Source: Anaerolineales bacterium (lineage in GTDB: Bacteria > Chloroflexota > Anaerolineae > Anaerolineales > DRMV01). From it: 33,271 nt of DNA. Both the position numbers and the translations under genes were made by a program. Each line of letters opens with the position of its first letter. Position 1 is the first letter of the stretch. Shown in pieces: positions 1-33,271 of this stretch. A model generated the notes under the pieces. The model searched no databases. It worked only from the letters and a program-made list of their open reading frames with translations, and had not been told where the DNA came from. Location: positions 1-33,271 of the forward strand of contig JALWJZ010000107.1 of NCBI GenBank assembly GCA_026996855.1, written 5' to 3'.

Positions 1-1664
1 GCGCTGGCCCCCGCGGCCAAACCGATGGGATTGAGCCCGGCATCCACCAGCGTGCAGGTCACGATGTGCGTACCGGCATCATAGGAACAATCCCACGGCG
101 CGCCGGTAGGCGCGGAATCGAAACTCTCTGACCCCGAAAGATGGTCCTGCACGACGATGGGCGCCGACGCGTCTACGGGGCCGTCGTTGCGCACATGGAT
201 GGTGTTGGTGATGGCACCGCCCACGGCCACGGGGTTGGGCGCCTTGTCCTTTTGCAAGACCAGATCGGGCGCGCTGGGCTTGACCTCGTAAGTCACCGAG
301 GCGGTGTTGTTGTCGGTGATGGGGTCCGGGGGATTGTCCGGCGAGATGGTCGCGGTATTGGTGTGATTTTCGATGCTGGTGACATTGGGCACATCCACAT
401 CCAGGACGATGTCACCGGCTTCGCCGTTGGCCATCAGGGCCTTGGTGCAGGTCACCGTGCCCGTAACGGGCGGCGTCGGGCAATTCCATCCGGCCGGCGC
501 GGTGATGTTGGTGACGGTGTAGCCGGCCGGCAGGGTATCGGTCACGGTGACATTGGTAACATCCCGAGGGCCCAGGTTTTCCACATGCAGCGTAAAGGTG
601 GCCGTCGTTCCCCCCAGCACCGGGGAAGGCGTCACGGCCTTGGTGATGGACAGGTCCGAGCCGGGTGTAATCTCCAGAGTAGCCTGGCTGGTATTGTTGT
701 TGGGGTCCGGGTCCAGGGTGGGGTCGAAGGGCGGCGCGACGATGCCGACATCCGCGTTGTTGATGAAGGTACCGTCAGAGCCGGCGTCGGCCTTGGCGCG
801 GAAATGGAAAATCATGGTGTCGCCGTTTGCGAACTCCCCGCCCGCGTTCTCGTCGTAGGTGCAGGTGACGGCCTGGCCCGAAGCCGAGCAGGTCCACAGG
901 CTGTCGTCATCCGCGGCCGGGTCCGCGTCGTCGGCATAGAAAATCACGCCCACCGGGAGGGTGTCGTGGAATTCCAGGTCCGGCGCGGGTCGTGGGCCCG
1001 CGTTGTCCAGTTGGATGGTATAGGTCACAATGCCCGAGTCGGCCACGGAAGTGGGGTTCACCGTCTTGGTCAACTGAATGTCCGCGCCCTTGCGCACGGT
1101 GGTCTGGTTGTTCTCGCTGTCGTTGGCCGAGTTCACATCGCCCGTGCAGGTCGTCGTGGCCGTGCTGGTATACGTGCCCGTGCCCACAGGGGCCTGCACA
1201 TCCATCGTCACGATGGCGACCTCGAGGGGGCCCAAATCGATGCCCGTGCACTGCAAATAATCGCCGGTGCCGTCACTGGGGTTGTCACCCACATAGGAGC
1301 ATGTGCCGTGATCGGTGGTATGGCCCAGGTAGGTGAAACCCGCGGGGACGGTGATGGTCAACTGCCCACCGGTCACATTGTCGCCCGCAATGGCGCTGTT
1401 GTTCTTCATGTGTACGGTGTAGGTTACCGTACCGGTTTCGGCCACGGGATCGGGGTCGTCGGTGAAGACCACCGGCTGGCAGTCTACGCCGGGATTAGCA
1501 ACAGGCCGAGGAGCATCCGAGGCTCGCACCGTACGCACGGCCTGGGCCAAACCCAGAGTCAACAGCAACAGCGCCAGGGTCACCAGGCCCAAACGCCGCA
1601 GCGGCACATGGGTCATCCCTCGCGTGAAATTCATCACGCTTTCCTTTTCACGGGTTGCGGGCAT
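1..1664 (-). CDS. Secreted DUF11-repeat surface protein (3' end outside window)
   Basis: Reading the minus strand from about 1664 gives an open frame to the window edge with no stop, so the C-terminal part is missing. The N-terminus has a basic stretch followed by a hydrophobic core (LVTLALLLLTLGLAQA), a signal peptide. The rest is a string of beta-rich modules with the DUF11 / conserved-repeat signature: 'TVTYTVHMKN', 'IVTYTIQLDNAGP', 'TATFTLHVENLGPRDVTN' and 'DTLPAGYTV', each about 110-130 residues and rich in T, D, N, V and G. Such proteins are typically exported cell-surface or envelope proteins; the exact role is unknown. Two in-frame starts are plausible: ATG at 1664 (GGAGAG seven bases upstream) and ATG at 1634 (AAGGAA upstream). 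I prefer 1664 because it lies about 42 nt below a good promoter. A long frame on the opposite strand is a shadow of this gene. Confidence 0.85.
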   Translation of the reverse strand, partial: MPATREKESVMNFTRGMTHVPLRRLGLVTLALLLLTLGLAQAVRTVRASDAPRPVANPGVDCQPVVFTDDPDPVAETGTVTYTVHMKNNSAIAGDNVTGGQLTITVPAGFTYLGHTTDHGTCSYVGDNPSDGTGDYLQCTGIDLGPLEVAIVTMDVQAPVGTGTYTSTATTTCTGDVNSANDSENNQTTVRKGADIQLTKTVNPTSVADSGIVTYTIQLDNAGPRPAPDLEFHDTLPVGVIFYADDADPAADDDSLWTCSASGQAVTCTYDENAGGEFANGDTMIFHFRAKADAGSDGTFINNADVGIVAPPFDPTLDPDPNNNTSQATLEITPGSDLSITKAVTPSPVLGGTTATFTLHVENLGPRDVTNVTVTDTLPAGYTVTNITAPAGWNCPTPPVTGTVTCTKALMANGEAGDIVLDVDVPNVTSIENHTNTATISPDNPPDPITDNNTASVTYEVKPSAPDLVLQKDKAPNPVAVGGAITNTIHVRNDGPVDASAPIVVQDHLSGSESFDSAPTGAPWDCSYDAGTHIVTCTLVDAGLNPIGLAAGAS

Positions 1665-1712
1665 CTTTTCTCTCCACAAGAGCGGGATAATGTTTCTGAG
1701 GATTTTCCGGCA

Positions 1713-1741
1713 AGTATAACGAAGTTTACAAAAACCGGCAA
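1713..1741 (-). promoter_or_regulatory. Sigma-70-type promoter for the DUF11 gene
   Basis: On the minus strand TTGCCG (-35) is followed after exactly 17 nt by TATACT (-10), the latter at 1713-1718. Expected transcription start is about 1706, giving a leader of about 42 nt to the ATG at 1664. Assigned by eye from consensus match and spacing. Confidence 0.6.
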
Positions 1742-1879
1742 GGGCGCGACGCAAAATTTTAGGTGAACAACCACGTTTTTTCTCAATTTTATACATGCCT
1801 TCAGGATTGCAGCGGGTTCTGCTAAAATCCAAAAGCAACGGGGCTGTCGTTGCAACGGTCTGTCGTACAAAGGCCGGTC

Positions 1880-1962
1880 CACAAACTTCGCGTTTTTCAA
1901 AAACGCCAAAAGCCATCGCATTTCTCGCGGAGGCGCAGAGATATTTTGGGCCTTTTCCAGCG
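1880..1962 (+). repeat. Dispersed intergenic repeat, copy 1 (partial)
   Basis: An A-rich lead (GTTTTTCAAAAACGCCAAAA) is followed by CTCGCGGAGGCGCAGAGA and ATTTTGGGCCTTTTCCAGC. The same order of blocks occurs at 15025-15186 and 15190-15309 on this strand, and in part inverted near 4335-4424. This copy lacks the distal CTCCGTGG...GTGTGAG half. It fills most of the roughly 400-base gap between the divergent DUF11 and GT39 genes; apart from the DUF11 promoter I see nothing else there. Confidence 0.65.
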
Positions 1963-2061
1963 CTTCGGGGCCCCGCGCGAGTAACAGGAAAAACGCCCGC
2001 TACAAAGCAGCGTTCTCCATCCCTGTGTCTCGAAATCCTTCCCGATGGACGCGGCAACCTT

Positions 2062-3699
2062 ATGTTCGACATGAGACCATCCCGTCCCTGCCCGACAGGC
2101 CCGGACCGGGCCGTAGGGCCTTCCAGCCTTTCTTCTCAAGGACGAGGCAAAAGAAGGCGCACTGCCTTCCAGGCCCTGCTCTGGGGGTTGTACGCAACTC
2201 TGGTGCTGGCTGTAGCCCTGGTCCAACAAGGGCCGGGGTACATGGACGCCGCCTACTATGCGACCCTGGGCCGACGGCTGGCCCACGGACAGGGCCTGAC
2301 GGAGCCTTTCCTGTGGACCTACGTCAACGACCCCGGGCCGCCGCCCCGGCCGGGCCACGATTACTGGCAGCCTATGGCCTCGCTGCTGGCCGCGGCAGGC
2401 GAGGTCTTGCTGCGTGGGGTGCTCCCTTCCCCGTACCGGAGGGTGCAGGCGGCCTTCGTGCTGCTGGCCCTGCTGGTGCCCGCCGTCACCTACGGACTGG
2501 CCCGGAACCTGACGGGACGGGAAGCCCCGGCGCGGTGGGCCCTGCTTCTGAGCCTGGCCCCGGTTTTCTTCCTGCCCTACCTGCCCGCGGTGGACGGGTT
2601 CGCGCCCCTCATGGTGCTGGGCGGGTTGTTCTTCCTGACGCTGCCCCGGGCCGGCACCTTTCCCCGGGCCCTGCTGCTGGGTGGGCTGGCGGGGCTGATT
2701 CACCTGACGCGCAACGAAGGCCCCCTGTGGCTCGCGGCGGCCCTGGCAGGCGCGGGCACAGTGGCGCGGCCCCGGAGCCGGGCCTGGCTTGGGGTCCTCA
2801 TGGGTTATGTCGCGGTCCTGGGCCCGTGGTGGGCGCGCAACCTGCTGGCCTTTGGCTCCCCCTGGCCCGGCTTTGCGGTACGGCTCCTCTGGATGACCCA
2901 CTACAACGACCTCTTCCTCTACCCGCCGGACCTGCTCACACCGGAACGGTGGTGGGCGGCCGGGCCGCGGGCCTGGTGGGGACCCCGAGTCCAGGCTTTT
3001 TCCTGGAATGTGCAGACGCTGGTGGCGGTGCAGGGTGGCCTGGTATGGATACCCTGGCTGCTCTGGGGGGCCTGGCGCTACCGGCGGGACGTGCGGGTGC
3101 GGGTGGGGCTGGGCCTGTGGGCGGCCCTCTTCGCCCTCATGACCCTGGTCTTTCCCTTTGCCGGTGCGCGCGGGGGGTTCTTCCACGGCGTGGCCGGCCT
3201 ACAGCCCCTGGTCTGGAGTTTGGCAGCAGTGGGCTTGCACGAGTTTTTCATCTGGGGGGAAAAACGCCGCGGGTGGCATCCCCAACAGGCCCGCGGGGTG
3301 CTGGGCGGGGGCCTGGTGCTGCTGGCCCTGGCCCTCACCCTGCTGGTGGCCTCCAGGCGCCTGAGCACCTGGAACCACTCCTCCTTGACCTACCAGCGCG
3401 CGGCCACCTGGATGGCGGCCCAGGGGCTGCCCTCGCGCGCCTGCCCCGTGATGGTGAACGACCCACCCATGTGGTCCTGGAGCACCGGCGGCGCGGCTCT
3501 GGTGGTCCCCGCCGGTGGGATGCACGCGGTGGAAGCCGTGGCCCGGCGCTACGGCGCCTGCGCCCTCTTGCTGGAACCCAACCACCCGTCCGAACTGGCT
3601 CCCTGGTACGCCCGGCCCGGGGATTGGGAACATTTCCGTTATATGGGAAGCATGGAAACCGAAGACGGGGTCATCCACGTGTTCCGGTATGAAAAATGA
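2062..3699 (+). CDS. GT39/ArnT-like membrane glycosyltransferase
   Basis: A polytopic membrane protein of about 545 residues with many hydrophobic helices and short charged loops. The start of the conserved part, 'GYMDAAYYATLGRRLAHGQG', matches the first periplasmic loop of ArnT/PMT-type (GT39, PF13231) enzymes, where acidic residues bind the polyprenyl-phosphate sugar donor. The helices are followed by a soluble C-terminal stretch ('RACPVMVNDPPMWSW'...'HVFRYEK'). The likely role is transfer of a sugar from a lipid carrier to an envelope lipid or protein; the substrate cannot be told. The open frame extends upstream to 1795, but that part overlaps an intergenic repeat and does not look coding. 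ATG 2062 or 2071 is my choice, without a strong ribosome binding site, so the start is uncertain within about 100 bases. It stands alone, divergent from the DUF11 gene and convergent with the DUF4332 gene. Confidence 0.75.
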   Translation: MFDMRPSRPCPTGPDRAVGPSSLSSQGRGKRRRTAFQALLWGLYATLVLAVALVQQGPGYMDAAYYATLGRRLAHGQGLTEPFLWTYVNDPGPPPRPGHDYWQPMASLLAAAGEVLLRGVLPSPYRRVQAAFVLLALLVPAVTYGLARNLTGREAPARWALLLSLAPVFFLPYLPAVDGFAPLMVLGGLFFLTLPRAGTFPRALLLGGLAGLIHLTRNEGPLWLAAALAGAGTVARPRSRAWLGVLMGYVAVLGPWWARNLLAFGSPWPGFAVRLLWMTHYNDLFLYPPDLLTPERWWAAGPRAWWGPRVQAFSWNVQTLVAVQGGLVWIPWLLWGAWRYRRDVRVRVGLGLWAALFALMTLVFPFAGARGGFFHGVAGLQPLVWSLAAVGLHEFFIWGEKRRGWHPQQARGVLGGGLVLLALALTLLVASRRLSTWNHSSLTYQRAATWMAAQGLPSRACPVMVNDPPMWSWSTGGAALVVPAGGMHAVEAVARRYGACALLLEPNHPSELAPWYARPGDWEHFRYMGSMETEDGVIHVFRYEK

Positions 3700-3732
3700 C
3701 CAGGGCAGCGACGTCGTCACGGCCCTGGTCAT
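3692..3732 (-). terminator. Shared hairpin terminator between convergent genes
   Basis: A perfect 11-bp inverted repeat: ATGACCAGGGC at 3696-3706 and GCCCTGGTCAT at 3722-3732, with a 15-nt loop. On the minus strand the stem is followed by a run of five T, so it is a good rho-independent terminator for the leftward DUF4332 gene about 117 nt upstream. The left arm contains the stop codon of the rightward glycosyltransferase gene, and the hairpin could also stop that transcript, though no T-run follows on the plus strand. Confidence 0.7.
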
Positions 3733-3848
3733 CCACCAAAGACGGAAATCAAAACGCACGACGAAGACGGCCACCTGGAAGTCTTCCGAGGCTTGACCTC
3801 CGAGCACCTTTCGCCAGCCTAAAGGCCCGGTGCCCGCTCACGACCGCA

Positions 3849-4256
3849 TCAATACTCCACCACGCGCGGCAGGGCTTTGGCCTGCTCCACCCAACGCCGC
3901 ACCATATCTCGCGAGGGCAACCGCCGCACCAGTTTCTTCTCCTGGTTCACCCGAACCAGGGTTTCGTACAGGTTGTCGGGGTTGCGCTGGGCCAATTCCA
4001 TCACAGTCTTCACCCCGGCGGCGGCCAGCAGGTCGCTGTACTCCTCGCCAATACCCCGAATGCGGAACAAATCGGCTCGGTTGACCCAGTCCAGAATGAG
4101 GTCCGGACGAATGCCGGTGAGTTTGGCCAGGACTTCACGACCCTTGCGGGTGGCGCCCTTTTCCAGCAGCGCCTCCAGGGTCACGATGCCCACCTGGGCC
4201 AACTTTTCTGCGTACACCTCACCAATGCCTTCGATTTTGCGAATGGGTGTCGGCAT
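3849..4256 (-). CDS. DUF4332 helix-hairpin-helix protein
   Basis: A small protein of 135 residues, starting MPTPIRKIEGIGEVYAEKL. It holds two copies of the helix-hairpin-helix signature: 'IEGIGEVYAEKLAQVGI' near residues 8-24 and 'IRGIGEEYSDLLAAAGV' about 75 residues later. This is the DUF4332 layout (PF14229), a non-enzymatic HhH module found in many Chloroflexota and cyanobacteria and assumed to bind nucleic acid or act as a scaffold. The ATG at 4256 is preceded by AAGGAGGG at ideal spacing; a longer frame reaching 4304 lacks such a site. It is a single-gene unit with its own promoter (4292-4320) and a terminator downstream (3692-3732). The specific function is unknown. Confidence 0.85.
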   Translation of the reverse strand: MPTPIRKIEGIGEVYAEKLAQVGIVTLEALLEKGATRKGREVLAKLTGIRPDLILDWVNRADLFRIRGIGEEYSDLLAAAGVKTVMELAQRNPDNLYETLVRVNQEKKLVRRLPSRDMVRRWVEQAKALPRVVEY

Positions 4257-4291
4257 GGCCTCCCTCCTTGTGTGAAAATTTTGTGAGAATA

Positions 4292-4320
4292 AGTGTACCA
4301 CCAATTCGGAGGCGCTTCAA
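4292..4320 (-). promoter_or_regulatory. Promoter of the DUF4332 gene
   Basis: On the minus strand TTGAAG (-35) is followed after 17 nt by TACACT (-10, 4292-4297). The leader to ATG 4256 is about 30 nt and contains the strong ribosome binding site. Confidence 0.6.
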
Positions 4321-4334
4321 ATCCGATGAACCGC

Positions 4335-4424
4335 GCAGACGTTTTGCATATTCGAACAAAGGCTCACACAGAGCCACGGAGAACATGGAGTATCCGTAGA
4401 TTTCCTCCGTGAGAACAAACATAC
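4335..4424 (-). repeat. Dispersed intergenic repeat, copy 2 (inverted, internally deleted)
   Basis: Read on the minus strand this contains TTCTCACGGAGG, then ATGTTCTCCGTGGCTCTGTG, TGAGCCTTTGTTCGAATATG and CAAAACG. These blocks match the right half of the copy at 15025-15186 almost base for base. The middle block (the cCAGAGAACACAGAG part and the following ATTTTGGCCTTCTCC) is missing. It abuts the orphan cofE tail at 4425. Together with the DUF4332 promoter and the cofE remnant it accounts for the 300-base gap before cofE. Confidence 0.7.
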
Positions 4425-4526
4425 GTCCCGCGCTTCGGGCCGGAGCAATTCGGCCAACTTCCCTTCCCCCAAACCGTAAGGGAAGCCCCGCACGTGCACC
4501 ACCGGCGTGCCTTCGTCGGCCTGGCC
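4425..4526 (-). pseudogene. Orphan second copy of the cofE 3' end (34 codons)
   Basis: On the minus strand these 102 bases encode a 34-residue stretch beginning GQADEGTPVVHVRG and ending ELLRPEARD. It is identical in protein sequence to the stretch of cofE at 4591-4692, 166 bp away. I count ten nucleotide differences, all synonymous (for example TTT/TTC, CCC/CCT, CTG/TTG, GAT/GAC, and three GAG/GAA). It has no start and no intact gene upstream, and after the final Asp it runs into the dispersed repeat at 4335-4424. It is a remnant of a functional but diverged cofE allele, not a simple recent duplication. Confidence 0.85.
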
Positions 4527-4536
4527 CACCCCTTCC

Positions 4537-4559
4537 GAGAAAACCCCTCGGGTTTTCTC
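4537..4559 (-). terminator. Perfect hairpin at the cofE stop codon
   Basis: GAGAAAACCC (4537-4546) and GGGTTTTCTC (4550-4559) form a perfect 10-bp stem with a 3-nt loop, overlapping the cofE TGA at 4558-4560. No clear T-run follows on the minus strand, so its efficiency as an intrinsic terminator is doubtful. It separates the real cofE end from the orphan tail. Confidence 0.45.
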
Positions 4560-5337
4560 ATCCCCCGTACACCCAGCCCCCACGAAACAAATCCCGCGCC
4601 TCGGGCCGGAGCAATTCGGCCAACTTCCCCTCCCCCAGGCCGTAGGGAAAGCCCCGCACGTGCACCACCGGCGTGCCCTCGTCGGCTTGCCCCATCACCA
4701 GCGACGCGGCTGCGGCCAGTTCGTCGGCCACCGCCACCTGGGTCACCTGCAAGGGTCGGCCCTGACGGTCGGGGCGGCCCCGCAAGTCGGCCAGGCCGGG
4801 CAGTCCGCTCAGGCCAATGGCCACGCCTACAGTGCCCAGCCGCCACGCCCGGCCGTGGGAATCGATGACCAGCACGCCGAGTCGCGCGGCGGTGGCGGCT
4901 TCCATCTGCTCCCGCAGTCGCGCGGCCGAGGCGTCGGGGTTTTCCGGTAAGAGGAGCACCCATTCGTCGTCGCCTTTCACGTTGGAATGGTCGATGCCCG
5001 CGTTGGCGCACACGAAGCCCAGGCGGTGCTCCACGATGAGCACACCGGGCACCGCGCGCAGTACCCGACGGCTCTCCTGCAAGATGAGTTCCACCAGACG
5101 AGGGTCCTTGCGGGTGAGGCGGGCCAGGGCCCGGGCCCGCAGCCCGGGCCGCACCGTGGGCAGATGCACGTACCGGCCCTCGGCTTTGGACACGACTTTC
5201 TGGGCCACCACCAGGACGTCGCCATCCTGTACCCGCAGGCCGGTGACCTGCAAGCCGTGCAGGATGTGCGCGGCCAGGTCGTCGCCGGGGCGCACCTCAG
5301 GGATGCCCTGCAAGGGAGTGAGGGTCAGCGCTGTCAT
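4558..5337 (-). CDS. cofE: Coenzyme F420-0:L-glutamate ligase
   Basis: A protein of 259 residues, the usual CofE length. CofE adds L-glutamates to the F420-0 side chain in a GTP-dependent reaction in the cytoplasm. The sequence shows the family N-terminus 'LTPLQGIPEVRPGDDLAAHI', then 'GDVLVVAQKVVSKAEGR', 'LVELILQESRRVLR' and 'FVCANAGIDHSNV', a core region ending 'VLVIDSHGRAWRLGTVGVAIG', and the tail 'LLRPEARDLFRGG'. The C-terminal FMN-dependent FbiB domain is absent, as in archaeal-type CofE. The start at 5337 is chosen because it begins the conserved block; no good ribosome binding site precedes it, and a strong terminator of the upstream nrdJ gene ends only seven bases before the ATG. No other F420 genes lie in the window. 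An orphan copy of its tail lies downstream. Confidence 0.9.
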   Translation of the reverse strand: MTALTLTPLQGIPEVRPGDDLAAHILHGLQVTGLRVQDGDVLVVAQKVVSKAEGRYVHLPTVRPGLRARALARLTRKDPRLVELILQESRRVLRAVPGVLIVEHRLGFVCANAGIDHSNVKGDDEWVLLLPENPDASAARLREQMEAATAARLGVLVIDSHGRAWRLGTVGVAIGLSGLPGLADLRGRPDRQGRPLQVTQVAVADELAAAASLVMGQADEGTPVVHVRGFPYGLGEGKLAELLRPEARDLFRGGWVYGG

Positions 5338-5343
5338 AGGCCC

Positions 5344-5380
5344 AAAGAAAAGCCCCGGGGCACGGCGTACGCCCCAGGGC
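5344..5380 (-). terminator. Rho-independent terminator after nrdJ
   Basis: On the minus strand GCCCTGGGGC and GCCCCGGGGC form a 10-bp GC-rich stem with one G-U pair and a 9-nt loop, followed by TTTTCTTT. It lies about 18 nt after the nrdJ stop and ends seven bases before the cofE ATG, so it separates the two genes or could attenuate read-through into cofE. Confidence 0.8.
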
Positions 5381-5398
5381 CAAGGAGGCAGTTCACGT

Positions 5399-8300
5399 TC
5401 AACACTCGCTATACCCACAGGCATAGCACTTGCGGCACCCTTCTTCGTTCACCATCGCGGCCTGGCCGCATTCGGGACACAGTTCGCCCGTCTTTCCCGC
5501 GGGAAAGGGGGAGCCCATCTCGCCGTTGCTTTTCTCGGAAGAAGAGGGGGAAAGCAACGGCAGATGGAAGGCCATCGTCCCCAGGGAAACCGCGCCTTCT
5601 TGCGCTTCCCTTTCCTCCCCTTCTCCTTCTCGCTTGGTGTCCAGGTACTGTTTCAACGCATGGGCCACGCCGTCGGGCAGGGAGCGAATGCGGTAAGGGC
5701 CAAAGCCCAGGGGCCGGTCGCCGCCCAGGCCGCTCAACTGGCGGTACACCTCTTCCAGGCGTTCCAGCGGTTTCACCGGCGAGGAAAGCCGCAGGATAAA
5801 GGAGATGAGCCGGCCGATAGCCTCGGAGATGGCCGCGGTCTCGGACCCGGCCTTGGAGGTGTTGATGAAGACCTCGAAGGGCTGCCCCTCGCCGTTCTCG
5901 TTGATGGTGACGTAAGCCTTGCCCAGGGGGGTGTTCACCTGAACGGTCACCCCGGGCAGCACCGCGGGCCGGGGCTTCTTGGGCTCGGGCCAGAGGCGAG
6001 GTTGGTCGGGGATCGGCTGTTCGCCGTTGGCCGTTGGCCGTTCGCCTTCGGCGGTCGGCTGTCCGCCATCGGCTATCCGCTGTCCGCTGTCGGCTAACTG
6101 CTGTCTGCTATCTGCTAACTGCTGCCCGCTATCTGCTTTCTTTTTGGCTGTCGCCGCGGTCTCCAGCACCACCTTCTCCCGGGAGCCGGTCACGTACACC
6201 GTCAAGCCCTTGCACCCCAGTTTCCAGGCCAGCAGGTAGGCCTTTTTAACGTCGTCCACCGTGGCGTCCGCGGGGAAGTTAATGGTCTTCGAGATACTGT
6301 TGTCGATAAACACTTGCAGCGCAGCCTGCATGTACACGTGCTCTTCCGCGCTGATGTCGCCGGCCACCACGAAGGTGTGGCGGATGTGTTCGGGCAGGCG
6401 GCCGGGATAGTTCTGGATGGTGCCGTACTCCAACACGTGCTGGATGACGGCCTCTTTCTCCTCCTCGCTCAGGTCGCTTTCGTTCAGGGCCTTCATGAAC
6501 AGGGGGCTGACGTAGCGCAGGCGGATGCGCTTGCCGTCCTCGTCGTTGACGTAGCGGTAATAGGCCAGGGCGAACACGGGCTCGCACCCGTAGCCTTCCA
6601 CGCCGGAAACGGTGGATATTGTTCCGGTAGGTGCAATGGTCAACTGGGCCGCGTTGCGGATGCCGTGCTTCCTGATGCCCTCCACGATTTCGTTCCAGTC
6701 CAGTTCGGGGCGGCCCCAATCGGTCTGCGGACCGCCGCCCAGCCAGTCGGGCCAGGTGGGCGGCTTCCATTTGAGGTTCTCCGGGTCGTAGATGCTGCCC
6801 TTGATGCCGGGGAAGGGCCCCCGCTCCCGGGCCAGTTCGATGCTGGTTTTCATGGCATGGAAGCGGATGAATTCCATGATTTGGGCCGCGAACTCCTGGG
6901 CCTCCCTGGAGCCGTAGCGGATGCCGTTGATGTACATCAGGTCGGCCAGGCCCATGATGCCCAGGCCGATGCGGCGGTTGCGGTGCGCGGCCTCTTTGAG
7001 TTGCGGCACCGCAGGCACGTACTGGTTGGCCTGCACCACATCGTCCAGGAAGCGCACCGCGCGGCGCACGGTATCGGCCAGTTTCTCCCAATCCACACCG
7101 CCCTCGGGGGTGGCGTGTCTGGCCAGGTTGATGGAACCCAGGCAACAGTTCTCATAGGGACCCAACCATTGTTCACCGCAGTTATGGCAGACCAGGCCGT
7201 TGGCAATCAGGCTGTGGGTCTCGGGCTCTTCTAAGTCGTAAACATCCGCAAAACCCGCGGGTTCGATGCTTTCGATTTCGTCCTCAAAGGTCTCTCGGTA
7301 GGGGCCCCGGGTCTGGCTTTCCACGAAGGCCAGGAGTTTGGCCTGCTTTTCCGCGTCGGCAAAGCCAATGACCTGGGCAAAGCGGTCCCGGTTCTCCCGG
7401 CCGATGACCAATTCGTACTGGGCCGCCACTTCGTAAAGCCGCAGGCCGCCGCGGCCATCGGGCAGCCGGTGCACGCCGGCCTCGCGGCGTCGGTAAATCC
7501 GGGAGACGATGCCAAAGTTGAGCAGCAAGAGTTGCACATCTTCCAGCAGTTTGCGGGAGGAACTGGCCAGGCGCACGGTGCAATCCCGCTTGTGGGGCTG
7601 CACCTGGACCGTGCCATCGGCCGAAAACAGGCCCTGCAGAAAGCCCACCACGGCTTCCCGCGGCGCGCGCCAGATGGCTTCAGGGACCCGTTTCTCCGTG
7701 GCCCGTACGGGCTGCACCCCCAGGGAGCGGAAGAATTCGAAAGCCAGACGGCCGTAGGTCACCTGGTAATGGGAATTGCGCGAGGTCACGTGCCCTTCGC
7801 CGAACCACCCGCGCAACAGGCCATGGATGCGCTTGACCTCTTCCTGCGTGCGCAAGGCAAACCCGACGGGCGAGTTGCTGCTTTCGCTCAGCCAGCCATC
7901 CCCGACGAGGTATCCCAACACCAACCCCAGTTCGTGAGACCACTTGCGGGGCAGGCCGCCCCGAAGCGCGGTGAAATCCCGCCGTTGCACCACATGCCCC
8001 GAAGCGCGGTCGCCGGCCAGGGCCATCCCGGCCAATACTTGCTCCAAGGCCTCCTGGTTGGGCAGATTGTCGTCCTGGCTCCAGGCCCCTTCGCCGGATT
8101 GGAGCAGCACCCGGTCGCCGGGCCGCAGGTGCTGCAATTCCACATACCCCCGGTCGGGAGTCAGGAAAGGATGGTCCGCGGTGGCCGTAACCGTATAGCC
8201 CTTGCGGGTGCGCAAGCGGAATACGGGCACCTGTTCCCGGGTCTTGAAGGCCCGCACCCCGGAGCGCAAGCGGGTACCCAGGGTCTTGCCCGCCTCGCCG

Positions 8301-9379
8301 ATGCCGCCCAGGGGCGCGCGGTTATCGGTCACAATGCTGAAGGTTTCCCCGGACTCCGCGAGTTCACGGATGGGAATCAGCCCCCTGGCCGTGGCAATGC
8401 GGGTTTCCCCCACAAAGCAGGGGTTGGTGGCCTCCAGCCGGTACTGATGGGGCACCGGGTTGTCCCGGTTGGCCCGGTCGAGGAAGAGCACGCCCGGCTC
8501 GCCGTTGTGGTGGGCCTGGCGGGCGATTTTCTCGAAAAGGTCCCGGGCCCGCACCTTCTTGTAGACCTTGATGGGAATCCCCTGCTCCCGCGCGTCCTCC
8601 AGGGTGCCGTCGAAGTCGTCGTATTCCGGCGCGGTCACGTCGGGGAAGACCAGTTCCCATTCCTCGTCCTTCTCCACCGCGCGCATGAAGGCGTCGGTGA
8701 TGCCCACGGATATGTTGAAATTCGTGATGGCGTTCTCGTCCGTCTTGCAGGTGATGAATTCTTCCACGTCGGGATGGTCCACCCGCAGCACGGCCATGTT
8801 GGCCCCGCGTCTTGTTCCGCCCTGCGCAATCTCCCCAAAGGCGTGGTCGTACACCCGCAGGAAGCCCACCGGGCCCGTGGCCTTGCCCGCGGAGGACCTC
8901 ACCACCGTGCCCTTGGGTCGCAGGCGGGAAAAGGAAAACCCATTTCCCCCGCCCGTCTGCTGAATCAGGGCCGCGTTGCGCAAGGTGGAAAAGATACCTT
9001 CAGGGTCTTTACCCAAATCGTCTTTGATTTTGAGCACGAAGCACGCGGCGAGTTGGCCCAGAGGCGTGCCCGCGCCGGTCCAGGTGGGGGAATTGGGGTA
9101 GAAGAGGGTTTCGGCCAGCAGGCGGTAGAAGTCCTTGGCCCGCTCGATGACCTCTTCCTCGCTGGCGCCGAATTCCTTCTCGGCCTTGGCCACGTGGTAG
9201 GCCACCCGCCAGAAGGTCTCTTCCGGGGTTTCGATGGGCTTGCCGTCCAGGCCCTTGCGCACGTAGCGCTTGTAAAACACCAGTTTGGCGTTGTCGTTGG
9301 CAAACTGGATGTTGGGCAAATCCTCGGGTCGGGGCGGGGTGGGCAAAAGGCCCTTACGCGGAGCGGACACCTTCCCCAT
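5399..9379 (-). CDS. nrdJ: Vitamin B12-dependent (class II) ribonucleotide reductase precursor with intein
   Basis: A 1326-residue precursor; removing a 413-residue intein (residues 321-733) leaves 913 residues, normal for NrdJ. It reduces ribonucleotides to deoxyribonucleotides using adenosylcobalamin to make a thiyl radical. Visible features are the first active-site cysteine in 'QLAACFVLK' (C113), '[16 protein letters not shown]', '[12 protein letters not shown]', the finger-loop motif NP-[intein]-CGEQ, where the C (precursor residue 734) is the thiyl-radical cysteine and the following Glu the proton acceptor, '[11 protein letters not shown]' and '[19 protein letters not shown]'. The C-terminal tail holds a domain with 'CPECG' and '[12 protein letters not shown]', a zinc/redox cysteine cluster. 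There is no N-terminal ATP-cone. A linker at residues 1082-1123 is made of six heptad repeats. GGAGG lies seven bases before ATG 9379. It is transcribed with nrdR, whose stop is 35 nt upstream. Confidence 0.97.
6011..6136 (-). repeat. Six 21-bp units inside nrdJ, coding an ADSGQQL-type heptad
   Basis: Precursor residues 1082-1123 read [35 protein letters not shown] and ANGEQPI, that is six in-phase 21-bp units. The units use TTA, ATA and AGA, codons rare in this GC-rich window. They fall in the linker between the catalytic barrel and the C-terminal domain, where an insertion is likely tolerated. Confidence 0.85.
7181..8419 (-). mobile_element. Intein with LAGLIDADG homing endonuclease in nrdJ
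   Basis: 413 residues in frame. Splicing blocks: A '[17 protein letters not shown]' with catalytic Cys1; B '[14 protein letters not shown]' with the TxxH motif (T80, H83); C '[14 protein letters not shown]' and E '[14 protein letters not shown]', the two LAGLIDADG helices with their acidic residues D174 and D268 intact; and F/G '[13 protein letters not shown]'...'NGLVCHN', ending in His412-Asn413. The +1 extein residue is Cys. All residues needed for splicing and for double-strand cleavage by a homing endonuclease appear present. It sits between Pro and the thiyl-radical Cys of the NPCGE motif, so the unspliced enzyme must be inactive. Confidence 0.95.
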
Positions 9380-9414
9380 GAGGCACCTCCGTGGTATATG
9401 GCGTTATGGCATTT

Positions 9415-9873
9415 TCACGCGGTTTCGGGGCCCAGGAGCCGGTCGATTTCCCGCCGTACTTCGGAAAGGTCCTCCAGGCCCAGATAGACAATGGCGTATC
9501 GGATGTAAGCCACCGGGTCCAGGCGTTTCAACCCTTCGATGACCCGGTCGCCGATAATGCGAGACTCCACTTCCGAGCGACCCAAAGAAAGGATGTACTC
9601 CTCCACATCGTCCACCAGGCGCTCCAGGTCCGTGGCAGAGACCCGCCGCTTCCAACACGCGATGCGCAACCCCCGTAAAATCTTCTCCCGGTCGAAGGGC
9701 TCTCGGGTGCCGTCGGATTTCACCACCAGAGGGAGTTGCTGAATCCACTGCTCGATGGTGCTGAAACGGCGCTTGCAAACGCGGCATTCCCGGCGCCGAC
9801 GCACCCGGCCGGTCTTGTCCCGAAAGGTATCGACGACTCGACTATCCGATGCCTGACAATAAGGGCAGCGCAT
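9415..9873 (-). CDS. nrdR: Transcriptional repressor NrdR
   Basis: A protein of 152 residues, the normal length. NrdR is a nucleotide-sensing repressor of ribonucleotide reductase genes. The N-terminal zinc ribbon 'MRCPYC' ... 'CRVCKRRFST' carries four cysteines in two CxxC pairs. It is followed by the ATP-cone: 'LVVKSDGTREPFDREKILRG' through 'YIRYAIVYLGLEDL'. The ATG at 9873 directly follows GGAGGAGGG. It lies immediately upstream of nrdJ on the same strand with 35 nt between them, so the two are almost certainly co-transcribed and the repressor controls its own reductase. I looked for a paired NrdR box in the leader and could not identify a convincing one. Confidence 0.96.
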   Translation of the reverse strand: MRCPYCQASDSRVVDTFRDKTGRVRRRRECRVCKRRFSTIEQWIQQLPLVVKSDGTREPFDREKILRGLRIACWKRRVSATDLERLVDDVEEYILSLGRSEVESRIIGDRVIEGLKRLDPVAYIRYAIVYLGLEDLSEVRREIDRLLGPETA

Positions 9874-9934
9874 CCCTCCTCCCATATCTTGGGGCTGTAC
9901 CCGAAGAAATCCGAACATATTGGAGTGGGGCCGC

Positions 9935-9963
9935 ATTGTAACACGGAGAAAAGCCTTTGACAA
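9935..9963 (-). promoter_or_regulatory. Promoter of nrdR-nrdJ
   Basis: On the minus strand TTGTCA (-35) is followed after 17 nt by TACAAT (-10, 9935-9940), a near-consensus sigma-70 promoter. The leader to nrdR ATG 9873 is about 55 nt. Confidence 0.7.
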
Positions 9964-10069
9964 GGCACCCAGGGGCGAATTTAAGGGTGTGAAAACTAAA
10001 TTCCCGGTCACCAGCCAGGCCTGGCGAAGAGCCAGACCCGGCGTCAAGCCAGACGATTCTTGCGAAAGC

Positions 10070-10095
10070 AAAAAGGGGCGGATGCACCGCCCCTT
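10070..10095 (-). terminator. Rho-independent terminator after rny
   Basis: On the minus strand AAGGGGCGG and CCGCCCCTT form a 9-bp stem with a 5-nt loop (10082-10086), running into five T. It lies about 60 nt after the rny stop and insulates rny from the nrdR promoter. Confidence 0.8.
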
Positions 10096-10153
10096 GCCCC
10101 TCAGCCGCCGAAGAGACCTGTCGGCCAGTCCCTTCTTCCCCGGCGGCGGGCCC

Positions 10154-11761
10154 TTACCGCTTCTTGCGACCGCCCCCGTTTTGGGATGCCGCGCCCGTGG
10201 GGCGGGCCTGGGCCACGGCACGCTTCTCCCGGATGACGGTGACCTGAATCTGACCGGTGAATTTGAGGTTGGTCTCGATGGCCTTGGTGATTTCGTGGGC
10301 CAGTTTGGCCAGGGCGTAATCGTCCACCGCGTCGGGCTTGACGATGACGCGGATTTCCCGGCCGGCTTGAAGCGCGTAACATTCGGCCACACCGTCAAAG
10401 GAGCGGGCGATGTCTTCCAGAGCCTGGATGCGCTTGATGTATTCCTCCAGGCTTTCTCGCCGGGCCCCCGGCCGCGCGCCGGAGAGGGCGTCCGCGATTT
10501 CCACGATGACGTCCTCCAGGGTTTCCTGTTCCACATCATGGTGGTGGGCCGCCACCGCGTGCACCACCCGCGGGTCCACCCCGTACCGCTCCAGGAATTT
10601 GGCACCCACCAGGGCATGGGGGCCTTCCGCGTGGTGGTCCATGGCCTTGCCGATGTCGTGCAACAGGCCCGCGGCCTTGGCCACCTCCACGTCCGCACCC
10701 AGTTCTGCGGCCAGCAGCGCGGCCAGTTTTGCGGTTTCCACTGCATGGTGGAGTTGGTTCTGCCCGTAAGAGGTGCGGAACTTGAGCCGACCCAGCATCT
10801 TAATCACTTCGGGATGCAAGCCCACCACGCCTACTTCGTAGGCCGCCTCTTCACCAGCCTCCTGGATGATGCGTTCCACCTCGGCCTTTTCCTGCTCCAC
10901 CACCTTTTCGATTTGGGTGGGATGGATGCGTCCATCGGTGACCAACTTGGTCAAAGCCCGACGGGCAATCTCCCGACGCACGGGGTCGAAACTGGACAGG
11001 GTCACCGATTCGGGCGTATCGTCTACGATGACCTCCACACCAGTGAACTGCTCGAAAGCGCGAATGTTGCGCCCGCTGCGTCCGATGATGCGGCCTTTCA
11101 TGTCGTCGGAAGGCAGGGGCACCACGCTGGTGGTGAGTTCGGCCACGGTTTCCGAGGCGATGCGCTGCATGACGGAGGCCAGAATACGCCGGGCACGACG
11201 TTCGCCCTCGGCCCGGGCCTGGGCTTCGATTTGGCGCACGATGCGGGCCATCTCCTGACGGGCCTCCTGCTCCACCTGGGCCAGCAACCGCTGCCGGGCC
11301 TCTTCCTGGGTGAGGCTGGCCACCTCTTCCAGGCGGGCCAGGGCCTGTTGGTGCAGGGCCTCCAGTTCGGCTTCTTTGGCCTGCAGGTCCTGCTCCCGCT
11401 GCTGGAGGGCCTGCTCCCGACGATTCAGGTTCTCCTGGCGGCGCTCCAAATCGGCCCAACGACGCTGCAAGCGCTCTTCCTCTCGTTGCAACTCCCGCCG
11501 TCGGGCCATGATTTCGCTTTCCGCTTCACGGCGCAAGCGCAGGGCCTCGTCCCGGGCCTGGATTTCCAAATCCCGACGTTTGCTCTCGGCTTCCTGCAAA
11601 AGGGCCTGGGCCTGACGCTTGGCTTCTTCCACCACCGCCTGGGCTCGCGTTTTCCCTTCCTGATACTCCTGCTGCTCCTGACGCTTGCGCAGCCCATAGC
11701 CCACCAAAAGGCCGACGGCCAGTGCCACAACAACGACAACGATGAGCGTAACCATGTTCAT
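10154..11761 (-). CDS. rny: Ribonuclease Y
   Basis: A protein of 535 residues, close to the family length of about 520. RNase Y is a membrane-anchored endoribonuclease that initiates mRNA decay. One N-terminal transmembrane helix (residues 4-22, VTLIVVVVVALAVGLLVGYG) is followed by a long Arg/Glu/Gln-rich coiled coil (about 25-200). A KH RNA-binding domain (about 210-275) holds 'GRIIGRSGRN' at 223-232. The HD phosphohydrolase domain follows (about 335-430), with the His-Asp pair at 368-369 in 'LLHDIGKAMDHH'. A basic tail 'GGGRKKR' ends the protein. ATG 11761 has GAGGAGAG upstream and overlaps the recX stop by ATGA, so the two are translationally coupled. Confidence 0.97.
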   Translation of the reverse strand: MNMVTLIVVVVVALAVGLLVGYGLRKRQEQQEYQEGKTRAQAVVEEAKRQAQALLQEAESKRRDLEIQARDEALRLRREAESEIMARRRELQREEERLQRRWADLERRQENLNRREQALQQREQDLQAKEAELEALHQQALARLEEVASLTQEEARQRLLAQVEQEARQEMARIVRQIEAQARAEGERRARRILASVMQRIASETVAELTTSVVPLPSDDMKGRIIGRSGRNIRAFEQFTGVEVIVDDTPESVTLSSFDPVRREIARRALTKLVTDGRIHPTQIEKVVEQEKAEVERIIQEAGEEAAYEVGVVGLHPEVIKMLGRLKFRTSYGQNQLHHAVETAKLAALLAAELGADVEVAKAAGLLHDIGKAMDHHAEGPHALVGAKFLERYGVDPRVVHAVAAHHHDVEQETLEDVIVEIADALSGARPGARRESLEEYIKRIQALEDIARSFDGVAECYALQAGREIRVIVKPDAVDDYALAKLAHEITKAIETNLKFTGQIQVTVIREKRAVAQARPTGAASQNGGGRKKR

Positions 11762-12375
11762 GACGCACTCTCCTCTTCATCCAGGGTGTGCGAAGATGCA
11801 TCGAGGGAAGCAGGTTCGCCCTCCGATGCATCTTCCAGGACCTCCCCGCCCTCCGGGGGCCATGCATCCAACCATTCACGAAGGTGTTGGTATCCAAACC
11901 CGCGGCGGGCCAGGTAAGCGACAACCTTCCGCCGTTGTTCCTCGCCGGACAGGTGACGATAACGGCGCAAAGCCTTCTGAACCGCGGCCCGAAACAGGGC
12001 CTGCTCATCCACCTGGGCCACGGCCTGCTCGATGAGGTCCTCGGCCAGGCCCTTTTCCCTCAATTCCTGGGCCAGCACCCATTTGGCCCGTGGCCGGGAG
12101 CGGGCCCGGCTCTCAACCCATAGTTGGGCAAAGGCTTCATCGTTCAGCCAACCGATCTCGCGAGCCTCGGCCACCACGGCTTCCACGACCTCATCCATAA
12201 AGCCCTTCTTCCGCAAGGCCCGGCGTATTTCCGCTTCGGTGCGGGGCCGGTACCGCAAAAGGCGATACACCGCCTTCCACGCGGATGCCAGTTGCGCCCG
12301 CAGGGCCGGGCTGATTTCCCCGGTACCTGGTTGCGATGGGAACTCGTTGTGCGTTGGTGTATCCATGCCCATCAT
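11758..12375 (-). CDS. recX: Regulatory protein RecX
   Basis: About 205 residues. RecX binds RecA filaments and modulates their activity. The family pattern of three-helix repeats is visible: 'AVYRLLRYRPRTEAEIRRAL', 'KGFMDEVVEAVVAEAREIGW' with 'LNDEAFAQLWVESRARSRPR', and 'VAYLARRGFGYQHLREWLDA'. The acidic C-terminal tail (about 30 residues rich in E, D and S) is longer than usual. The frame is open up to 12600, but upstream of 12375 it crosses the recA terminator and is not convincing; ATG 12375, 12372 or 12366 are possible and none has a strong ribosome binding site. It sits directly after recA, with a terminator between, as in many bacteria, and overlaps rny at its 3' end. Confidence 0.9.
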   Translation of the reverse strand: MMGMDTPTHNEFPSQPGTGEISPALRAQLASAWKAVYRLLRYRPRTEAEIRRALRKKGFMDEVVEAVVAEAREIGWLNDEAFAQLWVESRARSRPRAKWVLAQELREKGLAEDLIEQAVAQVDEQALFRAAVQKALRRYRHLSGEEQRRKVVAYLARRGFGYQHLREWLDAWPPEGGEVLEDASEGEPASLDASSHTLDEEESAS

Positions 12376-12435
12376 CTCGCTTGCGCTCAACGAACCCGGA
12401 ACCAGTTGGAACCGGACGACCTTCCGACTTCTCCT

Positions 12436-12472
12436 CAAAACAAACCACCGTGGCCTGGCGCGACCACGGTGG
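12436..12472 (-). terminator. Rho-independent terminator between recA and recX
   Basis: On the minus strand CCACCGTGG and CCACGGTGG form a perfect 9-bp stem with a 10-nt loop, followed by TTTGTTTTG. It lies about 130 nt after the recA stop and 60 nt before recX, so recX and rny are probably expressed by read-through or from an unseen promoter. Confidence 0.75.
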
Positions 12473-12602
12473 CAACAACACACCATCCCCCTCCACGATG
12501 GAGGTGTCCGGTTGCCCTTTGGATTGAATCTCCAGCCCGCGTTCCGCGGGTTCTCGTTCAACCGTGGCCACGCGCGCCAGGCGCGTGGGGGCGCGGCCAA
12601 AA

Positions 12603-13613
12603 TTATTCGGCCGCGGCGTACAAATCGGGCAGTTTCTGCGCCCGGATTTGCATTTCGATTTCATGGGCCAGGTCCGGGTGTTCCCGCAGGAACCGTTTGG
12701 CGTTTTCCCGTCCCTGCCCCAGGCGCAGGTCGCCGTAGGAGTAATAGGACCCGCGCTTGTCAATGAGGCCCAGTTCCACGCCCAAATCCAGCAAATCGCC
12801 TTCCCGCGAAATCCCCTCGTTGTAGATGATGTCGAATTCCGCGGTGCGGAAAGGCGGTGCGACCTTGTTCTTCACCACCTTTACCCGCACCCGATTGCCA
12901 ATGACCTCGGCACCCATCTTGATGGCCTGAATGCGTCGGATGTCCAGGCGCACCGAGGCGTAGAACTTCAACGCCAGTCCGCCTGGCGTGGTCTCGGGGC
13001 TACCGAACATGACCCCGATTTTGTGCCGCAACTGGTTGGTGAAAATCATCGCGGTGCGGGTCTGCTGAATGGCCCCGGAGAGTTTGCGCAGGGCCTGGGA
13101 CATGAGGCGGGCCTGCATGCCCACCACCGCATCGCCCATGTCGCCCTCGATTTCGGCCCGGGGCACCAGCGCGGCCACCGAGTCCACCACCACCACATCC
13201 ACCGCGCCGGAGCGAATCAAGGTCTCGGCAATTTCCAGGGCTTGCTCGCCCGTATCCGGCTGGCTGATGAGCAGGTTCTCCACATCCACGCCGATGCGCT
13301 CGGCGTAGAAGGGGTCCAGGGCGTGCTCCATGTCAATGAAGGCCGCGGTGCCGCCCATCTTCTGGGCCTCGGCTACGATGTGGAGCGCCAACGTGGTCTT
13401 GCCCGAAGATTCCGGCCCGAAGATTTCCGTGATACGCCCCCGGGGTACGCCGCCGATGCCAATGGCAATGTCGAGGGAAAGCGCGCCCGTGGGAATGGCC
13501 TCCACCGTGAGGTGTCGGGCCTCCCCCAGGCGCATGACCGCGCCGTCTCCGTACCGCTTTACAATTTCGCGAATGGCCTGTTGCAGCGCCTGCTGACGTC
13601 CAGAATCGCTCAT
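12603..13613 (-). CDS. recA: Recombinase RecA
   Basis: A protein of 336 residues. RecA is the ATP-dependent strand-exchange protein of homologous recombination and SOS induction. It has Walker A 'GPESSGKT', the MAW motif '[17 protein letters not shown]', Walker B '[14 protein letters not shown]', loop L1 '[20 protein letters not shown]', '[20 protein letters not shown]' (L2 region) and '[17 protein letters not shown]'. The C-terminal domain ends '[10 protein letters not shown]'; the tail is short and less acidic than that of E. coli. ATG 13613 follows GAGGAAAAGGG. A longer open frame upstream to 14132 is the antisense of prfA and is not coding. It has its own promoters between 13659 and 13744. 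Confidence 0.98.
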
Positions 13614-13658
13614 CCCTTTTCCTCTTTCCGTTGGATTTTTCAAAAGAACTCGCACCAA

Positions 13659-13667
13659 AGTATACCA
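13659..13667 (-). promoter_or_regulatory. Extended -10 promoter element upstream of recA
   Basis: Minus strand TGGTATACT, that is TGn followed by TATACT (13659-13664), with no recognisable -35. The same string (CGTGGTATACT) stands before prs at 21369-21378. It would start transcription about 40 nt before the recA ATG. Confidence 0.5.
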
Positions 13668-13715
13668 CGCGGCATCCCGTGCGCCTCGTGGAATTTGATG
13701 CGCCGACTTTCTTCC

Positions 13716-13744
13716 ATTATAGGGAAGGATGCTCGCTATGTCGC
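13716..13744 (-). promoter_or_regulatory. Upstream recA promoter
   Basis: On the minus strand GCGACA (-35) is followed after 17 nt by a perfect TATAAT (-10, 13716-13721). It gives a leader of about 95 nt for recA. No LexA-type operator was recognised near it. Confidence 0.55.
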
Positions 13745-13810
13745 GGCCAATTTCCCCGTCGGACATCCGGGGCGCTGCCCATGAAGCCCGTCCACCCGCG
13801 CCCCCACCGT

Positions 13811-14890
13811 TTACGAAACCCGCTCCGCCTCCAGGGCGGCCAGGCGCTCGGCCTCGTCCCGGACGATGAGATCGTTGATGAACACGTCCAGGTCCCCGTC
13901 CAGGACCTCTTCCAGGTTGTACACGGATTTGTGCAAACGGTGGTCCGTGACCCGGGACTGGGGGAAGTTGTAGGTGCGAATCTTCTCCGAGCGCTCGCCC
14001 ATGCCCACCTGGGCCTTGCGCTGGGCCGCGATTTCCGCCTCCCGCCGGGCCCGCTCCCGTTCGTACAGCCGGGCCCGCAAAATCTGCATGGCCCGCCGTT
14101 TGTTTTGCGTCAGGGAGCGCTGGTCCTGGCACTGCACCACGATGCCCGTGGGCAGGTGGGTGATGCGCACCGCGGTGGCGTTCTTCTGTACGTGCTGACC
14201 ACCGGGACCGCCGGCCTTGTACACTTCGATTTTCAAGTCCTTTTCGGGAATCTCAATGTCCACGTCCTCCACTTCAGCCAGCACGGCCACGGTGGCCGTG
14301 GACGTGTGAATGCGGCCCTGGGATTCGGTCACGGGCACCCGCTGCACCCGATGCACGCCCGATTCGTACTTGAGGCGAGAATAGGCCCCCTTCCCTTTGA
14401 TGAGAAAGATGATCTCCTTGAACCCGTCCAGGCCCGTGGGGTTGGAAGAAAGCACCTCCACATCCCACCCTTTGCGCTCGGCGTAACGGCTGTACATGCG
14501 GAAGAGGTCCGCGGCAAAAAGCGCGGCCTCCTCGCCGCCCGCGCCGGCCCGAATTTCCACGATGACGTTGCGCTCGTCCCGGGGGTCCTTGGGCAGCAAC
14601 AACCGCTTGATTTCCCTCTCCAGCGTCTCGATGCGCTCCTCCAGTGCCTGGACCTCCTCCCGGGCCAGTTCTCGCATTTCGGGGTCTTCCTCTTCCTCCA
14701 ACAAGGCGCGGGCCTCTTCCAGTTCCTGCAGGGCCTTCCGGTACTCCCGGGCCTTCTGCACGATGGGTTCCAGTTCGGCCCGCTCCTTGGCCAGGGACGC
14801 GGCCCGCTTGTAATCGTCGCCCACTTCCATGAGTTCCCGTTCGATGTCTTCAAAACGCCGTTCCAGGACTTCCAGTTTCTCCAAAAGCAT
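13811..14890 (-). CDS. prfA: Peptide chain release factor 1
   Basis: A protein of 359 residues, the normal RF1 length. It recognises UAA and UAG in the ribosomal A site and triggers peptide release. An N-terminal coiled-coil domain is followed by '[20 protein letters not shown]'. The anticodon-like tripeptide PVT appears in '[15 protein letters not shown]', the RF1 type and not the SPF of RF2. The catalytic GGQ appears in '[17 protein letters not shown]', and the class-1 RF C-terminus in '[15 protein letters not shown]'. The start at ATG 14890 ([17 protein letters not shown]) fits the family; an AGGAG lies 11 nt upstream. The frame continues upstream through repeat copies 3 and 4, which are non-coding. 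It has its own promoter at 14987-15015. Confidence 0.97.
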
Positions 14891-14986
14891 GGTGTTGCTC
14901 GCTCCTGTTTCCGAAGTTGCCTGGCGCGGGAAGCCGGGAAAACGGACCCGAAGCGTCGTCTCACGTCGGCGTCCCGCTCCCCATGC

Positions 14987-15015
14987 ATGATACCCATGCC
15001 GCGGGGGTTGCACAA
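14987..15015 (-). promoter_or_regulatory. Probable prfA promoter
   Basis: On the minus strand TTGTGC (-35) is followed after 17 nt by TATCAT (-10, 14987-14992). The leader to ATG 14890 is about 90 nt. Confidence 0.5.
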
Positions 15016-15024
15016 GGCGGGAGA

Positions 15025-15186
15025 GCGTTTCCACCACGCGTTTTTCAAAATCCAACAAAAGCGGCAAAAACCACCGCATTTTCTCACGGAGACCCAGAGA
15101 ACACAGAGAAAATTTTGGCCTTCTCCAGCAAATACGCCGTGTTCTCCGTGGCGCTGTGTGAGCCTTTATTAGAACATGCAAAACGC
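15025..15186 (+). repeat. Dispersed intergenic repeat, copy 3 (fullest copy)
   Basis: Order of blocks: GCGTTTCCACCACG, an A-rich lead, TTCTCACGGAGACCCAGAG, AACACAGAGAAAATTTTGGC, CTTCTCCAGC, GTGTTCTCCGTGGCGCTGTG, TGAGCC and GAACATGCAAAACGCC. The CTCAC...GAGAACAC part recurs inverted in the right half, so the RNA or single strand can fold back imperfectly. No encoded protein is credible. Copies 3 and 4 together occupy most of the 475-base gap between prfA and the radical SAM gene. Confidence 0.75.
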
Positions 15187-15189
15187 CTG

Positions 15190-15309
15190 GCGTTTCCACG
15201 CACCTTTCAACATCGGACAAAAACAACAAAACTTTTTTACGGAGGCATAGAGAAATCTTCGGCCTTCTCCAGCGGCTTCTCCGTGTGCTCCGTGGCTTTG
15301 TGGGACGAT
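15190..15309 (+). repeat. Dispersed intergenic repeat, copy 4 (tandem to copy 3)
   Basis: Begins GCGTTTCCACGCACC like copy 3, then an A-rich block, TTACGGAGGCATAGAGAAAT, CTTCGGCCTTCTCCAGC, TTCTCCGTGTGCTCCGTGGC and TTTGTGGG. It is clearly the same family as copy 3, but diverged and shorter. Confidence 0.7.
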
Positions 15310-15365
15310 AAGGCAAACGGAAGAGCCACTTGCCCTATCGGTGCGGGAACACGGCGCCGGCGCGC

Positions 15366-16595
15366 TCAATACACGAACTCCCGAATGTCGTACTTGCTGA
15401 CGTGGGGACCGCCCCCCTTGGGGTACGCCAGGCCCTTCAGAATGGCTTCCATCTGGGCCTTTTGCTCTTCGGGGGTGAGGGCGCGAATGCCCTCCCGCAG
15501 GGCATCGCGAGCGTAAGGCATCTCTGGGGTGACCACCAGTTCGGAAAAGTAAAGCAAATCGCCCCGCTCCAGGTTCATGGCCCGCAACACTTCCACGGTG
15601 TGCTGCACGTGCCCCTGGGCGTAGCGGTGCCCTCCGGCCCCCAACAGCACGATGACCCCCACGGCCAGTCCCCCGGCCTTCATGGCTCGCACCGCATGTA
15701 CGGCATCTTGGGGTGTGCCCGGCTTCCGAAGGAAGCGCAGCAGGTCGGGGTCGCCGCTTTCCAGGCCGATGTATACCCGTTGCAAACCCAGCGCCCGAAG
15801 GCGGGCATAGTCCTCCGGGCTTTTCTTTTCGCCACTGAAACCGTCCAGGAAAGCGTACATCTCCTGAAAGCGCTCCTCGGGGAAGCCGCGGCGCACCTCT
15901 TCCAGCAAGGGAAGGAGGCGGGGCATGGGCACCACCAGCGCGTTGGCATCCCCCAAAAAGAGGTGGCGCCGCAGGAACAACCCCTCGCCCAGGTAATCCC
16001 GCACGGCCTGGATGTGCCGGGCCAATGCCTCGGGGGTTTTGATGCGGAAGGGGCGGTCTCGGTAAAAGGTGCAAAAGGTGCAGGTGTTGAAAGAGCAGCC
16101 TTCGGTGACCTGTACCACCACGGAGAGATACTGGTCCGGGGGCAAAATCCCGATGGGTTTGTACACCTGCAGGTAACGGGCCGCATCTTCGCGGGAGCGC
16201 GCTTCGTCGAAGGCCAGGATGCGCTCCAGCAGTTTCCACACGCGGTGGGGGAGGGGCGTTCGGGTTCGCGCCCGACCGGTGCGCAGGGCCTGGACCCATG
16301 CGGCCACGTACTCCCGGGCGCGAGCCTCCTCCCGGCGGGCCTCCTCGGGGGGAAGACGCAGGCGCTGCCGCGGACCACCCGGTTCCCGCCATTTCACCAA
16401 CATGCTGCCGTTCAGGGCTCGGCGGTACACCCGTCCTTCCAACAAAAAGGTCCAGGGCCGGCCGGTGGCGTCGTAGGTGTACACCCGCACCTTGTGGTGC
16501 ATATCCAGGCTGAGGGTCATCCCCCCGGGGAACACCCGTACCCGAAAGGGACGGCCTTCCCAATCGCCCCAATAGGAAACCCATTCGCCTTGCAT
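15366..16595 (-). CDS. Radical SAM protein of unknown substrate
   Basis: About 409 residues. The iron-sulfur motif appears in 'VTEGCSFNTCTFCTFYRD', with Cx4CxxC spacing, a variant seen in some radical SAM enzymes of the COG1032 type that read CSWNxCTFC. It is followed by 'LFLGDANALVVPMPRLLPLL', 'YIGLESGDPDLLRFLRKPGT' (the GxEsg strand of the SAM barrel) and 'KAGGLAVGVIVLLGAGG'. The N-terminal 130 residues are a separate domain with W/R-rich beta strands ('WGDWEGRPFRVRVFPGGMTL') that I do not recognise. A cobalamin-binding domain is not evident. The start is uncertain: ATG 16595 with AAGG upstream, or GTG 16646. It is the last gene of the leftward cluster that begins with the translin-family gene. 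The substrate is unknown. Confidence 0.85.
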   Translation of the reverse strand: MQGEWVSYWGDWEGRPFRVRVFPGGMTLSLDMHHKVRVYTYDATGRPWTFLLEGRVYRRALNGSMLVKWREPGGPRQRLRLPPEEARREEARAREYVAAWVQALRTGRARTRTPLPHRVWKLLERILAFDEARSREDAARYLQVYKPIGILPPDQYLSVVVQVTEGCSFNTCTFCTFYRDRPFRIKTPEALARHIQAVRDYLGEGLFLRRHLFLGDANALVVPMPRLLPLLEEVRRGFPEERFQEMYAFLDGFSGEKKSPEDYARLRALGLQRVYIGLESGDPDLLRFLRKPGTPQDAVHAVRAMKAGGLAVGVIVLLGAGGHRYAQGHVQHTVEVLRAMNLERGDLLYFSELVVTPEMPYARDALREGIRALTPEEQKAQMEAILKGLAYPKGGGPHVSKYDIREFVY

Positions 16596-16703
16596 GGCCT
16601 TGCCTGCATCAAGGGGAAAAGCACACGACGGGCCGCCTGCCTCCACCCTCCCTGGAACCTTCCTTACAACCAGGGAAGCGGCGCTCTCCTCCCCGGGCGG
16701 GAC

Positions 16704-17417
16704 TCACGCGGCTTCCTCGTCGGGGAACCAGGGGGGATTATCCAGGCGCACCCCCTGGCCCCGCACGGTAACGATGTACGTGTGGTCCGGGTCGTACTCG
16801 GCCAGGCGCTCCCGCAAGCGGTGGAGCAACGCGTCCAGGGCCGGCTGAGTGACCCAGAGGGATTCCTTCCCCCAAATGACCTCCACCAGGGTGGCCCGGG
16901 GCACCACCTGGCCTTGATGTTCGTACAACACCGAAAGCAACCGAAATTGCTGGCGGGAGAGGGGCGGCTCGATCTCCTTCCCCAGAACCCAAACACGATG
17001 CGCGAGCAGGTCCATGCGAAGGCGTCGGGGCCATTCCTCGTCTTCGGAGACCTGCGCCGCGGCCTGGTCCACCGGTAGGGTAAGGGTTTCGCCCGGCCCC
17101 ACCAAAACGAAGCGCTGGGCCAGCGCCAAAACCAGAGTGTCCCCCTCTTTCAACTTGCGGGGCTTGCCCGGTTCCAGGCGCTCCCCGTTGACGAAGGTGC
17201 CGTTCTTGCTGCCCAGGTCCTCCACCCACACGTCGCGGCCTTCGGGATAGACCCGAGCATGGCGGCGGGAAACCTGCCGGGTGGGCACCACGATGTCGCA
17301 CTTGGGGTCCCGGCCCAGGACCAAAGCGCGGTCGATGGTCCAACGCTGCTGGTCCAACGTACCGCCCAGGGCCAAAAGCACGGGAAGCAAACCGGAAGTA
17401 TGGAGTGCTTGGGTCAT
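16704..17417 (-). CDS. FHA-winged-helix regulator
   Basis: A protein of 237 residues with two domains. Residues about 27-105 are a forkhead-associated domain, which binds phosphothreonine peptides: 'LVLGRDPKCDIVVP' (conserved GR), 'VSRRHARVY' (SxxH) and 'DLGSKNGTFVNGERL'. Residues about 130-230 are an OmpR/PhoB-type winged helix: 'LSRQQFRLLSVLYEHQGQVV', 'LVEVIWG', 'LDALLHRLRERLAE' and 'YIVTVRGQGVRL'. It lacks a receiver domain, so input probably comes through phosphothreonine recognition from a Ser/Thr kinase, none of which is in the window. ATG 17417 overlaps the stop of the Cas4-like gene (ATGA), so the two are translationally coupled. The target genes are unknown; control of its own cluster is an inference. 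Confidence 0.9.
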   Translation of the reverse strand: MTQALHTSGLLPVLLALGGTLDQQRWTIDRALVLGRDPKCDIVVPTRQVSRRHARVYPEGRDVWVEDLGSKNGTFVNGERLEPGKPRKLKEGDTLVLALAQRFVLVGPGETLTLPVDQAAAQVSEDEEWPRRLRMDLLAHRVWVLGKEIEPPLSRQQFRLLSVLYEHQGQVVPRATLVEVIWGKESLWVTQPALDALLHRLRERLAEYDPDHTYIVTVRGQGVRLDNPPWFPDEEAA

Positions 17418-17962
17418 GATGCCTCATCCAAACGAAAGGTGCAGTAGTCACGGTAACCGCATTGGCGACAGCGTTGCACCGAACGATGCGAAGGTCCGGG
17501 TGGCGTCCCACGCCGTGCCTGTTCATGCATGCGTTCCAAAAGATGGATGAGCGAGGCGCGACGCTCCGCGGTGAAAGGGATGGCGAAGGTGCGCTCGGGG
17601 TAGCGGATGACCACATACGGCACCCGCTTTCCCTTCACCCGCTCCAGGAGCAGCCCGTAGGCCAGGGCCTGGTATACATGCCCCTCGTACGGCCTTTGCG
17701 GGGTTCGCCCCGATTTTACCTCAACCGGCACCCATTCGTCGGACGAAAGGGCCACGACGTAATCGGGTTTGCCCGACAGGTTCAGCGAAGCATCGTACAA
17801 AGGTTGTTTCCAGGGGCGCAGGTCGCCATCGGTGAAAAGCACCTGAGCCGAGGGCAAACCGCTTTTGCGCTGGCCCCGCAGGCTCCACCACCACAACACC
17901 CCAGCCAGGAGCAAGGTCAGCAGCGCGGCCAGCAGCCATCCATCGGCCATGATGCTCGGCAT
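17414..17962 (-). CDS. Cas4-like PD-(D/E)XK nuclease, C-terminal catalytic part with membrane helix
   Basis: About 182 residues. It opens with a membrane helix ('WLLAALLTLLLAGVLWWWSL'), then a RecB/Cas4-type nuclease core: 'GKPDYVVAL' with the metal-binding Asp, 'WVPVEVKSGRTP' with the ExK pair, and 'HVYQALAYGLLLE' with the QxxxY-type helix. The C-terminal 'CRQCGYRDYC' gives three cysteines of the Cas4 iron-sulfur cluster. The fourth cysteine, expected near the N-terminus, lies in the preceding ORF (17990-18238). The two ORFs are in the same reading frame, separated by one TAA and nine codons, so together they make one complete Cas4-like protein with a transmembrane hairpin. The ATG at 17962 has GGAG only two bases before it, a poor start, so independent translation is doubtful. 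Confidence 0.8.
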   Translation of the reverse strand: MPSIMADGWLLAALLTLLLAGVLWWWSLRGQRKSGLPSAQVLFTDGDLRPWKQPLYDASLNLSGKPDYVVALSSDEWVPVEVKSGRTPQRPYEGHVYQALAYGLLLERVKGKRVPYVVIRYPERTFAIPFTAERRASLIHLLERMHEQARRGTPPGPSHRSVQRCRQCGYRDYCTFRLDEAS

Positions 17963-17989
17963 CGCTCCAAACCCGTGCCAGGGAGGCTT

Positions 17990-18238
17990 TTACCCCAAAA
18001 CCCGGAGCAAACCGGCCATCAGGAACAACACCAGGGCCAGCGCCAACAACCCTTGCGCCCACCGACGCAGGGTCAGCCATCGGCGCACGCCTCGCACGTG
18101 GGCCTGATGGTAGGCAAAGCCCTCGGCCAATCGCGCCCGATGCCGAGGTGCATACCCCTGCCGGCGCAGCCACCAGGCCTGTTCACAGTACACGTATTCG
18201 GCCAAATCCGAAGCCCGAATGCGGGCATTCCGGGCCAC
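17990..18238 (-). CDS. N-terminal part of the membrane Cas4-like nuclease (ends at in-frame TAA)
   Basis: 82 residues from a GTG start at 18238 with GGAGG six bases upstream. It contains 'IRASDLAEYVYCEQAWWLRR', which matches the N-terminal cysteine motif of Cas4/Dna2-type nucleases (YCxxxxWL, first cluster cysteine), and 'LAEGFAYHQAH', the conserved GxxxH helix. It ends in a membrane helix ('GLLALALVLFLMAGLLRVLG') directly before TAA (17990-17992). After the TAA the same frame continues with nine codons into ATG 17962 of the catalytic part. This may be a nonsense mutation, a sequencing error, read-through, or a true two-subunit arrangement. It lies 37 nt after the translin-family gene. Confidence 0.75.
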   Translation of the reverse strand: MARNARIRASDLAEYVYCEQAWWLRRQGYAPRHRARLAEGFAYHQAHVRGVRRWLTLRRWAQGLLALALVLFLMAGLLRVLG

Positions 18239-18275
18239 TCAACCCTCCGTGCCAAAAGATGGGGAGCGAAATGGG

Positions 18276-18947
18276 TCAGGCCTTCCCATCCCGGGCGTCA
18301 CGTTCCCGGCCCTCCAGAACCTGCTGCAAAGCATACAACCGGCGGCTCAAGGTGAGTTCGCCTCGGGTTCGCTCAATCTGGCCCCGCACCTGGTCCGTCC
18401 AACGGCGCAGGCCGCCGGTGATGGCATCGGGGTAATCCATGGTGACCAGCACGCCGTAAATGGCGTCCATGTGCTCCAACAGGGTCTCCACCTGGGGGGA
18501 ATAATCGTGGCGGAGCAGGTCCAGACAGCGTCGGCGCAGTTCGCCTACAGCCTCGGCCAGTCCTCGCACGTAAGTGGAAGCCGGCACCCCCAATTCTTCC
18601 GGCGTGGGGTAAGTACCCTCGGTGAGCAACCGGTAGACCACCGACGCTTCCACGAACTCCTTGAGTGCGTCCTGGGTGTAACCCGCGTAGTAGAGGTCGG
18701 GGAAACGGGACGCCAGGTCCTGCTGAGACTCCTGCACCAGCGCGCGAGCCTGCTCCAACAAGGTTTTAGCCCGTTCGTAATCCCCTCGGTGCAAGGCCTG
18801 GATGGTCTGGGCGGCGTAACGGGTCAACAAACGGGAGCGTTGCAGGGCTTGCTCGCGGGCCTGGTTGCGCATTTCAAAATCGGCGTGCAATTGGGCGGCG
18901 ATGGTTTCCAGTTCCACCCCCGGCCTCCCCCAAGCAGCGTGGCTCAT
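18276..18947 (-). CDS. Translin-family protein (COG2178)
   Basis: About 223 residues, almost entirely helical. The pattern 'ALHRGDYERAKTLLEQARAL', 'YYAGYTQDALKEFVEAS', 'PTPEELGVPASTYVRGLAEA', 'VGELRRRCLDLLRHDYSPQV', 'LLEHMDAIYGVLVTMDYPDA' and 'QIERTRGELTLS' follows the prokaryotic translin/TRAX family. Eukaryotic members bind RNA and single-stranded DNA and, as C3PO, cleave RNA; the acidic residues in 'ALKEFVEA' and 'AVGELRRR' correspond to the positions used by TRAX. Prokaryotic members are often mislabelled as haloacid dehalogenase. The start is taken as ATG 18947 (GGGGAGGG upstream at long spacing); a GTG at 18968 is possible. It heads the cluster with the Cas4-like, FHA and radical SAM genes. 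Confidence 0.85.
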   Translation of the reverse strand: MSHAAWGRPGVELETIAAQLHADFEMRNQAREQALQRSRLLTRYAAQTIQALHRGDYERAKTLLEQARALVQESQQDLASRFPDLYYAGYTQDALKEFVEASVVYRLLTEGTYPTPEELGVPASTYVRGLAEAVGELRRRCLDLLRHDYSPQVETLLEHMDAIYGVLVTMDYPDAITGGLRRWTDQVRGQIERTRGELTLSRRLYALQQVLEGRERDARDGKA

Positions 18948-19000
18948 GCAGAACGACCCTCCCCACACCTGCTATGATAAGGAAAACGTGGCATCCCCTA

Positions 19001-19028
19001 CCTTCATCGTAGTCCGTTTCGACGAAGG
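19001..19028 (-). terminator. Possible hairpin after ssb
   Basis: On the minus strand CCTTCGTCG and CGATGAAGG form a 9-bp stem with one G-U pair and a 10-nt loop, 25 nt after the ssb stop. There is no T-run, so termination is uncertain. Confidence 0.35.
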
Positions 19029-19052
19029 CCAACCGCGATTTTGCTTTGCTAT

Positions 19053-19517
19053 CTAAAAGGGGATTTCCTCGTCCGCCGCGGGCAAATCGTCCACCGGCGC
19101 GGTGGGTGCGGAGGAAGAAGGCGTCGCCGGTCGGGGTACTTCCTGAATCCCTTCGGATTCGGACATTTCGCCCCGAGGTGTCAGGATGCGAATGACTTCG
19201 GCCCGCACCTCGTAGGAAGTGCCCACCGTGCCGTCGGAGCGGGTGAACATGCGAGGTTGTCCGGTGTTGGGGTCCGGCACAAGACGCCCTTCCACGTACA
19301 CCCGCATCCCTCGGCGCAGATATTGTTGCACGATGTCAGCCAGACGCCCCCAGGCCGAAACCCGGAACCAAATGGTTTCTTCCACCTGCTGCCCATCCTG
19401 GGTGGTATAGCGACGGTTGGCTGCCACGGTGAAAGAGGCCACCGGCGTACCCGAAGGGGTATAACGCAACTCAGGGTCCCGACCCAAATTCCCCAAAATG
19501 ATGATTTTGTGATACAT
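19053..19517 (-). CDS. ssb: Single-stranded DNA-binding protein
   Basis: 154 residues. SSB coats single-stranded DNA in replication and repair. The OB fold shows 'IIILGNLGRDPELRYTPSGT', 'VASFTVAANRRY', 'ETIWFRVSAWGRLADIVQQY' and 'GMRVYVEGRL'. A flexible Pro/Ser/Ala linker follows, and the acidic tip 'DEEIPF' that docks partner proteins. ATG 19517 is chosen over ATG 19523 because AGGAGG lies six bases upstream of it. It is divergent from elp3 and upstream of the translin-family gene. Confidence 0.97.
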   Translation of the reverse strand: MYHKIIILGNLGRDPELRYTPSGTPVASFTVAANRRYTTQDGQQVEETIWFRVSAWGRLADIVQQYLRRGMRVYVEGRLVPDPNTGQPRMFTRSDGTVGTSYEVRAEVIRILTPRGEMSESEGIQEVPRPATPSSSAPTAPVDDLPAADEEIPF

Positions 19518-19546
19518 CCTCATCCTCCTCCTGCAGACTAAAAATC

Positions 19547-19575
19547 ATTATACCCCGGAGGTAAGGATACCAAAG
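19547..19575 (-). promoter_or_regulatory. ssb promoter
   Basis: A perfect TATAAT (-10, 19547-19552) on the minus strand with a weak CTTTGG 17 nt upstream. Its position, 30 nt before the start codon, fits. Confidence 0.55.
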
Positions 19576-19588
19576 CCACATTTTGGCT

Positions 19589-19617
19589 TTCCATACGCCC
19601 ATGCGCGTTCGTATAAT
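19589..19617 (+). promoter_or_regulatory. elp3 promoter
   Basis: A perfect TATAAT (19612-19617) with a weak TTCCAT 17 nt upstream, divergent from the ssb promoter. The leader is about 75 nt. Confidence 0.5.
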
Positions 19618-19696
19618 GACCTGTGCCTGAAGGTGCATAAAAGCCTGGCATATCTTTCTCCCATCCCGACCACGAGCGGAACGGGGTAGCAGGCCG

Positions 19697-21298
19697 ATGC
19701 AAGTACGACAACGCACCCTCGAGGTGACCGAGATTTTTCCCATTGCCCGGCAGGCCCTGGAGGCCATCCGCGCCGGCATGGACGTGGAGCGGGCCATCCG
19801 CAAACACCCGCTTCCCCGCGGGTATTTGAGCAAACCCATGCTCCTGGCCGTGTACCGGGAACTGGTGCGCCGGGGTGAATGGCGAGAGGATCCCGGCCTG
19901 GTCAAACGCCTGCGCCTCAAGCCGGTACGCTCCCTTTCAGGGGTTACCGTGGTCACCGTGCTCACCAAACCCTATCCCTGCCCCGGGGAGTGCATCTTCT
20001 GCCCCACCGACGTGCGCATGCCCAAGAGTTATTTACCGGAAGAGCCCGGCGCCCAACGGGCCTTGCAACACCAATTCGACCCCTTTGCCCAGGTGCGGGC
20101 CCGCATCGAGGCTCTGGAAGCCGTGGGGCACCCTACCAACAAAATCGAAATGCTCATCCTGGGCGGCACCTGGGATGCCTACCCCAGGCCGTATCAGGCC
20201 TGGTTCGTGCGCCGGCTCTTCGACGCCTTGAACCAACGGCCCGCGGCCACCCTGGAAGAAGCCCACACGCTGAACGAGGTGGCCCGACACCGCAACGTGG
20301 GCCTGGTCATCGAAACCCGGCCCGACTGGGTGACACCGGAACGCCTGCGCTGGTGGCGTGCTTTGGGGGTGACCAAGGTACAACTGGGCGTACAGAGCAT
20401 GGACGACCGCATCCTGGCCCTGAACAAACGAGGCCATACCGCCGAGGACGCGCGACGGGCCGTGGCCTTGCTCCGGGCTGCGGGGTTCAAAATCGTGGTG
20501 CACTGGATGCCCAACCTGCTGGGCGCGACGCCGGAAAGCGACCGGGAAGATTTCGCCCGGTTGTGGACGGACCTGGCCCCCGACGAACTCAAAATCTACC
20601 CCACACAACTGCTTCCCAACGCGGAACTGTACCACTACTGGCAACGGGGGGAATACCGCCCCTACACCACCGAAGAACTGGTGGACCTCGTTGCGGATGT
20701 GATGGCCACGGTGCCCGAATACTGCCGGGTGAATCGGGTCATCCGAGACATCCCCTCCACCTACGTGGTGGAAGGCAACAAGCGTACCAGCCTGCGCCAA
20801 GACGTGGAACGGGAGATGGCCCGCCGGGGCACCCGGTGCCGATGCATCCGCTGCCGAGAAGTGCGGGGCCGGCCCATCGACCCGCGCACCTTGAGCCTGC
20901 GGGACTTCACCTACACCACCGCCACTTCCGAAGAGCACTTTTTGCAATTCGTCACCCCTGACGACCGCCTGGCCGGTTTCCTGCGGCTTTCCCTGCCCCT
21001 ACCCCACGCGCCCGATGTGGGTATGGACGACCTGAAGGACGCGGCCATCATCCGCGAGGTACACGTTTACGGCCCTTCCCTGCCCGTGGGCCGGGACGAA
21101 CCCGGCGCGGCCCAGCACATCGGCCTGGGCACCCGGTTGCTCCAGGAGGCCGAGGGCATCGCGCGGGAAGCCGGTTTCCCGCGGCTGGCCGTCATCGCCG
21201 CGGTGGGTACCCGGCGCTACTACCTGGCCCGGGGCTTCCGCCGGGGGGCGTATTACCTGGTGAAGGATTTGCAGCGCGGCGGACGCGAAGTCGTTTAG
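19697..21298 (+). CDS. elp3: Elp3-like tRNA U34 modification enzyme
   Basis: 533 residues. Elp3 is a radical SAM enzyme fused to a GNAT acetyltransferase that starts carboxymethylation of wobble uridine-34 in tRNAs; bacterial and archaeal homologues work without the other Elongator subunits. The cluster motif is 'PYPCPGECIFCPTD' (C95, C99, C102; Cx3CxxC). 'EMLILGGTWDAYP', 'GLVIETRPDWVTPERL' and 'VTKVQLGVQSMDDRILALNK' are characteristic. A cysteine group near residue 381 ('RCRCIRCREV') is the zinc site, followed by 'HIREVHVYG'-type strands (here IIREVHVYGPSLPVG). The acetyl-CoA loop 'HIGLGTRLLQEAEGIA' lies near residue 475. ATG 19697 has only a weak upstream site. It is a single transcription unit, with no terminator seen. 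Confidence 0.95.
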   Translation: MQVRQRTLEVTEIFPIARQALEAIRAGMDVERAIRKHPLPRGYLSKPMLLAVYRELVRRGEWREDPGLVKRLRLKPVRSLSGVTVVTVLTKPYPCPGECIFCPTDVRMPKSYLPEEPGAQRALQHQFDPFAQVRARIEALEAVGHPTNKIEMLILGGTWDAYPRPYQAWFVRRLFDALNQRPAATLEEAHTLNEVARHRNVGLVIETRPDWVTPERLRWWRALGVTKVQLGVQSMDDRILALNKRGHTAEDARRAVALLRAAGFKIVVHWMPNLLGATPESDREDFARLWTDLAPDELKIYPTQLLPNAELYHYWQRGEYRPYTTEELVDLVADVMATVPEYCRVNRVIRDIPSTYVVEGNKRTSLRQDVEREMARRGTRCRCIRCREVRGRPIDPRTLSLRDFTYTTATSEEHFLQFVTPDDRLAGFLRLSLPLPHAPDVGMDDLKDAAIIREVHVYGPSLPVGRDEPGAAQHIGLGTRLLQEAEGIAREAGFPRLAVIAAVGTRRYYLARGFRRGAYYLVKDLQRGGREVV

Positions 21299-21369
21299 CA
21301 CTCCGCCCATTGAAAAATTCCCCCGCGGAAAACGCGAAAGTACGGCCGCCCCTTCTCCCATCCCCTCCG

Positions 21370-21378
21370 TGGTATACT
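21370..21378 (+). promoter_or_regulatory. Extended -10 promoter of prs
   Basis: TGGTATACT with no recognisable -35, about 40 nt before the prs ATG. The core is identical to the element before recA (13659-13667). Confidence 0.5.
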
Positions 21379-21420
21379 CCAAACGGAAGTTCCATCCTTC
21401 GGAGGGAGGAGGTCGCATTC

Positions 21421-22383
21421 ATGTACGGCGACATCAAACTCTTCGCCGGGTCGGCGTCGCCGGAACTGGCGCGGAAGGTGTCCGAATACCTGGGCATCCC
21501 CCTCAGCGGGGTGGATTTAATCGAGTTCCCCAACGAAAACCTGTTCGCCCGGCTGCATCAGAGCGTGCGGGGGCAGGATGTCTTCATCATCCAGACCACG
21601 TCCCGACCGGTACACCGCAATTTGATGGAACTGCTCATCCTCATCCAAACGGTGCGACTGGACTCGGCCGCCCGCATCACCGCGGTGGTGCCCTACCTGT
21701 GCTATGCCCGCTCCGACAAGAAGGACCAGCCCCGGGTACCCATCACCGCCCGCCTGGTGGCGGACATGATTCAGGTGGCTGGCGCGGACCGGTACATCAC
21801 CTACGATTTGCACGCGGGCCAGATTCAGGGCTTTTTCTCCATTCCCGGGGATGTGCTGACGGCTTTCCACCTGCTCAGCGATTATGTGGAGAAGGAACTC
21901 CTCCCTCATTTGTATCGCCCCGTAGTAGTCACACCAGACCTGGGCTTTGCCAAACGGGGCCGCAACTTCGCCGAGCGCCTGCACCTGCCCATCGCCTTCG
22001 TGGAAAAACGCCGTTTGGGCGACGAAGCCCGCACCGAGGTGCTTTCCGTCATCGGCGACGTGAAGGACCGAGACGTCATTCTGGTGGACGACGAAGTCGA
22101 CACCGCAGGTTCCATGGTGAATGCCTACCAGGTGGTGAAGGAGCACGGCGCGCGGGATGTGTACATCTGCTTCGTGCACCCGGTGCTTTCGGACCCGGCC
22201 ACGGACCGCCTGGCCGCGCTGGACGTCAAACAGATCATCACCACCGATACCATCCCCATCCCCGAGGAAAAGGCCAAGCGGCTCGAGGGCAAACTCAAAG
22301 TGCTCTCCATTGCCCCCATGCTGGCCGAAGTCATCCGGCGGGTACACGAAGGTCGCAGCGTCGGCGCGCTGTTCAACGAATGA
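21421..22383 (+). CDS. prs: Ribose-phosphate pyrophosphokinase (PRPP synthetase)
   Basis: 320 residues. It makes phosphoribosyl pyrophosphate from ribose 5-phosphate and ATP for nucleotide, histidine and tryptophan synthesis. Signatures are 'IKLFAGSASPELARKV', 'LIEFPNENLFARL', 'VVPYLCYARSDKKDQPR', 'TYDLHAGQIQGFF', the flexible loop 'FVEKRRLGDEARTEV' and the PRPP-binding loop 'DVILVDDEVDTAGSM'. ATG 21421 follows GGAGGAGG by eight bases, and the longer frame from 21310 is not needed. Its stop is next to the L,D-transpeptidase gene, and comEC follows, so the three are probably one operon. Confidence 0.96.
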   Translation: MYGDIKLFAGSASPELARKVSEYLGIPLSGVDLIEFPNENLFARLHQSVRGQDVFIIQTTSRPVHRNLMELLILIQTVRLDSAARITAVVPYLCYARSDKKDQPRVPITARLVADMIQVAGADRYITYDLHAGQIQGFFSIPGDVLTAFHLLSDYVEKELLPHLYRPVVVTPDLGFAKRGRNFAERLHLPIAFVEKRRLGDEARTEVLSVIGDVKDRDVILVDDEVDTAGSMVNAYQVVKEHGARDVYICFVHPVLSDPATDRLAALDVKQIITTDTIPIPEEKAKRLEGKLKVLSIAPMLAEVIRRVHEGRSVGALFNE

Positions 22384-22463
22384 ACAGGGCGTACCGCCCC
22401 GGAATCCGACCCTGCCGACGGGCTGGACAACGGCCTACCCTGAAAGGCGACGAGGAGGGCCCG

Positions 22464-23531
22464 GTGGCGCCTCTTTCCAAAGGCTGGGGCCTCAGCCGTC
22501 GGGAGTTCCTGACCCTGGCTTTGGCCGGGCTGGCCGGCATCGCCTGGGAATGGCTCCCCTGGCCGGACAAAAAGGATTACGACGACCTCACCCCTCTGGG
22601 CCTGGGACGGGTCACCATTCGGCGGATTTCGGTGCGTCCCGAGCCTTCCTTTGCCGCGCCGGTGGTGGGCTATTTGCATCGGGATATGGTGGTCCGCCTG
22701 CTGGAAGTGATAAAAAGCCCCGCGGGTCCGGCCCATAATCCCCGCTGGTATCGAATCATCGGTGGTTACGTGCACAGCGGCTACATTCAAAGGGTGCGGG
22801 TCGAGATCCAAAAACCCTGGGCCGGTCGCTTCCCCGAAACCGGCTGGCTGGGGGAAATTTCGGTACCCTTCACCCGGGCGTATCGCAAGACCAAGAAAGG
22901 GTGGCAAAAAGTGTACCGTCTGTATTACCAGGCCGTATTCTGGGTCCTGGGACCCACCCAAGGGCCGGATGGGGACATCTGGTATCGCCTCTGGGACGAA
23001 CTCCTCCGGATAGAATACGCGGTGCCGGGCGCGCACATCCGCCTGATTCCCCCGGAAAAGCTCACGCCCCTCTCCCCGGAGGTTCCTCCGGAGGAAAAAC
23101 GCATCCTGGTGAACTTGAAGACGCAGCGGCTTTTTGCCTTCGAGGGCAAAGACGTGGTCTTCGAGACCACCATATCCTCGGGCATTCCTCGGGAAGAACC
23201 CGGTCCCAACGGCATCCCTACAAAAACACCTACAGGGAAGTTTCGCATCTTCAACAAAACGCCTTCGCGCCATATGGGGGAAGGCGACCTGGTCTCTTCC
23301 CTGGATGCCTATGAACTGCCCGGCGTTCCGTGGGTCGCCTTTTTCCATCCCACCGGTGTGGCCTTCCACGGCACCTACTGGCACGACAACTTCGGCATCC
23401 CCATGAGCCACGGCTGTGTGAACATGCGCACCGAAGAAGCCCTGTGGCTTTATCGGTGGAGCCATCCGGTGGTACCGCCCACCGCACGACGCCGCTCCGG
23501 TCGGGGAACGCAAGTCGAAGTGGTGGAATGA
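22464..23531 (+). CDS. Tat-exported SH3-like / L,D-transpeptidase (YkuD) protein
   Basis: About 355 residues. Start GTG 22464 has AGGAGG five to six bases upstream. An alternative ATG at 22380 overlaps the prs stop, but would add an arginine-rich stretch. The N-terminus carries a twin-arginine motif SRREFL followed by a hydrophobic core 'LTLALAGLAGIAW', so export is probably by Tat. Residues about 45-110 resemble a bacterial SH3 domain ('RISVRPEPSFAAPVVGYLHR'). The C-terminal YkuD domain has 'EKRILVNLKTQRLFAFEG', 'GIPTKTPTGKFRI', 'VAFHGTYWHDNFG' and the catalytic 'SHGCVNM' with Cys318. Such enzymes form 3-3 or lipoprotein crosslinks in peptidoglycan. The stop overlaps the comEC start. Confidence 0.9.
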   Translation: MAPLSKGWGLSRREFLTLALAGLAGIAWEWLPWPDKKDYDDLTPLGLGRVTIRRISVRPEPSFAAPVVGYLHRDMVVRLLEVIKSPAGPAHNPRWYRIIGGYVHSGYIQRVRVEIQKPWAGRFPETGWLGEISVPFTRAYRKTKKGWQKVYRLYYQAVFWVLGPTQGPDGDIWYRLWDELLRIEYAVPGAHIRLIPPEKLTPLSPEVPPEEKRILVNLKTQRLFAFEGKDVVFETTISSGIPREEPGPNGIPTKTPTGKFRIFNKTPSRHMGEGDLVSSLDAYELPGVPWVAFFHPTGVAFHGTYWHDNFGIPMSHGCVNMRTEEALWLYRWSHPVVPPTARRRSGRGTQVEVVE

Positions 23532-25837
23532 AAGTCGGCGAGCCGCTTCCCCTATGGCGACGGTACCCCGCCCTCTTTCTCGCCCTGGCTTGGCTGGTCG
23601 GGCAGGCCTTGGCCGCGTGGCATCCACGACCCTGGCTCTGGTGGGCCGGGGTCGTGTCTTCGGGGGTAGGGTGGCTGTTGCTCTGGCCCGATGTGCGCCG
23701 ACGGCTTCGGCATCCCGGGCTGCAGGCCTGGGGAGCCTTTCTGGGCCTGGCGCTGGTGATAGGGGGAGACGGCGGGTGGCGCTGGGCCGTGGCCCAGAGA
23801 ATGCCGCCCTCGGTGAAAACGTTGCAGGCCGCAGCGGCCCAGGGGGCCTCGGTGCGCCTGGTCGGCCAGGTGGCCGCGCCACCCCGATGGAAAGGCGACC
23901 GCCTTCTGGTGGTGATCGAGGCCCAGGCGCTGCGCTGGCCGCCGACCGCGCCGTCGCGACCGGTTCAGGGCCGGGTGCTGGTCTCCTGGTGGCGAAGCCA
24001 GGCTCCGAACCTGGCCTACGGCGATGTGGTCCTGTTGTACGGGCGACTGGCGCAACCCCCCCGGGGAAGCACCTTCGACTATCGCACGCACTTGGCCCGA
24101 CGCGGCATCTATGCCGAAATGCAATCCCCGCGCGTGGGCGTGCTGCAGCGAAACGCGGGGCATCCCGTGGTCGCGGCCATCTTCCGCCTGCGCGAAAAGG
24201 CCTACACCGCGGTGCAGCGTCTGTGGCCCCTCCCCGAAGCCGGTTTCTTCGCGGGTATCCTGTTGGGTCTCGATTCAGCCATCCCCGAAAGCACCTACGC
24301 CGCGTTTCGAACCACGGGCACGGCCCACGTTCTGGTCATCAGCGGTTTCAACATTGCCATCGTGAGCGCCCTGGTCCTGGGGCTGTTTCGCCGGGTGCTG
24401 CCCACGGGATGGGCCGCACTGCTCACCGGGGCCGCGGTCGCGGGTTACACGGTGCTGGTGGGTGGCGAGCCACCAGTGGTGCGCGCGGCCCTGATGGGCA
24501 GTCTGGCCCTGCTGGCTCGCCACCTGGGGCGACGCTCCCACGGTTTCACCGCGCTGGCCGTCGTGGCCGCCCTGATGACGGCCTGGAAACCCCAACTGCT
24601 GCTGGACGTGTCCTTCCAACTCTCCTTCGCAGCCACTCTGGGTCTCCTTGCATACGGCCAGACATGGGTCGAAGGCTTCGAACGGCTGGTCGCACGGTGG
24701 CTCCCCCAACCCTGGCCCAGGAAACTGAGCGGCCCTGTGGGGGAGTTCCTCCTGCTCACCCTGGCGGCCCAGGTGGCGGTGCTTCCCATTACCGTAGGAC
24801 ACTTCGGGGAGGTTTCTCCCATCGCGCTGCTGGCCAATCCGTTGATTCTGCCCGTCCAGACCCTCCTCATGGTGCTGGGTGGCCTGGCCCTGCTGGGGGA
24901 AATGACCCTGCCGGGAAGCGGGCGGCTTCTGGCCTGGATGGCCTGGCCCTGGGCTGTGTACACCATTCGAGTCGTCGAAGCCTGCGCCCGGCTTCCCGGT
25001 GCCTCCTGGCCCGTGGATGCGCCCACCTTTCTGACCGCCTATGCCATGGTCTGGGCCGCCCTGTCCCTGCCACCCCTGCGCAAACGGCTCCGTCGTTCCC
25101 CCCGCTGGGCCTGGGTGGCCGGGCTTTGGGCCCTCAACGCAATGCTCTGGGGGGCCACGGCCCGCCAGGCCCTTCTGACCCCGTTGTTGCGAGTATGGTT
25201 GGTGCCCGCTTCCGCCTCCACTGCCGTACTGGTGCAACCGCCCACGGGCGAGGCCATCCTGGTCAACGGCGGTGACTCGGGCATAGCCCTGAACGACGCG
25301 TTGGGACGCATCCTGGGTTCCGGCGGCTCCCTGGACTGGTGGGTGGTCGCCTCTTCCCACCGCCACGATGTGGCAGGCCTGCTGGCCGCGCTGGAACAAC
25401 ATCCACCCAAGCACGTGCTTTGGGTCCCGCGCACACGACAAGGCGCCCCCCTGCGTCGCCTGCATCACCGCCTGACCGAACAGGGTATCCCCCTCCATTC
25501 GGCTGCCCAAGAAGACGCCCTCTGTTGGGAAGCATCGGGCTGCCTGCAAATCGTCGGCCCAGCAGCCGGTAGCGCACATGTGCTGTTGCGCTGGCGCGGC
25601 TTTGCCCTGTGGCTGGCCTGGCCCGGCCTGCCCGACCCCCGTCTTCTGCCAACCCCTTCCACCCTCGTGTTGGCTCCGGGCCGAAACGCCCACGGCTCCG
25701 GGTCTACACCCACCCCGGGCACCCTGTACCTGCCCTCTGGAAATTCCTACTCCTCCGAGGCCTTACCCTTGCCCCAACATTCGGGCCTGGTGCTGATTAC
25801 CGATGGGGACCGATTGTGGATGTTCACCCTACCATAG
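23528..25837 (+). CDS. comEC: ComEC/Rec2 DNA-uptake channel protein with degenerate C-terminal hydrolase domain
   Basis: 769 residues. ComEC is the inner-membrane channel that passes single-stranded DNA into the cell during natural transformation. An N-terminal DUF4131 region (about 20-195) includes an OB-like part 'ASVRLVGQVAAPPRWKGDRL'. The Competence domain starts with 'FFAGILLGLDSAIPESTYAA' and contains the family hallmark 'GTAHVLVISGFNIAIVSAL' (near residue 270) and 'LLLDVSFQLSFAATLGLLAY'. The C-terminal part has the layout of a metallo-beta-lactamase domain ('EAILVNGGDSG', 'VVASSHRHDVAGLLAAL' near 611), but the HxHxDH metal site is reduced to SHRHD. ATG 23528 overlaps the transpeptidase stop (ATGA). 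No other competence genes lie in the window. Confidence 0.93.
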   Translation: MKVGEPLPLWRRYPALFLALAWLVGQALAAWHPRPWLWWAGVVSSGVGWLLLWPDVRRRLRHPGLQAWGAFLGLALVIGGDGGWRWAVAQRMPPSVKTLQAAAAQGASVRLVGQVAAPPRWKGDRLLVVIEAQALRWPPTAPSRPVQGRVLVSWWRSQAPNLAYGDVVLLYGRLAQPPRGSTFDYRTHLARRGIYAEMQSPRVGVLQRNAGHPVVAAIFRLREKAYTAVQRLWPLPEAGFFAGILLGLDSAIPESTYAAFRTTGTAHVLVISGFNIAIVSALVLGLFRRVLPTGWAALLTGAAVAGYTVLVGGEPPVVRAALMGSLALLARHLGRRSHGFTALAVVAALMTAWKPQLLLDVSFQLSFAATLGLLAYGQTWVEGFERLVARWLPQPWPRKLSGPVGEFLLLTLAAQVAVLPITVGHFGEVSPIALLANPLILPVQTLLMVLGGLALLGEMTLPGSGRLLAWMAWPWAVYTIRVVEACARLPGASWPVDAPTFLTAYAMVWAALSLPPLRKRLRRSPRWAWVAGLWALNAMLWGATARQALLTPLLRVWLVPASASTAVLVQPPTGEAILVNGGDSGIALNDALGRILGSGGSLDWWVVASSHRHDVAGLLAALEQHPPKHVLWVPRTRQGAPLRRLHHRLTEQGIPLHSAAQEDALCWEASGCLQIVGPAAGSAHVLLRWRGFALWLAWPGLPDPRLLPTPSTLVLAPGRNAHGSGSTPTPGTLYLPSGNSYSSEALPLPQHSGLVLITDGDRLWMFTLP

Positions 25838-25891
25838 ACCCTTTCTTTCCGACTTTTCAATGAGAGTTGTGTGAAAAGCCCCATAGCGTCC

Positions 25892-25920
25892 TTGACACCC
25901 TTATCCCAGGAAGTTATAAA
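25892..25920 (+). promoter_or_regulatory. Near-consensus promoter of the Roadblock-V4R pair
   Basis: TTGACA (25892-25897) is followed after 17 nt by TATAAA (25915-25920). This is the best sigma-70 match in the window. The transcript would have a leader of about 87 nt. Confidence 0.8.
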
Positions 25921-25942
25921 GTAGAAGACTTCAACGTCTACC

Positions 25943-25961
25943 TTTGCCCGCATCGGGCAAA
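25943..25961 (+). promoter_or_regulatory. Hairpin in the 5' leader of the Roadblock gene
   Basis: TTTGCCCG-CAT-CGGGCAAA is a perfect 8-bp stem with a 3-nt loop, about 23-41 nt into the expected transcript and about 50 nt before the start codon. It may stabilise the mRNA or control read-through; A, not T, follows it, so it is not a terminator on this strand. Confidence 0.5.
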
Positions 25962-26012
25962 ACCGGTTGTTTATCTTTGACCCCATTTCACCCCACTTTG
26001 AGGAGGGTAGCC

Positions 26013-26384
26013 TTGGCTAAGTCACGTGCGCAACTCATGGTAGAGCGTCTGCGGGAACTGCAGGCTTCGTCGCCCGATATTGAGGCCTCGGCGGTGGTTA
26101 GCATCGATGGTCTGCCCATCGCCTCGGCTTTGCCTCAGAACATCGAGGAAGACCGGGTTTCCGCCATGTCCGCGGCCATGCTTTCCCTGGGTGAACGCAT
26201 TGCCGCCGAATTGGGCCGGGGACGCCTGGACCAGGTGTACATCAAGGGAGAAAACGGTTACGTCATTCTGATGGCCATTGGAGAAGAGGCGGTGCTCACC
26301 GTGCTCGCCCGAGAACAATCCAAACTGGGCTTGATCTTCCTGGACATGCGCCGCGCCGTGGAAGACCTGGCTCGTCTGTTGTGA
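26013..26384 (+). CDS. Roadblock/LC7 domain protein
   Basis: 123 residues, starting at TTG 26013 with GGAGG six bases upstream; the open frame continues upstream only through the leader. The Roadblock/LC7 fold (MglB-like) is visible in 'MVERLRELQASSPDIEASAV', 'VSIDGLPIASALPQNIEEDR', 'VSAMSAAMLSLGERIAAELG', 'QVYIKGENGYVILMAIGEEA' and 'LTVLAREQSKLGLIFLDMRR'. Family members regulate small Ras-like GTPases or act as dimeric scaffolds; no GTPase gene lies nearby. It is followed after 79 nt by the V4R gene and probably co-transcribed with it from a strong promoter. The partner is unknown. Confidence 0.92.
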   Translation: MAKSRAQLMVERLRELQASSPDIEASAVVSIDGLPIASALPQNIEEDRVSAMSAAMLSLGERIAAELGRGRLDQVYIKGENGYVILMAIGEEAVLTVLAREQSKLGLIFLDMRRAVEDLARLL

Positions 26385-26463
26385 TCCAACCGCCTTCGAA
26401 CAACACGGCCGATAGGGGGAGGAGGGGCGTTGTGGTCAAATCCGTTAAACGCGAGGTGAAAAT

Positions 26464-27138
26464 ATGGTGAAAGAAGAGAAACAACAGGAAACCACAAAGC
26501 GGCTGATTCCTCCCAGCGGCTATTACTACCCAAACAAAATCGCCCGCATCACCTTCCAGGCATTGGAAGAGGTCATGGGGCCGCAAGGGTTCCGGGCGCT
26601 GTTGCGCCTGGCCAAGATGGACCATTACCTGGATTCGCCTCCCCCGAACGACCTGGAACGCGAGTTTGACTTTGCCGACTTCTCGGCGCTGAACTGGGGG
26701 CTTGAGCAGATGTACGGTCCGCGCGGTGGCCGTGGTCTGGCCCTGCGCGCGGGGCGTGCGGCTTTTGCCGAAGGCTTGCGTAATTTCGGTGCCCTGGCCG
26801 GCGTGGGCGACCTGGCCTTCCGCATGTTGCCCCTGAAGACCAAACTGCGCATCGGCCTCATGGCCATGGCCCGCATCTTCAGCCAGATGAGCGACCAGGT
26901 CACCGACGTGGTGGAAGAGGAAGACCGCTTTGTGTACACCATCTACCGATGCCCGGTTTGCTGGGGCCGCCAGGGCACCTCGGACCGACCGGTGTGTTAT
27001 ATGGCCGTGGGCTTGTTGCAAGAAGGCCTCAAATGGGTTTCGGGCGGTAAAGAATTCCGGGTGTACGAGTCCAAGTGCATTGCCAAGGGCGACGACGTCT
27101 GTGAGTTCATCATCATGAAAGAACCGCTGGAAGAATGA
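26464..27138 (+). CDS. V4R (4-vinyl-reductase-like) sensor-domain protein
   Basis: 224 residues. The C-terminal half is a V4R domain, a ligand-binding fold shared by BchJ, XylR-type activators and TRAPP/Bet3-like proteins: 'YRCPVCWGRQ' (near residue 160), 'CYMAVGLLQEGLKWV', and 'YESKCIAKGDDVCEFIIM', with four or five cysteines at the positions often conserved for metal or ligand binding. The N-terminal half is helical ('ITFQALEEVMGPQGFRALLR'). There is no DNA-binding or catalytic domain, so it is likely a stand-alone sensor. ATG 26464 has GAGGTGAAAAT upstream. Its neighbour is the Roadblock protein; a response regulator follows after 304 nt. The signal is unknown. Confidence 0.88.
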   Translation: MVKEEKQQETTKRLIPPSGYYYPNKIARITFQALEEVMGPQGFRALLRLAKMDHYLDSPPPNDLEREFDFADFSALNWGLEQMYGPRGGRGLALRAGRAAFAEGLRNFGALAGVGDLAFRMLPLKTKLRIGLMAMARIFSQMSDQVTDVVEEEDRFVYTIYRCPVCWGRQGTSDRPVCYMAVGLLQEGLKWVSGGKEFRVYESKCIAKGDDVCEFIIMKEPLEE

Positions 27139-27206
27139 TCGCAGTGATCGCGACGCTCCGGGGAAGCGTTGTCCACAGGAGTCGTTTCTTCCTCGAAAAG
27201 CGCCGA

Positions 27207-27286
27207 CGCACCTTTTCCCATCCTTCCAAGACCTGACGAAAAGGTGCGTACGCACCGGTCAAGGGCGGGTGCTTGCGCACCTTTTT
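27207..27286 (+). terminator. Nested inverted repeats: terminator with competing hairpin
   Basis: Three related segments: CGCACCTTTT (27207-27216), AAAAGGTGCG (27239-27248) and CGCACCTTTTT (27276-27286). Segment 2 pairs perfectly with segment 1 (11 bp counting the flanking C-G) or with segment 3. The 2:3 pairing runs into a T-run on the plus strand and would terminate the Roadblock-V4R transcript. On the minus strand the same DNA also shows a stem followed by T. Between them GGTGCGTACGCACC (27243-27256) is itself a palindrome. This is the main content of the 304-base gap between the V4R gene and the response regulator; in the remainder I see nothing definite. Confidence 0.65.
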
Positions 27287-27442
27287 GCTTGGTAGGGACC
27301 AAAAGGGGCCGCAAAGGCTCGAGCCGGGGAGAGAAAGAAACGGCGCACTTGGGATGTTTTCCGTAGCCTACCCTCAGGAGCGCAGCAAATACCCTTTCGG
27401 TCACCAAGCCCCTCCCATCCCCTGCTCCAAGGATGGACTGCG

Positions 27443-28297
27443 ATGGAAGAACGCCCCCGCATTCTCTTCATCGACGACGACGTAACGCTGGTGGATATGC
27501 TGCGGGCTTATCTGGAAAATTACGGCTTTGAACTCCTCGCAGCCCATACCGGCACCGACGGTATCCACAAAGCCCAAACCGAAATGCCGGACTTGATTCT
27601 GCTGGACATCAACCTCCCGGACATGAGCGGTTACGACGTGGCCCAGCGCCTTCATCACCATCCTCGCACCCAACTCATCCCCATCATTTTTCTTACGGAA
27701 ATTCGCGACAAGCCTTCCCGGCTGCACGGTCTGCGCCTGGGAGCGGACGATTACATCACCAAACCCTTCGATTTGCACGAACTCCGCTTGCGCATCCGCA
27801 ACACCCTTTCCGCGGGGAAGCGGGTGCACCAATATTTCCCCACCGAACTCCCCTCCCCGGGCCTCATGGCCCAGGCCGTGGAAGAACGGCTCCAGGCCGA
27901 TACCTCCTGGGCTTTGCTGGGCATCTTTTTGCGCAACTTCGACCGCTTTCGCATGGAATACGGCTCGCTGGCGGCCAACGATACCCTGCAGGCCCTGGGA
28001 AAGTTGCTGCAATACGTGGTGCGCAACCAGGCCTACAGCGAGGATGTGGTCGGTCACCTTTCCACGCAAGATTTCGTCATTCTGACCGAGCCCGAGCGTT
28101 TGAAAACCTACCGCAAGGCCGTGGAAGAAACCCTGGTGCCCAAGCTCTCCTTTTTCTACCCCTGGGAAGACTGGGCAAACCTGCCCGAAAATCAGCGCCT
28201 GTCCATTCGCATGGCCGAACTGACCGAGAAGGACGGTGTCTTCGCCTCCGCGGAAGAGGCCTTTTCGGCTTTGCGAGGGCGCGCGGAAGTCCCTTGA
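27443..28297 (+). CDS. Response regulator with degenerate GGDEF-like domain
   Basis: 284 residues. Residues about 5-120 are a receiver domain: acidic pocket 'FIDDDVTL', phospho-acceptor Asp55 in 'LILLDINLPDMSG', Thr85 in 'IIFLTEIRDK' and Lys107 in 'DYITKPFDLHEL'. Residues about 155-280 follow the pattern of a diguanylate cyclase: 'LLGIFLRNFDRFRMEYGSLA' resembles the DLDxFKxxND strand-helix, and 'EDVVGHLSTQDFVIL' occupies the position of 'DxxxRxGGDEFxIL'. The GGDEF signature is replaced by STQDF (207-211), so cyclase activity is very unlikely; it may bind nucleotide or a protein. AAGGA lies eight bases before ATG 27443. No histidine kinase lies in the window. Confidence 0.85.
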   Translation: MEERPRILFIDDDVTLVDMLRAYLENYGFELLAAHTGTDGIHKAQTEMPDLILLDINLPDMSGYDVAQRLHHHPRTQLIPIIFLTEIRDKPSRLHGLRLGADDYITKPFDLHELRLRIRNTLSAGKRVHQYFPTELPSPGLMAQAVEERLQADTSWALLGIFLRNFDRFRMEYGSLAANDTLQALGKLLQYVVRNQAYSEDVVGHLSTQDFVILTEPERLKTYRKAVEETLVPKLSFFYPWEDWANLPENQRLSIRMAELTEKDGVFASAEEAFSALRGRAEVP

Positions 28298-28396
28298 ACA
28301 CGGTGAACATTCCCCACCGCAGGCTTCCACGCACCTTTTCCTGGGAGCGCACACCTGCCCATCTACCAAAAAGCGTTTTCGGACCGAGGAAAAATC

Positions 28397-29143
28397 GTGA
28401 CCCTCTGGATTGTGGTTCCCACTTACAACGAAGCAGAAAACCTGCCGCGGCTTCTGGAGCGCCTGTTTGCCCTGCCCCTGCAGATGCACGTACTCATCGT
28501 GGATGACAACAGCCCGGACGGCACCGGCCGGGTGGCCGAAAACCTGCGCCAGGTGTACCCCGGTCGCCTGGAGGTGCTCCACCGCCGGGAAAAACTCGGG
28601 CTTGGGCCGGCCTATCGGGCAGGCTTTCGCTACGTCCTGGAGCGGGGAGCCACGGTCATTGGGCAGATGGATGCCGACCTTTCGCATCCACCGGAGCGCC
28701 TGCCCGCGCTGTGGGAACGACTGCGCGAGGCCGACGTGGCCCTGGGGTCCCGCTACGTGCCCGGTGGCGGGCTGGACCCCAACTGGAGTTGGTGGCGCAA
28801 ATTCCTCTCCTGGGGCGGCAACTTGTATGCCCGTACGCTGCTGGGCCTGCCCATACGCGACGTGACGGGCGGTTATCGCCTTTGGAAACGGACGGTTCTG
28901 GAGCACATCCCTCTGGACCGAGTACAATCTACGGGGTATGTCTTTCAGGTGGAAATGATTTACCTGGCCCACCGGTTGGGGTTTCGCATCGTAGAGGTGC
29001 CCATCTTCTTCCGCGACCGCCAATGGGGCACATCCAAGATGTCCTTCGCGGTGCAGCGGGAAGCCGCCCTTGCCGTGCTGGCCTTGCGGTGGCGCTGGCG
29101 GCACTTGAAAAAAGCACCCACCTCCGAGCCAGGGCTTCGGTAA
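28397..29143 (+). CDS. Polyprenol monophosphomannose synthase-like GT2 glycosyltransferase
   Basis: 248 residues from a GTG start with GAGGAAAAATC upstream. It resembles the DPM1/Ppm1 family, which transfers mannose (or another hexose) from a nucleotide sugar to polyprenyl phosphate at the inner face of the membrane. Motifs are 'VVPTYNEAENLPRLLERL', 'VLIVDDNSPDGTG', 'LGLGPAYRAGFRYV', the metal-binding 'MDADLSHPPERL', 'DVTGGYRLWKR' and 'QWGTSKM'. It has no C-terminal membrane domain, like eukaryotic DPM1 catalytic subunits that need an anchor. Its product could serve as donor for GT39-type enzymes such as the one at 2062-3699; that link is inference. The next gene begins 25 nt downstream. Confidence 0.9.
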   Translation: MTLWIVVPTYNEAENLPRLLERLFALPLQMHVLIVDDNSPDGTGRVAENLRQVYPGRLEVLHRREKLGLGPAYRAGFRYVLERGATVIGQMDADLSHPPERLPALWERLREADVALGSRYVPGGGLDPNWSWWRKFLSWGGNLYARTLLGLPIRDVTGGYRLWKRTVLEHIPLDRVQSTGYVFQVEMIYLAHRLGFRIVEVPIFFRDRQWGTSKMSFAVQREAALAVLALRWRWRHLKKAPTSEPGLR

Positions 29144-29168
29144 AATCTTTTCATCTTGGGAGCAATCC

Positions 29169-30008
29169 ATGCCGCCTTTGGTTACCATCGTAACCCCTTC
29201 GTACAACCAGGCCGCCTTTCTGGAGCACACCATCCGCTCGGTGCTGGCCCAGGATTACCCCCACATCGAGTACATCATCGTGGACGGCGGCTCCACCGAC
29301 GGAAGCGTGGACATCCTTCGCAAGTACGAGAAACACCTGGCCTGGTGGGTTTCGGAGCCGGACCGGGGCCAGAGCCACGCCATTCGCAAAGGCTTCGAGC
29401 GGGCCAGGGGCGACATCCTGGCCTGGCTCAACTCCGACGACCTGTACACCCCCTACGCGGTGCGGGAGGCGGTGGAATTCCTGGAGCGCCACCCCGACGT
29501 GGGCATGGTGTACGCCGACGCCCTGTACATCGACGAAGAGGGCTACGTATTGGGGAAGTTCCCGGCCGCGCAAACCGACTACCGCCGCATGATGCGGGGC
29601 TACGTGCATATTCCCCAGGCCACCACCTTTTTCCGCGCCTCGGTCTATCGGGAAGTCGGCCCCTTGCGGGAGGACATGTACTACGCGTTCGATTACGACC
29701 TGTGGGTGCGCATCGCCAAACGCTACCCCATCCGATACGTGCCTCGCTTGTGGGCCTACTTCCGCATCCACCTGAACTCCAAAACCGTGGCCGGCGACGA
29801 CCGCTGCTGGCCCGATATGTGGAGGGTGTACCGGGAACAGGGCGGGGGCTTGCTTTCCATCATGGCGCTCAAGTACGTGGTGCGCCAGGCCATCGGCCCG
29901 TGGTGGCGCTGGCGTCGCAAGCGCTGGCTGGCCCGGGGGCGCCGGAGGGCCGCGGAGCGGGTGGTGGGACCTCGCCTGCCCTGGGAAGCGGAGGATCCCT
30001 CCGCCTGA
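29169..30008 (+). CDS. GT2 family glycosyltransferase
   Basis: 279 residues. A GT-A fold is visible: 'LVTIVTPSYNQAAFLEHTIR', 'EYIIVDGGSTDGSVDIL', 'WWVSEPDRGQSHAIRKGF' and 'ARGDILAWLNSDDLY', with the metal-binding DD pair. 'HIPQATTFFRASVYREVG' and 'YAFDYDLWVRIAKRY' (acceptor side) are typical of WcaA/rhamnosyltransferase-like GT2 enzymes of polysaccharide synthesis. The C-terminal tail is Arg/Trp-rich ('WWRWRRKRWLARGRRR'), perhaps binding the membrane surface. GGGAG lies eight bases before ATG 29169. It is probably in one operon with the preceding synthase. Donor and acceptor are unknown. Confidence 0.9.
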   Translation: MPPLVTIVTPSYNQAAFLEHTIRSVLAQDYPHIEYIIVDGGSTDGSVDILRKYEKHLAWWVSEPDRGQSHAIRKGFERARGDILAWLNSDDLYTPYAVREAVEFLERHPDVGMVYADALYIDEEGYVLGKFPAAQTDYRRMMRGYVHIPQATTFFRASVYREVGPLREDMYYAFDYDLWVRIAKRYPIRYVPRLWAYFRIHLNSKTVAGDDRCWPDMWRVYREQGGGLLSIMALKYVVRQAIGPWWRWRRKRWLARGRRRAAERVVGPRLPWEAEDPSA

Positions 30009-30078
30009 GTCCAATGTGCAGGGGTACACCCCCTCAGGCACGGCAGGTCTTTCCTTTTGGGGAAGACGGAAGCATCCC

Positions 30079-31326
30079 CTATCCCGTAGGCACTGCCTTC
30101 TCCAAAGCGTCCAGTGTGGGGGCGATGACGGGCGCGGGCGGCACGGCCTGAAGCGCGGCCTCGGGGTCTTTCAAACCACTCCCCGTGAGCAACAGCACCA
30201 CCGGGTCTTCCGGTGAAACCAGGCCCTGGTCGCGTGCCTTCCACAGCCCGGCCAGGGACGCGGCCGCGGCGGGTTCCACGAACCAGCCATAACGGCCCAG
30301 GGTCTGCATGGCCTGCAAAATCTCCCCGTCGGAAACCACCACGTAGTGCCCGTGGGTTTCCCGTACCGCGCGCAAGGCCCGGTAGCCGTCCCGAGGCAGG
30401 TTCACCGAAATGCTATCCGCCACCGTGCGGGCTTCCACCGGCTCGATGCGCCCCTTGCCCTGCGTAAAAGCCCGGGCAATGGCCGCGCTCCCTTCTGCCT
30501 GCACCCCGAAAAGGCGGGGAAGGGCTTCCAGCCACCCCAGTTGGTGCAAATCCCAAAAGCCTTTGTACAACCCGGAAATGATGTTGCCGTCCCCTACGGG
30601 CACGAAAAGGACCCAGGGGCGTTTGGTGCGTACCTGGCGCAACAGTTGCTCCCATATCTCAAAGGCCGCGGTTTTCTTTCCCTCCGTGGTGAAAGGGTTG
30701 TAACCCGTATTTCGGCAGAACCAGCCCCAACGTTCCGCGGCCTTCACGGAAAGGTCATAGGCGTCGTCGTAGGAGCCATCCACCAGCACCACCTGCGCAC
30801 CGTACATGAGCAACTGGGCGATTTTGGGCCGAGGTGCCGTGCGGGGGGCCAGAATCACCGCCCGCTGCCCCACACTGGCAGCCAGACCGGCCAGGGCCGC
30901 GCCCGCGTTCCCCGTAGACGCGGTCACCACCACCTGGGCGCGGATTTCTCGGGCCCGGGCCAGGACCACCGCGCTGGCCCGGTCCTTGAAGGAAGCCGTG
31001 GGGTTGGGGCTTTCGTCTTTCACCCACAGGTAGGGAAAACCCAAAGCCGCCCGCAGCCGCGGTGCTTCCTCCAGAGGCGTAAACCCAACCCGGCGCAGCG
31101 GCGTTCCGTGGCCCCCCGGATCGTCCACAGGGAGCAAGGGGAGGTAGCGCCACAGGGAAGGCTCCCCGGTCTGCCAAAGATGGGCCGGGCGCAATTGCCG
31201 ACGCAGCGCGGCATAATCCAAAAGTACATCCAGATTGTGCCCGTCATGGGGGCAGGTGTAGGTCACCTGGTGCGGCTCGAATTCCCGCCCGCAAAAGGAA
31301 CAGCGAAAGGTGAAAGCGGGTTTCAT
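30079..31326 (-). CDS. thrC: Threonine synthase
   Basis: 415 residues. It converts O-phosphohomoserine to threonine with pyridoxal phosphate. The N-terminus has a zinc-ribbon-like CxxC ... CxH (C9, C12, C25, H27) found in the class of threonine synthases with a short N-terminal extension. The PLP lysine is K114 in 'ESPNPTASFKDRASAVVLA'. The phosphate loop 'ASTGNAGAALAGLAA', 'FVPVGDGNIISGLYKGF', 'RTVADSISVNLPRDGYRALR' and 'VVLLLTGSGLKD' complete the fold. ATG 31326 has AAGGGG six bases upstream. It is 46 nt downstream of the coiled-coil nuclease-like gene on the same strand. It converges with the GT2 gene; in the 70-nt gap there is a short GGGG-TACA-CCCC stem but no convincing terminator. Confidence 0.94.
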   Translation of the reverse strand: MKPAFTFRCSFCGREFEPHQVTYTCPHDGHNLDVLLDYAALRRQLRPAHLWQTGEPSLWRYLPLLPVDDPGGHGTPLRRVGFTPLEEAPRLRAALGFPYLWVKDESPNPTASFKDRASAVVLARAREIRAQVVVTASTGNAGAALAGLAASVGQRAVILAPRTAPRPKIAQLLMYGAQVVLVDGSYDDAYDLSVKAAERWGWFCRNTGYNPFTTEGKKTAAFEIWEQLLRQVRTKRPWVLFVPVGDGNIISGLYKGFWDLHQLGWLEALPRLFGVQAEGSAAIARAFTQGKGRIEPVEARTVADSISVNLPRDGYRALRAVRETHGHYVVVSDGEILQAMQTLGRYGWFVEPAAAASLAGLWKARDQGLVSPEDPVVLLLTGSGLKDPEAALQAVPPAPVIAPTLDALEKAVPTG

Positions 31327-31372
31327 GTCAGGCCCCTTGGGGAAAATTCACGAAAGTGGGCACGGCTCCCGG

Positions 31373-32194
31373 TCAATAGGCACGGGGCCGAAAATCGGGG
31401 GAATTTTGGATGTCCAGCAGGCGAACACCCACGGCCAACATAATCAACCCGAGGCGTTCGCCAAAACGGACAACTTCCGGTGTCAGGGAAGGGGCGGCAA
31501 AGGCGCCGTATATCGGCCGGTCCCGCAGTTCCATAGGTAAGAATTCCCGGGCCCGCTTGAGTTTCTCAACGAATTCCCGAACATACTCGGCCCTGCCTCG
31601 ACTTTTGATTTCCATGATGAGCACAAACTCGGGACACGCGGCCACCACGTCGAATTCCATCACCTGCGACCCGCGCTTTTGGCGCGACCGAATGAAATAG
31701 ACTTCGATTTGGTCTTCGGTGCATCCAAAAACGGTTTCCAACACATAAGGCGTGCTGGGAGCCAACAAGTCTTCCACCAGGGTACCGTGCTTCTGGGCCA
31801 ATTCCCCCCACAAACGACGCAAAGCCCGGATTTCGCGTTCGTGCTCCCGGCGCCTCCGTTCCAGATCCGCTTCCAGCCGCGCTTCCCATTCCGCCATGGC
31901 TCGCTGCCGCTCCTGGCGCTCCCGCTCGTAAGCCGCTTCCCGCTCCCGGCGTTCCTGCTCATAAGCCGCTTCCAGCCGCGCTTCCCATTCCGCCATGGCT
32001 CGCTGCCGCTCCTGGCGCTCCCGCTCGTAAGCCGCTTCCCGCTCCCGGCGCTCCCTCTCCAGAGCCGCTTCCAGCCGCGCTTCCCACTCCGCCATGGCCC
32101 TCTCTCGTTCTTCCCGTTCCCGGTCCAGGGCCCGAAAGAATTCGCGCAACCAGTGTTCAATTTGTTGCACTCGAGTTTCCAAACTCACCGACAT
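31373..32194 (-). CDS. Coiled-coil protein with C-terminal PD-(D/E)XK nuclease-like domain
   Basis: 273 residues from ATG 32194 (GGAGGGG five bases upstream). Residues 25-125 are a highly charged coiled coil built of a 33-residue repeat. Residues about 140-265 form a nuclease-like domain of the DUF3782 type: 'TPYVLETVFGCTEDQIEVYF', then 'MEFDVVAACPEF' with Asp182, 'VLIMEIKSRG' with the Glu195-x-Lys197 pair, and 'YVREFVEKLKRAREFLP'. The D...ExK spacing fits a PD-(D/E)XK core. Such proteins are common and often multi-copy in Chloroflexota and cyanobacteria; the function is not known, and whether it cuts DNA is untested here. It lies between capA and thrC on the same strand. Confidence 0.85.
   Translation of the reverse strand: MSVSLETRVQQIEHWLREFFRALDREREERERAMAEWEARLEAALERERREREAAYERERQERQRAMAEWEARLEAAYEQERREREAAYERERQERQRAMAEWEARLEADLERRRREHEREIRALRRLWGELAQKHGTLVEDLLAPSTPYVLETVFGCTEDQIEVYFIRSRQKRGSQVMEFDVVAACPEFVLIMEIKSRGRAEYVREFVEKLKRAREFLPMELRDRPIYGAFAAPSLTPEVVRFGERLGLIMLAVGVRLLDIQNSPDFRPRAY
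31856..32101 (-). repeat. 99-bp tandem repeat coding a 33-residue coiled-coil unit
   Basis: About 2.5 units: RAMAEWEARLEAAxExERRE followed by REAAYERERQERQ, at residues 32-64, 65-97 and 98-113. The first two units are nearly identical in DNA; the same GCTTCCCATTCCGCCATGG segment recurs exactly 99 bp apart (31881 and 31980), with a variant at 32079. Copy number could vary between strains. Confidence 0.9.
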
Positions 32195-32226
32195 GCATCC
32201 CCTCCGGCTCAAAACCAGGCGTTGTG

Positions 32227-32255
32227 ATTTTACCAAAACGTTATTCCCCCTGGAA
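32227..32255 (-). promoter_or_regulatory. Weak promoter before the coiled-coil gene
   Basis: On the minus strand TTCCAG is followed after 17 nt by TAAAAT (32227-32232), overlapping the end of capA. The -35 match is poor. Confidence 0.35.
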
Positions 32256-33271
32256 CCCCCAAGGCGTAGCCCAAACCGGCAACGTGGGGGTTGGCACCAA
32301 ACGCAACGAGGCTTCCCAAAAGCGTTGCAACACGGCCTGGGCTTCCTGCCCACGGAGGGGATGCACGGCAAAGGTCAGTGGGTCGTAGGCCAGGGGGATG
32401 ACCTCCCAGGCCACCAAACGGGGGCCCTCGAAGTAAGCCCGAAGCAGGAGGCTGTAGCGAGTCTCCCTGCCCCAATTTTGGTCAAACAGAAAACTCCCCA
32501 GGCCGTAGAACACCGGCACTCCCTGAACTACCTCCATGCCCTGAATCACATGAGCATGATTGCCCACGACCAGGTCCGCGCCGGCCTCCACCAACATGCG
32601 AGCCGTGGCCTGTTGCAGGTAAGAGGGACGCGGCTCGTATTCCGGTCCCCAGTGGGGAAGGGCCACCACGAACTCGGCTCCCCGGGCGCGAGCGCGGCCA
32701 ATACTTTCGCGCACGTTCGCCTCGGTCAGCGGGGCAATGCCCGGCTTGTCGGGACCGGCGAAGTTGCGGGGGCGCAGCTCTCCCAGGGCTACGAAGCCCA
32801 CCTTCACGCCCTGGATTTCGACCACGGCCGGTTCCAGGGCCTCGTCCAGGTCGCGTCCCGCACCAATGGGCACGATGCCCGCGGCTCGCAAATGGTCCAA
32901 CGTGTCCAAAAAGGCCTGTTCGTTGCAGTTGGGCCCGTTGCAGTCCTTGATGTGGTTGGTGGGCACCGCGATGAGGTCCAGCCCAGCCTGGGCCAGGGCC
33001 TGGGCGTGCTGGAGACGGCCCATGAGAATAAAGGTGCTGCGACACCCGGTCGGGGGCGCGGCGTCGGAGAGGGTGGCGGCCAAACCACCACCCACGGCCA
33101 GGTCCGCGGATTGGAGCAAGGGCGCGACGGCCTGGTAGAGGTAAGCGGGGTCGCCCCCGCGCCTGTCCACCTGGGCCTGGACGCATCGGGCGGGAACGAT
33201 GTTGCCAGTGAAGACCACGGTGAACCGGGGCGGCAGCGGCGACGGGGTGGGTGAGGGGCGCACCGTGGGTG
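32241..33271 (-). CDS. CapA-family (PgsA-like) metallophosphatase-fold protein, 5' end outside window
   Basis: The frame is open to the right edge. The first visible residues are a Pro/Ser/Thr-rich linker ('RPSPTPSPLPPRF'), as found after a lipoprotein or signal peptide, so the true start lies upstream; a GTG at 33263 is unlikely to be it. The domain follows the CapA pattern: 'VVFTGNIVPARCV', 'LIAVPTNHIKDC' (NHxxD), 'VGFVALGELR', 'ALPHWGPEYEPRPSYLQQAT' and 'AGADLVVGNHAHVIQGMEVV' with 'FYGLGSFLFDQ'. In related proteins the first motif reads GDIM and the second NLE; here they are GNIV and 'VGGGLAATL', so predicted metal ligands are replaced. CapA proteins take part in poly-gamma-glutamate or other envelope chemistry; the role here is unknown. 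Confidence 0.88.
   Translation of the reverse strand, partial: PTVRPSPTPSPLPPRFTVVFTGNIVPARCVQAQVDRRGGDPAYLYQAVAPLLQSADLAVGGGLAATLSDAAPPTGCRSTFILMGRLQHAQALAQAGLDLIAVPTNHIKDCNGPNCNEQAFLDTLDHLRAAGIVPIGAGRDLDEALEPAVVEIQGVKVGFVALGELRPRNFAGPDKPGIAPLTEANVRESIGRARARGAEFVVALPHWGPEYEPRPSYLQQATARMLVEAGADLVVGNHAHVIQGMEVVQGVPVFYGLGSFLFDQNWGRETRYSLLLRAYFEGPRLVAWEVIPLAYDPLTFAVHPLRGQEAQAVLQRFWEASLRLVPTPTLPVWATPWGFQGE

Follow-up and report, generated by a model that had tools for sequence, protein, structure and literature searches.

A putative two-chain, membrane-tethered Cas4-like nuclease in Chloroflexota

Two adjacent genes on the minus strand of the window, i.e. the whole stretch of 33,271 nucleotides from an Anaerolineales bacterium analysed here, probably code for both subunits of a single enzyme. 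This would be an Fe-S nuclease that is tethered to the membrane and strictly requires two chains, hereafter A and B, between which both the cluster and the active site would be shared. The Cas4 nucleases known so far consist of a single chain. If the present reading is true, the pair would be a natural split nuclease whose cluster and active site are each built from two separately encoded membrane proteins, and it would offer a direct test of the control that an Fe-S staple exerts over assembly. The split form has been retained across a class and several other families of Chloroflexota, and suggests that this phylum has a DNA-processing function yet to be characterised.

The gene pair and its predicted fold

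Gene A (17990-18238, minus strand) codes for 82 amino acids from a GTG start preceded by ACGGAGGG, and gene B (17414-17962, minus strand) for 182 amino acids from an ATG at 17962, with a possible alternative ATG at 17950. As the original prediction had it, and as is confirmed by the sequence and the ORF list, the two share one reading frame, the junction between them (17963-17992, minus strand) being made of the TAA stop of A (17990-17992) and nine codons (17989-17963). In homologues, this junction keeps its position and varies in frame and length. Seen again in hundreds of genomes, the arrangement is more than a chance juxtaposition.

The two chains cover complementary parts of the cas4 model TIGR00372. 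Chain A, which has a single cysteine (C18) and a single hydrophobic helix in the window sequence, matches positions 1-44 (E 1.7e-4), and its residues S10, C18, W22, G40, H44, and H47 are invariant in 45 aligned homologues, C18 corresponding to the first cluster cysteine and H44/H47 to the conserved histidines. Chain B displays one hydrophobic helix, the motifs GKPDY...PVEVK...QxxxY, and a Cx2Cx5C arrangement; it matches positions 60-179 with 72.5 bits (curated cut-off 65), and Pfam recognizes it as Cas_Cas4 (E 1.6e-9) and also as PDDEXK_1. A search of 207 loci with HMMs of both halves left 138 distinct ones in which A and B lie on one strand. In these 138 homologues, the D67, E81, K83, Q98, and Y102 residues of chain B, which make up a RecB-type PD-(D/E)XK motif (D, ExK, QxxxY), are conserved at 0.99-1.00, and C165, C168, and C174 are essentially invariant. 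The four cysteines of Cas4, one N-terminal and three C-terminal, are found solely across both chains, as C18 of A and C165/C168/C174 of B.

The uncovered TIGR00372 positions, 45-59, coincide with the site of the membrane hairpin. The predicted helix of chain A (residues 63-81; 17996-18052, minus strand; hydropathy 2.49 over 19 residues) would run N-in/C-out and that of chain B (residues 10-28; 17879-17935, minus strand; hydropathy 2.06) N-out/C-in, a hydrophobic helix being present in 138/138 and 137/138 homologues, respectively. The mean net charge of chain A is +2.8 before its helix and +0.3 after it, and that of chain B is about 0 before and +3.2 after. Judged by the positive-inside rule, the soluble parts of both chains are therefore predicted to be cytoplasmic and the junction to lie outside, which is also the place where a chain break is predicted to cost the fold least. 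These results agree with the original prediction, in which the stop fell in a loop outside the membrane, and its description of the cysteines, membrane helices, and D...ExK core in the two ORFs was correct as well.

In terms of structure, AlphaFold2 modelling of the A+B read-through (59 sequences) returned one confident Cas4 fold (pLDDT 91.5, pTM 0.87), although this model joins the chains artificially, so that the proximity of the halves in it is no independent proof of a complex. Its best PDB match in Foldseek is the type I-C Cas4 8d3l (276 alignment columns, E 9e-7), with weaker matches to AdnAB and EXO5. The model and the complementary TIGR00372 cover support the earlier claim that A and B jointly form a single Cas4 fold, in which a membrane hairpin separates the catalytic core from the region of the first cysteine.

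With respect to assembly and topology, the Cas4 N-terminal part of chain A would be cytoplasmic and followed by one membrane crossing, while chain B would start outside, cross once, and end in a cytoplasmic nuclease domain. A hairpin would be formed by the helices of A and B, and their soluble parts would come together, on the cytoplasmic side of the membrane, as a single PD-(D/E)XK fold of the Cas4/RecB type. A single Fe-S cluster would be held by C18 of A together with C165, C168, and C174 of B and, being bound by cysteines of both chains, would pin A and B together. The active site would also come from both chains, with H44 of A joining D67, E81, K83, and Q98 of B, as a histidine does in RecB-family nucleases. 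Neither A nor B alone is expected to be an active, cluster-bearing nuclease, and the nuclease activity of the pair is suggested by analogy with Sso0001.

Gene structure, co-occurrence, and natural fusions

No match came from a single-sequence scan of the genome contigs, while a profile scan did find relatives. Matches were present in 16/18 genomes of the window's family and, with one genome per species in the order and class samples, in 155/201 genomes of its order and 215/298 Anaerolineae genomes (full profile), about 15 of the latter being weak, Cas4-like, or one-half only. The pair was also found in further Chloroflexota families outside Anaerolineae. When chain A and strong chain B matches were tallied in the 298 Anaerolineae genomes, 195 had both halves, 5 had B only, 3 had A only, and 95 had neither (Fisher p 2e-67, uncorrected for kinship, vertical inheritance making the co-occurrence less independent than the count implies). 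The co-occurrence of A and B is near-obligate, the genomes with one half only being drafts, and chain A is almost always present as a single copy. The viral contigs searched held no relative of the split pair, and the plasmids searched held ordinary Cas4/Dna2 proteins only, without the split pair.

The original prediction interpreted the locus as one gene interrupted by a stop. Taken by itself, the window would fit a pseudogene or an artefact, i.e. a single gene disrupted at 17990-17992 through a nonsense mutation or a sequencing error, as its halves are in frame with a lone stop between them. However, we regard this explanation as already refuted by the comparison with relatives, and its residual probability as negligible: in none of the 138 loci does a single ORF hold both halves, and with them the nuclease core together with the four cysteines, the two-gene layout is found throughout and outside the class, in many cases with A and B in different frames, overlapping, or unlinked, and all the key residues are intact in the window copy. 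More precisely, the junction of the 138 pairs falls between the two membrane helices, A and B overlap in 25 of them (18 by ATGA and 5 by one base), and the spacing is 0-30 nt in 85 pairs and more than 200 nt in six. An ATGA overlap is also seen in the cultured Anaerolinea thermolimosa IMO-1 (L107). Besides, A and B stand on separate contigs in five genomes of the window's family, and in G731 a single contig carries both at a distance of about 0.89 Mb. It could also be proposed that a programmed read-through of the stop gives one protein, the full-length product being minor. This is very improbable too: although A and B are in frame in 80/138 pairs, this set is biased toward such pairs by the higher scores of read-through matches, the frames differ in the other 58, and some pairs are separated by hundreds of bases or lie on different contigs. 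Furthermore, TGA, TAA, and TAG are all in use, and B mostly has its own ATG start (111/138). A Shine-Dalgarno scan gave no useful signal (17/138 for both chains vs a 7% background). Unbroken long matches in three genomes (G442, G182, and G205) turned out to be only apparent, the halves actually lying in different frames. Most probably, A and B are genuine separate genes, each for one subunit of the same enzyme, and neither sequencing error nor read-through is needed as an explanation.

Another possibility is that chain B is a working nuclease whose cluster is completed otherwise or absent, chain A being a separate membrane regulator that resembles the Cas4 N-terminus. In favor of this proposal, chain B by itself passes the cut-off of the Cas4 model, chain A is short, and five genomes have B with no detected A. 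Nevertheless, those one-half-only genomes are drafts in an otherwise near-complete co-occurrence, the cluster cysteine and the histidine of A are kept without exception in the 45 aligned homologues, and natural fusions link A to B in Cas4 order, all of which make the proposal unlikely and argue for the two-chain enzyme.

These natural fusions were sought at the family, order, class, and phylum level, and only three were found, all in family f87 (3/28 matching genomes; loci L188, L214, and L216), as ORFs of 330-379 aa. The one that was modelled has the hairpin and the core as in the window read-through (pLDDT 85.2). In the fusions, the catalytic Asp of GKPDY is replaced by T or A and the three C-terminal cysteines are kept; split sisters from the genus of two of the fusions (L233, L235, and L236) likewise lack the catalytic Asp and keep the cysteines. 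The loss of the former is a point against the two-chain nuclease. With the latter retained, A-B assembly appears to outlive ordinary catalysis in the fusions and their split sisters. In a fast tree of chain B, built on few columns, the fusions are nested among split relatives, and they therefore look like later re-fusions. According to the original prediction, homologues always encoded as two genes would refute it, and the comparison comes close to this outcome, with no single ORF in the 138 pairs and fusions in one family only. A bolder proposal, which we consider conceivable and still rather doubtful, is that the pair constitutes an ancient, phylum-wide, obligate two-chain membrane nuclease in which the inter-chain Fe-S cluster would act as an assembly lock, and possibly as a redox switch, the enzyme being on only when both proteins meet and having become a catalytically dead, cluster-bearing scaffold in one lineage.

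Genomic context and possible cellular role

The conserved gene order around the pair, taken here as the ancestral one, is ssb - DUF3467 - translin-like - A - B - nadK - B-box membrane protein - recN. Among 80 named loci, of which only those with enough flank were scored for a given neighbor, nadK is near the pair in 63/75, recN in 45/52, the translin-like gene in 35/72, and ssb in 29/60. The adjacency of nadK and recN is general among bacteria and is therefore weak evidence of function. The window retains the translin-like gene directly upstream of A (18276-18968, minus strand; PF01997 below cut-off in this copy and above it in a homologue) and, upstream of A as well, the ssb gene for the single-strand DNA-binding protein (19053-19523, minus strand; PF00436 E 4.5e-30). 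On the 3' side of B, and overlapping its end by ATGA, sits a gene with FHA and winged-helix DNA-binding domains according to Pfam (16704-17417, minus strand), a lineage-specific neighbor found near the pair in 4/80 named loci.

Three side observations concern the annotation of the window. The NCBI models for the family of the translin-like protein (18276-18968) bear the name 'haloacid dehalogenase superfamily', apparently a misnomer. Divergent from ssb, the gene at 19697-21298 (plus strand) encodes a bacterial Elp3-type tRNA uridine(34) radical SAM/GNAT enzyme (TIGR01211, 484.7 bits). At 5399-9379 (minus strand) lies the gene of a B12-dependent ribonucleotide reductase; its matches are interrupted at about residues 321-733, a gap with weak matches to intein-bearing DnaB and IF-2 models that is probably an intein.

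Regarding CRISPR, the original prediction held that no cas1, cas2, or array was present and that the locus was not one of CRISPR adaptation. The first statement stands for the window, where no cas1, cas2, or repeat array was found, but another contig of the genome (C108; L240, G000:C108) carries an array at about 12-410, with at least 6 copies of a CRISPR-like repeat about 75 bases apart, a Cas4 gene at 701-1419 (minus strand), and cas1 at 2027-2902. That Cas4 is of the ordinary one-chain type, and its position beside cas1 and the array indicates that the split pair is not the CRISPR Cas4 of this genome. The second statement is right: cas1 was found in 10/21 relatives and went undetected in several that carry the pair. 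Rather than cas1 or cas2, the neighbors of the pair are ssb, the translin-like gene, and the FHA gene or nadK and recN. In two other genomes of the window's family (G001 and G004; L029 and L028), a one-chain Cas4 lies beside cas1 in addition to the split pair.

The cellular role is the weakest step of the explanation. From the gene order with RecN and SSB, DNA-end processing in repair or recombination is tentatively placed first, at somewhat below even probability. No helicase is fused to the pair or found among its conserved neighbors, as an SF1 helicase would be in AddAB or AdnAB. Over-cut-off matches to AddA were absent from 31 relatives, which gave UvrD-like matches only, and a substitute role for AddAB is therefore possible. 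Ranked second, and clearly less probable, the same two-chain enzyme may degrade DNA entering across the membrane (phage, plasmid, or transformation). The membrane tether and the predicted cytoplasmic orientation of the nuclease would suit this function, and defence or repair roles have been proposed for solo-Cas4 proteins (PMC5704561). However, the pair is mostly single copy, occurs in many families, and lies by nadK, recN, and ssb rather than by defence genes; in addition, PADLOC gives Cas4-type and related nuclease models only.

Comparison with known systems

The CRISPR-associated Cas4 proteins, such as the type I-C Cas4 (PDB 8d3l), provide the best match to the split pair in both sequence and fold, but they are single soluble chains encoded beside cas1. 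Chain B alone passes TIGR00372, so that annotation with this model will probably call a CRISPR protein what is half of an enzyme. Sso0001 (PDB 4ic1), a 5'-3' exonuclease that acts on ssDNA and depends on Mg and on its active-site Asp, resembles the pair by its four-cysteine Fe-S cluster, its RecB-type active site, and its gene lying away from CRISPR loci (PMC3466216), whereas it is a single chain devoid of membrane helices. The same four-cysteine staple is found in AddB (PMC3466216). The nuclease domains of AddB, AdnAB, and EXO5 are, like the split pair, RecB-type Fe-S nucleases, but they occur as single chains or helicase fusions without a membrane anchor, and the split pair has no adjacent helicase gene.

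The open-access literature searched, a scope outside which most subscription papers and preprints fall, yielded no description of a split Cas4. Hudaiberdiev et al. 2017 (PMC5704561) described the presence of solo-Cas4 (COG1468, pfam01930) in many Chloroflexi, and term searches of the main text of that paper return nothing on a split or on membrane anchoring. What these authors counted as Chloroflexi solo-Cas4 was probably chain B. The two have the nuclease core in common and both lie outside CRISPR loci. Yet solo-Cas4 is described there as one protein and all Cas4 members are said to have four conserved cysteines, whereas in the split pair a second gene carries the first cysteine and the histidine, and a membrane anchor is predicted for each chain. 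The split pair is consequently filed as a variant of solo-Cas4, set apart by a core and four cysteines that are distributed over two chains.
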